This document shows positions 1-64,000 of a stretch of 64,000 nt of DNA, piece by piece. The notes under the pieces are model-generated. The model was not told where the DNA came from and ran no database searches. It saw only the letters and a list, made by a program, of their open reading frames with translations. Positions within the stretch are counted from its first letter, which is position 1. Each line of letters starts with the position of its first letter. Source of the DNA: Bacteroidia bacterium (lineage in GTDB: Bacteria; Bacteroidota; Bacteroidia; J057); NCBI GenBank assembly GCA_022760475.1, contig JALEFZ010000055.1:124001-188000 (forward strand), given 5' to 3'. A program made the position numbers and the translations under genes.

Positions 1-1175
1 TTGGAGGAATAAATGGCTTCAACAAATTTCATCCTAAGGAGATTTCAAGGAATACTCTAGCCCCACCCGTATTCATCACTGGGGTCAAAATCATGAACCA
101 GCCTATTCATCCCGGTCAAAAAGTCAATAAGCATATTCCTCTTTCCAAAAACCCCATAGAAGCTGCCAAACTTAGGCTTACCCATAAAGACCTGATCTTG
201 AACATTGAGTTTACCAGCCTGAATTATATTTTTACTGAAAAAAATCAATATGCTTACAAATTAGAAGGATTCGATCAGGATTGGATTTACGCTGGCAATG
301 AAAGCAAAGCTTCCTATACCAACCTTCGTGAAGGGAAATACACCTTCAAGGTAAAGGCTAGCAACAATGATGGAGTTTGGAATGAGGAAGGAGCCAGTAT
401 GGCCATTTTTGTATCTCCTCCCCCCTGGCGAAGTTGGTGGGCATACCTGGTATATTTAGTTTTAGCAGTAGCTATAATTAGTACGTTCATTCGATACCGT
501 ATCCGAAGCAGGGAACGGGAACTGGAAACAAAATGGAGAATACAACAAGCCAAGTTAGAGGAAAGGGAGGTGGTCAGGAAAAATGCTGCTGCAGATTTCC
601 ACGATGAGTTGGGAAATAAGATTACAAAAATCACCCTCTTTGCCGAACTGGCTAAGCGACAGATTCAGTTGGGTAAGGAAACAGAGTCCTTCCTGGATAA
701 AATTGGCATTCAGAGTCGAGAATTATCAGAAGGTATTAGGGACTTTATTTGGATACTGGACCCGGAGCAGGACAGCTTTTACAAACTCTTCAACAGGGCA
801 AAAGAATTTGGCGATCAGCTTTTTGAACATACCCTCATTGATTTTCGGGTAAAAGGCATTTCCGATGCGTTGGAAGAGATTACGGTATCAGTTAGCACAA
901 GAAGGCACCTGATGATGATTATCAAAGAGGCCTTGCATAATGTACTGAAATACTCAGAAGCAAAAACTTGTACCCTAGACATCAAAACCAATCAGACAGG
1001 TTTAAACATCCGGGTCATAGACGACGGTAAGGGATTTATTCTTTCGGAAAGCTCAGGTGGATATGGGTTAAAAAATATGGCTAGCCGTGCAGAAAAGATT
1101 GGTGCTGATTTCTCGATAAACAGCCAAGCAAATGGAGGTACTCAAATCGATATTAAACTGAAATACCCCAAATGA
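1..1175 (+). CDS. Sensor histidine kinase, propeller/Y_Y_Y type (5' end outside the window)
   Basis: Reading frame 3 is open from the window edge, so the gene begins upstream; an ATG at 93 is internal. The first visible residues (NGFNKFHP) look like the last blade of a two-component-regulator propeller. A Y_Y_Y-type immunoglobulin-like domain follows (YAYKLEGFDQDWIYAG, then LREGKYTFKVKASNNDG). A single membrane helix lies near nt 424-495. The cytoplasmic part is a HisKA_3 kinase: phospho-acceptor motif DFHDELGNK with the His codon at 600-602, N-box EALHN, ATP-lid motifs DDGKGF and GYGLKNM. It would sense a periplasmic ligand and phosphorylate the NarL-type regulator starting 48 bp downstream. 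The order is that of SusR/RagB-like carbohydrate sensors, but no ligand can be inferred. Kinase call firm, propeller inferred from a short remnant. Confidence 0.9.
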   Translation, partial: GGINGFNKFHPKEISRNTLAPPVFITGVKIMNQPIHPGQKVNKHIPLSKNPIEAAKLRLTHKDLILNIEFTSLNYIFTEKNQYAYKLEGFDQDWIYAGNESKASYTNLREGKYTFKVKASNNDGVWNEEGASMAIFVSPPPWRSWWAYLVYLVLAVAIISTFIRYRIRSRERELETKWRIQQAKLEEREVVRKNAAADFHDELGNKITKITLFAELAKRQIQLGKETESFLDKIGIQSRELSEGIRDFIWILDPEQDSFYKLFNRAKEFGDQLFEHTLIDFRVKGISDALEEITVSVSTRRHLMMIIKEALHNVLKYSEAKTCTLDIKTNQTGLNIRVIDDGKGFILSESSGGYGLKNMASRAEKIGADFSINSQANGGTQIDIKLKYPK

Positions 1176-1223
1176 GCAATTTACATTCACCCTCTTCTTT
1201 AGCATCTTGAAAAAAATGTTTGT

Positions 1224-1841
1224 ATGATACATGTTTCCATTGTAGAAGATGACCTGGATATCCAGAGAACTTTGGCCTTAATCATAGATGGTACACCAGG
1301 ATTCGCTTGTACCCATACCTATAATGATGGAGAGTCTGCCATAGTTGGAATCCTGAAACACAGGCCAGATGTTGTTTTGATGGATGTAAATCTACCTGGG
1401 AAATCCGGAATCGAATGCGTCAAGCAATTGAAGGAAGAGAGGCCAGAAATGGACATTATCATGTTGACGGTTAAATCTGATGATAAAACTGTCTTTGATT
1501 CACTATGTGCGGGAGCTACTGGTTACCTTTTGAAACATACACCACCTGTAAACCTGCTAGTTGCGATCAAAGAAGTCCATGAAGGAGGTGCTCCTATGAG
1601 CATGGAGATTGCCAGGAAGGTGTTAAAATCATTTCAGCCTACTCCTCATTCACCACTTTCTGAGCGTGAGACCGATATCCTGCGAAAATTATGTGAGGGA
1701 GAAAACTACAAGAGTATTGCAGAGGCATTGTTCATCAGTGGACATACTGTCCGCACCCATATCAAAAATATCTATTCAAAACTACATGTAAACTCAAGGG
1801 GTGAAGCTGTAAAAAAAGCCATTAAGAATAAGCTGATTTGA
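1224..1841 (+). CDS. NarL/LuxR-type response regulator
   Basis: A 205-residue two-domain response regulator. The receiver domain (about 1-120) has the acidic pair EDD near the N-terminus, the phospho-acceptor Asp54 in VVLMDVNLPG, and the conserved Thr and Lys (MLTVKSDD, LLKHTPP). The C-terminal LuxR/GerE helix-turn-helix (about 140-205) starts LSERETDILRKL and contains the recognition helix SGHTVRTHIKNIYSKL. It is most likely the cognate partner of the HisKA_3 kinase directly upstream (48 bp gap, same strand). HisKA_3 kinases and NarL regulators pair regularly. Transcription probably ends at the strong hairpin just downstream. Confidence 0.93.
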   Translation: MIHVSIVEDDLDIQRTLALIIDGTPGFACTHTYNDGESAIVGILKHRPDVVLMDVNLPGKSGIECVKQLKEERPEMDIIMLTVKSDDKTVFDSLCAGATGYLLKHTPPVNLLVAIKEVHEGGAPMSMEIARKVLKSFQPTPHSPLSERETDILRKLCEGENYKSIAEALFISGHTVRTHIKNIYSKLHVNSRGEAVKKAIKNKLI

Positions 1842-1917
1842 TACCCCATATGAGGGATAGCTTTTAAAATGATTCCCAGGAATTAAGTTTTGAACTGCAA
1901 AAAGTTAACGTTTTGTC

Positions 1918-1954
1918 AATCCTGATGCTTTTTTAGTACATCAGGATTTTTTTT
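1918..1954 (+). terminator. Rho-independent terminator after the response regulator
   Basis: A perfect 10-bp stem (AATCCTGATG at 1918-1927, CATCAGGATT at 1939-1948) with an 11-nt loop runs into a T tract ending at 1954. It lies 77 bp past the regulator stop and separates the two-component pair from the sigma factor gene. Confidence 0.85.
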
Positions 1955-2014
1955 CGTAGAAAATGAACGTCAAGTATCCTTAAGTGTAAACCATTATAGA
2001 AACAGAGCTGTTAC

Positions 2015-2599
2015 ATGCGCTTTTTTAAGCCAGACTATAATAAGTGTAGTGATGAAGAATTGATGGAACTGATCGTCAAGCAAGACGAGCGGGCCTTCGA
2101 TACGCTATATGTCAGGTATAGTGAACGCATGCTGAATTTCTTTTACAGAATGCTTAATCGAGATGAAAACAAGTCTCAGGACTTCCTGCAAGACCTGTTC
2201 ATGAAGTTGTTGGAAAAGCCATATTTGTTTAAGAAAGGCAATAAGTTCTCTACCTGGATCTACACGATTGCTTCAAACATGGTCAAAAATGAGTATAGGT
2301 CCCTTCAAGTGAGGAAAATTGTGAGTAAAATGGAAGACCTTTCTCATCTACCGATAGGTGCCTGGATGGACGATGGCGACATTGATAGACAGCATTTTAA
2401 GATGGTTCTTGAAAAAGAAATTCAAAATCTGAGTCCAAAACACAGGGAGGTTTTCTTCCTAAGGTTTAGAGAAGAGTTATCGATAAAGGAAATCAGTGAA
2501 ATTACTGCTTGCTCAGAAGGAACCATTAAATCCAGAATTTTTTACGCCTTGAAAAGGCTCGCACAAAATATGCAGGTATTTGACCCCAAAAGAGGATAA
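2015..2599 (+). CDS. ECF-type RNA polymerase sigma factor
   Basis: A 194-residue sigma-70 family protein of the extracytoplasmic-function group, with only regions 2 and 4. Region 2 (about 20-95) has FDTLYVRYSERMLNFFYRM, the core-binding stretch QDFLQDLFMKLL and the -10 recognition stretch STWIYTIASNMVKNEYR. Region 4 (about 135-185) has LSPKHREVFFLRF and the helix-turn-helix LSIKEISEITACSEGTIKSRI. The downstream membrane protein is the natural candidate for its anti-sigma factor, and the two form a probable transcription unit. The target regulon cannot be read from the sequence. Confidence 0.93.
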   Translation: MRFFKPDYNKCSDEELMELIVKQDERAFDTLYVRYSERMLNFFYRMLNRDENKSQDFLQDLFMKLLEKPYLFKKGNKFSTWIYTIASNMVKNEYRSLQVRKIVSKMEDLSHLPIGAWMDDGDIDRQHFKMVLEKEIQNLSPKHREVFFLRFREELSIKEISEITACSEGTIKSRIFYALKRLAQNMQVFDPKRG

Positions 2600-2628
2600 A
2601 ACCTCTGGTGGGAATAATTCATAATAAA

Positions 2629-3108
2629 ATGGAGAGATCAACATTGAATCAAGGAATTGACCTGGAAGCTCTGGTAAGAGAAAAAGACTTTCAGGATCTG
2701 AGCTTTGAAGAGAGAATTGAGGTACTTTCTGAGGTTTCAGAAAGAGAGTACCAGCAAATGAGGGAATTGGTAATTTGGTCAGGTGAACTATTGGGAGAGA
2801 CACAACCGAGTTTGGTCCCCAACGCTAACATTCGCAAAAACCTGAATCAAAAGTTTCGAGAGAAGAAGCATCAAAATAAGATCATCCAAATGCTTCAGGC
2901 TCCAGTTCCGGTCTGGAAAGTAGCTGCAGCAACCGTGGTGTTAATGGTAAGCATTCAGTTTATCAATCCTCGCGCTTGGCTGGGAAGTTCTCCCAATACC
3001 AACATACCCATGCTTTTGGTTGATTCTACCCACCTTGATACCTCCATTAAAATCAATCATGCTCACGGAGAAGACTCCATTTACTCTACCTTCGAAGACT
3101 CTCTATAA
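2629..3108 (+). CDS. Single-pass membrane protein, putative anti-sigma factor
   Basis: I chose the ATG at 2629 (159 aa); a GTG at 2608 would add seven residues. The N-terminal half is acidic and helical (LEALVREKDFQDLSFEERIE). It is followed by a basic stretch (REKKHQNK) and one membrane helix (VWKVAAATVVLMVSIQFI, about residues 97-115), with a short periplasmic tail. This topology and its place 29 bp after an ECF sigma gene suggest an anti-sigma factor that holds the sigma factor at the membrane. There is no recognisable zinc-binding HxxxCxxC motif, so the role is inferred from context only. Confidence 0.6.
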   Translation: MERSTLNQGIDLEALVREKDFQDLSFEERIEVLSEVSEREYQQMRELVIWSGELLGETQPSLVPNANIRKNLNQKFREKKHQNKIIQMLQAPVPVWKVAAATVVLMVSIQFINPRAWLGSSPNTNIPMLLVDSTHLDTSIKINHAHGEDSIYSTFEDSL

Positions 3109-3126
3109 ATCCATGATACAACAAGA

Positions 3127-3164
3127 ACGGCCTTGATGACTCATTCATCAAGGCCGTCTTTTTT
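3127..3164. terminator. Bidirectional terminator between convergent genes
   Basis: A perfect 13-bp GC-rich stem (ACGGCCTTGATGA at 3127-3139, TCATCAAGGCCGT at 3145-3157) with a 5-nt loop is followed by a T run on the plus strand. It sits between the converging anti-sigma-like gene and pyrH and probably serves the plus-strand unit best. Confidence 0.85.
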
Positions 3165-3179
3165 ATTCTTTAATCGGGA

Positions 3180-3896
3180 TCAGTAATTCATGACCAAAGT
3201 ACCTACAGGCTCTCCCATCACAATTCTTGAAAGGTTTCCTGGATTATTTATGTCAAATACCACAATGGGCAGGTCATTCTCCTGGCATAAGGTAAATGCG
3301 GTCATATCCATGACCCTGAGTTGATCTCTCAGCACCTCATTAAAAGTGATTTTGTCAAACTTGGTAGCAGTTGCATCCTTGGCTGGATCGGCGGTGTATA
3401 CACCATCTACCCTTGTACCTTTGAGTACTACCTCTGCATCGATTTCGATGGCTCTGAGTGATGCAGCTGTATCTGTGGTAAAGAATGGGTTTCCTGTTCC
3501 TGCGCCAAAAATTACTATCCTTCCCTTTTCAAGATGTCTAATAGCTCTGCGGCGGATATAGGGTTCACAAATCTTGTCCATCCCAATAGCGGATTGCAAC
3601 CTTACCTGTGCACCTTGCTGTTCAAGGGCATCCTGAAGTGCCATGCCATTGATGACAGTAGCTAGCATTCCCATGTAGTCTCCATGAGCCCTTCCCATCC
3701 CGGTACTGGTCCCAGATATTCCTCTAAAAATATTTCCGCCACCTACTACAATTGCTACTTCAACCCCCTTAGAGGTAACATCCAGAATCTCTCTTGCATA
3801 AAAAGCCAGAGTTTCATGCTCAATGCCAAAGTCCTTTTGGCCCATCAACGCTTCACCGCTGAGTTTCAACAGAATTCGCTTATATTTTGTCGCCAT
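3180..3896 (-). CDS. pyrH: Uridylate kinase (UMP kinase)
   Basis: A 238-residue hexameric bacterial UMP kinase, which makes UDP from UMP with ATP in pyrimidine nucleotide synthesis. Family signatures are clear: KLSGEAL near the N-terminus, GGGNIFRG for the phosphate loop, the UMP-binding stretch [13 protein letters not shown], and [11 protein letters not shown]. Length is normal. It lies downstream of tsf on the same strand, but a strong terminator-like hairpin stands between them, so it may have its own promoter. The frequent downstream neighbour frr is absent; a terminator and a convergent gene follow instead. Confidence 0.97.
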
Positions 3897-3983
3897 TGTA
3901 AATATATTGGATACGGGTAATGGAAATATTATTCAATATCACTCCCCAAAAACGGGGCCGAATTTGAAATTTTCACAAAGGTT

Positions 3984-4018
3984 AAAAAAAAAGAGAGTTG
4001 TTAAAACTCTCTTTTTTT
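3984..4018 (-). terminator. Terminator after tsf
   Basis: Read on the minus strand: a 14-bp stem (plus-strand arms 3986-3999 and 4005-4018, core AGAGAGTT/AACTCTCT) with a 5-nt loop GTTAA, A-rich in the 5' arm and T-rich in the 3' arm. It begins 16 bp after the tsf stop codon and would limit read-through into pyrH. Confidence 0.75.
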
Positions 4019-4034
4019 CAACTTCCTACTTGGA

Positions 4035-4880
4035 TTAGCTTTGTCCCAGTTGAACTCGCTTGAAAGCAGAAACTGTAATGTCTGCTCCCAGCTCAGATTT
4101 GATGTACTGAGCGATAGACTTTGAAGTGTCCTTCACGAAGTCCTGGTGCAAAAGTGTATTTTCTCTGAAATATTTGTTCAATTTTCCTTGAGCAATTTTA
4201 TCCCAGATTTTTTCAGGTTTACCTTCAGCTTTTGCTTGCTCCATTCCGATCTCTAGCTCTTTGTTGATGATTTCCTGTGGTACAGAATCTTTATCAACAG
4301 AGATTGGATTCATTGCAGCAATCTGCATAGCGATATCCTTTCCAACCTGGGCTACTTCATTGTCAGTTTTGCCAGTGAAGGCAACTGCAACACCGATTCT
4401 CGCTCCTGGGTGGATGTATGATACGACCTTATCACCTTTAACAATCTCGAATGTTCTGATTTGAAGTTTCTCACCGATTCTACCCATGGCGTCAGTCAAA
4501 GTCTCTTCAACACTCTTACCGTCCATAGTTAGAGCCATAAGTGATTCAAGATTTGCAGGAGCTTCTTTGTCAGCCAATTCTACGATTGAATTTCCAAGGG
4601 CCTGAAAATCTTCATTACGAGCAACGAAGTCAGTTTCACAGTTCAGCTCGATGATAGTGGCTGTAGTGGCGTCAGCGTTGGCTTTGATGAAAACAGATCC
4701 TTCTTTGGCATCTCTGTCTGCGCGCTTAGCTGAAACTTTCTGACCTTTCTTGCGAAGGATCTCTACCGCTTTGTCGAAATCACCCTCTGCCTCAGTCAAT
4801 GCTTTTTTGCAGTCCATCATACCTGCACCAGTTGCTTGTCTCAACCGGTTAACGTCGCTTGCTGTAACCTTAATTGCCAT
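4035..4880 (-). CDS. tsf: Translation elongation factor Ts
   Basis: EF-Ts, the guanine-nucleotide exchange factor for EF-Tu. I start the gene at the ATG at 4880 (281 aa, MAIKVTASDVNRLR). The longer open frame adds 22 residues with no family similarity. Diagnostic motifs are the UBA-like N-terminus with TGAGMMDCKKAL, the EF-Tu contact TDFVARNEDF, and dimerisation-domain sequence HPGARIGVAV. In most bacteria tsf follows rpsB directly; here no rpsB lies upstream, and the next gene is a divergent ECF sigma factor 231 bp away. A good promoter candidate lies in that gap. Confidence 0.97.
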   Translation of the reverse strand: MAIKVTASDVNRLRQATGAGMMDCKKALTEAEGDFDKAVEILRKKGQKVSAKRADRDAKEGSVFIKANADATTATIIELNCETDFVARNEDFQALGNSIVELADKEAPANLESLMALTMDGKSVEETLTDAMGRIGEKLQIRTFEIVKGDKVVSYIHPGARIGVAVAFTGKTDNEVAQVGKDIAMQIAAMNPISVDKDSVPQEIINKELEIGMEQAKAEGKPEKIWDKIAQGKLNKYFRENTLLHQDFVKDTSKSIAQYIKSELGADITVSAFKRVQLGQS

Positions 4881-4922
4881 CGATTTATTTTGATAGTTAA
4901 TATATAATAGGAAAAACTCGGG

Positions 4923-4954
4923 CAAAATTAGGATTTTTCCCCTCAATCTGCAAT
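4923..4954 (-). promoter_or_regulatory. Bacteroidota-type promoter for tsf
   Basis: On the minus strand TAATTTTG (plus positions 4923-4930) matches the Bacteroidota -7 consensus TAnnTTTG. Twenty bases further upstream is ATTG (4951-4954), a fair match to the TTTG/TTG -33 element. It lies about 43 nt upstream of the chosen tsf start. Confidence 0.5.
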
Positions 4955-5111
4955 TGCTTGCCCAAATGGTTTTATATCTTTTAATATTCTGTTAATCTAT
5001 TCAAAGTCAAATCGTTAATTTGAAGGATTTTTTTTAAATTTTTTTTCAAGGCCAAGCAACTTTTTTGGTCTTATCTTCTTCTAACATTCAGAATCTTCCC
5101 GGGACAATATT

Positions 5112-5666
5112 ATGCACATTGCTACCCCTTATAGTGAAAAAGAATTGGTGGACGGATGCAAGCAGGAAAATCCAAAAATCCAGCGTGCCCTCTATCAAAA
5201 ATACCACAGGCTGATGTTTAGCATCTGCCTGAGGTACTCCGAAAATAAGGAAGATGCACAAGACATCCTCCAAGATGGCTTTGTGAAGGTCTTTAAGAAA
5301 ATAAACACCTTCAAACACAAAGGATCATTTGAAGGATGGATCAGGAGAATAATGGTGCACACCTCCATAGAGCATTACAGAAAGCGCTCGAAGTACTTTA
5401 TGGTAGACATAAATGAGGCGGATACCCATTCTTTTGATGCTGATGCCCTGGTGAATTTAAGTACAGCTGAAATTATCAAACTCGTACAGGAACTGCCAGC
5501 AGGATACCGAACCGTTTTTAACCTGTTTGTGATCGAAGGATATTCTCATCAAGAAATTGCAGACATGTTGAATATATCAGAAGGTACTTCCAAGTCGCAG
5601 CTTTCCAGAGCTAAAAAGATGTTGCAGTTGAGAATGAAGTTCCTAAACGCCAAAGCAAGTGGATGA
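5112..5666 (+). CDS. ECF-type RNA polymerase sigma factor
   Basis: A 184-residue ECF sigma factor. Region 2 has QRALYQKYHRLMFSICLRY, the acidic core-binding stretch EDAQDILQDGFVKVF and SFEGWIRRIMVHTSIEHYRK. Region 4 has LPAGYRTVFNLFVIEGYSHQ, then the helix-turn-helix EIADMLNISEGTSKSQLSRAK. The EGYSH/EGTSKSQLSRA form is typical of Bacteroidota ECF factors. It heads an operon with an anti-sigma-like membrane protein and an outer-membrane barrel protein, which suggests control of an envelope function. Confidence 0.94.
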   Translation: MHIATPYSEKELVDGCKQENPKIQRALYQKYHRLMFSICLRYSENKEDAQDILQDGFVKVFKKINTFKHKGSFEGWIRRIMVHTSIEHYRKRSKYFMVDINEADTHSFDADALVNLSTAEIIKLVQELPAGYRTVFNLFVIEGYSHQEIADMLNISEGTSKSQLSRAKKMLQLRMKFLNAKASG

Positions 5667-5715
5667 AAAGATGAAGAAAGATGAATGTTAGTGTGTCCAA
5701 GGAATTACATCAAAA

Positions 5716-6588
5716 ATGAGTGAAGCCAAATCGAATAAACAAATGGGAAAGGAACCAGATTTACAAGGACTTCTGAAATCCCGTTTCGAAAAAATGGAAC
5801 TGGAACCAGAGATAGACCTCTGGCCAGCCATTGAAGAAAAAATTCAGAAGGAGCCAGGTTTTTGGAAAACCTGGAGACCCTACCTTGCTGTAGCGGCATG
5901 TCTCGCTGTTCTGATCAGTGTATGGATTTATACCAGAAAACCTGAAAAGCTCCAGACACCGATCGCAGAAAAAACGGAAAAGGTAGAAAATCCGGTCAGG
6001 AAAGACCAAAACATAAAAAGAGAACTAGCCTCTCTGGAAAGGAAGCGTGTAGATAACAGCTCTAAAAAAAATAAGGATGTGAAAAAGGCCAATTCATCCA
6101 AAAAGGCCAACAACTATATCCCTTCTCCTAGAGCCGGACAATCCATCACTCTTCCCATCGTAGAAAAGCAAATTCTAGCTTCCAAATACGAGGATGAAGA
6201 AGGTAAAAACAATACAGCCAATACCAAGATCAAGGGAATGAAAGAATCCATGGTCAAAGGGAATGAGCTGGCAAGCCTGAGTCCTGTAAAGGTTAATGCT
6301 GAGCTTAAGCCAATTAAAGTCAAAGCACTAGAGTCCAATAAGCAGTTGGCAATCAAGAAAACCAACCCCAACAGCATGGAAATTAACCTGAATGAATTAA
6401 CGATCAAAGACGCTGTTGTATATGCAACAGAGAAAATAAACGAAACTACGGAGAAAATGGATCTCCCTGTAAAGGTTGAACAGAAGCAGACCAAGTACGG
6501 AAAGAAAAAAACCTATCAGGTGCAGATTTTTAATGTCTCTTTTACCCGAACCACTTACAGATCCAACAAAGCAGTTAGACAATTATGA
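5716..6588 (+). CDS. Membrane protein, putative anti-sigma factor
   Basis: A 290-residue protein with a cytoplasmic N-terminus of about 50 residues (LLKSRFEKMELEPEIDLWPAIE), one membrane helix near 55-75 (PYLAVAACLAVLISVWIY) and a long, Lys/Asn/Ser-rich extracytoplasmic region of low complexity. The LWPAIEEKI segment before the helix resembles the sigma-binding segment of many Bacteroidota anti-sigma-like proteins. It lies 49 bp after the sigma gene and overlaps the next gene by 4 bp (ATGA), so the three are translationally linked. No zinc-finger motif; role inferred from topology and context. Confidence 0.65.
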   Translation: MSEAKSNKQMGKEPDLQGLLKSRFEKMELEPEIDLWPAIEEKIQKEPGFWKTWRPYLAVAACLAVLISVWIYTRKPEKLQTPIAEKTEKVENPVRKDQNIKRELASLERKRVDNSSKKNKDVKKANSSKKANNYIPSPRAGQSITLPIVEKQILASKYEDEEGKNNTANTKIKGMKESMVKGNELASLSPVKVNAELKPIKVKALESNKQLAIKKTNPNSMEINLNELTIKDAVVYATEKINETTEKMDLPVKVEQKQTKYGKKKTYQVQIFNVSFTRTTYRSNKAVRQL

Positions 6589-7544
6589 AACAATTATCAA
6601 ATTCTTTATATATGAAATACCTGGTTTTGACCCTCGCATTCGTCAGCTTTCACTTCGTAGCCACGGCGCAGGATGAAAGCAAGACCGTGAAAGAAATTGA
6701 AGAGAGATACGAGATCGACGAAGTAACTTCTGACACCACCAAGATTACCATCAAGACGAAGACCGTTACCATCATTAAAGATGAAGATGGAAGACATATT
6801 TCGATCGAGGATTCGAAGGAAGTTTTGGATGAAGCCAAAAAGGAATTCGAAGAAAGGGAAGAAGAAGAGTGGGATGAGAAATTCGACTATCAACCCAAAG
6901 AGCGAGTTGATGAGAGAAAAAGTTCTCAAGTAGGTGGTCTCGCCCTTGACCTTGGATTTGCTCACTTCATCAATGGCAATACCTTTGGCAACAATGCCGT
7001 CAATCCCGAACTGGCTATCAAGGATTTTCGCCTTGGTTCACACGTTGCTCTCCATGTTCTGCCTACCAGGGTAAGCATTGCAGGAAAAGGAAAAGTTAAC
7101 ATCAAAACTGCCATCAGCGTAGATTGGAACAATTATTACTTCACTTCAAATGTAACTTTGATTGAAGGTGATGAAGGCATTGAATTCGGACAAGCCGAAG
7201 AAAACCTTTCCAAAAATAAACTGACAACCCGCTACGCCCAGATTCCTTTGCTGCTTAACTTCAACACAGCTCCAGGTCAGAAAAATAATGTTAGTTTTTC
7301 AGTCGGAGGTTATGGAGGGCTACTTTGGTCTGCACATACCAAGCAGGTAACAGAGGAAGGAAAGAAAAAGACCAAAAATAAAGGTAACTACAACCTAAAT
7401 CCTATCAGATATGGGCTTACTGCAAGACTGGACTTTCGCTGGTTGGATATTTATGTAAACTATAATTTGAGCGAAGTATTTGCCCAAAATGAGGGTCCTA
7501 CTACCCAAACATTCGAAGCAGGAATAAATGTGATTGACTTCTAA
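6585..7544 (+). CDS. Outer-membrane beta-barrel-like protein
   Basis: A 319-residue exported protein. The ATG at 6585 overlaps the preceding stop (ATGA); an internal ATG at 6612 (MKYLVLTLAF) would give a more standard signal peptide ending VATAQ. After the signal comes a charged segment rich in Glu and Lys (about 30-105), then alternating hydrophobic strands typical of a porin-like or PorT/OmpA-like barrel (ALDLGFAHFING, VALHVLPTRVSI, YAQIPLLLNF, VSFSVGGYGGLLW), ending in an aromatic-rich strand with Phe as last residue. Placed at the end of a sigma/anti-sigma operon, it may be a regulated envelope protein. Function unknown. Confidence 0.7.
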   Translation: MKQLSNSLYMKYLVLTLAFVSFHFVATAQDESKTVKEIEERYEIDEVTSDTTKITIKTKTVTIIKDEDGRHISIEDSKEVLDEAKKEFEEREEEEWDEKFDYQPKERVDERKSSQVGGLALDLGFAHFINGNTFGNNAVNPELAIKDFRLGSHVALHVLPTRVSIAGKGKVNIKTAISVDWNNYYFTSNVTLIEGDEGIEFGQAEENLSKNKLTTRYAQIPLLLNFNTAPGQKNNVSFSVGGYGGLLWSAHTKQVTEEGKKKTKNKGNYNLNPIRYGLTARLDFRWLDIYVNYNLSEVFAQNEGPTTQTFEAGINVIDF

Positions 7545-7565
7545 AATAGTTTTCTCTCTCTAAGA

Positions 7566-7598
7566 AGGCAGGCTTAAAATTTAGGCCTGTCTTTTTTT
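7566..7598. terminator. Terminator between convergent genes
   Basis: A 10-bp stem with two G-T pairs (AGGCAGGCTT at 7566-7575, AGGCCTGTCT at 7583-7592) and a 7-nt loop is followed by a T run on the plus strand. It closes the sigma/anti-sigma/barrel operon and overlaps the end of the convergent ankyrin gene. Confidence 0.75.
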
Positions 7599-8196
7599 AT
7601 AGATGTTTATGAAGCAGTGCTTCCATTTCCTTGTCAATTACCTTGTCCATCACAGAAAGGCCGTCAAAATCTCTCGCTCTAAGGTCAGCTCCTTTCTTTA
7701 TCAAGGCCAAAAGCATATTGGTATTTTCGACTTTAACGGCATACATGATGGGAGTTTCGCCATCATTATCTCTTAGATCCGGGTTAGCCCCTGCTTCCAA
7801 CAATCTCGAGACACTATCCTCTCGCAGTCTTTGAATGGCATAAATTAAAGCTGTGGCACCTGCCTGGTCTTGTAAATCAAGCTGAAGTTCCTCTTTAGCT
7901 AATAGCAACACCTCTATATTTTCATGTTCAAGGACAATAGACATCATCAATGGAGTGGTCGCAAACTCATGCGGTATGTTGGGGTTTGCCCCAGCCTCAA
8001 GCAAGGCTTTTACCATCTCCTTCTGAGCATGTAAGATGGCAAACATGAGAGGACTCATGCCGAATTTGTTCTTCTGATCCAGAATTTGAGGGGATTTTCG
8101 AATAATTTTCCTGAAAGCCTGAAAATTTCCTACCTCAATTGCAGCCAGAAGGTCATCGGTATTTGCACCTCTGAAAAAGCTGAAAGCCTTCCACAT
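7597..8196 (-). CDS. Ankyrin-repeat protein
   Basis: A 199-residue protein made almost wholly of ankyrin repeats, about five, with consensus pieces such as GMSPLMFAILHAQKEMVKALLEAGANPN, here split as GMSPLMFAI and ALLEAGANPN, then TTPLMMSI, GATALIYAIQ, RLLEAGANPDLRDNDGETP and LIKKGADLRARDFDG. There is no signal peptide or membrane segment, so it is probably cytosolic and binds proteins. It starts 11 bp after the M23 peptidase gene and is likely the last gene of a FAH hydrolase - peptidase - ankyrin operon. A second, larger ankyrin protein lies at 41015-42232. Partner unknown. Confidence 0.85.
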   Translation of the reverse strand: MWKAFSFFRGANTDDLLAAIEVGNFQAFRKIIRKSPQILDQKNKFGMSPLMFAILHAQKEMVKALLEAGANPNIPHEFATTPLMMSIVLEHENIEVLLLAKEELQLDLQDQAGATALIYAIQRLREDSVSRLLEAGANPDLRDNDGETPIMYAVKVENTNMLLALIKKGADLRARDFDGLSVMDKVIDKEMEALLHKHL

Positions 8197-8207
8197 ATAT
8201 TCATGGG

Positions 8208-10190
8208 TTAAAATCGCAGTTGATAACTCAACTCTTTGGAATTTCCTGAGTTATCCTTCACCCTAATGACCAATTTGTGGCTACCTTTGTTAGGTCTGCG
8301 ATCAGAAAAATCATACCTGATCCTGTCTTGTCTAAAATAGTATTCGAAGGGAACCCATTTCCCATCCAACTCCCCCCTAATGCTTTCATAGTCAATACCG
8401 GAAAACTCATCATCAACCCTGAGACTAATGCTGGTTGCAGCTTCGGGAATGGTAGAGTTATTGGAGAAGTTTATAGGCTTTATAGTCGGGGAAATGGAAT
8501 CAGCCATCAAACAAAACTGACCAAACTCCTTAAGAGAGGCATAAATGGTCCTTCCATTGTCTTTCACATTGCCGGCATATTCCCATTTTCCATTGCCCCA
8601 CTTGGCAACAAGCAGCTTTTCGTAATTTCCCTTTTTAGGAGCCTTAAAGCCTACTAAATAAGCTGAATTGATGGGTACTCCTTCGTTTCCAACTACAAAT
8701 ATATCGCTATACATTTTGGCTTTTTGGGGCAGTTTCCGAACAACCAGATGCTGATGCGAGAAAATTGTTTTGTAGGGAAAATATACCTGTAATTCGTCCA
8801 GTTCTACCAGGTTGTTTTGATCAGGGAATAGCTCTTCATAATATGAAAAGGTCAATGGAGTAGACTTGGTAGTAGAGTTTCCTGGATAAAATGACAGTTC
8901 TTTTGGATAGGCGTACCTATCGAGTTTGAGGAGAAAAACCATCTCTTTTCCTGAATAATAGGCTGGCTTTAACAGCTTTTTATCTCCCAGAATGGTAGTA
9001 TAGTTAAGTCCATTTGAGCAAAGTTTGGTTGGATTGGAAACCGTTAGCTTGAGTATGCCATGTTTCTCTTCAACTTTTAGTTCGGACTTGGGATAATATG
9101 TGGGTTTGGTTGGAAATTCGCTGCTTCTCTTATCTCTGATAAGTCTCCCGTTTACTGTACTCTTATTTCCTGCAAAATCTGAAAGAACCAATTTAAAGAA
9201 ATGAATGCTGTCATCATTCAACTCTATGATGCCCTGGGATTTCTTGTATTTATATCCGCTGAAGCGGTTGCCTGGAAGTATATAGGTACGTTGGAATTTA
9301 CGTCTTGCCCTTTTGTAAAATGCATAATCAATATGCATGTTGATGTGGCGGCTTTCATCGAAGGAGAAGGTATCCAGACGAAATTCCTCAACCAATTTTC
9401 CATCTAGGTATAGCTTTGCATAATTGATCCCACATTTATTCGCAGCGGCATCCAGTTTGTCATGTGCCATGTATTCTATCCCGAATTTCCCCCTGACGTG
9501 GATAAGATCCTTAATCTTATAGCTTCCATTCCCAAGGTTTACAGGGGTTTGGCGGAGCTTCCTCCATTTTCCTTCCACCCTGGAGTCTATCTCTAATGGC
9601 TCAAAGGCAATCTCCTGAATAATGGGGTTGATATGGTCTTTAATTTTCCCGACGGGGTAAAACTTCAGGGGATTGATAATTTTTTCGTCCTTATCCCTTA
9701 TCTCAAAATGGAGGTGAGGACCAAATGATGAACCAGAGTTGCCACTATAGCCAATGACCTGGCCTTTCTTTACCCTTATTTGATCTTTGGGAAGATAGAT
9801 TTCTTGTTCAAACTTTTCTTCCTTGATCTGTCTTTGATATACAAGGGAGTCATAGGTATCAATGAAGCGATCCAGGTGAGCATAGACAGAAAAATTTCCA
9901 TCATCATGCTTGAGGTAGACTGCTCGACCAAAACCAAAGGGGCTGGTTTTCAAACGATAAACGTAGCCATCTGTAACAGCCTTGACTGGAATTCCAATTT
10001 TACGGAAGCTCTTGATATCTATGCCGGAGTGAAAATGATTCCCCCTTAGTTCTCCAAAAGTTCCTGCCAATGCTTCATAACCCTTCATGGGATATTCATA
10101 GGAATCTGAGGGCAAAAAACTTAGAAATGCCCCTCCCAAAAAAACACAAAGCAATGGTAAAATTCTTTTACTCAGCTTACTACCTAACAT
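8208..10190 (-). CDS. M23-family peptidoglycan endopeptidase-like protein
   Basis: A 660-residue exported protein with an N-terminal signal or anchor (ILPLLCVFLGGAFLSFL). The LytM/M23 domain lies near residues 35-175. Zinc ligands are visible in NHFHSGIDIKS (H and D) and GPHLHFEIRD (HxH), with the usual glycine-rich GYSGNSGSSFGPHLH between. The remaining 480 residues are beta-rich, Ig-like extracytoplasmic modules; the last has DDEFSGIDYESIRG and VKDNSGN, as in Bacteroidota cell-wall peptidases. The complete ligand set suggests an active enzyme rather than a scaffold. Its start overlaps the end of the FAH gene by 11 bp. Confidence 0.9.
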   Translation of the reverse strand: MLGSKLSKRILPLLCVFLGGAFLSFLPSDSYEYPMKGYEALAGTFGELRGNHFHSGIDIKSFRKIGIPVKAVTDGYVYRLKTSPFGFGRAVYLKHDDGNFSVYAHLDRFIDTYDSLVYQRQIKEEKFEQEIYLPKDQIRVKKGQVIGYSGNSGSSFGPHLHFEIRDKDEKIINPLKFYPVGKIKDHINPIIQEIAFEPLEIDSRVEGKWRKLRQTPVNLGNGSYKIKDLIHVRGKFGIEYMAHDKLDAAANKCGINYAKLYLDGKLVEEFRLDTFSFDESRHINMHIDYAFYKRARRKFQRTYILPGNRFSGYKYKKSQGIIELNDDSIHFFKLVLSDFAGNKSTVNGRLIRDKRSSEFPTKPTYYPKSELKVEEKHGILKLTVSNPTKLCSNGLNYTTILGDKKLLKPAYYSGKEMVFLLKLDRYAYPKELSFYPGNSTTKSTPLTFSYYEELFPDQNNLVELDELQVYFPYKTIFSHQHLVVRKLPQKAKMYSDIFVVGNEGVPINSAYLVGFKAPKKGNYEKLLVAKWGNGKWEYAGNVKDNGRTIYASLKEFGQFCLMADSISPTIKPINFSNNSTIPEAATSISLRVDDEFSGIDYESIRGELDGKWVPFEYYFRQDRIRYDFSDRRPNKGSHKLVIRVKDNSGNSKELSYQLRF

Positions 10191-10791
10191 GAAAATCCAT
10201 TAATTTTTGCCCTTCCAATTCTGCTTCTATATGGTCGCCAATACTAAGGGGTCCCACTCCTTCAGGGGTGCCTGTAAAAATCAAGTCTCCTTTTTTAATT
10301 GTAATAAACTGGGTAATGAAAGATATGAGGTATTTGACATTGAATATCATATCCCCAGTAAACCCACTCTGGCGTCTTTTTCCGTTGATATCACAAGTAA
10401 AATGAATGTTTTGAAGGTCGGGAAATTCTTGGGGATCAAGAAATCGAGAAACAGGAGCTGAGTCATTGAATCCCTTTGCCAGGGTCCAGGGATGCCCCTT
10501 GGATTTGGCCTCTGATTGAATGTCTCTGGCTGTCATATCTATTCCCAAACCTATTCCATCTATGTAAGAGTCTACAAATTCTTCCTGAATGAATTTACCT
10601 TCCCTCGCAACCCTGACAACCAGCTCACATTCGAAATGAAGATCACGGGTAAATTCTGGATAATAGAAATCCTTATTTTCTCTTAAAACCGCAGTATCAG
10701 GCTTGAAAAAAATCAAGGGTTTGGAAGGAACAGGATTATTGAGTTCGGCTGCGTGTTTCCGATAATTTCTTCCAACACAAATGATCTTCAT
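10180..10791 (-). CDS. Fumarylacetoacetate hydrolase family protein
   Basis: A 203-residue FAH-fold enzyme of the short FAHD1/YcgM type. The metal-binding HxExE motif is in DLHFECELV, and IGLGIDMTARDIQ, GHPWTLAKGFNDSAPV and DLIFTGTPEGVGPL are family signatures. FAHD1-type members act as acylpyruvate hydrolases or oxaloacetate decarboxylases; the substrate here cannot be fixed from sequence. It is the first gene of a probable three-gene minus-strand operon. A repeated inverted element lies directly upstream, between it and the small lipoprotein gene. Confidence 0.92.
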   Translation of the reverse strand: MKIICVGRNYRKHAAELNNPVPSKPLIFFKPDTAVLRENKDFYYPEFTRDLHFECELVVRVAREGKFIQEEFVDSYIDGIGLGIDMTARDIQSEAKSKGHPWTLAKGFNDSAPVSRFLDPQEFPDLQNIHFTCDINGKRRQSGFTGDMIFNVKYLISFITQFITIKKGDLIFTGTPEGVGPLSIGDHIEAELEGQKLMDFHVR

Positions 10792-10805
10792 ATTAAATTA
10801 TTTTT

Positions 10806-10964
10806 AGAGGCTGTTTGAATTTAGAGTTTTCATTTTACAGGCAGGATTTTAAGGTTCTGAGGAAGTAATTTTTTTGAGTTTTAGTGGGACTAAAGCGAAA
10901 AAAATTATGAACTCAGGTTCTTGAAAACCAACTGTAAACGATAAAAAAAACTTAAACAGTCTCT
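10806..10964. repeat. Inverted-repeat element, long copy
   Basis: A 159-bp non-coding block bounded by imperfect inverted ends: AGAGGCTGTTTGAATTT at the left and the complement of AGAGACTGTTTAAGTTTT at the right. Inside it is a second imperfect inverted repeat (AAGGTTCTGAG near 10849 versus CTCAGGTTCTT near 10913), so the whole block could fold into a long hairpin. A shorter relative lies at 49062-49144. Both abut the stop codon of a small minus-strand gene. The size and structure are those of a MITE or REP-like element; no transposase is in the window. Confidence 0.6.
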
Positions 10965-11389
10965 CAGTCGTCGCAGCTTCCTTTCGTAAGGGTTTTCCCG
11001 TCAATCAAGTCCAGCATAGTAACACTGGTTTCTGTATTCATTACATAACCTTTTTCTGCTGTCCAGACTACGAAAGACTTTTCACAATCTTCGAAGATTG
11101 TTTTGGGGCGATTGTCTTTTTCAAATTTTAGCACCCACTGCTTGTTTTCCAGCACAAGCTTATATAGTCCATTACAGGACTCTCTATTGGGGCCCTGGCC
11201 CAGGGGTCCCATGACAACCTTTCTATTGAAATATGTACTGTCTTTTAGCTCAAGACGGTAATTTCCGTTTTCGGCACAATATGCTCCTTTGATTTGTTCT
11301 CTTACTTCCTCAATAGGGGGAGGAGTTGGTCCGCAAGAACTCAATGTCATGGCAACCAAGGCAAAAAGTAGGTAAGCAGGTATTTTCAT
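10964..11389 (-). CDS. Small putative lipoprotein of unknown function
   Basis: A 141-residue protein with a type II signal peptide (LLFALVAMTLSSCG; lipobox LSSC, lipidated Cys near residue 19), so it is probably a membrane-anchored lipoprotein. The mature part has five further cysteines (AYCAENG, ESCNGLY, FEDCEKS, KGSCDD), which may form disulphides in the periplasm. No family recognised. It is 38 bp downstream of the GGGP synthase gene and may be cotranscribed. Its stop codon is at the very edge of the inverted-repeat element, so the last residues may be affected by that insertion. Confidence 0.65.
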   Translation of the reverse strand: MKIPAYLLFALVAMTLSSCGPTPPPIEEVREQIKGAYCAENGNYRLELKDSTYFNRKVVMGPLGQGPNRESCNGLYKLVLENKQWVLKFEKDNRPKTIFEDCEKSFVVWTAEKGYVMNTETSVTMLDLIDGKTLTKGSCDD

Positions 11390-11427
11390 AAAACAAACTT
11401 AAGAATTGTCTGCGAAATTCTCATCCC

Positions 11428-12189
11428 CTAAGCTTGTATTTGAAGTTTTGCAGCACAAATTTCTTCCAAAATGCTTCCATGGGGATCTCTTTCGAATGCA
11501 GTTCCAATAACAATCATATCTGCCCCGGCCTTCCAGGCCAGACAAGCATCTTCCTTACTTCTGATCCCCCCTCCGATGATGAGCGGGATATCGAGTTCTG
11601 AGCTTACTTTTTCGATCATTGAAGATGGGACAGGATACTTAGCTCCACTTCCTCCATCCATATAAACCATTCTCAGACCCAGCAATTCTCCTGCCAATGC
11701 TGTGGAAAGTGCAATATCAGCTTTGTCGTTAGGAATGGGAAGGGTGTTCGAAATATAATTCACAGTGGTTAGCTTGCCACTTTCTATAAGCATATAAGCA
11801 GTGGGTATTACCTCCAAATCAATCTTTTTAAGCATTGTAGCAGCTTCCACATGCCTTCCAATAAGTAAATCCGGATTTCTACCACTAATCAAAGAAAGCA
11901 ACATCAGTGCATCTGCATCTTGAACTACCTGACTAGGAGATCCAGGAAAAATCACAATTGGAATTTGTATTTGTTGCTTGAGGAAGGGTATTAATTCTTT
12001 TATAGAATGGTCTCGAACCAGGCTTCCTCCTACCATGAGCCAATCCACCCCCATTTTTTCGCATTTGATCGCCAACTCTTTTCCTTTTTCAGGATTTACC
12101 TTGTCCGGATCAAATAAAACGGCGAGCATCTTCTTTCCGGACTGCTTGTTTTTCTCAAATTGTGAAAGGATGGACAAGGTATTATTCAT
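11428..12189 (-). CDS. Geranylgeranylglyceryl-phosphate synthase family protein (PcrB/GGGPS)
   Basis: A 253-residue TIM-barrel prenyltransferase. Family marks are AVLFDPDKVNPEK with the Mg-binding Asp, MVGGSLVRD, IPIVIFPGSPSQV, YMDGGSGAKYPVP and the phosphate-binding loop GGGIRSKEDA followed by GADMIVIGTAFE. Archaeal members and the group II enzymes found in some Bacteroidota join glycerol 1-phosphate to geranylgeranyl diphosphate. No glycerol-1-phosphate dehydrogenase or other archaeal-lipid gene is in the window, so the product and its role remain open. Assignment to the family is firm, substrate length inferred. Confidence 0.9.
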   Translation of the reverse strand: MNNTLSILSQFEKNKQSGKKMLAVLFDPDKVNPEKGKELAIKCEKMGVDWLMVGGSLVRDHSIKELIPFLKQQIQIPIVIFPGSPSQVVQDADALMLLSLISGRNPDLLIGRHVEAATMLKKIDLEVIPTAYMLIESGKLTTVNYISNTLPIPNDKADIALSTALAGELLGLRMVYMDGGSGAKYPVPSSMIEKVSSELDIPLIIGGGIRSKEDACLAWKAGADMIVIGTAFERDPHGSILEEICAAKLQIQA

Positions 12190-12283
12190 TGCTAATGGTC
12201 ATATACAAAGGCAAATTAAAAAATTTGTTATGCCACTTGACTACAACATCCAAGATTTTACAACAAGCCCAAAATTTCTGTTA

Positions 12284-12318
12284 AAAATAAAAAACCGCTT
12301 GAAAGAATCTTCGAGCGG
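12284..12318 (-). terminator. Terminator after lspA
   Basis: A hairpin with arms CCGCTTGAA (12295-12303) and TTCGAGCGG (12310-12318), one G-T pair and a 6-nt loop. On the minus strand it is followed by a T-rich tract (plus 12284-12294, mostly A). It ends the ileS-dksA-lspA unit 27 bp past the lspA stop. Confidence 0.8.
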
Positions 12319-12345
12319 CTTTTAAGTTCTTATTTATCAATGAGA

Positions 12346-13227
12346 TCAACCTGCATCTCCACCTTCGTCTCCTACATCCTCCGAGGCTCCTTCTCCTTCT
12401 ACGTCCTCTTGATGATCCTCAGAATCAACATCTTCAGATATGGCATGAGCGGCAACCGCAGCTTTTACTGTCTTTTCAGCCTCCTCTTTGGCATCATCAA
12501 CATCGCTTTTTGCATCTGAGCCATCTTCTTCACCGTGAGTTGGTTTGTTGGTGGCTTTGGAATCGGTAGCAAGTTCAGATGGTTTGCTGGAATCGGTATT
12601 TACTCCACGAGCAAGTTCATCCTGTTTGAAGAATCGCCCCTGGAAAAGTAGAATCACCGTAATACCTATAGAAATAGAGGCATCCGCAACATTCCAAATA
12701 GGCCATAATGCGGTGTACTGACCATTAAAGAGGGGAAACCACTTCCAATCAGGTAAGTACCCTTTCCAAATGTCAAGGTAAAACATATCTACCACACGGC
12801 CATAGAATAGGCTTCCGGTATAATCATTAATGTCAGCAAACCAAATTCCATAGAATGTCCTGTCGATAATGTTTCCAAGTGCCCCACCAAAGATGAGAGC
12901 AATGAAAATTGGCAAGGCAGATTTATGATCTTTCAAGCGGTAAAGAACAACGCCAATCGCAGAAACTGCAAGAATTGAAAACAGGGAAAGAATCAGTTTT
13001 CCAGTGCTTTCGGACATGTCAAGCCCAATGTTGTTGAACAGTTCAGTAAGTGTGAGTCCAAAAGCGGCTCCATTGTTTTCAATAAAATGAAGTTTAAAAA
13101 AATCTCCCAGAATCTTTATCTGACCTGCATCTCCTTTTTCCATGTTGAACTTAACCAGGAGTTTTACGATTTGGTCAACGACAATGACGATCAGGGAAAT
13201 GGAAAACAGTTTGGTGACTCTTTTCAT
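12346..13227 (-). CDS. lspA: Lipoprotein signal peptidase (signal peptidase II) with acidic C-terminal tail
   Basis: The aspartic membrane protease that removes signal peptides from prolipoproteins. Four membrane helices are visible. Family motifs are VVDQIVKLLV, the loop ENNGAAFGL, GGALGNIIDR with one catalytic Asp, GRVVDMFYLD, and WNVADASISIG with the second catalytic Asp. At 293 residues it is far longer than the usual 160-170: loops are expanded, and after the last helix (about residue 200) there is a tail of some 90 residues rich in Asp, Glu, Ser and Ala. It lies 3 bp after dksA, in the usual Bacteroidota ileS-dksA-lspA order. The many lipoproteins in this window are its likely substrates. 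Confidence 0.95.
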   Translation of the reverse strand: MKRVTKLFSISLIVIVVDQIVKLLVKFNMEKGDAGQIKILGDFFKLHFIENNGAAFGLTLTELFNNIGLDMSESTGKLILSLFSILAVSAIGVVLYRLKDHKSALPIFIALIFGGALGNIIDRTFYGIWFADINDYTGSLFYGRVVDMFYLDIWKGYLPDWKWFPLFNGQYTALWPIWNVADASISIGITVILLFQGRFFKQDELARGVNTDSSKPSELATDSKATNKPTHGEEDGSDAKSDVDDAKEEAEKTVKAAVAAHAISEDVDSEDHQEDVEGEGASEDVGDEGGDAG

Positions 13228-13230
13228 GAA

Positions 13231-13623
13231 TTAGCCTTTATTGGTAGGGGTTCTCTTTAGGGTTTGTTGCTTTTTAGCTTCAATGGTGGTGGTGGCATGA
13301 GGTACTACCCTTAGCCTTTCTTTGGGAATAAGGGCTCCGGAAATTCTACATTTTCCATAAGTCCCATTCTCCACCCTCATCATAGCCTTTTCAAGGTTAT
13401 AGATGAATTTGGCTTGCCTCGCCATCAATAGCTCAACTTCCTCTTTTTCTACACTTTCATTACCGTATTCGGTAATGTTGAAAGAATCAGAAGTATTTTG
13501 ACCTATTTCTTTCAGGTTGTTGGCAAGTCTCTTGTATTCCGATCTTGCTTTCTCAAGTTTCTCGTTGACTAGCTGGCGAAACTCCTCAAGCTCACTCTTC
13601 GAATAAAATTGCTTCTCGCTCAT
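13231..13623 (-). CDS. dksA: DksA/TraR-type protein lacking a full zinc finger
   Basis: A 130-residue coiled-coil plus C-terminal finger protein of the DksA/TraR family, which binds the RNA polymerase secondary channel. The N-terminal helices (YSKSELEEFRQLVNEKL, about 5-75) and the C-terminal YGKCRISGALIPKERLRVVP fit the family. Only the first of four zinc-ligand cysteines remains (GKC); the others are Ser, Thr and Ala positions (RIS, ATTTIEAK), as in other cysteine-poor DksA forms. It lies between ileS and lspA with short gaps (3 and 27 bp) and is probably cotranscribed. Confidence 0.88.
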   Translation of the reverse strand: MSEKQFYSKSELEEFRQLVNEKLEKARSEYKRLANNLKEIGQNTSDSFNITEYGNESVEKEEVELLMARQAKFIYNLEKAMMRVENGTYGKCRISGALIPKERLRVVPHATTTIEAKKQQTLKRTPTNKG

Positions 13624-13650
13624 AGTAATAAGGTTAGATGTCCTACCCCT

Positions 13651-16600
13651 CTAAATTTTGGATATTTCAATTTTACCAATGATTCCATTGATATCAATTT
13701 CTTCCGCATTATCCAAATCATTTTCATCAATCAAGTCCAATTGATTCGTCAGGGTTTCTGTACTGATATAGGCTTTGTGCTTCTTCAGGGCAGTATTCCA
13801 ACCTTCCTGGCTGGATATTTTTACCGTAATGCGGTCGGTAACTTCAAAGCCATTGTTCTTTCTGAGATTCTGGATTCTATTGATAAACTCCCTGGCGATA
13901 CCTTCATGTGCCAGTTCTTCAGATATCTGGATATCCAGCGCAAGGGTGTATCCAGCGTCAGAAGCTACTGACCAACCAGGAATATCCTCGCTAACAATCT
14001 CAACATCAGATAATTCTATGACGAATGTTGCGGAAGAAAGTTGCAATTCTGCTTTTCCTGCCGCTTCAAAATTCCTGATATCATCCTGATCAAACTTAGC
14101 CAAAGCAGGCCCAATTTGCTTGATCAAGGGTCCAGCTTTTGGTCCTAGTTTCCTGAAGTTAGGCTTTATTTTCTTAACTAGGATATTGTTATCCTCAGTG
14201 ATGTACTCCAACTCCTTGATGTTAACCTCACTCTTCACCAACTCCTGCACCTTCTTCAACTCTTGCCTCAACCCAGGATCTAAAATAGCAACCAAAGCCT
14301 TGAACAATGGCTGGCGAACTTTGATCTTCTCTTTCCTGCGAATGCTCAAAATAAGTGACGTTATTCGCTGGGCCATATCCATCCTTGATTCAGCCTTTTT
14401 ATCTACCAGATTCTCATTCACTTCAGGAAAATCCGCAACGTGAACTGAAACTGCTTCATTTTCTCCTGTCAGATCCTGATATAATTTCTCAGAATAGAAT
14501 GGAGCAAATGGACTCATCAGGATAGAAACTGTCTTCAAACACTCATAAAGAGTCTGGTAGGCTTTGGCGTCTCCTTCCCAGAAACGACGTCTCGCCAGAC
14601 GAACATACCAGTTGGACAGTTGCTCCTGGACAAAACTGTCAATGGCTCTGATTGCCCTGGTCGGTTCGTAATCGTCCATGTTTTCACCCACAGTTTCTAT
14701 CAAGCTATTGAGGCAAGACAAGATCCACTGATCAAGCTCTGTCCGATCCTTAGGATCGATGACGCTCTCATAGCTGAACGATGTAATGTTGGCGTAGAGC
14801 GCGAAAAAGTTGTATGTATTGAAAAGCGTTCCAAAAAACTTTCTCTGGACTTCCTGCACACCAGCAAGGTCAAATCTCAGGTTATCCCATGGCTGGGAAT
14901 TACCAATCATGTACCAGCGGGTAGCATCAGCTCCATAAGTAGCCAGGGTTTCAAAGGGATCTACAGCATTTCCAAGGCGCTTGGACATCTTACGCCCGTC
15001 CTTGTCAAGCAATAGACCCGTAGAGATTACATTCTTGAAAGAAGGCTGGTCTTCCAGCATGACAGAAATTGCATGCAGGGTAAAGAACCAACCCCTCGTC
15101 TGGTCAACTCCTTCTGAAATGAAGTCAGCCGGGAAGTTTGCCTTGAATTTATCTTGATTTTCAAATGGGTAATGCCATTGAGCAAAAGGCATTGAACCGG
15201 AATCAAACCAAACGTCGATAAGGTCAGTTTCACGCTTCATAGGCTTGCCGGAAGCACTTACCAGGGTAATCTCATCAACACCAGGCTTATGCAAATCCAA
15301 GTCTTCCATAAAGGCGTCCATTAGATCTTGCTCAAGTACACCTGCTTTAACGGCCTTAGCCATCTCATTGCTGAGTTCCTCCACTGAGCCGATGCAGATT
15401 TGCTCTTTTCCATCTTCAGTAGACCATACTGGTAGTGGAATTCCCCAGAATCTCGACCTGGACAAGTTCCAGTCTACAAGGTTTTCCAACCAGTTACCAA
15501 ACCTGCCAGTACCTGTTGAGGCAGGTTTCCAGTTGATCAGGTTATTGTTGGATAGGAGTTTATCCTTTACAGCCGTAGTCTTGATGAACCAGCTATCCAA
15601 AGGATAGTACAATACGGGGCGGTCAGTCCTCCAACAATGTGGATAGGAGTGCTCGTATTTTTCAACTCTGAAGGCCCTATTTTCAGTTTTAAGTTTGATT
15701 GCGATGTCTACATCGACAGACCTGTCTTCGACTTGTCCGTAGTCTTTCACATATCGACCGGCAAAATCAGTGATTTCTTTTACAAAACGTCCCTGCTTAT
15801 CAACTGTGGGTGCCATATTGCCTTCCTCATCCTTTACCATGATGGCAGGAATGTCATTTTGCTTGGAAACAAAAAAGTCATCCGAACCGAAGGTTGGAGA
15901 GATGTGAACGATGCCAGTACCGTCATCTGTAGAGACAAAGTCTCCAAGAATGACCCTAAATGCTGGTTTGTCAGGTTTGATGTAAGTAAAGAGCTGGTCA
16001 TACTCCATTCCATTAAGTTCAGACCCTTTGAAGGAGTCTACAATTTCAAATGGAATGAGTTTATCACCCTCTTTATAATCTTCCAACTTAATGTCGGCAG
16101 CTTTCTCGTTGAAGTATTTCTTCAAGAGATCCTTGGCCATGATCACCGAAATAGGCTTGGAAGTATATTGGTTGAAGGTTTTAACCTTCACGTATTCAAT
16201 GTTCTTCCCTACTGCCAGGGCCGCATTGGAAGGAAGTGTCCATGGAGTAGTGGTCCAGGCAACAAAGAAAACTTCTCCATCATCCAGCAATCTTTCCTCC
16301 ATCTTGTGTCCCACCTTCTTCAGCTTGAATTGGGCGGTCACAGAGGTATCCTTGATATCCTTGTAGGTGCCAGGCATGTTCAACTCATGGGAACTAAGGC
16401 CAGTACCTGCGGCTGGAGAATAAGGCTGAATGGTAAAACCTTTATACAAGAGTTCTTTGTCCCAAAGCCTTCTAAGAAGGTTCCAGACAGACTCGATATA
16501 GTTGTTTTCAAATGTGATATAGGGATTATCCAGGTCTACCCAGTAGCCCATCTTGACTGTAAGGTCGTCCCACATATCCTTGAACTTCAAGACATCTTTG

Positions 16601-16980
16601 CGACATTCAGCATTGTACTCCTTAATGGAGATGGTTTTGCCAATATCCTCTTTTTTGATGCCCAGGCGCTTTTCAACCTGAAGCTCCACTGGCAAGCCAT
16701 GGGTATCCCAACCGCCTTTACGGTGAACCTGGAATCCTTTTAATGTCTTGTAACGGCAAAAAATATCCTTAATGGTTCTGGCAAGTACGTGGTGAATACC
16801 AGGCTTTCCATTCGCAGATGGTGGACCTTCATAAAATGTAAACTGGGGATTTCCCTCCCTTAGCTCAATGCTTTTCTCAAAGGCCTTCTTTTCATCCCAC
16901 CTTTGAAGGATTTGCTTGTCTATTTCGGGTAGAGAAAGATTTTTGTATTCTGGATAGCGCTTACCCATAACTTGCCGCAA
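13651..16980 (-). CDS. ileS: Isoleucyl-tRNA synthetase
   Basis: A 1109-residue class Ia aminoacyl-tRNA synthetase that charges tRNA-Ile. The HIGH-type motif is GIHHVLARTIKD near residue 65, and the KMSKS-type motif is KMSKRLGNAVDP. Between them lies the CP1 editing domain (TTTPWTLPSN, TDDGTGIVHISPTFG), and after them the anticodon-binding domain. The open frame starts at 16980; an ATG four codons later (MGKRYPEYKNL) fits the family start equally well. It heads the ileS-dksA-lspA unit. A TAnnTTTG element lies 44 nt upstream. No tRNA-Ile T-box is seen. Confidence 0.98.
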   Translation of the reverse strand: MRQVMGKRYPEYKNLSLPEIDKQILQRWDEKKAFEKSIELREGNPQFTFYEGPPSANGKPGIHHVLARTIKDIFCRYKTLKGFQVHRKGGWDTHGLPVELQVEKRLGIKKEDIGKTISIKEYNAECRKDVLKFKDMWDDLTVKMGYWVDLDNPYITFENNYIESVWNLLRRLWDKELLYKGFTIQPYSPAAGTGLSSHELNMPGTYKDIKDTSVTAQFKLKKVGHKMEERLLDDGEVFFVAWTTTPWTLPSNAALAVGKNIEYVKVKTFNQYTSKPISVIMAKDLLKKYFNEKAADIKLEDYKEGDKLIPFEIVDSFKGSELNGMEYDQLFTYIKPDKPAFRVILGDFVSTDDGTGIVHISPTFGSDDFFVSKQNDIPAIMVKDEEGNMAPTVDKQGRFVKEITDFAGRYVKDYGQVEDRSVDVDIAIKLKTENRAFRVEKYEHSYPHCWRTDRPVLYYPLDSWFIKTTAVKDKLLSNNNLINWKPASTGTGRFGNWLENLVDWNLSRSRFWGIPLPVWSTEDGKEQICIGSVEELSNEMAKAVKAGVLEQDLMDAFMEDLDLHKPGVDEITLVSASGKPMKRETDLIDVWFDSGSMPFAQWHYPFENQDKFKANFPADFISEGVDQTRGWFFTLHAISVMLEDQPSFKNVISTGLLLDKDGRKMSKRLGNAVDPFETLATYGADATRWYMIGNSQPWDNLRFDLAGVQEVQRKFFGTLFNTYNFFALYANITSFSYESVIDPKDRTELDQWILSCLNSLIETVGENMDDYEPTRAIRAIDSFVQEQLSNWYVRLARRRFWEGDAKAYQTLYECLKTVSILMSPFAPFYSEKLYQDLTGENEAVSVHVADFPEVNENLVDKKAESRMDMAQRITSLILSIRRKEKIKVRQPLFKALVAILDPGLRQELKKVQELVKSEVNIKELEYITEDNNILVKKIKPNFRKLGPKAGPLIKQIGPALAKFDQDDIRNFEAAGKAELQLSSATFVIELSDVEIVSEDIPGWSVASDAGYTLALDIQISEELAHEGIAREFINRIQNLRKNNGFEVTDRITVKISSQEGWNTALKKHKAYISTETLTNQLDLIDENDLDNAEEIDINGIIGKIEISKI

Positions 16981-17023
16981 AAGGTATATTGTAAGAAGCG
17001 AAAAAATGAGGGCGGAATTGCCC

Positions 17024-17031
17024 CAAAAATA
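17024..17031 (-). promoter_or_regulatory. Candidate -7 element for ileS
   Basis: On the minus strand TATTTTTG matches the Bacteroidota -7 consensus TAnnTTTG exactly and lies 44 nt before the ileS start. No convincing TTTG/TTG element is found 19-21 nt further upstream, so it is only a partial promoter match. Confidence 0.35.
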
Positions 17032-17173
17032 GGCTGCAAATATAAGAAAAGCTTTTTATTTTTTCGTCTTTGGCAGTTTTAGCTTTTGCTGGTGAAAAAT
17101 TTTCTGCTTAGAAAATAATTCATGGTATACCGATACTAGATAATTCATTGTTCAAACGAATAAACAAACACAA

Positions 17174-17665
17174 ATGAAAAGAATCGCCTTTTTGACAACA
17201 ACATTGATTTTGAGTTCATTAATCTTGACTTCCTGTGAAATGAGTAAGATCCTAAAGGAAAACAGGACGGAGATGGATAGGCTGGCATACGGAAGATTGA
17301 GTAAGCAGGAAAAATTCGACGGACTGGCAAATGTAGTCGTGGATGTACTGGAAACTTCTCTGGAATTTGACAGTCCCCTCAAAACTCACAAGTACCTTCA
17401 AAAGTTTTCCAAACAAAACGAAACCGAACTCCAGTCTCTTTCAGGTGAATTGGGTCCCTGGATCAAGGGAATGAAGTTTACAGATAAGGTAAAATTTACC
17501 AAAAGTACACTTTCAAACCCTTATTCTAAGAGGCTAACACAAGTAGTTCCCAAAGTTCAAAGGATGGCCAAGGAAAATGATTTCGAATTGGGAACCCTTG
17601 AAAAGGCCCTGTTGCTTTACCGGTTGAGGGGAATGGTGAAAAAGAACAAGAAGAAGAAGGAGTAA
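17174..17665 (+). CDS. Putative lipoprotein of unknown function
   Basis: A 163-residue protein with a type II signal peptide (TTTLILSSLILTSCEM; lipobox LTSC, Cys near residue 21). The mature part is helical and basic, ends in a lysine run (KKNKKKKE), and has no recognised domain. It is alone between the divergent ileS and the convergent penicillin-binding protein gene, and is followed by a strong shared terminator. The reading frame has normal codon use. Function unknown. Confidence 0.65.
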   Translation: MKRIAFLTTTLILSSLILTSCEMSKILKENRTEMDRLAYGRLSKQEKFDGLANVVVDVLETSLEFDSPLKTHKYLQKFSKQNETELQSLSGELGPWIKGMKFTDKVKFTKSTLSNPYSKRLTQVVPKVQRMAKENDFELGTLEKALLLYRLRGMVKKNKKKKE

Positions 17666-17742
17666 GGTTCTCCATCTAGGCAAAAAGATCTGTTCCTGCC
17701 TATAGAACGAACTTCTTCTTCCACCACAGCTTTCAGGCTGTA

Positions 17743-17787
17743 AAAAAATTTGAGCCATCCCTTAATCCAGGATGGCTCAAATTTTTT
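17743..17787. terminator. Strong bidirectional terminator
   Basis: A perfect 18-bp stem: arm 17743-17760 reads AAAAAATTTGAGCCATCC and arm 17770-17787 is its exact complement, with a 9-nt loop. A run on one side and T run on the other make it usable from both strands. It overlaps the last two bases of the PBP stop region and serves both converging genes. Confidence 0.9.
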
Positions 17788-20179
17788 AGATGGGATCAAA
17801 AGATTCCTGCTGATTTTTCCGTTTCTTTTTAGAATTTCTCTTCTCAAAGATGTCCCGCCAGCGATTTTTCTTCTCCAACTTCATTTCCTTACGTTTCTCA
17901 CGGTACTCTTTGATCTTTTGCAACAAGTCCTCAATTGGATCCAACATACCTTCGTTTTCAGGTTCTAGGGTGTACATATCACACTCCATGGAAGCCAAGG
18001 CAGATGGACCAGGCTGAGGCAATGGCTTATTTTTCCACTTCCTTGTCTTGATATCCGAATATACCTTTTGCATAAATCTCCCATAAATTGGGAGAGCTGT
18101 ATTTGCCCCTTGTCCAAGAGACAATGAACGGAACCTGACCTTTCTTTCGTCGCCACCAACCCATACTCCAACAACCAAATCAGAGGAAATGCCCATGTAC
18201 CAACCATCAGTCTGATCCTGGGTGGTACCTGTTTTTCCTCCAATATCCGAAGTGATCTTGTAGCGATATCTCAACCGTTTCGCAGTACCACTATCTACAA
18301 CCATTGAAAGCATGTGAGCCATCATATCTGCCGTACCCACATCCATGATGCGAACAGATTCTTCCCTTCCAGGATTTTTAAACAAGACATTGCCTTCGCT
18401 GTCCTCCACCCTTGTGATGTAGTGCGGCGTATTTAAAATTCCTCTGTTCGCAAAAGTGGTATATGCGCCTACCATTTCTTTTAATGTGAGGTCTGCAGTT
18501 CCTAAAACAAGGGTGGGGTCTTTGGGGATTTCCGACTCGAAGCCAAAACGCCTTACAAAATCATAGGCTTCCTCTACGCCCACCTTCATCATTACTGCAG
18601 CCGAAACTGTGTTAACCGAATTGACAAGTCCTCCCATCATGGAATAATATCCTTCATATTTCCCATCTGAGTTTCCAGGGGTCCAATTGTTGTAATCCAT
18701 ATAGGTGACCTTCTCGTTCGGGATGTACTCACATGGATCTACGATCCCCTGATCGATTGCTGCTGCGTAAACAAGGGGCTTAAAAGTTGAGCCCACCTGC
18801 CTGTTGGCTGTTACATGGTCATATTTGAAGTGTCGGTGGTTGATGCCACCCACCCATGCTTTTACATCACCGGTTCTTGGATCAACAGCCATCATACCAG
18901 CCTGTAAAAATGATTTATAATATTTGATGGAATCGATGGGAGACATTTCCACCTGCTTCATTCCCTTCCAACTCCAAACCTCCATTTTCACAGGCTTTTT
19001 AAGCTCTTTTAAAATATCCGCATCAGATAACCCTTGCTTCTTCAAGGACTTGTATCGCCCTGTTTGTTTCATGGCTCGCTGGATGCTCTTGTCGCTATCT
19101 TTCCAGAGGCTACGTTTGCTCCAATGCTTGTCAAATGTCTTTTGAAGACCTGCCATATGCACTTTCAAAGCATCCTCAGCATGCTTTTGCATCCTGGAGT
19201 CAATGGTGGTATAAATTTTTAGCCCATCCGTAAAAAGGTTGAAGGAAGAACCGTCACTCTTTTTATAGTTTTTTAGAATGCCTTTCAATTCTTCTGCCAA
19301 TTCCTGCCTAAAATAAGGAGCCAGCCCATCTGCCCGGGTTACATTTTTATAATCCGTCCCCAGTTCTTTTTTCTTTAATGATTCAGCCTCTTCTTCCTTC
19401 AAATATCCATAGGTGAGCATTTGATCCAGCACTACATTCCGCCTCTTCTGAGCCCTTTCCGGATGTTTCCTTGGGTTGTAGTAGGTAGTGGCTTTCAACA
19501 TTCCCACCAACACTGCAGCTTCCTCTACCTTTAGATTTGTAGCCTTTTTGCTAAAAAATCTCTGGCTTGCTGCTCCAATTCCAAATACACTTTCTCCAAA
19601 GGGAACCGTATTCAGGTAAATAGTCAAAATTTCCTTTTTGGAATAGGCTTTCTCCAAACGCCTGGCCACAATCATTTCCTTGACCTTATTGACAGGCATC
19701 GTGAGTATCCCATAAGATTTCCTTGGGAAGAGATTCTTGGATAACTGCTGGCTAATGGTACTTCCCCCACCTGCTGATTTATCCCCTAACAAAATGGATT
19801 TGAATGCCACCCTTAGCATTGACCTTGTATCTATCCCATGATGCTTGAAAAAGCGGGCATCTTCCGTTGCCAAAAGGGCATTTATCAGATGTGGGGGAAA
19901 TTCATCGTACTCAAGTTCTGTGCGATTGACAAGAAAGTATTTACCCAGAAGTGCATTGTCTTCCGAATACACTTCAGAGGCGACATTATTTTTGATGTTG
20001 GTGAGGTCAGATTTGGAAGGTAATGACCCAAAAACACCCAGGAATACCAGAAGGAAAAGCAAAAGTGAGGTCAAGGCCATGGTTCCGATTCCGATTAAGG
20101 AATATACTCCCACCCTTTTCCAGAATTTCTTTGATTGGAGGTTTTTCTTCAGCTTTTCTAGCAATAAATGAACTTTCAT
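17786..20179 (-). CDS. Class A penicillin-binding protein (PBP1a type)
   Basis: A 797-residue bifunctional peptidoglycan synthase. After a basic N-terminus comes one membrane anchor (about 25-50, YSLIGIGTMALTSLLLFLLV). The GT51 glycosyltransferase domain has the catalytic Glu in ATEDARFFKHHG and GGGSTISQQLSKNL. The transpeptidase domain has the SxxK serine in VGSTFKPLVYAA (near 463), SVNTVS (near 521) and the KTG motif GGKTGTTQDQ (near 646). It polymerises and cross-links murein in the periplasm. It is monocistronic, convergent with the lipoprotein gene. The C-terminal tail is Lys/Arg-rich. Confidence 0.96.
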   Translation of the reverse strand: MKVHLLLEKLKKNLQSKKFWKRVGVYSLIGIGTMALTSLLLFLLVFLGVFGSLPSKSDLTNIKNNVASEVYSEDNALLGKYFLVNRTELEYDEFPPHLINALLATEDARFFKHHGIDTRSMLRVAFKSILLGDKSAGGGSTISQQLSKNLFPRKSYGILTMPVNKVKEMIVARRLEKAYSKKEILTIYLNTVPFGESVFGIGAASQRFFSKKATNLKVEEAAVLVGMLKATTYYNPRKHPERAQKRRNVVLDQMLTYGYLKEEEAESLKKKELGTDYKNVTRADGLAPYFRQELAEELKGILKNYKKSDGSSFNLFTDGLKIYTTIDSRMQKHAEDALKVHMAGLQKTFDKHWSKRSLWKDSDKSIQRAMKQTGRYKSLKKQGLSDADILKELKKPVKMEVWSWKGMKQVEMSPIDSIKYYKSFLQAGMMAVDPRTGDVKAWVGGINHRHFKYDHVTANRQVGSTFKPLVYAAAIDQGIVDPCEYIPNEKVTYMDYNNWTPGNSDGKYEGYYSMMGGLVNSVNTVSAAVMMKVGVEEAYDFVRRFGFESEIPKDPTLVLGTADLTLKEMVGAYTTFANRGILNTPHYITRVEDSEGNVLFKNPGREESVRIMDVGTADMMAHMLSMVVDSGTAKRLRYRYKITSDIGGKTGTTQDQTDGWYMGISSDLVVGVWVGGDERKVRFRSLSLGQGANTALPIYGRFMQKVYSDIKTRKWKNKPLPQPGPSALASMECDMYTLEPENEGMLDPIEDLLQKIKEYREKRKEMKLEKKNRWRDIFEKRNSKKKRKNQQESFDPI

Positions 20180-20297
20180 AATTTTGAGAATGGAGGGGCT
20201 GTTGTGTGTAACTATAGATAAAGAGTTTCGCTAATGTTACAAGATGCTTGGAATTTAGACCCTGTGCTGATTTTGCGAAAATAATTAAGCCCCTGTA

Positions 20298-21233
20298 TTA
20301 ACCTAAATCCAATGTTTCATCTACGAAGTTTAGAATCATTTGATTGATGTTTTCAAGGGATTCTCTTGTCCAGCCTCCAATATGTGGGCTCAACATGACA
20401 TTTTCTCTTGCAAATAAATCCTCGTAAAGCAGCTTTTCCTCATCAGAAAGCCTATCCAGTTTCTCATTTGGCAGGACATCAAGTGCAGCAGCAAGGACGA
20501 GGCCTTGATCCATTGCCTGTAGCAAATCAGCAATTTTCACAATAGGTCCCCTTGCAAGGTTTAAGAAGTAAATCGGCTTTTTGAACGAACTGAAAAACGC
20601 AAGATTAACCCACTCTCTGGTTTCAGGACTTAATGGAATGTGAATGCTAAGTATGTCAGCCTTTTCCTGAATGGCATGCAAACTTGACTCTTCAACATAT
20701 TCATCTCCATAATCAGAAAGGTATTTGTCATAGGCCAGGAGTTCAGAACCGAATCCACTTAATTTTTTAGCTACAGATCTACCTGTATGGCCATATCCGA
20801 TAATCCCGATTGTTTTTCCTCCTATTTCCCAGCCTCTGTTTTTCTCTCGTTCCCAACGGAATTGCTTTACCTCATCATTCGCCCGCACAAGCTTGTTCCT
20901 CATTGCCAGTAGCATGCCTACAGTGTGTTCTCCCACTGCATTAGCATTTCCACCTTTTGTGTTTTCAACCCTGACTCCTTTTTCATTTAAATAGTCCACA
21001 TCAATGTGATCCATTCCCACTCCTGCCCGAACGACCAACTTCAATTTCTTGGCCAAATCAATGGCCTCTTTATCAAGCTGAATGCGGCTATTCATGATGA
21101 GGATATCATACTCAGGAAGTAAAGTCAAAATCTCTGTTCTTGCTCTATTGGGAAAATAATTGACTTCCACCTCTTTTTCCGCCAGGGAATTGAGAAAATT
21201 TTGAGGGAATCGATCAATGATCAGTATCTTCAT
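20298..21233 (-). CDS. D-2-hydroxyacid dehydrogenase, phosphoglycerate-dehydrogenase-like
   Basis: A 311-residue NAD-dependent dehydrogenase of the D-isomer-specific family. The Rossmann motif is GIIGYGHTGRSVAKKL; the substrate Arg is in VVRAGVGMDHID; the catalytic His is in SPHIGGWT; NTKGGNANAVGEHTVG is the usual domain-hinge sequence. It is a short form without an ACT domain, so it could be a 3-phosphoglycerate dehydrogenase-like or another 2-hydroxyacid dehydrogenase. It stands divergent to the M28 peptidase, with only 35 bp between the two start codons. Confidence 0.9.
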   Translation of the reverse strand: MKILIIDRFPQNFLNSLAEKEVEVNYFPNRARTEILTLLPEYDILIMNSRIQLDKEAIDLAKKLKLVVRAGVGMDHIDVDYLNEKGVRVENTKGGNANAVGEHTVGMLLAMRNKLVRANDEVKQFRWEREKNRGWEIGGKTIGIIGYGHTGRSVAKKLSGFGSELLAYDKYLSDYGDEYVEESSLHAIQEKADILSIHIPLSPETREWVNLAFFSSFKKPIYFLNLARGPIVKIADLLQAMDQGLVLAAALDVLPNEKLDRLSDEEKLLYEDLFARENVMLSPHIGGWTRESLENINQMILNFVDETLDLG

Positions 21234-21268
21234 AAAGGCAATTTCTGCAAAATTCCTACCTTTTCATC

Positions 21269-22570
21269 ATGAAAACAATACTGAAGCTTTTGATTCTTGT
21301 TATGAGCAGTTTTTCTATAGGAATGGGACAATCTGTTGGGGACTCGACCGAGATATTGGCCAAGGCCAAAAAGGATGTAGAGCTACTGTGTTCTGAAGGC
21401 CTCGCAGGAAGGGGATATATAGACGAAGGACATAAAAAAGCGGCCAGCTTCATTGCTTCGCGATTCGAAGAAATGGGACTAAGCCCATTTGACAATCCCA
21501 TCAAAGCAACTAATCCATATTTTCAAAACTTCATCATTGATATCAACCTTGCCAGCAAGCTGGAAATCTCCATAAATGGCAAGCAAGTCGAAGTAGGCAA
21601 AGAAGCCATCGTCAATAAATTCAGTGGCTCAGGTCAGGTATCTGGAAAGGTGATAGACATGGGTCATGGATTGGAACCAACCGATAAAGTGAAAGGGAAA
21701 ATCGCCCTCATTAGAGCCGGTTGGCCTAAAAAGCTGGATACCAAAGAAAAGCGCAAGGAATTTGAGCAATTGTCCAAAACCGTAGACCGAATCGCAGCCC
21801 TGATCAAAAATGGAGCTACCGGAATCATCATCAAACAAGAAAAGCTGACAGCAGGCTTTACCCGAGAACAAGCTCCCATTCCTGTTGTGGAAGTATTGAA
21901 CTCTGCCATGCCCAAGAAGATAAAAACAGCAGATATCAAGCTCAAATCAGAAATGACAAGGCTTCAAAGCCAAAATGTTATTGCTGTCATTGAGGGGAAA
22001 AGCAAAACAAAAGAAGCCATCATTGTTTCAGCCCATTATGACCATTTGGGGAAGTTAGAAAATGCCATTTTCACTGGAGCCAACGACAATGCCTCTGGTA
22101 CTTCTATGCTTTTGTCAATCGCAGAATATTTCCAGGCAAATCCATTGGATTATAAATTGATTTTCATTGCATTCGGAGGAGAGGAAACCGGACTTGTGGG
22201 TTCGAACTTTTATGCCAACCAAAACCCACTTTTCCCATTGGCATCAACCAAATTCATCCTCAACCTGGATCTCATGGGCAATGGCATCAAGGGAATTACA
22301 GCAGTAGGAGGGAAGGATTATGCAGAGCAGTTTGACCTACTGAAGCAAATCAACGAAAAGCTGGATGCTGTTCCTGTAGTCAGGGCTCGACCCAACGCCC
22401 CCAATTCAGACCACTTTTTCTTCCTCAAACAAGGCGTACCCGGATTCTTCATTTATACCCTCGGCGGCCCTCCACATTATCATGATGTGAATGATCGTCC
22501 AGAGAACATGGAGTATTCACGATATATAAACGTCAGGGAATTAATGATAAGATTCCTGGAAGCCTTATAA
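21269..22570 (+). CDS. Secreted M28-family metallopeptidase with PA domain
   Basis: A 433-residue exported zinc aminopeptidase-like enzyme. The signal peptide is LLILVMSSFSIGMGQ. A protease-associated (PA) domain lies at about 105-215 (GKIALIRAG, GATGIIIKQ). The M28 catalytic set is complete: AHYDHLG near 255, GANDNASGT, the Glu pair in GGEETGLVGS, LDLMGNG, and SDHFFF for the last His. It probably trims peptides in the periplasm or outside the cell. Its end is 1 bp from the end of the convergent cytochrome gene, with no hairpin between. Confidence 0.93.
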   Translation: MKTILKLLILVMSSFSIGMGQSVGDSTEILAKAKKDVELLCSEGLAGRGYIDEGHKKAASFIASRFEEMGLSPFDNPIKATNPYFQNFIIDINLASKLEISINGKQVEVGKEAIVNKFSGSGQVSGKVIDMGHGLEPTDKVKGKIALIRAGWPKKLDTKEKRKEFEQLSKTVDRIAALIKNGATGIIIKQEKLTAGFTREQAPIPVVEVLNSAMPKKIKTADIKLKSEMTRLQSQNVIAVIEGKSKTKEAIIVSAHYDHLGKLENAIFTGANDNASGTSMLLSIAEYFQANPLDYKLIFIAFGGEETGLVGSNFYANQNPLFPLASTKFILNLDLMGNGIKGITAVGGKDYAEQFDLLKQINEKLDAVPVVRARPNAPNSDHFFFLKQGVPGFFIYTLGGPPHYHDVNDRPENMEYSRYINVRELMIRFLEAL

Positions 22571-22571
22571 G

Positions 22572-24461
22572 CTAGTTCAAATCAGCTTTTTGAAGTCTTT
22601 CCTGATAGAGTTTTTGCTGTAGTCCATTGCCAAGAATGCCTTGAAGGAAGGCCATATTTCTCAGTGCAGTTTGGTTGTCAGGGTCTTTCTTCAAAATGGA
22701 AACCAGAAGCCTTTCTGTCTTTCTGAAATCCCTGCGATTCAAGGAGATAAAGGCAAGGTTGTTCTTTACCCTCAGGTCAAATGATTTCTTTTGCTGCAAC
22801 TCCATAAAAAGTGCTTCAGCTTCAGCCAGTACCCCAGCATCACCTGGTCTTGCTTTTAATAAATTTGTGCCTGCCTTTAATCCAGCATCCCACCGCTCTC
22901 CGTTTTGTTTGTATAGGTTGAGGTATATTTTATGTGCCGAGGCAAAATTACCTTCTGCCTCTGCAATTTCAGCATCAAGGAAGCTACTCAAGGGTGTTAA
23001 CTCTTCCTCGGGGATCAAATCAAGTTTCTGCTTTGCTTTTGAAAGGAAACGAGGGTCCTTTTCAGACTTCAAAAAATAAAAGCGCGCCTGGTCGTAGTTA
23101 CTCAATTGATTAAGCCTACTTTCAACTTCCTTTTCAAAGTGTGTGGCTCGATTTTGGGTTTCAAAATAGTCTAACCAAGCCTTGGCAAGGCCCTCAGAAG
23201 ATACTTGGCTATCTGTGGCACAAACCAATTGAATGATGCCCTTTACTTCGCCGCTTGATAAGGAATCCCCTCTCTGTACGACCCGAATAAAGTGATCATG
23301 AAAACTGACGTGTGGGATGTCGCTGGTCCCTCCTGAAGGCATGTGACAACTGATACAATTGCCCTTCATTTCAAGGAGGAGCGTTTCATTTTCAGCACAT
23401 AATTTTTCTTTTCCTGCTTGATGGCAGGATTGGCATTGCTTGATATAAACATCTTCCTCCGTTACAGAAATGCTTTTGTGTGGATCATGGCAGCTTGTAC
23501 AGGTCAGTTCTCCATTGGATTGGGTGAAGCAGTCCGCCATTTGCAATCGTTGGGCATGTGAGGCTATGCCAAAGGCATTTTGGTCAGGGTCTTTTTCGAC
23601 AAATACATCCCCCAGGTCATTTAGCAACATCCCTGGCCGGAAATCAGCCATGAACTTTCCATCCTTTAACACATTGGTCCCCTGCAAATGACACTGTTGG
23701 CAAATATCAAACTGTTTTTGAATAGGTAATTTTGCTGGATTTACAATGGTATAATCAATTTCCATCCCCACATCTATCATCTGCCCAGCATTGATTTTTT
23801 CAATATGGGTAGCTCCAGGACCATGGCATTTCTCACAATCAATCCCTTCAGAAATGTACCTGTAGCGGTTTTTACTTTCCTCTACATAATCAACATGTCC
23901 CGTATGACAAGCCATACAAGTAAGTCCTATTTCCCTGTCAAATCTGGAATTGTTTATGTCATAGCCAGGACTCAAGTCCCAGACTTTTTTATTCACATAC
24001 CATGTAATGGGTGCTTCATAAATGTAGCCATCTCTCTCTAATAAGTAGGACCTTGTTTGATGACCTGAACCCACCACATAATCTATCTTTTCCCATCTGT
24101 CATGAAGGGTGTCTGCATTCTCTATCCTGAATTCACGCACAAAAAAGTCCTCTCCTTTCCATTGGGCTGCATAATAAAAATTCAAGGCAGAATCATAGAC
24201 AATATCATGAGCTCCAAAAGATTCAATGACATTGTCTTTTGAAGGTCGGTACATGGATTTTCCCATGCCTGTTTGAAGGTAGCTTTCAGTTATTTTTTTA
24301 TGACAGGACTGGCAAGCCTGGGTTCCTACATAACTATTTGAAGAATCAAGGCTGGCATAGTTGCCAGCTTTCCTTGAACAATTGATAAAGAGGGAAAGGA
24401 AAAGCACTAAAGCAGGAATCAAGTAAGTCCAACGCTTATATTTCAGAGCAATTTTATCCAT
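22572..24461 (-). CDS. Multihaem c-type cytochrome lipoprotein with TPR-like tail
   Basis: A 629-residue exported protein with a type II signal peptide (LVLFLSLFINCSRK, Cys near residue 28). Seven CxxCH haem-binding motifs occur: CQSCH, CMACH, CEKCH, CQQCH, CTSCH, CQSCH and CISCH, all in the first 380 residues. The last third is helical with TPR-like signatures (NLAFISLNRRDFRKTERLL, ALRNMAFLQGILGNG). The spacing resembles the cytochrome c552/DmsE-like multihaem proteins of Bacteroidota and Planctomycetes. It probably moves electrons in the periplasm; donor and acceptor unknown. Its start overlaps the end of the upstream gene by 19 bp, which suggests coupled translation. Confidence 0.9.
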   Translation of the reverse strand: MDKIALKYKRWTYLIPALVLFLSLFINCSRKAGNYASLDSSNSYVGTQACQSCHKKITESYLQTGMGKSMYRPSKDNVIESFGAHDIVYDSALNFYYAAQWKGEDFFVREFRIENADTLHDRWEKIDYVVGSGHQTRSYLLERDGYIYEAPITWYVNKKVWDLSPGYDINNSRFDREIGLTCMACHTGHVDYVEESKNRYRYISEGIDCEKCHGPGATHIEKINAGQMIDVGMEIDYTIVNPAKLPIQKQFDICQQCHLQGTNVLKDGKFMADFRPGMLLNDLGDVFVEKDPDQNAFGIASHAQRLQMADCFTQSNGELTCTSCHDPHKSISVTEEDVYIKQCQSCHQAGKEKLCAENETLLLEMKGNCISCHMPSGGTSDIPHVSFHDHFIRVVQRGDSLSSGEVKGIIQLVCATDSQVSSEGLAKAWLDYFETQNRATHFEKEVESRLNQLSNYDQARFYFLKSEKDPRFLSKAKQKLDLIPEEELTPLSSFLDAEIAEAEGNFASAHKIYLNLYKQNGERWDAGLKAGTNLLKARPGDAGVLAEAEALFMELQQKKSFDLRVKNNLAFISLNRRDFRKTERLLVSILKKDPDNQTALRNMAFLQGILGNGLQQKLYQERLQKADLN

Positions 24462-26191
24462 TCGACGATCCTTTCTGCCAGTCTTTGCAGGCCATAAATG
24501 TTGTTGTCGTAGACTATGTGTGTATGATGCTTAAAATCAGGAGGTAAATCTCGTGCATGCTGAGTAATTAACAACAGGGGTTTACCTAATGTATGGGCAA
24601 TCCCGATTTTATAAAATACGTCGGGATGCTTATAGGTCAAATCCGCAATGATAATTTCGGATTCATTCAAGGAAATCCAGGTATCTTCTAGCCTCTTTTC
24701 CACATAAAGGCTACCCGTCCGTTTCCCATTGAAACCCATTGCCCCAAGGGTATCCTGGATATGCATCCAAATGCTCTCAGACCAATACGCCTCCAGGGGC
24801 ATTATGACCAAAGCATTTCCTTTTTTTACCGGAATTTCATTTGCCCTGAATATAGGCTTTACCAATACGCTGGCCTCCTCCTCTTCATGCCTGGATACAA
24901 TCTTCTGCTTGGGACCACTATAAGGAATTAGGTTCAATTTGTTCCAGATCTCTCCCTTGATTTCTTCATGCAATTTGTCATCCCCCCACATCATACTAAG
25001 GCTGCCATAAGGATCATAGTTTTCTGACCTAAACTGGAACATCAAACTAAATGTGTAGCCGGAAATGCTCTGATTGGTGCCAAAAAGCAAAAAATTTTGA
25101 TCACCACGATGCTTGGGGAATATGGCTAATAAATGATTCAGATCCAGGGAAGGGAAAGTAGCACCTGAATGTGTAGACAGAAAAGCCGTGACAGGTTCTC
25201 CGTCAAGATACTTTTCTGATATTTCTCTGCAAACCCAAATTACCCTGTCCACAGAGAAGGCTTCCTCGCGAAAGGAAAACATCTCATGAATCATGGATGA
25301 TTGTTCACCAAGGCTTGCCTTGGCGTCTTCAAGAAACTCCCTGAGTTTCCTTCGAATTTCTTGGGCGAATGCTGAAAAAATTTCAATCTCAGCATTGTGA
25401 AAGCGGGCTGAAGGACCAAATGACAAGGACAACTGGATTTTTTCTCCATGATCTGAAGCTCCATCCAGTAATACCTTCAACAACAACTTCCTCCGCTTTT
25501 CAAATATCTTCCTCAAACCACTGTAGCCAATGTTGTAGTAAAGCTCCCCATCAGTGGTAATCATTCTAATGGAAAAGACATTCCCATTGAGGTACTCTAC
25601 ACTTAAGGTTTGAAGGATATGGTAAAGTGATTCAAATGAAACTTCGTCATTGAAATGGAAGGCATCGGTCAATGCCAATTGGGTATCCCCGTCTAGTTCA
25701 TCATCATCAACTACCTGCTCAACGACTTCATTCTTGGGGTTTTCTTCCCTTTTTTCAGGTTTTTTATCTTCTTCCTGATCCTTTTTCTTCTCCAGTTCAA
25801 AGATCTGAAGTTCTTCTTCAGTTGGCTCTACCCACTCACCAAGAATCATGTCCCTGATTTGATTCCGCTCAAATGCATATTGAGCAACAATCACAAATTG
25901 ACCCTCGCCAATTTCTGAGTTTTTATTGAAGCGAATATTAATATTTACACTCCGATTTTCACTATCAGAACAGGAGGAAGACAGGGTTCTGACGTATCCC
26001 TTGAAAGAACCCATTCTTTCGTTTAACTCATCATAATCCAGTCCATAAAAGCTCCCTTGTCCATATGTAATCACATAGGAAGTAAATGAGTAAGGCGCAA
26101 AAAAACCTTCCGCGATTTGCTTGAGTCTCGCGAGAAATTCTTCAACTGAAGGAAAGGCAAACCTACCGTATAGCGGAGGACTGGTCTTCAT
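24443..26191 (-). CDS. Uncharacterised protein: three related modules plus nucleoside-deoxyribosyltransferase-like domain
   Basis: I chose the ATG at 26191 (582 aa); a start at 26248 would overlap the GDPD gene. Three modules of about 105 residues repeat at about 14-130, 178-300 and 304-430. Each opens with a helix (SVEEFLARLKQIAEGF, SFESLYHILQTLSVEYL, SVDRVIWVCREISEKYL) and then a strand pair with an aromatic turn (TYGQGSFYGLDYDEL, TTDGELYYNIGYSGL, THSGATFPSLDLNHL). A Lys/Glu-rich linker separates modules 1 and 2. The C-terminal domain (about 455-582) has VIMPLEAYW, EIIIADLTYKHPDVFYKIG and KPLLLITQ, typical of nucleoside 2-deoxyribosyltransferase-like/TIR-like folds. Cytosolic; function unknown. 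It lies between a GDPD lipoprotein and the cytochrome gene. Confidence 0.7.
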   Translation of the reverse strand: MKTSPPLYGRFAFPSVEEFLARLKQIAEGFFAPYSFTSYVITYGQGSFYGLDYDELNERMGSFKGYVRTLSSSCSDSENRSVNINIRFNKNSEIGEGQFVIVAQYAFERNQIRDMILGEWVEPTEEELQIFELEKKKDQEEDKKPEKREENPKNEVVEQVVDDDELDGDTQLALTDAFHFNDEVSFESLYHILQTLSVEYLNGNVFSIRMITTDGELYYNIGYSGLRKIFEKRRKLLLKVLLDGASDHGEKIQLSLSFGPSARFHNAEIEIFSAFAQEIRRKLREFLEDAKASLGEQSSMIHEMFSFREEAFSVDRVIWVCREISEKYLDGEPVTAFLSTHSGATFPSLDLNHLLAIFPKHRGDQNFLLFGTNQSISGYTFSLMFQFRSENYDPYGSLSMMWGDDKLHEEIKGEIWNKLNLIPYSGPKQKIVSRHEEEEASVLVKPIFRANEIPVKKGNALVIMPLEAYWSESIWMHIQDTLGAMGFNGKRTGSLYVEKRLEDTWISLNESEIIIADLTYKHPDVFYKIGIAHTLGKPLLLITQHARDLPPDFKHHTHIVYDNNIYGLQRLAERIVEWIKLL

Positions 26192-26207
26192 AAATACCTG
26201 ATCGTTC

Positions 26208-27173
26208 TTATATAGTTTGCTTAGCAGACTTGTGCTCTTCAAGAGCATTTACTACCCTGTCTGGATAATCGCTTATGATTCCATCCACTCCCATTCTCAG
26301 CAACTTTTGGATGTCTTCAGCTTCATTTACTGTCCATGGAATTATCTTAACCCCTTTGCCCTTTAACCCACCAATTGTGCGAATATCCAGCAATTCATAA
26401 TTGGGGCTATAAATGGCAGGCACAAAACCTAATTTATCCAATTTTGCAATTCCATCTTCTTCCCCTCCCACCAAGAGAGCCAAGGAAATCTCAGAATCAA
26501 TTTGATGAACTTCTTTTAAAGTTCTAATATCAAAAGACTGAATGGTGGTTCTTTCCAAAGTCTTGCCTTCTTTAACGACATCAAGAAGGAGTTCGACAAA
26601 TTCTTTAGGTTCTGGGTGAAATATATTATCACCTTTGGGGCTTGATTTTGTTTCAATATTATAAAAAACAGGATTCAAGCCTTTTTCTGACACATATTTC
26701 TCTACTGCTGCAATGATCTCAGCCAATCTAGGCTTAGACTCACTTAGCTTTTCCTGTTCTGGAAACCGGGGATTCCCCTTGCTCCCACAATCGAACTCCA
26801 ATATGGCCTCGTAATTCATCTGATACATATTGAAGCTTTTCTCATTTTCCTCAGAAATGGAATTTCCATCAGGATCAAGGCAAATGCTATGCGAAAGCCA
26901 TGGTTCGTGAGAAAGAATTACTTGTTTGTCTTTTGTAATAATGACGTCCATTTCAAGGGTGGTAACTCCCTGGTCGATGGCAATCTTAAAACCTGCCAAC
27001 GTATTTTCGGGATAGTATCCCCTGGCTCCTCTATGTCCTTGTATGTCAAATTTGAGGTTTTCTATTTTTTCTGATCCTTGTTTCGAAGAATGATCTACAG
27101 CACGACCTGAGTTATCCTCACCGCATGAGAGCAAAAGGAGTGCTGGAATCAGCAAAACCAACATTTTTTCCAT
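26208..27173 (-). CDS. Glycerophosphodiester phosphodiesterase family lipoprotein
   Basis: A 321-residue GDPD-family enzyme with a lipoprotein signal (LVLLIPALLLLSCGED, lipobox LLSC). The TIM-barrel catalytic motifs are clear: GHRGARGYYPENTLAGF with the catalytic His and Arg, then LEMDVIITKDKQVILSHEPWL with the metal-binding Glu/Asp and second His. The C-terminal IPWTVNEAEDIQKLLRMGVDGIISDYP is also diagnostic. It probably hydrolyses glycerophosphodiesters from phospholipids in the periplasm. It lies 16 bp upstream of the three-module protein gene and may be cotranscribed with it. Confidence 0.95.
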   Translation of the reverse strand: MEKMLVLLIPALLLLSCGEDNSGRAVDHSSKQGSEKIENLKFDIQGHRGARGYYPENTLAGFKIAIDQGVTTLEMDVIITKDKQVILSHEPWLSHSICLDPDGNSISEENEKSFNMYQMNYEAILEFDCGSKGNPRFPEQEKLSESKPRLAEIIAAVEKYVSEKGLNPVFYNIETKSSPKGDNIFHPEPKEFVELLLDVVKEGKTLERTTIQSFDIRTLKEVHQIDSEISLALLVGGEEDGIAKLDKLGFVPAIYSPNYELLDIRTIGGLKGKGVKIIPWTVNEAEDIQKLLRMGVDGIISDYPDRVVNALEEHKSAKQTI

Positions 27174-27242
27174 GGAAGATGAAATTTGAAGACAAGCTAG
27201 TAAAAGTAGCGTATCGAGAAAAGCAATTGAAGGACAGGAAGA

Positions 27243-29681
27243 TTAAAAATTTAGCCTTATCGAAGAATAAATATTTCTGCCAGGAGCAGAAATTCGGGAT
27301 GAATAGCTTCGATAATGAAGATCTGCCAGATTTTCGACCCCCAATTGAAGCCTAATTTTCTTAGAGAACTTAATTTCTGAACGAAGGTTAAAAATAACCC
27401 AGGCAGGCCAACCTTCAGCTGTGGCAAATTCAAGGTTATTGAAATCCCTTTGACTAAATCGATCCAGCCTTTTCCAAGCTTGGTAAAAGGCTTCTGCCAC
27501 AAGGGTAATTTTATTGTTCTCAAATTTGAGTTGACTCTTCCCAAATAGAGGAGGAATATGGTCTTTGGGTGAACTTTCTATATGGTCAATTACTTCTCCA
27601 TAACTGTAGTTGACCGAAGACCTGAGAGAAATCGGATAGAGGTTGAGCAATACTCCCAAACTTCCTCCCGCTAAGAAGGCTTTCTGCGCATTTACATTGA
27701 TCTGAACATTACTCAAAACCCCCTCATAGAAAATTGAATCAATACCAGCATCCCTCAAGACTATGGCCTGATCATAATAGGTAGCAAAGCCAGTAGCTTC
27801 AATAGAGAATTTTTTATCCAAAAAATAGCGGATACTCAAATCAGTATTGTAGGTATATTCAGGCTTCAGATTCTGATTGGGAAAAACCACATTTCCAGGC
27901 TGTGAATCAAATATCTTTGCCACATCATCCAGGTTAGGTGCCCTAAAACCTGAACCAGCAGTCCATCCAATTTCCCATCTTTTCCTAGGTCTGTATACAG
28001 CCTCTACACTTCCGCTGAAAGCATGATTGCGTTGGCTGATCTCATCAAAATCAAAATCATAAAAACTGCTGTCCTCTAGCTTGGAATCAAGTCCTACCAA
28101 GGTCCATCTTAAGCCAGCCTTGAATGAGAGTTTTTTATTCAGCTTGTGATTGACAGTAATGTATCCCGCGAAGCTTTTCATAAGGCTTCCTCCATCGGGA
28201 TACCTAGTATCCAAATTTTGGACCTCACCATCCACTATATTTTCACTCTCTGCGGATGAATTCACCTTATTTACAAAGCCCTCCAGGCCGTAGGCCAAAA
28301 GTGTGGGCTCGGCCAATTTTTTCTGGAAATCCAGATTTATACTACCAATATCTAATTTCTCCCTTCGATGATTCAACCAGTCTGACTGAAACAACCGACT
28401 ATTTCGGCTCTCACCTACGTTTTGATAGGCAAAATTTCCTTGAAACTCATCCCAAAACGCAGTTTTAGCTGTATGATGAAAATGGTAAGATGCCTGTAAA
28501 CGTTTTTGTGGGCCATAGTTCCAGTCTGCATATCTCAGACGCCCTTCCCTGAGCTGAGCAAGCCTGTCAGAGCGAGGTATATCGGTGGAATTTGAGAATT
28601 GAAAGTTTAGGGTATGTCGAACTTTTTCATTCGGGATGAACAAAAACTTCTGAAGGAAGTCCATTTGGCTATAGCCAGAAAAACGCTGGATATCTGGATC
28701 GGGATTGGCCATTATCTTGTCTTCACCATTTTCTCTGATCACAAATGAATCCCGAAGGCCTATCCCTTCCCATGAAGATTTCCGATTTGAACCTATCCTA
28801 AGATCGTCATAGTCGGTAAGGCTTAGTGAAGTGAGAGAAGAAAGCTTATTTCCCTGGATTTCAACCCTTCCGTGAAGTCTCTTTTCATGATTTACAGAAC
28901 CATACCTGCTTGAAATGGTACCTCTAACCTGAGTTTTTCCAGAAGTGGAAAGTCTGGGATTGAGGGTATAGAAATGCATCACCCCTCCCAAAGCATCTGA
29001 GCCATAGATAACTGAACCAGGACCAAATAATACCTCGGATCTTTCAACAATTTCGGGATCTATAGTCAATACATTCTGCAAATGTCCAGAACGATAAATG
29101 GCATTATTCATCCGAACTCCGTCAATAACCAGAAGAACTTTGTTTGCCTCAAAGCCTCTCAGATTAGGGCTTCCCCCACCCATTTGGCTTTTCTGAACAA
29201 ATACTTTTCCATTATGCGCCAAAAGATCTGCTGAAGTCTGTGGATTGCTCAGTTCGATTTCCGGTTTTTTCAATACTGAAATCGAATAGGCTACTTCCAT
29301 TATATTTTTCTGGAACTTATCAGCGGTAAATACAACTTCATCCAACTCATAAGAATTGGGAGGTAGAAATACTTCGTAATTGTGTTTTTGAATTTCCCCA
29401 AAAGAAATGAGGGCAGTCTGATAGGAAGGATGCTGAATATTGAAATACCATTTGGGGTTGAACATTAGTTCTGACAAGATAACATATCCTCCATGGTTGG
29501 TACTATCTTCAAAAACTACTTCTTTTTGAGCATTGAGTACCACAATGGCAGCCCCTTCGATGGGATGAGAGTCATTGGCATCTTTGATGTAAAGGGCTTT
29601 TCTCGGATGTGTTTGTTGAGCTTGTGATGCCCCCATCACCAGCATAAAAAAACACAGCAATCCGAAAAAATGTTTAAACAT
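27243..29681 (-). CDS. TonB-dependent outer-membrane receptor
   Basis: I start at the ATG at 29681 (812 aa), which begins a clear signal peptide (MFKHFFGLLCFFMLVMGASQAQ); the longer frame adds 34 unrelated residues. A short carboxypeptidase-regulatory-like domain is followed by the plug (about 130-250: SPNLRGFEANKVLLVIDGVRMNN, quoted in parts as SPNLRGFEANK and VLLVIDGVRMN, then GPGSVIYGSDALGGVMHFYT) and a 22-strand-type barrel ending in an aromatic C-terminus (YSSIRLNF). NLRGF and the ENLADLHYRSYSSR ending are those of haem/siderophore-type receptors. No SusD partner is present, so iron or cofactor uptake is likelier than glycan uptake. A TACATTTG element lies 27 nt upstream. Confidence 0.92.
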   Translation of the reverse strand: MFKHFFGLLCFFMLVMGASQAQQTHPRKALYIKDANDSHPIEGAAIVVLNAQKEVVFEDSTNHGGYVILSELMFNPKWYFNIQHPSYQTALISFGEIQKHNYEVFLPPNSYELDEVVFTADKFQKNIMEVAYSISVLKKPEIELSNPQTSADLLAHNGKVFVQKSQMGGGSPNLRGFEANKVLLVIDGVRMNNAIYRSGHLQNVLTIDPEIVERSEVLFGPGSVIYGSDALGGVMHFYTLNPRLSTSGKTQVRGTISSRYGSVNHEKRLHGRVEIQGNKLSSLTSLSLTDYDDLRIGSNRKSSWEGIGLRDSFVIRENGEDKIMANPDPDIQRFSGYSQMDFLQKFLFIPNEKVRHTLNFQFSNSTDIPRSDRLAQLREGRLRYADWNYGPQKRLQASYHFHHTAKTAFWDEFQGNFAYQNVGESRNSRLFQSDWLNHRREKLDIGSINLDFQKKLAEPTLLAYGLEGFVNKVNSSAESENIVDGEVQNLDTRYPDGGSLMKSFAGYITVNHKLNKKLSFKAGLRWTLVGLDSKLEDSSFYDFDFDEISQRNHAFSGSVEAVYRPRKRWEIGWTAGSGFRAPNLDDVAKIFDSQPGNVVFPNQNLKPEYTYNTDLSIRYFLDKKFSIEATGFATYYDQAIVLRDAGIDSIFYEGVLSNVQINVNAQKAFLAGGSLGVLLNLYPISLRSSVNYSYGEVIDHIESSPKDHIPPLFGKSQLKFENNKITLVAEAFYQAWKRLDRFSQRDFNNLEFATAEGWPAWVIFNLRSEIKFSKKIRLQLGVENLADLHYRSYSSRISAPGRNIYSSIRLNF

Positions 29682-29707
29682 CAAATTTTTGTTTTTGAAC
29701 TTATGAA

Positions 29708-29715
29708 CAAATGTA
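29708..29715 (-). promoter_or_regulatory. Candidate -7 element for the TonB receptor gene
   Basis: On the minus strand TACATTTG fits the Bacteroidota -7 consensus TAnnTTTG exactly and lies 27 nt upstream of the start at 29681. No clear -33 TTTG at the expected distance, so support is partial. Confidence 0.35.
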
Positions 29716-29848
29716 CCTTTAATGGTTATATTCTTGGGTTGGCAGAATTCAAAAAATATCAAACGTGTAGGATTTTTTTTCAAGCGTGTCTAGCAGCTTG
29801 AAACTTTAGCATTAATTTCTACAATTGGAAGTTTGTCCAATGGAAAAA

Positions 29849-31831
29849 TCATTTATATATAATTTTATCCTCATCGACCTTCGACCTTAGCCGCCTTATT
29901 GAACTTTGGATACTTTCTTCATCTTCAAACACAAGTTTACCTTTTACATCGAGAATGGCTCCTCTTTTTAGCTTCAAGTAGCTGCCCTTCTTAAAGACGA
30001 TTGAACTGGTAGAATCAACATACAGTTTTGCCTTCCGATCGATAAAAATTCCTCGGCCTTCAGGCACGACCAACTTGGTAGGTGCTGCACAACTTCCTGT
30101 CAAAGGATGTTGATTTTGTCTGTTTGGAGTGCCACTTAGTTCGAGGCTTAGGGTATTTCCAGGTAATACTTCCAGATATTCGATAATTGAGGAATCATGT
30201 TGCTCTTCCATTTGTAGGGTTCCGCACCATCTTTGGTCTTTCCTGATTTTCCAATCGTCAAAATTAACATCAAGCGTATAACTTCCATCCTCAAGTCGCT
30301 CTAGAATCTTGATGCTGATCCCATTAACTATATAGGCGTCCAAGCTATCCTTGTATTTATTGAAGACAGGAAAATTCGTAACAGGAAAAATTCCCGAAAG
30401 ACCTACCTCATCCCCTTCCACCAGTGCATCATCATCATTACCCGTATTTCCATAGGTCAAGGTATTTTTACCTTCGATTTTTTCAGCCCAAATGTCGATC
30501 TGATCGCAGGATTTGCCATCATTATTTCCATGAATGAAGGGCACACATATTTTATTGTTCTTATCCAGGTCGGTCTTTATGAACTGAAAGTCATTTTGCC
30601 CGGCAAAGGGGTTCGGCTTACCTTTCAAGAATACATTCCAATAACTTTCTTTTTCATCGGTATAGGTGTAATCGAAATTACCTTCCGCATTATAAAGTTT
30701 AATGAAATTGACAACACTCTTTTTGAAGGGACCTAATTGAGGATTTTCGCGCCTATTTGCCTCATCAGAGACGACATACATGTAAAGACCTTTTGCAACT
30801 CCTGGTTCTGCTTTCGAACTGTCATTATAGAATATCTTTCCATCCCAATAATGCTTTTTCTGATGATTTTCAATCCAGAGATAATCCTTACTTCCTGGAA
30901 TTGCTATCCGGATGGCATCCCTTTCAGTCAAAAAATCTCTGATGATGTACTTCCCATTCTTTTCTATTTCCTGAGGTTTCAACCAGCCTAACCACCAGGA
31001 TTCCCATGCATTGGTGGTATAAAAGGGAGCATGCCAGGCGGCCATCATCCCCCAGCCTTTTTGCACGTAATATTTGTTTCCATCGGAGGTATTAGCCCCC
31101 ATTACATGGGGACATTGAAATAGGTTGTGAGCAAATTCGTGGGTGTTGTACATCCAATTGTGCTTCGCATCTGCATAGCAAGTTGCAGCAGTGTGCCCTG
31201 CATTTATCCTGTATTTTGTACCGGGAACCTGCAGGTTACCTGTACTGCCAAATCCATTCGAACCAGGAGCTCTATGATTGATGATAACATAGTCCAAAAT
31301 TCCATCAGGCTCTGAAAGGCTATTGTCAGAAGTGTATTTGGGGTAATTTTTTCGATTGTCATACTTCGACCAATCAAAATCAGGGTCATTTTGGGTAATC
31401 CAGTTGATTGCGGCCTGATTCATCTTGACATAATTGCCATAGTAGTTTCCTCGCCTGGGATTGATATATTTTATGGGTACCTGGATGGGGTAAATATCTG
31501 CCGTAACCAAAAACTCCTTACCCGAATTGAGGTAATAATACTCACTCAGGTTGTGTTTCATCTCGGCCTTTCCGAAGTAGGAAGTATCCGCTGAAAAAAG
31601 TTCATTGTTCTCGCCTTTAGCAAAAGTAGGCATGCCTTCCTTTCTACTATTATTGGGCCACGCCTTTTGACCTGGCATCAAGTCCTTATTCTCATATCGG
31701 ATAAAAATGACCAGCATATGGAGATGGCCTTTGGGAGAATGGACATAACCATTGGTACTTACTCGCTGAGCAATAAGAGAATTGGGAATTAGAAATGATA
31801 AGAAAAGTCCCAAAAGAATTAAAGTTCTCAT
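29849..31831 (-). CDS. Secreted M6-like zinc metalloprotease
   Basis: A 660-residue exported protein with signal peptide (LILLGLFLSFLIPNSLIAQ). The zinc motif is THEFAHNLFQCPHV (HExxH, near residue 228), followed by KGWGMMAAW and by WESWWLGWLKPQEI, the pattern of M6 immune-inhibitor-A-like proteases (HEFxH, then W-x-LGW). The N-terminal part before it has FGKAEMKHNLSEYYYLNSG, typical of M6 pro-regions. The C-terminal 250 residues look like beta-sandwich binding modules. There is no obvious type 9 secretion C-terminal domain. The next start codon upstream of the gene is 82 bp away, so it may be monocistronic. Substrate unknown. Confidence 0.8.
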   Translation of the reverse strand: MRTLILLGLFLSFLIPNSLIAQRVSTNGYVHSPKGHLHMLVIFIRYENKDLMPGQKAWPNNSRKEGMPTFAKGENNELFSADTSYFGKAEMKHNLSEYYYLNSGKEFLVTADIYPIQVPIKYINPRRGNYYGNYVKMNQAAINWITQNDPDFDWSKYDNRKNYPKYTSDNSLSEPDGILDYVIINHRAPGSNGFGSTGNLQVPGTKYRINAGHTAATCYADAKHNWMYNTHEFAHNLFQCPHVMGANTSDGNKYYVQKGWGMMAAWHAPFYTTNAWESWWLGWLKPQEIEKNGKYIIRDFLTERDAIRIAIPGSKDYLWIENHQKKHYWDGKIFYNDSSKAEPGVAKGLYMYVVSDEANRRENPQLGPFKKSVVNFIKLYNAEGNFDYTYTDEKESYWNVFLKGKPNPFAGQNDFQFIKTDLDKNNKICVPFIHGNNDGKSCDQIDIWAEKIEGKNTLTYGNTGNDDDALVEGDEVGLSGIFPVTNFPVFNKYKDSLDAYIVNGISIKILERLEDGSYTLDVNFDDWKIRKDQRWCGTLQMEEQHDSSIIEYLEVLPGNTLSLELSGTPNRQNQHPLTGSCAAPTKLVVPEGRGIFIDRKAKLYVDSTSSIVFKKGSYLKLKRGAILDVKGKLVFEDEESIQSSIRRLRSKVDEDKIIYK

Positions 31832-31913
31832 AAGGATAAGAATTAGAATCCTGAAGTTAGTGAATATGGACTTTTTCTTAAGACAATGATTTGAGGGAAA
31901 GGTTTCTTATTTG

Positions 31914-32504
31914 CTAATTCGTCCCGTCAAATCGAGGAGAAGTAGTGAAGCCATCAGCATAAACCCCTTCTTTTTTAAAAACTTTGTAGACAGTAAGGAA
32001 AATAATTTTGGCATCCAACAAAAAGGATTTGTGCTTCACATACCAAAGGTCATATTGAAACCTTCTTTTAAATGGAATTTTGTTTCTACCATTAATTTGT
32101 GCCCAACCGGTTATACCAGGCATTACCTTATGTCTTTGATGCTCCTCTTCTGTATATAAAGAAAGGTATTCCATAAGCAAAGGCCTGGGACCTACAAGAC
32201 TCATGTCTCCCAATATGACATTCAAAAGTTGAGGAAGTTCGTCGAGAGAAAACCTTCTGAGAACCTTCCCTACGGGAGTAAGCCTGTCTTGCTGTCGATA
32301 TGCCTCATCCACTCCGGGAGCAGCATCATAAAGGGTTGAAAACTTGACGAGAAAAAAAGCTTTTTCATTTAATCCAGGGCGTTGCTGGATAAAAAATACC
32401 TTTCTCTGAGAAATAAAGAGAGCCAGGATGATAAGAATAAAGAGGGGGCTGATCAATATCAGCAGGAAAGTAGCAAGGAGAATATCTCGAACTCTATAGA
32501 TCAA
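31914..32504 (-). CDS. Monotopic phosphoglycosyl transferase (sugar transferase)
   Basis: A 196-residue bacterial sugar transferase of the small PglC type, which loads a sugar-1-phosphate onto undecaprenyl phosphate to start glycan assembly. The N-terminal re-entrant membrane helix (LLATFLLILISPLFILIILALF) is followed by the catalytic pair in RRFSLDELPQLLNVILGDMSLVGPRPL and VMPGITGWAQINGRN. It is a complete short form without the multi-pass N-terminal part of WbaP. No glycosyltransferase or flippase genes are nearby, so its glycan is unknown. It is 16 bp downstream of the beta-barrel-like gene. Confidence 0.93.
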   Translation of the reverse strand: MIYRVRDILLATFLLILISPLFILIILALFISQRKVFFIQQRPGLNEKAFFLVKFSTLYDAAPGVDEAYRQQDRLTPVGKVLRRFSLDELPQLLNVILGDMSLVGPRPLLMEYLSLYTEEEHQRHKVMPGITGWAQINGRNKIPFKRRFQYDLWYVKHKSFLLDAKIIFLTVYKVFKKEGVYADGFTTSPRFDGTN

Positions 32505-32520
32505 AAGTGTTTTAGGCTGT

Positions 32521-33186
32521 TTAGTTTTTAAATTTGCCGATTCCCAGGGTTACTCGGAAGAAGGCTGCATCAGGGCTAGCGATCAAACCGGTAGCATCAT
32601 TGGTCAAGCCATTGACTGTCCAGTTTCCACCGACGGTTCTCATGTAGCCCAGCGAAGCGCCGAGCTCCATGTGGTACTTGGTTTCACCTTCCAACAATCT
32701 ATACCTCCTCACATTCAAAGCCATTTCCATGATGCCTCCATAGCCAGCTCCACGTTTGATTTGGCCTTCATCAAGATCGACCAATCTTATACCTACCCTT
32801 CCTCCTCCGATTCCAACTGTGGGATATACAATCAGGTCTTGCTCTTTTCTAAATAGAATCCAGCCAGCTTTAGCGAGTGCATAATGATAATTTACCTGCG
32901 GCCTGAAATAGTCTTGGTAGTTGTAATCACCCCTGATCATGAAATTGTAGGAGTCAATCCCCAGTGAAACCCTGTTGAAGAATTGCTCATAACCCAGGCC
33001 TACCGTCAAAAAGTTGTTCCCCACAGCAGAATGTCCCCTGTCTGCAAGTACATCATCCAGGCTGCTGAGATTTAGGAAACTTCCTCCTACCATAAGTCTT
33101 CCCACGCCTAGTCTTTGACCAAAGGCTACATTTGAAAGAAATAGTAGAGAGATAATGATAATCGATATTCCTGAGTTCTTTTTCAT
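32521..33186 (-). CDS. Exported outer-membrane-like protein of unknown function
   Basis: A 221-residue protein with signal peptide (ISIIIISLLFLSNVAFGQ). The rest is a set of alternating hydrophobic and polar strands with glycines and aromatics (LTVGLGYEQFF, SLGIDSYNFMI, VYPTVGIGGGRVGIRL, MELGASLGYM, FFRVTLGIGKF), consistent with a small outer-membrane beta-barrel. It lies 4 bp downstream of the lipoprotein gene and 16 bp upstream of the phosphoglycosyl transferase gene, so the three probably form an operon. No family recognised. Confidence 0.65.
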   Translation of the reverse strand: MKKNSGISIIIISLLFLSNVAFGQRLGVGRLMVGGSFLNLSSLDDVLADRGHSAVGNNFLTVGLGYEQFFNRVSLGIDSYNFMIRGDYNYQDYFRPQVNYHYALAKAGWILFRKEQDLIVYPTVGIGGGRVGIRLVDLDEGQIKRGAGYGGIMEMALNVRRYRLLEGETKYHMELGASLGYMRTVGGNWTVNGLTNDATGLIASPDAAFFRVTLGIGKFKN

Positions 33187-33190
33187 AAGA

Positions 33191-33943
33191 TCATTTTAAA
33201 ATATAATATCCTACGACGGGCTCATTTTCCTTCTGAGCAAAATAGAAACTATAAACCCTTCCAGCTTGCAGGTTCACATCAGGTATTGAATCTATGATCC
33301 CGTTTCCTGGAGCCAGGTCGTTGACAAAATAGACCGTTTTGACTCCTGCTTCAGGGTAGAAAAATCTGGAAGAATTTAGGAAATTTCTCTGTTCTATACT
33401 GGTAGAGCTTTCCTTAATAACCAAAGATACAGAAACATAGTTGCTGTTGACATTCACAAACCTGATCCCGGCTTTACCTCCCTTCGGAGATTCAAAATCA
33501 TCATTGGTTCTTATCAAAATAGGGTTGTTAAAGCTATCTATAAAGAACCATGATTGGGGGAGATCTCCTGCTCCCTGTCCCAATGTTCCCAATTCCAAAG
33601 GATCAACTACTAGCTTCTGCGAGCGATGATCCAGAATTTCAAGGAATAGGTATTGAGAGGTATCCCTGTTTGTAAACTCGTTTTTGAAAGTATCAACATT
33701 TATAAGAACTGAGCTATAGCCCTGTCCTGGTTTATTTTCTTCAAATTTAAGATCATATCCCAACCATTCAAGACCATCTGTGCTGTTGAGCCTTACATCT
33801 ATTGGATCTGCCCTATTATTCAAGTTTACGAATCGATAGTAAAGCCGCTCTTGCGGAATGGGAGCTTCATAAGTTTCAGGTGTACAAGCAAAGGTTCCTG
33901 CCAATATCAGACAGGCGATAAGCAAATAAAGCTTTTGATACAT
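33191..33943 (-). CDS. Putative lipoprotein, DUF4397-like
   Basis: A 250-residue lipoprotein with lipobox GTFAC (signal LLIACLILAGTFACTPE). The mature part has two weakly similar beta-rich halves with YYRFVNLNNRADPIDVRLN and AGIRFVNVNSNYVSVSLVI. The RFVN-x-x-D/S pattern resembles DUF4397 modules, found in surface lipoproteins of Bacteroidota. This match is by eye only. It is the first gene of the probable lipoprotein - barrel - phosphoglycosyl transferase operon. Function unknown. Confidence 0.6.
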   Translation of the reverse strand: MYQKLYLLIACLILAGTFACTPETYEAPIPQERLYYRFVNLNNRADPIDVRLNSTDGLEWLGYDLKFEENKPGQGYSSVLINVDTFKNEFTNRDTSQYLFLEILDHRSQKLVVDPLELGTLGQGAGDLPQSWFFIDSFNNPILIRTNDDFESPKGGKAGIRFVNVNSNYVSVSLVIKESSTSIEQRNFLNSSRFFYPEAGVKTVYFVNDLAPGNGIIDSIPDVNLQAGRVYSFYFAQKENEPVVGYYILK

Positions 33944-34004
33944 AGTCTTCGGTTACAACATGGACAACGATTCTTTTAGGGTTTGGTTGTCCATATTAAT
34001 ACAA

Positions 34005-34562
34005 CTATTGTATGGTATCACCCCCCGAGTTGATAGAATCTGCTTTTTGTTTGATAATCTCAAACAACTCTTCATCGGTCAGTCCCATGTATTTGATTTC
34101 AGCCTGGGCATCATCCACAAGGTCACTGTCAGGATATTTCTGAATAAACAGCTCATAAGCCTCCTTAGCCCCTTCGAAATTCTTAATCTTATTGTTCAAA
34201 AATCCTTTATGGAAAAGAGCATCTTCAGCCCTTTCAGTACTGGGGTATTCATTGATCACCTGATCATAAAGCGCCAAGGCTTTCTGAACATTTCTGGCAG
34301 ATACTTCGTGAATCTCTGCTGCCAAGTATAAGTATTCTGCCTGAGAAGAACTGTCGGCTTGGCTCTTTGCTTCTTCTTCATAGGCAGATGCCAACAATGT
34401 CAAAACTTCCTGAGTTTTGGGCGAGGAAGACTGACCGGAATTCATAAGCTCTTCATATTGGGCTTTGTATTCTTCTACTTTACTTTTGTTGATTTCCTTA
34501 GAACAAGCAGAAAAAATAAGCACCGATAGCATAATTAGAGCGAAACCGAGATGATTTTTCAT
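34005..34562 (-). CDS. TPR-type lipoprotein
   Basis: I start at the ATG at 34562 (185 aa), which opens a lipoprotein signal (FALIMLSVLIFSACSKE, lipobox FSAC); the longer frame adds 49 residues without similarity. The mature part is helical with tetratricopeptide-like repeats (YLYLAAEIHEVSARNVQKALALYDQVINEYP, split here as YLYLAAEIHE and KALALYDQVINEYPST, then FHKGFLNNKIKNFEGAKEAYELFIQKYPDSDL). The YPxSxLxxDA pattern is that of BamD/YbgF-like periplasmic TPR proteins. It has a good Bacteroidota promoter upstream and is probably alone. Role: envelope scaffold, not further defined. Confidence 0.8.
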   Translation of the reverse strand: MKNHLGFALIMLSVLIFSACSKEINKSKVEEYKAQYEELMNSGQSSSPKTQEVLTLLASAYEEEAKSQADSSSQAEYLYLAAEIHEVSARNVQKALALYDQVINEYPSTERAEDALFHKGFLNNKIKNFEGAKEAYELFIQKYPDSDLVDDAQAEIKYMGLTDEELFEIIKQKADSINSGGDTIQ

Positions 34563-34639
34563 TTTGATGAAATTGTATTGGTCAATGTATTTGGATTGCC
34601 GATTGACAATCAGAACTTTAGGAAGATGAAACTTTGAAA

Positions 34640-34670
34640 CAAATATATGTGAGTATTTATTTTGTGGCAA
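34640..34670 (-). promoter_or_regulatory. Bacteroidota-type promoter for the TPR lipoprotein gene
   Basis: On the minus strand TATATTTG (plus 34640-34647) matches the -7 consensus TAnnTTTG, and TTG (plus 34668-34670) lies exactly 20 nt upstream as a -33 element. This would give a leader of about 75 nt. It is the best full match seen in the window. Confidence 0.6.
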
Positions 34671-34698
34671 TAAAAAAAGGGCAACAAAATTGTTGCCC
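34671..34698 (-). terminator. Terminator after the VPS10-like gene
   Basis: On the minus strand an 8-bp GC-containing stem (plus arms GGGCAACA at 34679-34686 and TGTTGCCC at 34691-34698, 4-nt loop) runs into a T tract (plus 34672-34678, all A). It ends 21 bp past the stop of the large propeller gene and borders the next promoter. Confidence 0.8.
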
Positions 34699-34719
34699 CT
34701 TAATTTCATACCAATTTTC

Positions 34720-37700
34720 TTAATTTACTCCTTCCTTGGGTTTCAATTGAATATAATCCAGAGACATTTCCTTGATAGTTTTATTCACCTTTGGAATGTC
34801 TTTTTCTCTGATATCATACCATTTTTCAAGCTCAGAATCGATTTTACCTACAATCTCTTCCTTAAAATCAAGAGATTGCTGGGTAGGCTTATGATCTCCC
34901 ACTGATTCAAGTGCACCCAAATGGGCCAGTTTGTTGTTGAGCCTAATGGGGAAATTCAAGGGATCCTGTCCACTTCTATTTTTGGTCTGATACAGATTTT
35001 TCTCAACCACTGTCATGGCGGAGTCAATTTGCTTGACTAAAGAAATCAATTCTTTTGCAGATTCATCCTTACCAAAATCCTGCTTCAGTTTATTGAACTG
35101 ATTACGGGTTTTTCTGATGTCAATGATGGCCTCATGAGTTTCTGTCAATTTGTTTCTAACACTCATCAGAAAATCAAATTGAGCTTCAAGGTCAGCCTGG
35201 CTAGCACTTGAAAGTGGGTTGGGGAGAATGGTAAAATCCTGCCAACTAGAGTCTCCGTCTACAGCCCAGCAGACTTTGTAATCACCGGGAACAACTTTGG
35301 GTCCGCTCATTTGTCCCCACCAAAGTATCATTCCTTTGAAATCTTTGGCATCTTCATACCTCATGTCCCACAAAAATCTATTTATTCCAGGCTTCATTTC
35401 TGCAAACCATTTTTTGGTCGCCTTATCCTTGGGACCAAAAGATTTGATCAGCTTTTTGTCTTTTTCGTGGAATGAAATGGACATTTTCTGCTTTTCTCCT
35501 GGCTTTTCTTTCGCATAAATGTGCACCATCACTCCACCTGGATGATTCTGCCCCGCAGTCTTAGGTTTGAAGCGCGAAATTCCGCCCATCCTATATGCAG
35601 GCATGGGCTTGAACAAATGATGATCAACATTTGCAATATCAGATTTCAATTGATGAATCAGTGTCAGGTCATCTATGATCCAAAGCCCCCTCCCCTGAGT
35701 AGCAACAATGAGGTTGTCATTTTTGAGGGTCAAGTCTGTGACCGGAACGATCGGCAAGTCCAATTGGAAGGGCTGCCAACTGCTACCATCATCAAATGAA
35801 ATGTACATTCCAGATTCTGTGCCAGCATAAAGCAGACCTTTTTGCTTGGGGTCAGCCCTCAATACCCGGGTGAAATGTCCCTCATCAATGCCATTGGTAA
35901 TCTTTGTCCAGGTTTTGCCGTAGTCTTTGGTTTTATAAAGATACGGTCTGTAATCACCGGATTTGTACATGGTAGCAGCCACATATGCCCCTCCTTTATT
36001 AAATGGGTCAATGTCAATGCTATTAATCATGATCCAGTCAGGTATGCCTGCCGGAGTCACATTTTCCCATTTTGCATTTTCGTCTCTGCGAATGTGGATC
36101 AATCCATCATCTGACCCAGTCCAAATCAGTCCCTTTTCAGTAGGAGACTCAGCCACAGCAAATATGGTACAGTAGTATTCTACACCTGTATTGTCCTTGG
36201 TGATTGGCCCACCTGAAGACAGCAATTTTGCAGAGTCATTCCTAGTCAAATCAGGGCTTATCACTTTCCAACTTTGACCTTCATCAGTAGAAACATGCAA
36301 ATGGTTAGAGGCTGCATATAGTTTCTGGGGATCATTTGGAGAAAAAAGAATCGGAAAATTCCACTGGAAACGATATTTCATGCCTTCTGCACCATAACCC
36401 ATTGGATTATCCGGCCATACATTTATGGCTCTGCGATCATTGGTCTTGTGATCTATTCTAGTCAAAAAGCCTCCGTAACTTCCTCCGTAAACTATGTCAT
36501 TGTTGTTTGGATCTACTGCGATATGAGCACTTTCACCACCAGCAGTTGACTCCCAATCTCTCTGACCAATAGAGCGCCCCATGGTCCGGTGAGCAATTCT
36601 TACAGTAGAATTATCCTGTTGAGCAGCATAAATTCGATAAGGAAAATGATTATCAGTTGTTACCCTATAAAACTGTGAAGTAGGTTGGTTTTGATATGTT
36701 GACCAGTTGCCGCCTCCATCAAAGCTGACCTGCGCACCACCATCATCTCCGATGATCATTCTCTTTGGATCCTCCGGAGCAATCCACAAATCGTGATGGT
36801 CTCCGTGTGGTGCCCTTCTTGGCTTGAATGTTCTACCTCCATCGGTTGACTTGTGGTAACTCACATTCATTACGTAGACGGTATTGGCATCTTTGGTATC
36901 AGCATAAATTCGGGTATAATACCATGCCCTCTGACGCAGTGCCCTGGATTCATTCACCTTAGCCCAGGTCTCACCTCCATCTTCTGACCTGAATACTCCG
37001 CCTTTTTCATTTTCAATAATTGTCCATACCCTGTCTTTTTTAACAGGGGACACAGCAATGCCAATAATTCCTCTAGTACCTTTTGGCAGTCCTTTATTTT
37101 CAGACAATTTTACCCAATTATCTCCTCCATCTGTACTTTTCCAAAGATCAGATCCTTCTCCACCACTGGAGAGGCTATAGGGAGTTCTTCGAATTCGCCA
37201 TGTACTGGCATAAATATGCCTGGGATTTGTAGGATCAAGAATCAGATCCACCGCTCCCGCATCAGCATTGGCGAATAAGATTTTTTCCCAGGTCTCACCT
37301 CCATCCTTTGAGCGGTAAACTCCTCTTTCTTCTGAAGATTTGTACAAATCACCCATTACGGCTGCATATACCAGATCAGGATTTTTGGGGTGGATTTTTA
37401 TTCTTGAAATGTGGCGTGAGTTCTTCAAGCCCATTTGTTTCCAGGTCTTTCCTGCATCAAGGCTTTTCCAAACTCCATAGCCGTAAGACACATTTCCCCT
37501 TACGGTTTTTTCTCCACCACCTACATAGATGATGTTGTTGTCATATTCACTGACAGATACAGCACCAATCGAACCTCCAAAATACTTGTCGGAAATATTT
37601 TCCCAGGTCTGCCCTCCATCTTGAGTTCTCCAGACACCCCCACCGGTGGAGCCAAAATAAAATAGATTGGGTTTGCCCGGTACTCCTGTAACTGCACAGG

Positions 37701-37905
37701 ATCTTCCTCCTCTGTAAGGCCCGATTGACCGGTAGGTCATTCCTTCAAAAAGCCTTTCATCCATTTTCATGGTAGGAGCAGAATTCTCCGTGGTACTTCC
37801 TTTTTGTTTTTTCTTCTTCCGCTGGGCATGCGCAGGTCCCATCCAAATGAGCCCACACAACAACAGAATTGAAATTTTTCCAATTAGCAGTATGTTTCGT
37901 TCCAT
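34720..37905 (-). CDS. Secreted VPS10/sortilin-like beta-propeller protein
   Basis: I start at the ATG at 37905 (1061 aa), which begins a signal peptide (ISILLLCGLIWMGPAHAQ); 20 extra residues upstream are doubtful. The first 700 residues form propeller blades with many BNR/Asp-box motifs: SxDGGxTW in TQDGGQTWENI, SLDAGKTWKQM, SKDGGETWEKI, STDGGDNWVKL, SEDGGETWAKV, SFDGGGNWSTY, STDEGQSWKVI, TKDYGKTWTKI and SFDDGSSWQPF. The C-terminal 300 residues are a beta domain plus a helical segment. Bacteroidota carry many such VPS10-domain, glycosyl-hydrolase-like proteins, but no enzymatic activity is established. It is divergent from the GNAT gene with 36 bp between starts. Confidence 0.85.
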   Translation of the reverse strand: MERNILLIGKISILLLCGLIWMGPAHAQRKKKKQKGSTTENSAPTMKMDERLFEGMTYRSIGPYRGGRSCAVTGVPGKPNLFYFGSTGGGVWRTQDGGQTWENISDKYFGGSIGAVSVSEYDNNIIYVGGGEKTVRGNVSYGYGVWKSLDAGKTWKQMGLKNSRHISRIKIHPKNPDLVYAAVMGDLYKSSEERGVYRSKDGGETWEKILFANADAGAVDLILDPTNPRHIYASTWRIRRTPYSLSSGGEGSDLWKSTDGGDNWVKLSENKGLPKGTRGIIGIAVSPVKKDRVWTIIENEKGGVFRSEDGGETWAKVNESRALRQRAWYYTRIYADTKDANTVYVMNVSYHKSTDGGRTFKPRRAPHGDHHDLWIAPEDPKRMIIGDDGGAQVSFDGGGNWSTYQNQPTSQFYRVTTDNHFPYRIYAAQQDNSTVRIAHRTMGRSIGQRDWESTAGGESAHIAVDPNNNDIVYGGSYGGFLTRIDHKTNDRRAINVWPDNPMGYGAEGMKYRFQWNFPILFSPNDPQKLYAASNHLHVSTDEGQSWKVISPDLTRNDSAKLLSSGGPITKDNTGVEYYCTIFAVAESPTEKGLIWTGSDDGLIHIRRDENAKWENVTPAGIPDWIMINSIDIDPFNKGGAYVAATMYKSGDYRPYLYKTKDYGKTWTKITNGIDEGHFTRVLRADPKQKGLLYAGTESGMYISFDDGSSWQPFQLDLPIVPVTDLTLKNDNLIVATQGRGLWIIDDLTLIHQLKSDIANVDHHLFKPMPAYRMGGISRFKPKTAGQNHPGGVMVHIYAKEKPGEKQKMSISFHEKDKKLIKSFGPKDKATKKWFAEMKPGINRFLWDMRYEDAKDFKGMILWWGQMSGPKVVPGDYKVCWAVDGDSSWQDFTILPNPLSSASQADLEAQFDFLMSVRNKLTETHEAIIDIRKTRNQFNKLKQDFGKDESAKELISLVKQIDSAMTVVEKNLYQTKNRSGQDPLNFPIRLNNKLAHLGALESVGDHKPTQQSLDFKEEIVGKIDSELEKWYDIREKDIPKVNKTIKEMSLDYIQLKPKEGVN

Positions 37906-37941
37906 TTTCAGCAATTTTTTTCTTACGTAGTATAGGAAATT

Positions 37942-38517
37942 ATGACAGTTAATGAGGATATGCAAGTTGACAAGATGGCTTCAGAAGGATTTTTAGGAAG
38001 ATTTAAAATTTTTATGGCTGATAATCAAGATATTGCAGAATTGGTTCCTTCTGCCAAATCCATGTTTTTATCTGCCTTTGAAGAAGCATACAAAAATGAA
38101 CCAGCCTTCTTTACATATGTAGAAGAGGCATTTACAAAAGAAAAATTCGAAAAAGAATGGCAAGAAAAAAATACAGACTTCTGGATAGTTAAGGACAAAG
38201 ATCAAATTATTGGATATGTAAAACTTAAATATGACATACTTCCCGCTGATATCTCGGAAGGCAAAGGCATGGAATTGAAACGATTCTACCTTGAACCTGC
38301 CTACCATGGGATTGGACTTGCGCAGGAGTTAATGAAATTTTGCCTAGAGCTCGCAGGTAAGGAAAATTGCAACATCGTTTGGCTAGGGGTCTGGCCCCAA
38401 AATCACAAAGCCATAAAATTTTATAAAAAGTTTAACTTTCAAATTGAAGGAGAAGTCAAGTTTGTACTTGGAGGTAAAGTTGAGTGGGATTTCCTCATGA
38501 CAAAGAAACTTGCCTAA
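37942..38517 (+). CDS. GNAT-family N-acetyltransferase
   Basis: A 191-residue GNAT acetyltransferase. The acetyl-CoA-binding motif A is visible in ELKRFYLEPAYHGIGLAQELM (the Q/HxxGxG/A loop as YHGIGLA), followed by AIKFYKKFNFQIEGE of motif B. The substrate is not predictable; SSAT/ribosomal-protein-type similarities are all weak. The start is uncertain: in-frame ATGs at 37942, 37960 and 37975 are possible, and the last leaves more room for the divergent promoter region shared with the VPS10-like gene. Confidence 0.88.
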   Translation: MTVNEDMQVDKMASEGFLGRFKIFMADNQDIAELVPSAKSMFLSAFEEAYKNEPAFFTYVEEAFTKEKFEKEWQEKNTDFWIVKDKDQIIGYVKLKYDILPADISEGKGMELKRFYLEPAYHGIGLAQELMKFCLELAGKENCNIVWLGVWPQNHKAIKFYKKFNFQIEGEVKFVLGGKVEWDFLMTKKLA

Positions 38518-38654
38518 ATAAAGATCTTTCCTCTCAGTAAAATTTTATCATTCTTCCATAAAAAATCTTTTACCATTTTCTGTCGTAAGCTTATTCAAGT
38601 AAGGTAATTTTTAGTCTATGAAGTATTGATTTATTTTGAGACAAACGACCATAT

Positions 38655-40886
38655 ATGTTAATATCTTTAAGGGGAAAACTACTGACTTCCTTCTCCTTCT
38701 TTATGTTTCTGGGGTTGTTACTGATCAGCACATGCCTTATCTATAACGATAGGGTTAGAAAACTTGATTCTATATCTATACAGGCTGAAAGGATCTACAG
38801 CAATATCCTAATGGACCAGAAAGTAATAGGAGATTTTTTAAAATATGCCCCCACCAGTTCAGAGTTTCATAGCAAAGAAAACTTACCCGACCTTGAAATA
38901 CACAGAACCCTACTGGAAACCACTCTAAATGATTTAAATGTCCTGGATAAGGATATGGAAACACAGTTAAACGAACTCCCACTTTCCTTTTCAAAAATTA
39001 AAGATCTTCTCACTTTCCACGATCAACAAATTCAACAAATAAGAACACTCTTGTTAGATAGAGGATATAGGTCGTTTGGGGTTGAAGGTGCCATGCGGGT
39101 AAATGCCCATAAACTTGAGATCATTCAAGGTTTTGATAAAACAAAAGTCCTTAACCTTAGAAGGAGAGAAAAAGATTTCATCATCAGGAATGATCAAAAG
39201 TATGTGAAGCTCTTCCTTGAGGAAAGTAAACTGATGCTAAAGCAGTTGGAAGGGAATAATGCGCTGAGCAACAGCAACAAAAACATCGCTAAATACCATA
39301 TGAACTCCTACATCAAAAATTTCCTGGAGTTGGTAGAGTATGAAAAGAAAATTGGATTAAGAGATAATACAAACCTGAAGCAAAAACTGGATGAAAGTCA
39401 GGCCGAGATCAAAAAAAATATTGAATTTGGCATCCAGCAAATTGAAAATAAAAAAGCAGAGCTTTTAGACCTGTTTAAAATCCTGTTGGCTACAGGACTA
39501 ATTTTCATATTCCTGGCTGGAATAGTAGTCAGCATTTACCTTGCACAACTGCTAACAAAAAGAATCAATATCCTGAGTACAACTATGAACAAATTTGTTC
39601 AGAATGATTTTCAGGAAGATTCGGAGGAATTAGCGATCGAAGTGAAAGAAGATGAGATTGGTAAACTCATTCAAAACTTCTATTTGCTAAGGTCAAAAAT
39701 CTCTTCATACATCGAGGAATTGAAGGAAGAAAAGGAAGCTGCAGACCGAGCGAATAAAAGCAAAAGCCTCTTTTTAGCAAACATGAGCCACGAAATTAGA
39801 ACACCCATGAATGGTGTAATTGGGATTACGCAATTGCTGGAAAGTTCCGAAATGAATCCTCAGCAAGAAGAGTACATCAAGATTTTGAAAGTCTCAGGTC
39901 AAAAACTACTGGGCATAATCAATGATATCCTCGACTTTTCAAAAATAGAATCTGGTCAACTTAATTTAGAAGAAACTCAACTTGATCTTAGGGAAGAACT
40001 ACATAAAGTTAAACAGCTCCTTGAATTTGAAGCCAGCGAAAAGAAGCTGGACTTTCAATTGAATATAGACAAATCAATACCTAAAAATCTCCTTGGGGAT
40101 CCTGTACGATTCAATCAAATTGCCCTCAATTTGGTAAGTAATGCCATTAAATTTACAGAAAAAGGGTCTGTAAACATCAGTTGCAGTTCTGATTCAAATT
40201 CAGAAGAGATAGTTGGGATCAAATTGGAAGTAAGAGATACGGGCATTGGAATTTCTCCAGATGTGAAAAACAAGCTATTTTCAGCTTTCTCACAAGCTGA
40301 TGAATCCACCACGCGAAAATTTGGTGGCACTGGTCTGGGCTTGGCCATCACCTCTCAGTTGGTACAGCTCATGAATGGTTCTATTCATATTGACAGCACA
40401 CCTGGCCAAGGATCTGTTTTTACAGTCATTTTGCCCCTTAAAAAATCACAAAACCTTAGCAAAGAAAATACCATGAAATACAGCGACCCAATCCAAACAC
40501 CAACCACCCGAATCCTTCTTGTAGAAGACAACGAAATCAACCAAAGAATTGCCGGCATGATGCTCAAAAGGCTTGGATGCAAATTCAGCATTTCTGAAAA
40601 TGGCCTAGAAGCATTAAATGAAGTCCAACAAAGTACCTATGACTTGGTCTTCATGGACATACAAATGCCTGTAATGGATGGCTTTACAGCCACTAAAGAA
40701 ATAAAAAAGCTACAAGCTGATGGCCTGATTCCCACATTTCCAATCATTGCCCTGACTGCGAATGCAACCGAAGAAGATCGAAACAAGGCCAAAGAAGTAA
40801 AGATGGATGGCTTCCTCACCAAGCCGATTAAAATTCAGACCCTAAAAGATGTCATAGCACAAAATACTCGCCTCGTCACCTCATAA
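38655..40886 (+). CDS. Hybrid sensor histidine kinase with receiver domain
   Basis: A 743-residue membrane kinase. Two membrane helices (about 10-30 and 275-297) enclose a helical periplasmic sensor of about 245 residues. A HAMP-like linker and a short coiled coil (about 300-360) lead to HisKA with the phospho-acceptor His379 in ANMSHEIRTPMNG. The HATPase domain has NLVSNAIKFTEKG, DTGIGIS and GGTGLGLAI. The C-terminal receiver domain has VEDNEIN, the phospho-acceptor Asp668 in VFMDIQMPVMDG, and the Lys in FLTKPIK. No DNA-binding partner is adjacent, so it may signal through a separate phosphotransfer protein. The gene is monocistronic. Confidence 0.95.
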   Translation: MLISLRGKLLTSFSFFMFLGLLLISTCLIYNDRVRKLDSISIQAERIYSNILMDQKVIGDFLKYAPTSSEFHSKENLPDLEIHRTLLETTLNDLNVLDKDMETQLNELPLSFSKIKDLLTFHDQQIQQIRTLLLDRGYRSFGVEGAMRVNAHKLEIIQGFDKTKVLNLRRREKDFIIRNDQKYVKLFLEESKLMLKQLEGNNALSNSNKNIAKYHMNSYIKNFLELVEYEKKIGLRDNTNLKQKLDESQAEIKKNIEFGIQQIENKKAELLDLFKILLATGLIFIFLAGIVVSIYLAQLLTKRINILSTTMNKFVQNDFQEDSEELAIEVKEDEIGKLIQNFYLLRSKISSYIEELKEEKEAADRANKSKSLFLANMSHEIRTPMNGVIGITQLLESSEMNPQQEEYIKILKVSGQKLLGIINDILDFSKIESGQLNLEETQLDLREELHKVKQLLEFEASEKKLDFQLNIDKSIPKNLLGDPVRFNQIALNLVSNAIKFTEKGSVNISCSSDSNSEEIVGIKLEVRDTGIGISPDVKNKLFSAFSQADESTTRKFGGTGLGLAITSQLVQLMNGSIHIDSTPGQGSVFTVILPLKKSQNLSKENTMKYSDPIQTPTTRILLVEDNEINQRIAGMMLKRLGCKFSISENGLEALNEVQQSTYDLVFMDIQMPVMDGFTATKEIKKLQADGLIPTFPIIALTANATEEDRNKAKEVKMDGFLTKPIKIQTLKDVIAQNTRLVTS

Positions 40887-40964
40887 TTGAGAACATTAAG
40901 GGAAGATTTTTTAGTTGAAAGATCAAAAACACCTACATATCCAACTATTTTCCCTCTAATTCAG

Positions 40965-40972
40965 TAAATTTG
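40965..40972 (+). promoter_or_regulatory. Candidate -7 element for the ankyrin gene
   Basis: TAAATTTG matches the Bacteroidota -7 consensus TAnnTTTG and lies 43 nt before the start at 41015. No clear -33 TTTG at 19-21 nt upstream, so it is only a candidate. Confidence 0.35.
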
Positions 40973-41014
40973 GTCAGGAACTGTCATTAAAATTTTTAAA
41001 TCTTTTCCTGCCAA

Positions 41015-42232
41015 ATGGCCTTCGGACTAAAAAAAACATTAAAGAAGTACAAAGTCCTCAGACGATACGGTCGTTTTGATGAGGATACTTTATTGATTGC
41101 TTCCGAAGATGGCAGTGATGAGTGTTTACTTATTTTAATAGAGGCAGGGCTCAACATCAATTACCAGGGAAGAGGGGGGCAAACAGCTCTGCATCGTGCA
41201 ATTATTAACCAACATTTTGCCTGCATAAAGCTACTTATCCAAGAAGGTGCCAACCTGAATATCAAGGACAGCATTGGAAAAACACCAATCATGTACACCA
41301 TTGAAAATGGTGAAAAACACATTTTCAACTTTCTAATGGATCAATATCCTGACTTTGAAGTAGAAGATCAGATGGGTGAAACCATACTTTTTCATGCGAC
41401 CAGGAATGGTGAGACAAGTCTGGCGAGAAATCTGATCGAAAAGGGTGCCAATATAGACCATCAAAATGTAAAAGGTGAAAGTCCTTTGATGGTCGCCGTA
41501 GAGAATGAAAGGGTCGGAATCGTAAAAAGCCTGCTTCAGCATGAAGCTGACCCAACTATCCTGGATGAAAATGGCCAGACTGTCCTTGATAGAAATATTC
41601 CGAGCCTGAGAATCAAAAGAATCCTTCAAAAAGCAGCTGTCCACCACAAAATTGGAGAGCATGATAACCACCTCAATATTGCTGATAACCTGATCGCAGA
41701 CGAACTCGAATTGATTCCTCTTGCAAATGGAATTTTAAATCAATTCCCAAGATTAAGCGCCCTACTCATTGGCCTTGCCGATGGACTTTACGCCAACATC
41801 AATCAGCAATACAACCTTGATGGATTAGAAAAAAAGGGTAAGGAAGTAATAAATAGACTCGAAAATCTAGCGGAAAATTCCATAAAGGAAATTAATAAGA
41901 ACAGAAAAGATCCCAGTTCCGCTTCTTCAAAAACAAGTTCGAATTTCACCGGTAAACAGAAGACTGGTCTGGATGAGGCCTTATTAGAGGCGGTACAAAA
42001 TGATACATATCATTTATCAGAGCTTCTACTGAAACTGGGAGCAAATCCCAATACCAAAGATTCCGAAGGAAATACCTCACTTCATCTGGCAGGAAATAAG
42101 ATTGAATTGGTGAAGATATTGTTAGAGTTTAAGGCTGATCCCCTGATTGAGAATAAAAAAGGGGACAGCTATTACTTCATTGCACAACAAAATAATTGGA
42201 CAAAAATCCTCCCGCTCATAAAAAAATCATGA
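41015..42232 (+). CDS. Ankyrin-repeat protein with a split repeat array
   Basis: A 405-residue cytosolic protein. An N-terminal block of about six ankyrin repeats (about 20-205; GGQTALHRAIINQHFACIKLL, split as GGQTALHRAI and ACIKLLIQEGANLN, then GKTPIMYTIE, GETILFHATRNGE, GESPLMVAVE) is followed by a helical, charged spacer (about 205-315), and a second short ankyrin block ends the protein (about 320-400; ELLLKLGANPNTKDSEGNTSLHLA, as LLLKLGANPN and GNTSLHLAG). The spacer has the odd stretch LIGLADGLYANINQQYN. It overlaps the next gene by 4 bp (ATGA), which suggests coupling with a small exported protein. Binding partner unknown. Confidence 0.85.
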   Translation: MAFGLKKTLKKYKVLRRYGRFDEDTLLIASEDGSDECLLILIEAGLNINYQGRGGQTALHRAIINQHFACIKLLIQEGANLNIKDSIGKTPIMYTIENGEKHIFNFLMDQYPDFEVEDQMGETILFHATRNGETSLARNLIEKGANIDHQNVKGESPLMVAVENERVGIVKSLLQHEADPTILDENGQTVLDRNIPSLRIKRILQKAAVHHKIGEHDNHLNIADNLIADELELIPLANGILNQFPRLSALLIGLADGLYANINQQYNLDGLEKKGKEVINRLENLAENSIKEINKNRKDPSSASSKTSSNFTGKQKTGLDEALLEAVQNDTYHLSELLLKLGANPNTKDSEGNTSLHLAGNKIELVKILLEFKADPLIENKKGDSYYFIAQQNNWTKILPLIKKS

Positions 42233-42768
42233 AAAAGTATCTGATCCTTTTCATTTTTATGCCCATCCTTGCCTGGAGCCAGGATTCGACTAAAACTTCA
42301 TTTCCGGCCTTTCCAGAAAGTTGGGAAGGAAAATATGCAGGTCAATTGAATATTTTTGGAGCTAGAGAAGTAAAGATGAGCATCCCCATGGAACTGCACA
42401 TCGAATCTCAGGAAAACTCAAGAAATTACAAATGGACAATTATATATAAAGGAGAAAAAGAAGATATCCGGAAATATGAACTGCTTGAAATAGACAAGGA
42501 AAAAGGTCATTACCAAGTGGATGAAAAAAACTCCATCTATCTGGATTCATACATTTTTGGAAATACCCTAAGTTCGCGCTTTAAGGTTAATGGATCATTA
42601 TTGATTGTCAATTATTCCATGAATCATAAAAAAGAGGAATTGACATTTGAATTATTTTGGGGAGGTACAAAGGATATCAAAGAGACTGGCTTGGAAGACA
42701 AAGAAAATACAGTTTTCTCCTATTCAGTTTCTACAAGGCATCAGGCTATTCTAAAAAAGATAAACTAA
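42229..42768 (+). CDS. Small exported protein of unknown function
   Basis: I start at the ATG at 42229 (179 aa), which overlaps the ankyrin stop as ATGA and opens a signal peptide (MKKYLILFIFMPILAWSQ); the frame at 42196 adds 11 residues. The mature part is beta-rich with WEGKYAGQLNIFG, AREVKMSIPMELHIE and NYKWTIIYKGEKED, and might be a lipocalin-like barrel. No family recognised. It converges with the marR gene with only 12 bp between stop codons. Confidence 0.6.
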   Translation: MKKYLILFIFMPILAWSQDSTKTSFPAFPESWEGKYAGQLNIFGAREVKMSIPMELHIESQENSRNYKWTIIYKGEKEDIRKYELLEIDKEKGHYQVDEKNSIYLDSYIFGNTLSSRFKVNGSLLIVNYSMNHKKEELTFELFWGGTKDIKETGLEDKENTVFSYSVSTRHQAILKKIN

Positions 42769-42780
42769 GTACCCAAGTCC

Positions 42781-43449
42781 TTAGTTGAGAGAATTTGGTA
42801 AGTATTTATCAATAATAGATTGAAGGTCTGATTTTTTGTCTTGCTTGTGAACTACCGAATGGAAGTTATTTAGCTTAATTAAAATGGGTAGGATTAATGA
42901 CTTTTCTCTTTGTGTCAAGTCCCCTGATACAATGGTCGATACCAAATCCATAGGCTGCAAAGCCTGATAGAAAACCATTTTCCCTTTTTCTGAGATTTTT
43001 ACCCGCTTCGACCGCTTATCCATTGGATCGGGAGACTCATCTATCAAACCATTATTCTTTAATCTCTTGATTATCTCAATACCTGAAGTAAACTCAAGTA
43101 GATTGTTATGGATAAGCTCGGACTTAGTCATGCTATCTCCTTCCGATAAAGTCGCCAAAAAACCAAACTCATCCATGGTTGACAAGGGCGAATCATCCAA
43201 AGCTTTTTTCATATAATGCTTGGCAGCTCTAAACAATAAGGTGAGTAAAATGCTTAATACTACACCAGACTCCTCATGTCCTTCAGGATTTTGGAGCCCC
43301 GCAGGCCAATCTGGCTGTTGCATGTAGCCATAACGCTTATTTAACCAGTTTGTGAAGGATGCTATGTTCCCCTCTTTCCCCCCAATCTCACTCTCATATA
43401 ATTCCAGCTCCTCAAGTAGGTTTTTCGCCAGCTCGTACTTCGATTTCAT
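42781..43449 (-). CDS. MarR-family transcriptional regulator
   Basis: A 222-residue winged-helix repressor-like protein. The DNA-binding part (about 85-160) has the recognition helix region EFTSGIEIIKRLKNNGLI and the wing DPMDKRSKRVKISEKG, the MarR signature DxxDxRxxxVxLTxxG. The N-terminal 80 residues are longer than usual and carry EESGVVLSILLTLLF. It faces the TonB receptor gene across a 120-bp gap that holds a 17-bp inverted repeat, so it probably controls that receptor and itself. Ligand unknown. Confidence 0.85.
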   Translation of the reverse strand: MKSKYELAKNLLEELELYESEIGGKEGNIASFTNWLNKRYGYMQQPDWPAGLQNPEGHEESGVVLSILLTLLFRAAKHYMKKALDDSPLSTMDEFGFLATLSEGDSMTKSELIHNNLLEFTSGIEIIKRLKNNGLIDESPDPMDKRSKRVKISEKGKMVFYQALQPMDLVSTIVSGDLTQREKSLILPILIKLNNFHSVVHKQDKKSDLQSIIDKYLPNSLN

Positions 43450-43470
43450 ATTATAAATATACTATGTTTT

Positions 43471-43526
43471 CGTAACAAAAAACAAAACTTCATACAATTC
43501 CGTTTTTATTTTTGTTTTTTATTACG
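43471..43526. promoter_or_regulatory. Inverted repeat, probable operator between marR and the TonB receptor
   Basis: Two 17-bp arms, CGTAACAAAAAACAAAA at 43471-43487 and TTTTGTTTTTTATTACG at 43510-43526, are inverted copies with one mismatch and 22 bp between. The right arm overlaps TATTTTTG at 43507-43514, a match to the -7 consensus for the receptor gene. A regulator bound here could block it. The natural candidate is the divergent MarR protein. Confidence 0.55.
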
Positions 43527-43569
43527 TTATTGCAACAGTTAATTAAAAACAAACACGAAATCGTTAAAT

Positions 43570-45969
43570 ATGTATTCCTTCAATCCAATTCCTCTAGTTT
43601 TGAGGGGCAGGTTTCTATTGTCTTTGCTCTTCTTCAGCCTACTAAGCTACTCGGCTTATTCCCAGAAGGGAATAATCAAGGGTAGGCTTTTCAACGAAAT
43701 TTCGAATCAGCCCCTGTCGTTTGGTACCATTCTTATACAAGGAACCAACAAAGGGACATTTACTGACAGCCTGGGAAAATTTGAACTCAAAAACCTAGAG
43801 CCTGGACTGGTAAACCTTGAAGCCAGATACGCAGGATTCAAATCCCGCATCGTCTATGAGATTCAGGTGACCAATTCCAAGCCATACGTTTTGGAAATTG
43901 GGCTAATAAGAGATGAAGTAAACACGGATTCCGTAGTAATTGTTGCCTCTCCCTTCAAAAGATTGGACGAAAGCCCGCTTTCTCTCCAAACCATCGGAAC
44001 AGCAGAGATCAAAAGAAATCCAGGTGGAAACCGAGACATCTCGAGGGTAATTCAGTCTTTGCCAGGAGTTTCCAGTACTGCAAGTTTCAGGAACGACATC
44101 CTCATCCGAGGTGGTGCCCCAAATGAAAACCGTTTCTACATTGATGGAATCGAAATTCCAAATATCAACCACTTCCAGACACAGGGTTCCTCGGGTGGAC
44201 CTGTTGGTTTGATCAATGTAGACTTCATAGGAGAAGTGGATTTTTATTCGGGAGCCTTTCCTGTAAATAGAGGTAATGCATTAAGTTCGGTTTTTGAATT
44301 CAAACAAAGACCGGCGCGAGATGACAGACTTGGATTTACCGCTACCTTGGGGTCTAGTGATCTTGCCCTCACTTTAGAAGGGCCTAGTGGGGAAAATTCT
44401 TCTTTCCTGTTTTCCGCTCGTCGTTCCTACCTACAATTATTATTTCGTGTAATCGGTCTTCCATTTTTACCAACCTACAACGATTACCAGTACAAGCATA
44501 AATTCAAACTGGGGCAAAGACATGAATTGAATATCGTCAGTCTCGGAGCTATTGATCAATTCAACCTTAACCTTGACGCAGATACCACTGATTTTCAAAA
44601 ATATATCCTTGGAAACCTGCCTGTACAAACCCAGTGGAATTATGCCATTGGAGCAAACTATAAATATTTCGGAGACAAGGGATTCCTAAACCTTGTACTC
44701 AGCCGAAACATGATCAATTACAATTCATTTAAGTTTTTTGACAACGATGAATCAAATGAAAAAATCTTTGACTACACCTCACAGGAAAGCGAAAATAAAT
44801 TCAGAGCTGAGTATACCCGAAGATCAAATGGATGGAAGCTTAATACTGGAGTCAATGTTGAATATGACCGATTTACCATTGACAATTTTGTTCAGCAGCC
44901 TTTCGGAACCATTGACTTTACAAGCAAACTTACCCTCTTCCGATATGGAGCCTTCGTTCAGGGAAGTAAAAAACTCTTAAAAGAACGCTTGATCCTCTCA
45001 GTAGGAACTAGAATTGATGGACTGGATTTCAACGAAAATATGAGAAACCCTTTGAATCAATTCTCACCCAGGTTTTCCGCCTCTTTCGGTTTGACAAAAA
45101 ACCTTAACCTAAATTTCAATACCGGAATTTATTACCAAACTCCTTCTTATACCGTAATGGGCTACCGAGATACAGAAACTAATGAATTGGTAAATAGAGA
45201 TATTACTTATATCCGAAATCAGCAATTGGTGGGAGGTCTTTCTTATACAACAAAAAACAATCAAAAATTTTCGGTCGAAGCCTTCTATAAAAAATACAAC
45301 AACTATCCCTTTTTGACTGAAAGGGGGATTTCTCTGGCAAATCTTGGAGGAGATTTCGGCGTGATTGGAAATGAACCAGCCACATCAACTTCCGAAGGAA
45401 GGGCATACGGCCTTGAACTTCTGGCACAACAAAGATTTTATAAAGGGTTTTATGGTATCCTTGCCTACACCCTTTCATGGAGTGAATTTTCTGACGAGGA
45501 AGGAAATTATGCCTTCTCTTCCTGGGACAATAGGCACTTGATCAGCCTCACAGCAGGAAAAAAATTCAAAGGAAACTGGGAAGCCGGGGTAAAATGGCGA
45601 TATAACTCAGGGACACCATTTACGCCTGCCAATGTGGACTCTTCAGTATTGGTAGCAGTTTGGAATGTCAATGGAAGGGAGATTCCAGATTGGACTCAAA
45701 TCAATTCGGGAAGAATCGCATCTTTTTCCCAGGTGGACATACGCGTCGACAAGAAATGGTATTTCCAAAAATGGAGTTTTAACCTATTCCTGGATATCCA
45801 GAATATTTTGAATGCGGCAATCCCCGGTCCACCGGTTTTGGATGTAGTTAGAGATGAAGATGGTTTCCCCCTCATCAATGAAAGCCAACCCGATAGCTAT
45901 CAATTCCAGTTCCTGGAAAATAACTTGGGTGTATTTCAACCAACAATCGGAATCATCATTACATATTAA
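43570..45969 (+). CDS. TonB-dependent outer-membrane receptor
   Basis: A 799-residue receptor with signal peptide (FLLSLLFFSLLSYSAYSQ). A CarboxypepD-regulatory-like domain (about 33-110: GRLFNEISNQPLSFGTILIQG, as GRLFNEISNQPL, and GTFTDSLGKFELKNLEPG) precedes the plug (about 120-235: DISRVIQSLPGVSS, RNDILIRGGAPNENRFYIDGIE, as DILIRGGAPNENR and FYIDGIEIP), then the barrel ending in a short strand (TIGIIITY). There is no SusD partner. Placement opposite a MarR regulator suggests that its uptake substrate is sensed by that protein. Substrate unknown. Confidence 0.92.
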   Translation: MYSFNPIPLVLRGRFLLSLLFFSLLSYSAYSQKGIIKGRLFNEISNQPLSFGTILIQGTNKGTFTDSLGKFELKNLEPGLVNLEARYAGFKSRIVYEIQVTNSKPYVLEIGLIRDEVNTDSVVIVASPFKRLDESPLSLQTIGTAEIKRNPGGNRDISRVIQSLPGVSSTASFRNDILIRGGAPNENRFYIDGIEIPNINHFQTQGSSGGPVGLINVDFIGEVDFYSGAFPVNRGNALSSVFEFKQRPARDDRLGFTATLGSSDLALTLEGPSGENSSFLFSARRSYLQLLFRVIGLPFLPTYNDYQYKHKFKLGQRHELNIVSLGAIDQFNLNLDADTTDFQKYILGNLPVQTQWNYAIGANYKYFGDKGFLNLVLSRNMINYNSFKFFDNDESNEKIFDYTSQESENKFRAEYTRRSNGWKLNTGVNVEYDRFTIDNFVQQPFGTIDFTSKLTLFRYGAFVQGSKKLLKERLILSVGTRIDGLDFNENMRNPLNQFSPRFSASFGLTKNLNLNFNTGIYYQTPSYTVMGYRDTETNELVNRDITYIRNQQLVGGLSYTTKNNQKFSVEAFYKKYNNYPFLTERGISLANLGGDFGVIGNEPATSTSEGRAYGLELLAQQRFYKGFYGILAYTLSWSEFSDEEGNYAFSSWDNRHLISLTAGKKFKGNWEAGVKWRYNSGTPFTPANVDSSVLVAVWNVNGREIPDWTQINSGRIASFSQVDIRVDKKWYFQKWSFNLFLDIQNILNAAIPGPPVLDVVRDEDGFPLINESQPDSYQFQFLENNLGVFQPTIGIIITY

Positions 45970-46053
45970 AGATATTGGAGAATCTGCAAGTAAGCTACTA
46001 ACAACGAATTATTTGACTCAAGTTCTTTTATTGCTTGTGATGATCCAATAAAA

Positions 46054-46082
46054 AAAGGCGGCTCAAGGGCCGCCTTTCTTAA
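46054..46082. terminator. Terminator after the AGCS symporter and TonB receptor
   Basis: A 9-bp stem AAAGGCGGC (46054-46062) and GCCGCCTTT (46069-46077) with a 6-nt loop. The minus strand sees a strong T tract (plus A run 46050-46056); the plus strand has a weaker one. It serves the symporter gene and possibly the convergent receptor gene. Confidence 0.82.
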
Positions 46083-46098
46083 TTTTTGAAGATCATGA

Positions 46099-48195
46099 TT
46101 ATTTTACCTTCACAATCTCACCACTCTTAATTTTTCCAATATATTTTCTCAGTTCATCTCGAACTTCTGGGGATAAGATTATCAATCCAATAATGTTCGG
46201 GAACGCCATTGCAAAGATCATTGCATCAGAGAAATCAGTTACACTACCCAAAGTAGCTGCGGCACCGATTACTACGAAAACACAGAACAATACTTTGTAA
46301 GCAATGTCAGCTGCACGGCTCCCACCAAATAGATAAGTCCATGCTTTCAATCCATAATAAGACCAGGTAATCATGGTAGAGAATGCAAACAGGATAACTG
46401 CGATGGCAAGAATATAATCGAAGAATGGAATTTCACCTGCAAATGCCTGAGAAGTCAGGGCCACACCGTCGGATGCATTGGGATCCAAGTGATTGTCAGT
46501 AATGATAATTACCAAGGCAGTCATGGTACATACCACAACAGTATCAATGAATGGCTCAAGCAAAGCAACAATTCCTTCACTGGCTGGATTATCCGTTTTC
46601 ACGGCAGAGTGTGCAATAGATGCAGAACCTACACCAGCTTCATTTGAAAATGCTGCCCTTCTAAAGCCCTGGATCAATACACCTACAAATCCACCTGCTA
46701 CTGCGGTTGGTGCAAAAGCTCCAGAAAGAATTTCACTAAATGCCCTCGGAATCTCAGGAATATTCATTCCGATGATTATCAGAGCTGCCAATACATAAAC
46801 CCCTACCATGAAGGGAACTATCTTATCAGTTACATTAGCAATGCTCTTGATTCCACCGATGATAACGATGGCAACCAAACCTGCCATGATCACTCCAAAC
46901 AACCATCCATCAATGTTGATCAAGCCAATGTTTGAAAACTGTTTGTAGGCCTGGTTAACCTGGAACATATTTCCACCACCAAAAGATCCTCCGATACACA
47001 TGACAGCAAAAAATCCTGCAAAGATTTTTCCAAGCATTGCAAGCCCTTTTCCTTCCAGTCCACGACTTAGGTAATACATAGGCCCACCGGAAACTTCACC
47101 TTTCGCATCAATCGTTCTATATTTTACACCAAGCGTACATTCTACAAATTTGGAAGACATTCCAAGAAGACCAGCCATGATCATCCAAAAAGTTGCCCCT
47201 GCACCACCAATTGAAATGGCAATTGCCACACCGGCAATATTTCCTAAACCTACAGTTCCGGAAAGTGCAGCAGTCAATGCCTGGAAGTGTGATACTTCAC
47301 CTTCTTCATTCGGATCAGAATAAGCACCGCGGACTACATTTATTGCCAATCCGAATTTTCTGATATTTACAAAACCAAAGTAAAGGGTAAAAAAGGTAGC
47401 ACCTGTCAGTAGGACAATTACTACGATAGGTAAGAAGGTTACTTTATTTACCTGGAAGCTATAAGTCTTTCCTTCGCTGAAACTATAATTCGAAGATTCA
47501 TTTAAAGACAGGTCAAAAATGAATCCTTCTGCAGTTACTTTTCCATCCTCTCCGACAGTTAAGATCCTTTCGTAAGAAACATATAGTTTCTCAATAGCAT
47601 CAGCATTATCACTTTTTGAAACTTCATCTGCGGATATTTCAATCTTTCCAAGCAAGTCAAGCTCTCCAGTTGCTGTAGCTTTGAGATTTAACTTATCGTT
47701 TTCCTTATCATACGAAACTTTCTCCACCAGAAGATTGGTTCCATCCAGGTCAATGCTGTTACCAATACTTACCTCTCTTTTAGCGAGATATTTCAGTAAA
47801 AGCTGACCATCATCTCCAGTCATTACTTCAAAGACCTTCCCAAATGCGGGATCTCCTTTTTCAACTTTATCATAGGTTAGATTGAAGGGAGGATTATCAA
47901 AAAAGGCTTTTTGAGAGCGGTCCACACCAACTTCCTTCAACAATACATCCTCTCCAAATCCTGGGGCGAAAAATATTAGACCAGAAATGGGATCACCAAA
48001 CAAGGCAAATCGCTCATTTATTATATAGTCCATTCCATATCTTTCTATGGCTACATCAAAATTTTGACTTTGACTTGTAATGGCAGGTTCTTCCATTTTC
48101 ATGGAATCTGCTTCGACGACTTCTTGATCCTGGGCATAAGTAACAAAAGCACAGCTTAGTACTAAGGCCAGAACCAACGTAATTTTCTTTATCAT
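46099..48195 (-). CDS. AGCS-family sodium:amino acid symporter with large extracytoplasmic insertion
   Basis: A 698-residue member of the alanine/glycine:cation symporter family, which takes up small amino acids with Na+. Family motifs are [50 protein letters not shown] and [16 protein letters not shown]. It starts with a signal-peptide-like helix ([17 protein letters not shown]). The usual first segment ([23 protein letters not shown]) and the next helix ([21 protein letters not shown]) are here separated by about 170 residues of soluble, beta-rich sequence, probably periplasmic. The usual family length is about 450-550. Followed by a terminator; monocistronic. Confidence 0.92.
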
Positions 48196-48346
48196 TCTAG
48201 TAGATTGGTTGGTTAATGGTTCTCTCCAATTAGATAAAGATAAAATGAAATAAAGGTAAATTCCAGTTCAGAAGTAGATATTCATATATTCTGATAAATA
48301 CCCAGCTTTTTTTATCTTCACTTCACCATTGCTGAATTAACTGATA

Positions 48347-49018
48347 ATGAAAAACTTATTTTTTCTGGTCATCATCATCACCCTCCCTTTGATTGCCTTC
48401 TTCCAATTTCAAAATTGGAGAAAATTCCATCCTCCAAAGGATTATACAGAGGTACCCAGTCAGGAGATTGATCCAAATTATCATGACTCAGAAACAGTCC
48501 TCAATTATTACACTTCTCTTCAACAGGCTGCAACTTATGCCAGATATTGTTGGAAAGAACATAGGGTAGATGTGAGGTCTGACTATCCCGCAGATTCAAA
48601 GAAACAGATCTACCTGAAAACTTATCAGAATTATTTGGGTCACGCCCAAATGCTAAAGCAAAAGCTGATAAATAGTGCTGACTGGAAAAAGCAAGGGTAT
48701 TCCAATGAGGAAATAAAAATTCTCGAATCAGAAGGGGAATTACCATTTGATATAAAGCATCTCCTCACAAATAAGGTAGTGGCAAAAATTGGTGATGAGA
48801 ATCAACTGGTTTATGAGGTTCAAAAGAAACTTGTCAATCAAGGATACACCATGCCAATAGATGGAGTGTTCAAAAGTGAAACTCAAGAGGCACTCAAAAC
48901 ATTTCAAAATGATCAGGAACTTTTTCCCTCTGGAATCTTGGATCGCCTAACCCTTGAAAAATTATATCAGTTGCAAAATCAAGCAGAAACCCAAAAAGAT
49001 AGCCTGGACCAAAATTAA
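48347..49018 (+). CDS. Membrane-anchored peptidoglycan-binding-domain protein
   Basis: A 223-residue protein with an N-terminal membrane helix (FFLVIIITLPLIAFFQF). The C-terminal 70 residues fit a PG_binding_1 domain (LVYEVQKKLVNQGYTMPIDGVF, as VQKKLVNQGY and PIDGVFKSETQEALKTFQ). The middle is helical without recognised domain. It probably binds cell wall from the inner-membrane side. It is divergent from the symporter gene with about 150 bp between. Confidence 0.75.
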   Translation: MKNLFFLVIIITLPLIAFFQFQNWRKFHPPKDYTEVPSQEIDPNYHDSETVLNYYTSLQQAATYARYCWKEHRVDVRSDYPADSKKQIYLKTYQNYLGHAQMLKQKLINSADWKKQGYSNEEIKILESEGELPFDIKHLLTNKVVAKIGDENQLVYEVQKKLVNQGYTMPIDGVFKSETQEALKTFQNDQELFPSGILDRLTLEKLYQLQNQAETQKDSLDQN

Positions 49019-49061
49019 TCTTGATCCAGGCTACAGGAATAAATTCAATTCATCAATGCTT

Positions 49062-49144
49062 AGAGACTAATAAAGTTTAAATTTTTAAACCCGAGTTCTT
49101 GAAGAACAACTCTAATCCAAAAGGATAAATATTTAACAGTCTCT
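49062..49144. repeat. Inverted-repeat element, short copy
   Basis: An 83-bp block with inverted ends AGAGACTAATAAAGTTT and the complement of AGAGACTGTTAAATATTT. Its right half aligns with the right half of the 10806-10964 element (GTTCTTGA, CAACT, AACAGTCTCT shared in order). Like that copy, it ends at the stop codon of a small minus-strand gene. The left half is shorter than in the other copy. Confidence 0.55.
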
Positions 49145-49533
49145 TAATCTTCCACTACATTTACGTCATCAATAAAGTATTTTGTATCTCCCCAAAAAGA
49201 GACTACAAAAAACCTCTCTCTGTAATGTAAGTTGACTGTCTGATTTTTGTCTTGGGCTTCTTTAATTTTCTCTACAATCTCATTATCTCCCGGGTAGATG
49301 GAGAAAAGCCATTTGTCAGCTGAAGCTCCTCCTTCATGTCCACCTTCATTCAATGAACCTTCCCAGGTTTTCCACAGAACTCCTTTTTTACTGAGTTTAG
49401 AAACTTTTCCGGTTCTGTTTCCATCACTGTACGTAGCAAATCTAGCGAAGGACAAGTATCCTGCAAGGATCAGAAGTGAAATAAGGCTTCCGAAAATCAA
49501 AAATCTCAAAAGAAATCGCTTGACTTTATCCAT
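49144..49533 (-). CDS. Small membrane-anchored protein of unknown function
   Basis: A 129-residue protein with one N-terminal membrane helix (FLIFGSLISLLILAGYLSFA). The conserved-looking part is GNRTGKVSKLSKKGVLWKTWEG, here noted as GNRTGKVSKLS and KKGVLWKTWEGSL, then LHYRERFFVVSFWGDTKYFI. I recall such proteins as common in Bacteroidota, sometimes under misleading names; no function is known to me. Its stop codon coincides with the right end of the short inverted-repeat element. Confidence 0.7.
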   Translation of the reverse strand: MDKVKRFLLRFLIFGSLISLLILAGYLSFARFATYSDGNRTGKVSKLSKKGVLWKTWEGSLNEGGHEGGASADKWLFSIYPGDNEIVEKIKEAQDKNQTVNLHYRERFFVVSFWGDTKYFIDDVNVVED

Positions 49534-49652
49534 GGTTATTTTGGTTTAATATCTAAGTTGAATTTTTGTGACGTATTTCTCCTTTAAAGGTACACTTTCC
49601 TTGTAAAGGATCTATGAGGATTTCAAACTTTATTCGTACAAAATTTCATAGC

Positions 49653-50456
49653 ATGCGCCAAAGTATTTTTATTGCCCTTTTTTCCCTTTGCTACCTTTCT
49701 ACTTTTTCTCAAGTCGTCAATACCGAAAAACTTCGTTTGGACCAGCCAGGCAAAAATTTTATCCTGGAGGCTGATATTAACCTTGGCCTGACTTCCAATA
49801 AAGCGGGCGAATCAAGTCGCTATGGTTTTAGGCTAAGGGGAGAATTTGATAAAGGGAAAAACAGACTCTTATTCTTCTCAGGAGGAAATCAGACTAGATT
49901 TGTAGGTAGAAGTGAAGGCTCAGTGGCAAGAAATTTTGTCAACAACCGCTTTGCCCATCTAAGATATAATTATGATTTCAATCCAAGCCTCACTTTGGAA
50001 GCCTTTAGCCAAATTCAAACGGATGAAATTCAGTTAATCAAAAATAGAATTCTATCTGGTACCGGGCTCAGGCTGATGTTGATAAAAAATGATACTGCCA
50101 GCCTATATCTGGGTGCCATCATGATGTTTGAGTATGAAGAAGAATTTAAAGTAAGCGATGAACCCATGCCTACAGAAATTGATATAATAAATCGAGATCC
50201 CAGGGCAAGTTTCTATGTTTCGGCTGCTTATGCATTTACATCTTATTTCAACATCAACCACGTTACTTATTACCAACCCAATGTAACAGACTTTTCGGAT
50301 TTTAGAATTTCCTCAGAAAGTATAGTTACTGTTGCAGTTAGTAAAAAAGTTTCATTTAAGACATATTTGCAATTCATTTATGATTCAAGGCCTCCTGACC
50401 CGGTAGTTCCAAATACAATGTACAGCATCACAACAGGTCTTGGATTTACATTATAA
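49653..50456 (+). CDS. Outer-membrane beta-barrel-like protein (DUF481-like)
   Basis: I start at the ATG at 49653 (267 aa), which opens a signal peptide (SIFIALFSLCYLSTFSQ); 13 residues upstream are doubtful. The mature part is made of amphipathic strands (GFRLRGEFDKGKNRLLFF, LRYNYDFNPSLTLEAFSQI, RLMLIKNDTASLYLGAIMMFEY, ending TTGLGFTL), as in DUF481/YdiY salt-induced outer-membrane proteins. It lies 9 bp upstream of the lysine-ketoglutarate-reductase-like gene, and the two may be one transcript. Function not established. Confidence 0.7.
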   Translation: MRQSIFIALFSLCYLSTFSQVVNTEKLRLDQPGKNFILEADINLGLTSNKAGESSRYGFRLRGEFDKGKNRLLFFSGGNQTRFVGRSEGSVARNFVNNRFAHLRYNYDFNPSLTLEAFSQIQTDEIQLIKNRILSGTGLRLMLIKNDTASLYLGAIMMFEYEEEFKVSDEPMPTEIDIINRDPRASFYVSAAYAFTSYFNINHVTYYQPNVTDFSDFRISSESIVTVAVSKKVSFKTYLQFIYDSRPPDPVVPNTMYSITTGLGFTL

Positions 50457-50465
50457 ACCGCACAA

Positions 50466-51818
50466 ATGAAAAATATCATAGGTATCCGAAGGGAAGACCT
50501 TGACAAAAAAGGAGAACAAAGAGTTGCAATTGTTCCCGAAACCGTACAAGACCTGGCAGAAAAAGGATTCAAATTTATGGTACAGCCGGGAATTCACCCG
50601 GAAACTCAAGAGAAAAAACGAGCCTTCGAAGATTCGGAATACGAAGAAAGTGGAGCAAAAATCACCGAAAAACTCAAAGCTTGTAACATCATCTTCGGAC
50701 TTAAAGAAATAAAAAAGGAACAACTCCTCCCCAATAAAACGTACCTCTTCTTTTCCCATACCCATAAAGGCCAAATCAAAAACAGACCTTTGCTCCAATC
50801 AATGGTTGACAATAATATAACCTTGATTGATTATGAGCTCATAAAACATAAAGAAGGGCAAAGGATCCTAACCTCATTTACCTACTTTGCTGGTTACGCA
50901 GGAATGATAGATAGTCTTTGGTCATTTGGACAAAAACTAAAAACTGAAGGGATTGAGCATCAATTTTCTAAAATTCCTCAATCCATCGAGAAAGGAAATC
51001 TCCAGGAATTGCGAGACCTGATACACCATGTCGGAATTGACATCAGGGAAAATGGAACCCCTCAAAATCTCCCACCATTCATTTGTTGTTTTCTTGGGAA
51101 TGGTAAAACTTCACACGGAGCACAGGAAATTTTTGATATACTCCCTGTCAAAGAAATAAAACTCTCTGAGGTTGCAGAAGTATTCCAAAGTGATAATAGA
51201 AACCATGTATACAAACTGGTTTTGAGAATTTCCGATATGTTCAGAATCAAAAAGGATTCAAAATACTTTGGAGAAACATTTACAGCAAGTGAAAGAAGTG
51301 CCCTTTACCTGAAGGAGCCCCTAGAATTCGAATCAAATCTGGATACAGCATATCCTTATATAAGTATGTTGATGAATTGCATCATTTGGGGACCTGAATT
51401 CCCGAGGCTTTTGAGTAGGGATGATGCAGAAAAATTGTACGAAGATCATAAATTATTAAAAGTAATCGGCGACATCACCTGTGATCCTGAAGGTTCCATA
51501 CAATTTTCAAAAGAGACCTGGATAGACGAACCGGTGTTTACCTATAACCCTTCTAGCAGAATTGAAAAATTTGGCTTCGATGGGGAGGGTATAACCGTAA
51601 TGGCAGTAACCAATTTGCCATGTGAATTCCCGGCAGATGCTTCCGATAGATTCTCAAAAGAATTGGCACCCTACCTCCCTGCTATATTATTAGCCAATTA
51701 TGATGCATCCTCACCCAATGATGCAGGGCTCCCACAAGAAATAGTGGATGCAACCATTTTATGGAAAGGAGAGTTCACCCAAGACTATAAATATATGAGT
51801 GATTTTATAACTAACTGA
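50466..51818 (+). CDS. Lysine-2-oxoglutarate reductase (LKR)-type enzyme
   Basis: A 450-residue protein that resembles the LKR half of the eukaryotic bifunctional alpha-aminoadipic semialdehyde synthase. The N-terminal AlaDh_PNT-like domain has GIRREDLDKKGEQRVAIVPE, KTYLFFSHTHKGQ and LTSFTYFAGYAGMIDSLW; the second part has FLGNGKTSHGAQEI near residue 210, and the end has GDITCDPEGSIQFSKET. LKR condenses lysine with 2-oxoglutarate to saccharopine. The saccharopine dehydrogenase half is not fused and not nearby, so it would have to lie elsewhere. It is the last gene before the 1.3 kb non-coding region. Confidence 0.75.
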   Translation: MKNIIGIRREDLDKKGEQRVAIVPETVQDLAEKGFKFMVQPGIHPETQEKKRAFEDSEYEESGAKITEKLKACNIIFGLKEIKKEQLLPNKTYLFFSHTHKGQIKNRPLLQSMVDNNITLIDYELIKHKEGQRILTSFTYFAGYAGMIDSLWSFGQKLKTEGIEHQFSKIPQSIEKGNLQELRDLIHHVGIDIRENGTPQNLPPFICCFLGNGKTSHGAQEIFDILPVKEIKLSEVAEVFQSDNRNHVYKLVLRISDMFRIKKDSKYFGETFTASERSALYLKEPLEFESNLDTAYPYISMLMNCIIWGPEFPRLLSRDDAEKLYEDHKLLKVIGDITCDPEGSIQFSKETWIDEPVFTYNPSSRIEKFGFDGEGITVMAVTNLPCEFPADASDRFSKELAPYLPAILLANYDASSPNDAGLPQEIVDATILWKGEFTQDYKYMSDFITN

Positions 51819-51857
51819 TAATCAACGTAATTATAAACATTTTGCCATAACCGCATA

Positions 51858-51897
51858 TAATCTCTCATTTTTTTCGTACGAAAAAAATGAGAGATTA
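51858..51897. repeat. Perfect 40-bp palindrome at the left edge of the origin region
   Basis: The left 20 bases are TAATCTCTCATTTTTTTCGT, and the right 20 are their exact reverse complement, with no spacer (centre CGTACG between 51877 and 51878). It lies 39 bp after the LKR-type gene. No T tract follows the hairpin, so it is not a standard terminator, though it may stop transcription before the origin. It could be a protein-binding site or a cruciform. Confidence 0.85.
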
Positions 51898-52682
51898 GCT
51901 TTAAAAGCCTGACTATCAACTATAAAAGAATGAATAAGCTGAGTATACCAGTGATAAATATTCCATTTCATAAGAAATTCACCTTCAAAAAGCCTTCATG
52001 CTCTCTTTATCCAGGCATAACACACATAATTAACTATATAGCTCATTCTTAGGGCTTAAAATAGTCAATTATAGGGCTTGAGAATTCGATATATGACAAG
52101 ACCCTGAGCAGTCATACATGCATTTAATGCTCATGAGGCATGATTTCAGTTTTCCCCAGCCATGTGTACAACTTCATAAATTACTGATTCTCAAATGGCG
52201 ATTTTCCACAATCGTTGTTACCAAATGGTTAAGAAATCACTTAACATTGGGATAACATTAATCCACACCCATGTGGAAATCATGATATTTAGTGGAAAAC
52301 CAAAACTTATCCATAGTCAAGAGGAAAACCCTGCAATTTTACCACAGCCTTATCCACCAACTCAGAAAAAATATTATCAATCCATTGGGTAAAGCAAGTT
52401 CACTGTGGATATGTAGATAAGCTTAAGACAAAAGCATAATAATTCTAACTTTCTACTTTTCGAAATTTATAGCTATCAGAAAGATGAATTTAGTTATAGG
52501 CTTGGTAACCAATGGTTAAAATCTCTCCAAGTAGGACAACTGTGAGAATAGATTACAAATTCAAAAAATCATTTAATCCAATTTTATCCATTATTTGAAC
52601 TTGTGCATAATTCTTAACTTTTATGGAAAAACATTTGAAGCAAGGAAAAACCCAAGAAGTTTTCCCACTTATCCACGCCCCC

Positions 52683-52730
52683 ATTAACTATTATATTATC
52701 TTTTTTTAAAAATATATATTTGAATTATAG
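52683..52730. other. AT-rich block, candidate DNA-unwinding element
   Basis: Only four of 48 bases are G or C; it includes TTTTTTTAAAAATATATATT. It starts five bases after a DnaA-box-like site (52669-52677) on the same side as expected for an origin's melting region. Confidence 0.6.
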
Positions 52731-53131
52731 ATGTGTAAGAAAGTTGATTGACACAGCCTCTTGTCAAAACATGCTCTTACATCCACCTCAAGAAAAATTC
52801 ATGCCCATTTTCCAAAACTGAAATTCAACTTTCCACCAAACCAGTCCTTTTTTCCCCAGGATTGGCTATGTTGAAAAAATCAACTTTACCAGCAATAAGT
52901 TTATATTATCGTTTGAAAATCAATGTGTTTAAAACAAAACCTTTCGTGGAAAAGTAAGTAGATAAGCTGTGGAAAGCGTTGAAAATAAAATTCGGAGGTA
53001 TGGATCAAATACATTTTTCTGTACTTTTATCATCCTTTCTCACAGAAAAAATTGAACTAGCTGTCACTCCTCAGACTTCAGGATTGTTCCTGTTACTTTG
53101 AGGAGCTAAACCTAACTATCTTTATTTTTTG

Positions 53132-54193
53132 ATGAAGCAGATACCTGAAGAATATAAATCAGCATATACATCCATCTCATCGCTGGGTGAGTTTAGATTG
53201 ATTGATCATCTTACAAAAAACATTCCAGCCAAAAGAAGTGAAACGATCAAGGCAATTGGAGATGATGCTGCAGTGGTTGATCTGGGAAATGGGGATGTTG
53301 AAGTTATTTCAACCGACTTACTCGTCGAAAATGTTCATTTTGACTTGAGCTATGTTCCACTCAGGCACCTGGGATATAAGTCCGTCGTGGTGAATATTTC
53401 TGACATCGTGGCCATGAATGCCGAACCAATAGGAATCACCATTTCGTTGGCTGTCAGCAGTAGGTTTTCTGTCGAGGCTTTGGACGAACTCTACGCTGGA
53501 ATCCAACTGGCTTGTGAGAAATACAATGTAGATCTTCTCGGGGGAGACACTTCCAGCATCAATCAGGGAATGGTCATTTCTGTTAGCGCGATTGGAAAGG
53601 GAAAAAAAGATGAGATCGTTTACCGCAACAATGCCAAGGCCAAAGACTTGATTTGTGTAACTGGAGATTTGGGGGCGGCATATGCAGGTTTCCTTGTGTT
53701 GGATAGAGAGAAAGCAGTTTTTCTCAAAACGCCCGATATCCAACCAGACCTTTCAGATTATGACTATGCCATTTCAAGACAATTGAAACCAGAAGCCAGG
53801 TTGGATGTCATCCGTGAAATGAAGGCAAATGGAGTTAAACCTAATTCCATGATTGATATCAGTGACGGCTTGGCAAGCGAGCTCTATCATATTTGCACCC
53901 AAAGCAAAAAAGGCTGTAACATTTATGCGAATAAACTTCCCATAGATTGGCAAGTTGGTAAAGTAGCAGAAGAGTTTGAAATTGGAATCAATACCTTTGC
54001 ATTGAATGGTGGAGAAGACTATGAACTTCTGTTTACAGTTCCCATTGAAGACTTTCAAAAAGTAAAAGATATGAAGGACGTCCATATCATTGGTAATATT
54101 TCTGAAGATGAGCATGTGCTACAAGTACTTCTTGACAGTGGGCAATCAGTAGAATTGGAAGCTCAAGGCTGGTCTCATTTCTCACGTCCTTAA
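53132..54193 (+). CDS. thiL: Thiamine-monophosphate kinase
   Basis: A 353-residue enzyme that phosphorylates thiamine monophosphate to thiamine diphosphate. I start at ATG 53132; a TTG one codon earlier is unlikely. Family motifs are GEFRLIDHL, the Mg/ATP site GDDAAVVDL, VVNISDIVAMNAEPIG, LLGGDTSSI and MIDISDGLASELYHI. Length is normal. It is the first gene right of the putative origin and 11 bp from exonuclease III, so the two are probably cotranscribed. No thiamine riboswitch was recognised upstream. Confidence 0.97.
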   Translation: MKQIPEEYKSAYTSISSLGEFRLIDHLTKNIPAKRSETIKAIGDDAAVVDLGNGDVEVISTDLLVENVHFDLSYVPLRHLGYKSVVVNISDIVAMNAEPIGITISLAVSSRFSVEALDELYAGIQLACEKYNVDLLGGDTSSINQGMVISVSAIGKGKKDEIVYRNNAKAKDLICVTGDLGAAYAGFLVLDREKAVFLKTPDIQPDLSDYDYAISRQLKPEARLDVIREMKANGVKPNSMIDISDGLASELYHICTQSKKGCNIYANKLPIDWQVGKVAEEFEIGINTFALNGGEDYELLFTVPIEDFQKVKDMKDVHIIGNISEDEHVLQVLLDSGQSVELEAQGWSHFSRP

Positions 54194-54204
54194 TTCAATT
54201 TAGA

Positions 54205-54975
54205 ATGAAAAAAATTATCTCCTATAATGTTAACGGGATTCGCGCAGCTGCCAAAAAAGGATTTTACGATTGGTTACAGCAGGAATCTCCAGATATAATT
54301 TGCTTGCAAGAATCCAAAGCTCAACCTGATCAGCTTACCGAGGAAATGCTCAATCCTGAAGGATACCATGGTTACTGGCATTCTGCAGAAAAGAAAGGAT
54401 ACAGTGGAACCGTAATCCTTTCGAAGGAAAAGCCGGCACATGTAGAAGTTGGGATGGGTAATGAAAATTATGACAAGGAGGGGAGGGTTCTTCGTGCTGA
54501 TTATGATGGCTATTCTGTTATTTCTCTTTACTTACCTTCAGGATCCAGTGGTGATCACAGACAAGCGATCAAGGAAGACTTTTTGAAAGATTTTAAGCCA
54601 TATATCAAAACTTTATTAAGAGAAATTCCGAATCTTATAATTGCAGGGGATTATAACATTGCGCATACTGAAATTGATATTCATGATCCCGTTAGAAATA
54701 AAAACAGTTCTGGCTTCCTTCTTCACGAACGTGAATGGATGACAGAATTTATTGATGAAATTGGGATGGTAGATTCCTTTAGAAAATTCAATCCGGAAGG
54801 AGATCACTATTCCTGGTGGAGTTACCGAACCAGAGCTAGAGAGTCCAATAAAGGATGGCGGATTGATTACCATATGCTGTCTCCCGGAATCGCAGAAAAA
54901 TGTACCGAAGCTGGTATACTCTCAGACGTTGTTCACTCAGATCATTGTCCAATTTATATCAAAATGGATATATAA
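54205..54975 (+). CDS. xth: Exodeoxyribonuclease III (AP endonuclease family)
   Basis: A 256-residue member of the exonuclease/endonuclease/phosphatase superfamily that cuts at abasic sites in base excision repair. Catalytic residues are visible: Asn in SYNVNGIRAA, Glu in CLQESKA, Asp and Asn in IAGDYNIAH, RIDYHMLS, and the Asp-His pair in HSDHCPIYI. SWWSYRTRARESNKGWRIDY is the DNA-binding loop of the family, quoted at the limit. It follows thiL by 11 bp. Confidence 0.95.
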   Translation: MKKIISYNVNGIRAAAKKGFYDWLQQESPDIICLQESKAQPDQLTEEMLNPEGYHGYWHSAEKKGYSGTVILSKEKPAHVEVGMGNENYDKEGRVLRADYDGYSVISLYLPSGSSGDHRQAIKEDFLKDFKPYIKTLLREIPNLIIAGDYNIAHTEIDIHDPVRNKNSSGFLLHEREWMTEFIDEIGMVDSFRKFNPEGDHYSWWSYRTRARESNKGWRIDYHMLSPGIAEKCTEAGILSDVVHSDHCPIYIKMDI

Positions 54976-55144
54976 ATCGTAGGGAAAACTGCTGATTGAA
55001 ATATTGGTCTAAAATAGTGGAATTTGGATTTGGGTAAGTCGCGCTTTGTTTGCAAATTAATTAAGAGTAGTTAGGTCTTGAAATAATCGTCATCGGCCTG
55101 GCTATTTAGCCCCTTCCTACAAACTGACTATGAAGCTCCATAAA

Positions 55145-55166
55145 CCCATCAACTACCATTGATGGG
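55145..55166 (+). other. Small hairpin in the gap before the DUF4175-like gene
   Basis: CCCATCAA (55145-55152) and TTGATGGG (55159-55166) form a perfect 8-bp stem with a 6-nt loop. No T tract follows directly; a T run lies about 20 bases on. It may be a weak terminator for xth or part of the leader of the next gene. The rest of the 226-bp gap shows nothing clear. Confidence 0.35.
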
Positions 55167-55201
55167 CTAAGAAACTTAGTTCTAATTTTTTAATACTTAG
55201 A

Positions 55202-58200
55202 ATGAATCAGCATCATCAAACCCTCGATAAGCGAATTCAGGATTTTCGTCGAAAATATTATACCGACAAAATAATCCGTGGTTCCTTATTGTTGCTTTTA
55301 ATCACTAGCTCAATCCTATTCATTGTATTGCTCAGTGAAGGTATTTTTGGGTTTTCTTCTTCGGTAAGGACCAGTTTTGTTTTCAGCCTGGGTATCCTAT
55401 TCGTTGGTGTATTGGGCTATATGGTTCTTTGGCCAGTTTCCCAGCTAATAAACCTTACAAAGAATATTTCAGATTGGCAAATTGCCAGAATGGTACAGAA
55501 GCATTTTCCTGAGATCAATGATAAGTTGACCAACTTCCTGCAGCTGAAAGAAAAAAGTTTTGAATCAGGAAGCCTTACAGCTGCAGCGATTGACCAAAAA
55601 GCTGAAGAAATTGCTCCAGTTCAATTAAGTCGAGCAATTAATCTGAATCTTAATACAAAATACCTTAGGCTACTACTTATCCCCGCTTTATTATTCATTG
55701 CAACATATATCATAAATCCTGGACTCATTACAAGGAGTACAGCCCACCTCATAAATTATGATCAGGAATTTATTCCACCTCCTCCTTTTGAGATTTCTTT
55801 GAAAGATATTCCAAAAGAGATTGTAGCCGGAGAAGATCTCAAACTTGATATTTCTGTTACAGGAGATCAATTACCCAGTGAGCTTTTTGTGTATCTAAAG
55901 AATGATGAAGATCCACAATCTGAGTTTATTGACTATAGCCTAAAGAAGAATACTGCAACTTCATTTGAATACACACTGACTGAAATAAAGAATGATTTTA
56001 CCTTCTTTATTGGAAATCCCGAGTCCAAATCTGAAGAGTTCAAAATAAAAGTTCTTAAAAGACCTTATATAAAGAACTTTGCAATAACCATTCAATACCC
56101 AGCTTATACAGGTCTCGCTCCTGAGAAACTCGCTGATAATGTTGGAGATTTTAAAGCACTCAAGGGATCAAGGATTTCCTGGAAAATGGAGCCACATGGA
56201 GATATCCAGTCTGCGAGTTTGGTTGAAATTGGTGCAGGAAAGTTTGACTTCACCCAATCTGAAGATGGAAACTTATTTAAGGCATCAAAAAGACTGATGA
56301 AGGATTTGAATTATATCATTCAGTTAAATGGAAATTCAGATATTTCGAATATTGATACGGTGAAATACTCGGCTGGAATTGTTCCGGATCGTTACCCATC
56401 TATTTATGTATTCTCCCCTAACAATGATTTTCTGGTTGACTTGGATCCTGTCATGCCACTGGAACTTGAAGTTGCTGATGACTTTGGCTTCTCGAATCTT
56501 CAGCTAATGTATAGGTTTGTAAAATCTGGTGGGACGAGTTCTGTATCAGAGGAATTCAAATCATATAATCTAGGCTTTGATAAGAAGGTGCTTCTACAAC
56601 AAATGGGATATCAAATTGATCTGACCAGCCTTGGCCTTAGCGAGGGGGATGAATTAGAATACTTTATTAAGGTCTGGGACAATGATGGAGTTTCCGGCCC
56701 AAAGGCTTCAATTAGTGCAACCTATAAAGCAATATATCCTACACTGGATGCCAGATATGATGAAGTATCTCAGCAACAGGATGAAGTCAAGAATGATTTG
56801 AAAAAACTCAAAGAGAATTCTAAGTCTTTAAAAGAATCCTATAAGAAGATGCAGGAGAAACTCTTGAGCCAAAAGAAACTTTCCTTTGATGACAAAAAGG
56901 AACTTCAAAGAATGATCGAAGAGCAGAAAGAGATCATGAAGAAGTTGGAAGAGGCACAGGAGAAGTTTGAAGACGCCAAAAACAAACTTGAGGATAATCA
57001 GATGATTTCTGAGCAGACTCTTCAAAAGTATGAGGAACTCAATAAGTTTATGGAGGAGTTAGAAAATCCTGAGTTAGAGGAAATGTTGAAGGAGTTGGAA
57101 GAAAGAATGGAAGATCTGGATACCAAGTCCCTTATGGAGAAGATGGAAGACCTCGAGATGAAGGATGAAGATATTCAGAAGAGCCTAGAGAGAACCCTCG
57201 AACTTCTTAAGCAATTGGAAGTACAAGAAAAAATTGATGAAGTAAGAAATAAACTCGATAGGCTTGCTGCTAAACAGCAGGTTCTGGAAGAGAAAACCGA
57301 GGAAGCCAAGACTACAGAAGAACTAGAAAACATCAAAGATCGCCAGGAGAACCTCAATGACCAGATGGATGAAATTCAAAAGGACCTAGATGAATTGAGT
57401 GAGAAGAAAGAGGATACAAAAACTCCTGATTCTGAGAAGATGGATGACATTAAGGAGAAAGGTGAGGAGACAAAAGAAAAAATGGATAATGCTTCTGAGA
57501 GTATGGAAAATTCCAAAAAAGAAATGGAAGACGGGAGCAGGAAGAGTAAGAAGTCTTCTTCTGAAAATAAAAAGAAAGCAAGCCAATCTCAGAAACAGGC
57601 TGAGCAGAAAATGCGAGAGATGTCTGATGAATTAAGCCAGATGCAAATGGACATGCAATCTCAGCAGAATGAACAGAACCTTGAAGATCTGAGAGAACTG
57701 TTGGAGAACTTATTGAAACTTTCTTTTGACCAAGAGGATCTGAGAAATGAAGTAGCGGAGTTAAAGTATGGAGATCCCGCTCTAAAAGACAAAAGTCAAA
57801 AGCAAAAGAGTTTGGAGGACGATATGGAATTGGTTCGTGATAGCCTTGAAGCTCTGGCAAATAGGGTATTTGAAATACAGAAATTTGTTCTAGATGAGAG
57901 CAAATCCATTACAGAAAACATGGATAAGTCTCAGATTTTCTTCAGGAGTAAGAGGGTTGATTTCATCAAGAAGTATCAGCAAGAGGCCATGACTGGCATC
58001 AATAACCTTGCGAATATGCTTTCCGAAGTGATGAAACAAATGCAGCAAAATATGATGAGCCAGATGCAAGGCAATTCTATGTGCAACAAACCCAATGGCA
58101 AAAAGCCAAACATGAAGGGTATAGGACAAAAGCAACAACAACTGAATCAGCAAATGCAGAACATGATGAAGATGGGAAAAATGAATCCTTCTCAGCTGCA

Positions 58201-58618
58201 GGAAATGGCTGCTAGACAAGAGGCTATCCGTAAACAACTGAAAGAGGCTATGAATCAAATGAAAGGCCAGAATGGTAAGCCTCTTGGAGATATGGAAAAA
58301 GTCATGAAAGATATGATTCAGTCAGAGACAGACCTGGTAAATAAGCAGCTTACTGCAGAGACAATGAAACGCCAGAGACAAATTTTGAGTAGACTTCTTC
58401 AGGCCGATCGCTCTGTGAGAGAACGTGAACTTGATGATAAGAGGGAATCCAGAACCGCTAAAAACCTGGATAAAAAGTCTCCTGAAGAACTTTCTCTAGA
58501 AGAATATAAAAATAAAATCAGGCAGGAATTACTAAAAACTAATAAGTTGGAATATTCCACTGATTTCCTCATCTTGATTGAGCAATACTTTAAAAAGTTA
58601 GAAACTGCGAATGAGTAG
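55202..58618 (+). CDS. Large coiled-coil membrane protein, DUF4175-like
   Basis: A 1138-residue protein. Two membrane helices lie at about 25-50 and 55-80, a third near 152-170 (LRLLLIPALLFIATYIIN). A beta-rich extracytoplasmic region with Ig-like modules follows (about 190-515; PPPFEISLKDIPKEIVAGEDL, as PPPFEISLKDIP, then IQYPAYTGLAPE). Then come a long Glu/Lys-rich coiled coil (about 520-860) and a Met/Gln-rich stretch (about 930-1040; MQQNMMSQMQGNSMC). This layout is that of DUF4175 proteins of Bacteroidota, whose function is unknown to me. It overlaps the RsbW-like gene by 8 bp, so the two are translationally coupled. Confidence 0.8.
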   Translation: MNQHHQTLDKRIQDFRRKYYTDKIIRGSLLLLLITSSILFIVLLSEGIFGFSSSVRTSFVFSLGILFVGVLGYMVLWPVSQLINLTKNISDWQIARMVQKHFPEINDKLTNFLQLKEKSFESGSLTAAAIDQKAEEIAPVQLSRAINLNLNTKYLRLLLIPALLFIATYIINPGLITRSTAHLINYDQEFIPPPPFEISLKDIPKEIVAGEDLKLDISVTGDQLPSELFVYLKNDEDPQSEFIDYSLKKNTATSFEYTLTEIKNDFTFFIGNPESKSEEFKIKVLKRPYIKNFAITIQYPAYTGLAPEKLADNVGDFKALKGSRISWKMEPHGDIQSASLVEIGAGKFDFTQSEDGNLFKASKRLMKDLNYIIQLNGNSDISNIDTVKYSAGIVPDRYPSIYVFSPNNDFLVDLDPVMPLELEVADDFGFSNLQLMYRFVKSGGTSSVSEEFKSYNLGFDKKVLLQQMGYQIDLTSLGLSEGDELEYFIKVWDNDGVSGPKASISATYKAIYPTLDARYDEVSQQQDEVKNDLKKLKENSKSLKESYKKMQEKLLSQKKLSFDDKKELQRMIEEQKEIMKKLEEAQEKFEDAKNKLEDNQMISEQTLQKYEELNKFMEELENPELEEMLKELEERMEDLDTKSLMEKMEDLEMKDEDIQKSLERTLELLKQLEVQEKIDEVRNKLDRLAAKQQVLEEKTEEAKTTEELENIKDRQENLNDQMDEIQKDLDELSEKKEDTKTPDSEKMDDIKEKGEETKEKMDNASESMENSKKEMEDGSRKSKKSSSENKKKASQSQKQAEQKMREMSDELSQMQMDMQSQQNEQNLEDLRELLENLLKLSFDQEDLRNEVAELKYGDPALKDKSQKQKSLEDDMELVRDSLEALANRVFEIQKFVLDESKSITENMDKSQIFFRSKRVDFIKKYQQEAMTGINNLANMLSEVMKQMQQNMMSQMQGNSMCNKPNGKKPNMKGIGQKQQQLNQQMQNMMKMGKMNPSQLQEMAARQEAIRKQLKEAMNQMKGQNGKPLGDMEKVMKDMIQSETDLVNKQLTAETMKRQRQILSRLLQADRSVRERELDDKRESRTAKNLDKKSPEELSLEEYKNKIRQELLKTNKLEYSTDFLILIEQYFKKLETANE

Positions 58619-59039
58619 CCCTTCAGAAACTAGGAAACTGCTTTATAAGCAATTGATATTACCGAGTAGTCCTGATGTAATTCATGACATCGAGGCAGTG
58701 ATCGATGAGATCAAGTCCACCCTTGAATTCAAAGAAGATGTATATGGTAATGTCATGGTTGCTGTTACGGAAGCTGTAAATAATGCAGTATTTCATGGTA
58801 ACAAATCAGACCTTGATAAGAAAGTGTACGTTGATTTTGAAATCATCAACAGTTATAGATTGGTGGTTAGGGTAAAGGATGAAGGTCCTGGTTTTGATCC
58901 TAAAGAATTGCCTGATCCTACATCCCCAGAGAACATTGCCAACATCGGAGGTAGAGGGGTATTTCTTATGGAACAGCTCTCTGATGAGCTGAAGTTTTTA
59001 GATGACGGTAGAGTTTCCGAGATGATATTCAATATCTGA
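58611..59039 (+). CDS. RsbW-like ATP-binding protein (HATPase_c_2)
   Basis: A 142-residue stand-alone GHKL ATPase domain of the anti-sigma-factor kinase type. The N-box is VAVTEAVNNAVFHGN, the G1 box KDEGPGFDP and the G2 box GGRGVFLMEQLSDEL. Such proteins phosphorylate anti-anti-sigma partners or bind sigma factors; no STAS-domain partner or sigma-B-like gene is adjacent. It overlaps the DUF4175-like gene by 8 bp and ybeY by one base (TGATG), so it lies in a tight operon. Target unknown. Confidence 0.9.
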   Translation: MSSPSETRKLLYKQLILPSSPDVIHDIEAVIDEIKSTLEFKEDVYGNVMVAVTEAVNNAVFHGNKSDLDKKVYVDFEIINSYRLVVRVKDEGPGFDPKELPDPTSPENIANIGGRGVFLMEQLSDELKFLDDGRVSEMIFNI

Positions 59040-59458
59040 TGGAAGAAATATCCTTTTTCTACGAACTAGAGCACTTTAAAATAGATAATGAGGATCCAGT
59101 TAAAAACTGGATCCTCATTGTTATTAGTTCTCATAGGGCTGAGCATGGCGCCCTTAATTTTATTTTTGTTTCCGATGATCAACTTTTAGAGTTGAATCGA
59201 AAGTACCTTTCTCATGATTACTATACTGATATCCTGACATTTCCAGCTGGTGAAGGCGAATCGGTAAGTGGAGATATTTATATATCGATTGATCGGGTGG
59301 GGGAGAATGCATCTGATTTAAATTTGAGTTTTCTTGATGAGCTTCATCGTGTAATGATTCATGGGGTATTACACTTAATTGGATTTGATGATCATGGGGA
59401 AAAAGCTCAGGAAATGAGGCAGATTGAAGACCACGCATTAAGTTTGCGAAACTTCTAA
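59039..59458 (+). CDS. ybeY: Endoribonuclease YbeY (16S rRNA maturation)
   Basis: A 139-residue zinc-dependent RNase that takes part in 16S rRNA 3'-end maturation and ribosome quality control. The signature is HGVLHLIGFDDHGE, with the three zinc-binding histidines. LNRKYLSHDYYTDILTFPAG and SGDIYISIDRV are also family marks. It starts on the last base of the RsbW-like stop codon. Its stop codon lies inside a 28-bp palindrome around the first parS-like site. Confidence 0.96.
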   Translation: MEEISFFYELEHFKIDNEDPVKNWILIVISSHRAEHGALNFIFVSDDQLLELNRKYLSHDYYTDILTFPAGEGESVSGDIYISIDRVGENASDLNLSFLDELHRVMIHGVLHLIGFDDHGEKAQEMRQIEDHALSLRNF

Positions 59459-59474
59459 TGTTCCACGTGGAACA
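59459..59474. other. parS-like site 1
   Basis: TGTTCCACGTGGAACA is a perfect 16-bp palindrome. It matches the ParB/Spo0J-binding parS consensus TGTTTCACGTGAAACA at 14 of 16 positions, with C and G at the two inner variable positions. The symmetry extends to 28 bp (59453-59480), starting within the ybeY stop region. It follows the end of ybeY directly. Confidence 0.8.
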
Positions 59475-59497
59475 TTAGAATGTTGTATTCGTTTATA

Positions 59498-59513
59498 TGT
59501 TCCACGTGGAACA
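59498..59513. other. parS-like site 2
   Basis: A second exact copy of TGTTCCACGTGGAACA. Its centre is 39 bp from that of the first, and it ends 19 bp before the mnmG start codon. No third copy was seen in the window. Two identical parS-like sites in a 55-bp span, 6.4 kb from the putative origin, fit an origin-proximal centromere. parA and parB are not in the window. Confidence 0.8.
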
Positions 59514-59532
59514 ATAAAATAAGGTTTAGCTG

Positions 59533-61395
59533 ATGTTTAATGAGTATGATGTGATTGTAGTTGGGGCAGGGCATGCCGGTTGCGAAGCTGCTGCCGCTGC
59601 TGCTAATATGGGTTTGAATGTTATGCTGGCAACAATGAATATGGGCACCATCGCCCAAATGAGTTGTAATCCTGCGATGGGTGGAGTTGCAAAAGGTCAA
59701 TTGGTAAGAGAAATAGATGCTTTAGGTGGATACTCCGGTATTGTTACCGATGAGACCATGATCCAATTTAGGATGCTCAATCGTTCTAAGGGGCCTGCAA
59801 TGTGGAGCCCTAGGGCTCAAAGCGATAGAATGAGATTTGCTGAGAAGTGGAGACTTCTACTTGAAGAAACTCCAAACGTAGACTTTTGGCAAGAAATGAT
59901 TGTTGGATTAGTGGTAAAAGATGGTCGTGTAACGGGAGTAAAGACTCAGTTGGGCCTGGAAATTCCTTCCAAGACTGTCGTATTAACCAATGGTACTTTC
60001 CTAAACGGACTAATTCATATCGGAGAAAAACAGTTTGGAGGAGGGCGAAGTGGAGAAAGAGCATCAATTGGGATTACAGCTCAACTTAATGAACTGGGAT
60101 TCGAAAGTGGTAGGATGAAAACTGGAACTCCTCCAAGATTAGATGGGAGATCTATTGCTTGGGAAAGGACAGAAGAGCAAGCTGGAGATGAGAATCCTGG
60201 AAAGTTCTCCTTCTCAGATACCAAACCTTTGGCGGTTCAAAGACCCTGTCATATTACCTATACAAATCCATTAACTCATGAAGTGTTAAAAGAAGGCTTT
60301 GATAGGAGCCCAATGTTTAATGGGAGGATTAAAGGACTTGGGCCAAGATATTGTCCTTCAATTGAGGATAAAATTAATCGATTTGCGGATAGAGAAAGGC
60401 ATCAATTATTTTTGGAGCCTGAAGGATGGAATACAATAGAAGTTTATGTGAATGGTTTTTCTTCTTCTCTTCCAGAAGATGTTCAGCTGAAAGCCATTCG
60501 GACTGTGCCTGGTCTTGAAAAAGTTAAAATGTTCCGTCCAGGCTACGCGGTTGAATATGATTTCTTCCCTCCTACTCAACTTAAATTAAGCCTTGAAACA
60601 CAGCTAGTCGAAAACCTATTCTTTGCTGGTCAGATCAATGGAACTACTGGATATGAAGAAGCTGCGAGTCAGGGTTTGATAGCTGGAATAAATGCAGGCT
60701 TAAGGGTAAAAGAGGAAGAGCCCTTTATCCTAAAAAGAGATGAAGCATATATCGGTGTTTTGGTTGATGATTTGGTAAATAAAGGGACCAAGGAACCTTA
60801 CAGAATGTTTACATCAAGGGCAGAATATCGAACTTTATTAAGACAAGATAATGCAGACCTTCGCCTTACTCATCTTGGGTATAAGATTGGAACTGTATCT
60901 GAGGAACGCCACAGTCAGATGCTGAATAAAAAATCTAAAGTCGAAAGCCTAATTAAGCTCATTAATGAAACTAGTATTCGTCCTGAAGAAGTCAATACTT
61001 ACTTAACTGGAAAAGGTACTTCCGCACTCAAACAAGGAGTAAAAGCTAAAAGCATACTTACAAGGCCTGAGGTGAAATTAAATGAGTTGATAGGGAATAC
61101 CTCTCTTCGTGAATTGATTGGTGAAGGTTTTGATGAAGAGATTAGGTCACAGGCGGAAATCCAGATTAAGTATTCTGGCTATATAAAAAAGGAACAAGAA
61201 TTAGCGTCCAAGATGATGAGGCTGGATGAAATTTTAATCCCAGAGAAATTCGACTTTTCTTCTTTAACTTCTCTTTCTTCCGAAGGAAGGGAAAAGCTAA
61301 ATTCCCATAAACCAGGAAGTTTGGGACAAGCCTCCAGAATCAGTGGAGTTAGTCCTGCAGATATATCGGTCTTAATGGTATACATGGGGAGGTGA
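59533..61395 (+). CDS. mnmG: tRNA uridine-5-carboxymethylaminomethyl modification enzyme MnmG (GidA)
   Basis: A 620-residue FAD enzyme that works with MnmE to make cmnm5U at the wobble position of certain tRNAs. The FAD-binding motif is VIVVGAGHAGCEAAAAAA; CNPAMGGVAKGQLVREIDAL and GTFLNGLIHIGEKQFGGGRSG are family signatures. The C-terminal FTSRAEYRTLLRQDNADLRL is the typical tRNA-binding segment. The gene is full length, and the two parS-like palindromes lie in its upstream region. In many bacteria gidA is next to the chromosome origin. Confidence 0.98.
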   Translation: MFNEYDVIVVGAGHAGCEAAAAAANMGLNVMLATMNMGTIAQMSCNPAMGGVAKGQLVREIDALGGYSGIVTDETMIQFRMLNRSKGPAMWSPRAQSDRMRFAEKWRLLLEETPNVDFWQEMIVGLVVKDGRVTGVKTQLGLEIPSKTVVLTNGTFLNGLIHIGEKQFGGGRSGERASIGITAQLNELGFESGRMKTGTPPRLDGRSIAWERTEEQAGDENPGKFSFSDTKPLAVQRPCHITYTNPLTHEVLKEGFDRSPMFNGRIKGLGPRYCPSIEDKINRFADRERHQLFLEPEGWNTIEVYVNGFSSSLPEDVQLKAIRTVPGLEKVKMFRPGYAVEYDFFPPTQLKLSLETQLVENLFFAGQINGTTGYEEAASQGLIAGINAGLRVKEEEPFILKRDEAYIGVLVDDLVNKGTKEPYRMFTSRAEYRTLLRQDNADLRLTHLGYKIGTVSEERHSQMLNKKSKVESLIKLINETSIRPEEVNTYLTGKGTSALKQGVKAKSILTRPEVKLNELIGNTSLRELIGEGFDEEIRSQAEIQIKYSGYIKKEQELASKMMRLDEILIPEKFDFSSLTSLSSEGREKLNSHKPGSLGQASRISGVSPADISVLMVYMGR

Positions 61396-61408
61396 TGACT
61401 GAGAATAA

Positions 61409-61443
61409 AACAAGCTGTATACTCATACAGCTTGTTATTTTTT
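61409..61443 (+). terminator. Terminator after mnmG
   Basis: A perfect 12-bp stem AACAAGCTGTAT (61409-61420) and ATACAGCTTGTT (61425-61436) with a 4-nt loop ACTC is followed by a T run to 61443. It ends the DUF4175 - RsbW-like - ybeY - mnmG unit 14 bp after mnmG. Confidence 0.9.
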
Positions 61444-61603
61444 AATGGATTCTCAGGCCTGTTTTTGAAGTGCTTTTTATGTGTTGCCTTTAATTAAAGG
61501 CTTGATTGATAGGTAGTTGAAGAGGAATTTTATTTATTGACTTTGGTATTGAATTGAAGCGATTCTCGTGTAGATTTTCGATGTTTTTAACGCTTGATAA
61601 CAG

Positions 61604-62530
61604 ATGACTATAACTGACTATTTTTCAGAACAAGATGGAAGAAGAATTTATTCAAGCTGTCCAATCTGTTTTTCTGATAAAATTTTTCCATTTCTGAAAG
61701 TGAAAGATTACACGCTTTCGGATGAAACCTTCGAAGTATTAAAATGTGATAATTGTGGGGGAAGGTTTACTCAAAATATTCCAGTAGAGAGTGAGATTGG
61801 GAAGTACTATCAATCTGAAGAATACATTTCACATACAGATACAAGTAAAGGTCTTGTAAACTCCCTATATCAGATAGTGAGGAACTATACGCTTGGTACC
61901 AAAAGAAAGTTAGTCGAAAAAAGCTCTAAAAAGGACAAGGGTTCCATTTTGGATATTGGTTGCGGGACAGGAGATTTCCTAAAAGCGATGAAAGATTCTG
62001 GATGGGAGACATTAGGATTGGAACCAGATGACAGGGCTAGAAAAGTTGCATTGAGTAAGAACGGAATAAAGAGTGAATTTTCTACCCATTTATTTGAAAT
62101 CCAGGCTGCCAGTTTTGATGTTGTTAGTATGTGGCATGTACTAGAACATGTTCACGAGCTTCATAAATACTTAGATACGATTTTTAAAATCTTGAAAGAT
62201 GATGGGGTTTTGATTATTGCGGTGCCTAATTATCAGTCATCCGACGCCCATCATTATAAGGATAAATGGGCTGCTTATGATGTCCCCCGACATCTGTACC
62301 ATTTCTCTCCGGAGTCTATGGATAAACTTTTGGATAGCCATGACTTTCAGATTTTTTCTGAAAAGCATATGCCATTTGACTCATTCTATGTAAGTATGTT
62401 GAGCGAAAAATATAAAACAGGAAGTACCCGATTGGTTCCTGCTTTCATGAATGGTGCGAAGTCTTTTGTTAATGCCTTGAATAAGCCAGAAAAATGTAGC
62501 TCAGTTTTATATTTGGCAAGGAAAAAATAG
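61604..62530 (+). CDS. SAM-dependent methyltransferase with N-terminal zinc-ribbon-like motif
   Basis: A 308-residue class I methyltransferase. The N-terminus has two CxxC pairs (SCPICFSD and KCDNCGGRF), a zinc-ribbon-like module. The SAM site is ILDIGCGTGDFL near residue 117, then LGLEPDDRARKVA and the motif-IV region DVVSMWHVLEHVHEL. The NYQSSDAHHYKDKW and DVPRHLYHFSPES pieces are typical of Methyltransf_23-type enzymes. The substrate is unknown. It ends 2 bp from the end of convergent mqnD. The 208-bp gap upstream holds the mnmG terminator and no clear promoter. Confidence 0.88.
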   Translation: MTITDYFSEQDGRRIYSSCPICFSDKIFPFLKVKDYTLSDETFEVLKCDNCGGRFTQNIPVESEIGKYYQSEEYISHTDTSKGLVNSLYQIVRNYTLGTKRKLVEKSSKKDKGSILDIGCGTGDFLKAMKDSGWETLGLEPDDRARKVALSKNGIKSEFSTHLFEIQAASFDVVSMWHVLEHVHELHKYLDTIFKILKDDGVLIIAVPNYQSSDAHHYKDKWAAYDVPRHLYHFSPESMDKLLDSHDFQIFSEKHMPFDSFYVSMLSEKYKTGSTRLVPAFMNGAKSFVNALNKPEKCSSVLYLARKK

Positions 62531-62532
62531 CG

Positions 62533-63339
62533 TCAAAAAAGTCCCATTTTATTTCCAACTGAAAGAAGATGATTTACCGCCCGGTGTCCATTTGGTCCTA
62601 GTTCTTTTGAGTAATCATTGACATATAAATTTATGTGGGCTTTCATAACAGCTTCATCCATTTCTTGAGCATGAAGTCGAACAAACTTCATTGGAGAGTC
62701 AGTGTGTTCCATTGCGTGGTTTACACTGGCTTTCATAATTATGTTTAAATCCTGAATTACCTTTCTTCCTAATTTTTTATGCGCCACAATGGCCCCGAGT
62801 GGAATAGGTAACTCTGTTTTATTTTCCCAGTACTCCCCCAGATCCTGGACGAGTTGAAGCCCAAAATTTTGGTAAGTAAATCTATTTTCATGAATGATTA
62901 CCCCGGCATCAACTTCTCCATCCAAAATCGCTGGCATGATCTCATGAAATAAATAGACCTTCTTATTTTGAATATGGTTAGAATAATAGCCTAGTAAAAG
63001 ATTTGCTGTTGTCTTTTCTCCTGGAATTGCGACAGATAAATTTTCGTTAATTATTTCATTAAGACTTAGTTCTCTTTTACTTATCAAAAGTGGGCCGCAA
63101 TTTTTTCCCAATGCACTTCCTGATTCCAATAAGTCATATTGAGAGCGTACATGGCCATAAGTATTATATGATATTTTTACCATGTCTAATTCTTCATTTA
63201 ATGCCCTCTGATTGAGATGAAGAATATCCTCCAGAATGAATTCAAATTTATAGCCCATCAGATCTACCTTCTGATTGTAAATGGCGTCGAACATGAAAGT
63301 ATCATTCGGACAAGTACTAAATCCAAGTTTAATTTTCAT
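62533..63339 (-). CDS. mqnD: 1,4-dihydroxy-6-naphthoate synthase (futalosine pathway)
   Basis: A 268-residue periplasmic-binding-protein-like enzyme that makes 1,4-dihydroxy-6-naphthoate from cyclic dehypoxanthine futalosine in menaquinone synthesis. FSTCPNDTFMFDAI at the N-terminus and IPGEKTTANLLLGYY are family marks; the His in IIHENRFTY matches the catalytic region. This fits an organism that makes menaquinone by the futalosine route rather than MenFDHCEB. It lies 35 bp downstream of the metallo-beta-lactamase-fold gene. It may use the same promoter. Confidence 0.93.
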   Translation of the reverse strand: MKIKLGFSTCPNDTFMFDAIYNQKVDLMGYKFEFILEDILHLNQRALNEELDMVKISYNTYGHVRSQYDLLESGSALGKNCGPLLISKRELSLNEIINENLSVAIPGEKTTANLLLGYYSNHIQNKKVYLFHEIMPAILDGEVDAGVIIHENRFTYQNFGLQLVQDLGEYWENKTELPIPLGAIVAHKKLGRKVIQDLNIIMKASVNHAMEHTDSPMKFVRLHAQEMDEAVMKAHINLYVNDYSKELGPNGHRAVNHLLSVGNKMGLF

Positions 63340-63374
63340 TACTAATTGAAAAACTTGAAAATTTAAAAAAGGTT

Positions 63375-64000
63375 TTAAAGAAGGTATTCTGGATGATCAG
63401 CTACAAGTGGTACTTGATTGTCTGCTGGCACTTGTTCTGGGTTGACATGGTAACCGTATATTTCATAATCATCAAGGAAAAAGAAAAGGTCTTTATAATA
63501 AGAGTGTACCCCATCTGTATGTTCAAAGGACATCTCATGAAAAATTCTAAGTTTCTTCTTGGAATGACGAGATACACAGGAGAAGATTATTTCAGGATCA
63601 CCCAGGTCTCCAGATATTGCTACGATTTCATTCTCATCTTCGAAAATAAAACCATAGCTCTGCATATTTTCAACATGCAAGCCAAATGTATTTATCGCTT
63701 TTACTTCTGGTGTTTCTGAAATCGGGATGAAGTCAACAAACTCATCTACATTACCTAAACCAAAGGAAAGAAATTTATTTAGGTTATATTTGAAGGATTC
63801 ATCTGGAAATATGATTTTGGTTTTCTTCGGTTTATGAAGAAAAAAAGTATGATGCAGGATAGTGGTGCATAAACTGCCAACATGGTCATCATGGAAATGA
63901 GAAATTAGAATATAATCTAAATCATCTATTAGATTGTGTTTTCTCAAAGCCGGATAAACCGTATGCCCACAATCAAGTAGAAATTTTTTATTATTAATTT
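63375..64000 (-). CDS. Metallo-beta-lactamase-fold hydrolase (5' end outside the window)
   Basis: The minus-strand frame is open up to the window edge, so the start lies beyond 64000; the TTG at 63947 is internal. The MBL core is KKFLLDCGHTVYPAL followed by the zinc motif SHFHDDHVGSL (HxHxDH). Later come SGDLGDPEI with the bridging Asp, and YGYHVNPEQVPADN with the last His. Visible length is about 208 residues. It is probably a small RNase Z/phosphodiesterase-like or lactonase-like hydrolase; the substrate cannot be read from the sequence. Confidence 0.85.
   Translation of the reverse strand, partial: INNKKFLLDCGHTVYPALRKHNLIDDLDYILISHFHDDHVGSLCTTILHHTFFLHKPKKTKIIFPDESFKYNLNKFLSFGLGNVDEFVDFIPISETPEVKAINTFGLHVENMQSYGFIFEDENEIVAISGDLGDPEIIFSCVSRHSKKKLRIFHEMSFEHTDGVHSYYKDLFFFLDDYEIYGYHVNPEQVPADNQVPLVADHPEYLL

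Follow-up and report, generated by a model that had tools for sequence, protein, structure and literature searches.

The DNA analysed here, referred to as the window, is a stretch of 64 kb that corresponds to bases 124001–188000 of contig C13 (515,857 bp) in the draft Bacteroidota genome G000, which comprises 6.86 Mb in 96 contigs. The initial annotation described a sole long non-coding stretch in the window, and this holds, since the gap without an ORF of at least 100 aa at 51819–53128 measures 1310 bp and the runner-up 226 bp. No Rfam RNA was found in the 64-kb window. The region and its flanks contain the following features:

50466–51818, plus strand: left-flanking gene with an AlaDH/PNT domain, from a domain match
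51819–53131, no strand: putative oriC region without ORF, 1.3 kb, 32% GC
51858–51897, no strand: perfect inverted repeat of 20 bp, which separates the last left-hand gene from the DnaA boxes
53132–54193, plus strand: thiL, thiamine-phosphate kinase (TIGR01379), right flank of the putative origin, conserved in the family
59533–61395, plus strand: mnmG (gidA), adjoining the parS pair on the right, 6.4 kb right of the region

The product of the left-flanking gene can be read as saccharopine-dehydrogenase-like, the enzyme name being an interpretation, and the inverted repeat behind this gene is probably its transcription terminator, located outside the box cluster. The flanking genes had been described as transcribed away from the region, which is true of the right side, from thiL onward, but not of the left, where three plus-strand genes (48347–51818) point at it. 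On a larger scale, the minus strand predominates on the left side (31.0 kb versus 16.8 kb on the plus strand) and the plus strand on the right (8.9 versus 1.4 kb). The flank includes the chromosomal housekeeping genes thiL, xth, ybeY, and mnmG, and the named relatives retrieved with ThiL are nearly all Bacteroidota among the matches listed. The stretch 55202–58618, adjoining an RsbW-like gene, encodes a protein of 1138 aa. Its match to DUF4175 is marginal, scoring under the curated cut-off, and its C-terminal part is long, rich in Q/M/K, and coiled-coil-like.

As the initial annotation had stated, dnaA is not adjacent to the region and is located on another contig, C28. The encoded DnaA, 478 aa long and complete, has a GGRDHSTVIHA-type segment close to its C-terminus, from which binding to TTATCCACA-type boxes is presumably to be expected. 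The dnaA locus was ruled out as a rival origin, since a single weak box lies within 1.5 kb of it. The warning that a dnaA-based annotation could miss the origin is fair, but origins away from dnaA have already been described as common in Bacteroidetes (PMC4755523), and, because such origins occur, Ori-Finder scores lineage-specific indicator genes (PMC10225481). In a literature search, no paper linking thiL and oriC was found.

The DnaA boxes and the conserved core within the region are as follows:

52202–52210, plus strand: DnaA box TTTTCCACA, one-mismatch scan
52259–52267, plus strand: DnaA box TAATCCACA, one-mismatch scan
52307–52315, plus strand: DnaA box TTATCCATA, one-mismatch scan
52350–52358, plus strand: DnaA box TTATCCACC, one-mismatch scan
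52404–52412, minus strand: DnaA box ATATCCACA, one-mismatch scan
52412–52420, minus strand: DnaA box TTATCTACA, sharing one base with the box at 52404–52412
52602–52610, minus strand: DnaA box TTATGCACA, one-mismatch scan
52654–52732, plus strand: conserved core of tandem boxes, spacer, and AT-rich element, from alignment and matrix
52660–52668, plus strand: degenerate box TTTTCCCAC, partner of the core box and abutting it; G001, G002, and G005 have a TTATCC-type box here
52669–52677, plus strand: core DnaA box TTATCCACG, from the one-mismatch scan and alignment
52678–52683, plus strand: C-rich spacer CCCCCA, of the form GCxCCA in several relatives
52682–52732, no strand: AT-rich block, where the AT-richest 48-mers of the window lie
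52690–52698, plus strand: ATT-ATA-TTA, three DnaA-trio-like triplets 12 nt past the core box, which read NAN on the opposite strand

The region contains eight 9-mers with exactly one mismatch to TTATCCACA and no zero-mismatch copy, in agreement with the eight boxes of at most one mismatch counted initially, while 500 dinucleotide shuffles of the region yielded a mean of 0.51 boxes and a maximum of 4. A DnaA-box cluster above chance, as sought in a bacterial chromosomal oriC, is thus present. Its density is unmatched by any other 1.3-kb window of the 64 kb, and the maximum elsewhere was 5 per kb in 60 other genome pieces (1.2 Mb), two of which overlap the window ends and none the region. The box at 52602–52610 had been singled out as a full fit to TTATNCACA, and it is one because its minus strand reads TTATGCACA. 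The absence of any exact TTATCCACA copy from the region counts against an origin, with 65 such copies elsewhere in the genome, not far above the 48 of a reversed-pattern control. Two TTGTTACCAAATGGTTAA-type copies (52215–52232 and 52502–52519), 83% alike and each with a near-palindrome, also lie within the region and could be a site for another protein or a product of chance.

An AT-rich 48-base block beside a box had likewise been reported, and it proves to be the AT-richest 48-mer of the 64 kb, with four G/C, starts at 52682–52685, and a distance of 5 bp from the box at 52669–52677. The AT-rich block at 52682–52732 is the probable DNA unwinding element, placed beside boxes as in other bacterial origins. 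A trio rule allows a spacer of up to 16 nt between a DnaA box and a run of three or more NAN triplets; the core box has three triplets after a spacer of 12. The triplet register is less regular here than in relatives, where the aligned place contains three to seven triplets. Since 7 of 25 boxes (28%) elsewhere in the window also pass the rule, the support from trios comes from the aligned relatives. In all nine genomes with an aligned core the order is the same: an A-rich stretch, a TTWTCC-type box, a second box (mostly TTATCCACR), a GCxCC-like spacer, ATTA-type triplets, and an AT-rich run.

With a matrix trained without G000, the 41-base start of the core scores 39.6 bits, whereas elsewhere, in 1.2 Mb of G000 DNA, the highest score is 23.6 bits; this second match sits inside a gene and was dismissed as chance. 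Leave-one-out matrices recovered eight of the nine family cores at 20–41 bits, the core of G006 not rising above background, in line with a conserved module of box, spacer, and triplets as in the basal unwinding system (BUS). The core model, built from sequence only, finds exactly one strong match per genome in the nine, which are its training sequences (E 1e-10 to 1e-16). The next match in G000 reaches 15.1 bits among the best 150 candidates scored per genome, to which the uniqueness of the core in G000 is therefore limited. Outside the training set, G017 has a core match 1 kb upstream of thiL (E 1.4e-6), and a weaker one in G015 (E 0.0145) is also upstream of thiL.

A putative centromere lies to the right of thiL, between ybeY and mnmG, 6.7 kb from the putative origin:

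59459–59474, no strand: parS site TGTTCCACGTGGAACA, perfect 16-mer
59498–59513, no strand: parS site TGTTCCACGTGGAACA, perfect 16-mer

The palindrome GTTCCACGTGGAAC, the 14-mer core of parS, has exactly two perfect copies in the 6.86 Mb, both of them full 16-mers at 59459–59513. The spacing is conserved in G001, G002, G003, G004, G005, G006, and G010, whose perfect parS sites also sit towards thiL, at about 6–9 kb from the core, while in G007 parS and core are on different contigs. Palindromes of parS are thus found near the putative origin, as in an oriC-proximal centromere, and parS is usually close to the origin (PMC7333895).

Cumulative GC skew, which the initial annotation had proposed to follow over the whole genome, was computed in part. 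The skew data of G000 come from 320 kb of C13 plus sampled stretches, about 1.2 Mb of genome having been read, and over the contiguous C13:1–320000 the minimum falls at window position 53181, just inside thiL and 50 bp from the region. As G000 is divided into 96 contigs, the whole-chromosome test was carried out on G003, a near-complete family relative with a main contig of 7.54 Mb, of which 47 segments of 20 kb were sampled. Skew is negative in all 23 segments between 190 kb and 3.76 Mb and positive in all 23 between 3.78 and 7.24 Mb, with a value of +0.006 for the segment at base 1, so that the two-arm skew flips at the same gene neighbourhood. The fine minimum of G003 (3,787,707) is 296 bp before the thiL start (3,788,003), with 10 boxes in that kb, and G005 and G002 show a local minimum at most 1.6 kb from the thiL start. 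In nine other large contigs of G000, box clusters do not exceed 5 per kb and skew is low or mixed in some, and no switch as sharp as that of C13 was found in the sampled segments. The region is thus located at a GC-skew minimum, as bacterial oriC are, within 320 kb of its own contig and at the sampled switch of G003.

Bacteria possess DnaA-box clusters that are not origins, and the assignment of oriC made here is drawn from sequence; the region might accordingly be a cluster of boxes that titrates DnaA or serves regulation (datA/DARS-like), or a promoter region near thiL under DnaA control, the true origin lying elsewhere. Such a site would leave unexplained the skew minimum of C13, the whole-chromosome switch of G003, the AT-rich element beside tandem boxes, and the parS pair, and we regard it as very improbable.

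A DNA search with the whole region gave few matches, two of them in family members, about 50 bp each and upstream of thiL with differing left flanks; thiL was thus recognised as a marker. The left neighbour gene was tried as an origin marker and dropped, no box cluster adjoining it in relatives. Directly upstream of thiL, 5–13 one-mismatch boxes occur in 9 of 12 family genomes with thiL. The three genomes of genus g9 have 0–1 boxes there, which counts against the oriC reading. Of 18 genomes from the order or class, most have 0–2, the order member G015 having 5. The named genomes listed include at least one clear family relative, HKST-UBA03, whose core is identical to that of G004 over the 41 bases compared. 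Rearrangements can alter skew, and G000 is a draft assembly, so the minimum might reflect a local inversion or a horizontally acquired segment, and the boxes chance or the origin of an integrated plasmid. Nevertheless, three relatives have their skew switch at this same gene neighbourhood, nine genomes share the conserved core, and the flanks are chromosomal housekeeping genes (above), which makes this reading even less credible than a titration site.

The region 51819–53131 is thus very probably the chromosomal oriC of this Bacteroidota genome. This interpretation, already proposed in the initial annotation, is supported by the skew minimum, the switch in G003, the boxes and core upstream of thiL, and the nearby parS. 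Core conservation and the origin-proximal parS had not been foreseen and agree with it. The origin is very probably of the ordinary bacterial type, far from dnaA as is usual in the phylum, with a core recognisable in most relatives. DnaA encoded on C28 would fill the box array at 52202–52420, and a filament of ATP-bound DnaA would run rightwards from the core boxes (52660–52677) onto one strand of the AT-rich block. This block would then melt, the helicase would be loaded, and two forks would start, while ParB on the two parS sites would separate the freshly copied origins.

In BUS, DnaA boxes are often in tandem, and a GC-rich gap and then triplets follow, in which the middle A is conserved on the DnaA-held strand (PMC8287927). 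The present origin resembles this Bacillus subtilis type (PMC8287927) in its tandem boxes, short GC-rich spacer, middle-A triplets, and AT-rich melting region, but it is not beside dnaA and its outer partner box is degenerate; moreover, the triplets of G000 number only three and begin 12 nt past the box, against four to seven beginning at 6 nt in several relatives. Like the predicted oriC of Prevotella intermedia OMA14 chromosome I and those of other Bacteroidetes (PMC4755523), it has its DnaA boxes clustered where the skew switches and is remote from dnaA, the neighbours on the present side being thiL, mnmG, and the AlaDH/PNT-domain gene. Escherichia coli oriC also combines a box array with an AT-rich element and has mnmG (gidA) in its neighbourhood, although here mnmG is not adjacent. 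New are the core itself, located exactly, its conservation, and, for this family, the thiL-ybeY-parS-mnmG neighbourhood, while the general picture of bacterial initiation is unchanged. For a family in which dnaA is no reliable guide to the origin, they provide a candidate resolved to the base. The searchable core marks the origin in draft genomes and could help to build plasmids that replicate in such bacteria and to estimate growth rates from metagenome coverage. In Cytophaga hutchinsonii, replicating oriC plasmids have reportedly been used.

At the class level, core-model matches are weak and about half are without a box cluster. Other families of the class also have box clusters that the model matches, namely L319 (G036:C11, near 130–1600), L323 (G095:C1), and L320 (G113:C2), and near-perfect parS sites are 1.3 kb from the match in G036; thus, the core may mark origins beyond the family. 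A bolder and rather doubtful proposal is that the family has a fixed unwinding module of nearly 40 bases (an abutting degenerate and good box, a GCxCCA spacer, and TTA-type triplets), that the triplets have slipped out of register in this species, so that melting may depend more on the AT-rich block than on DnaA-trios, and that the origin can leave thiL, as genus g9 suggests. In a genome of this genus, the intergenic stretch G012:C68 1413–1969 (L306), between aminotransferase-like and glycosidase-like genes, contains about 18 DnaA boxes in 560 bp and is a candidate for a relocated origin.
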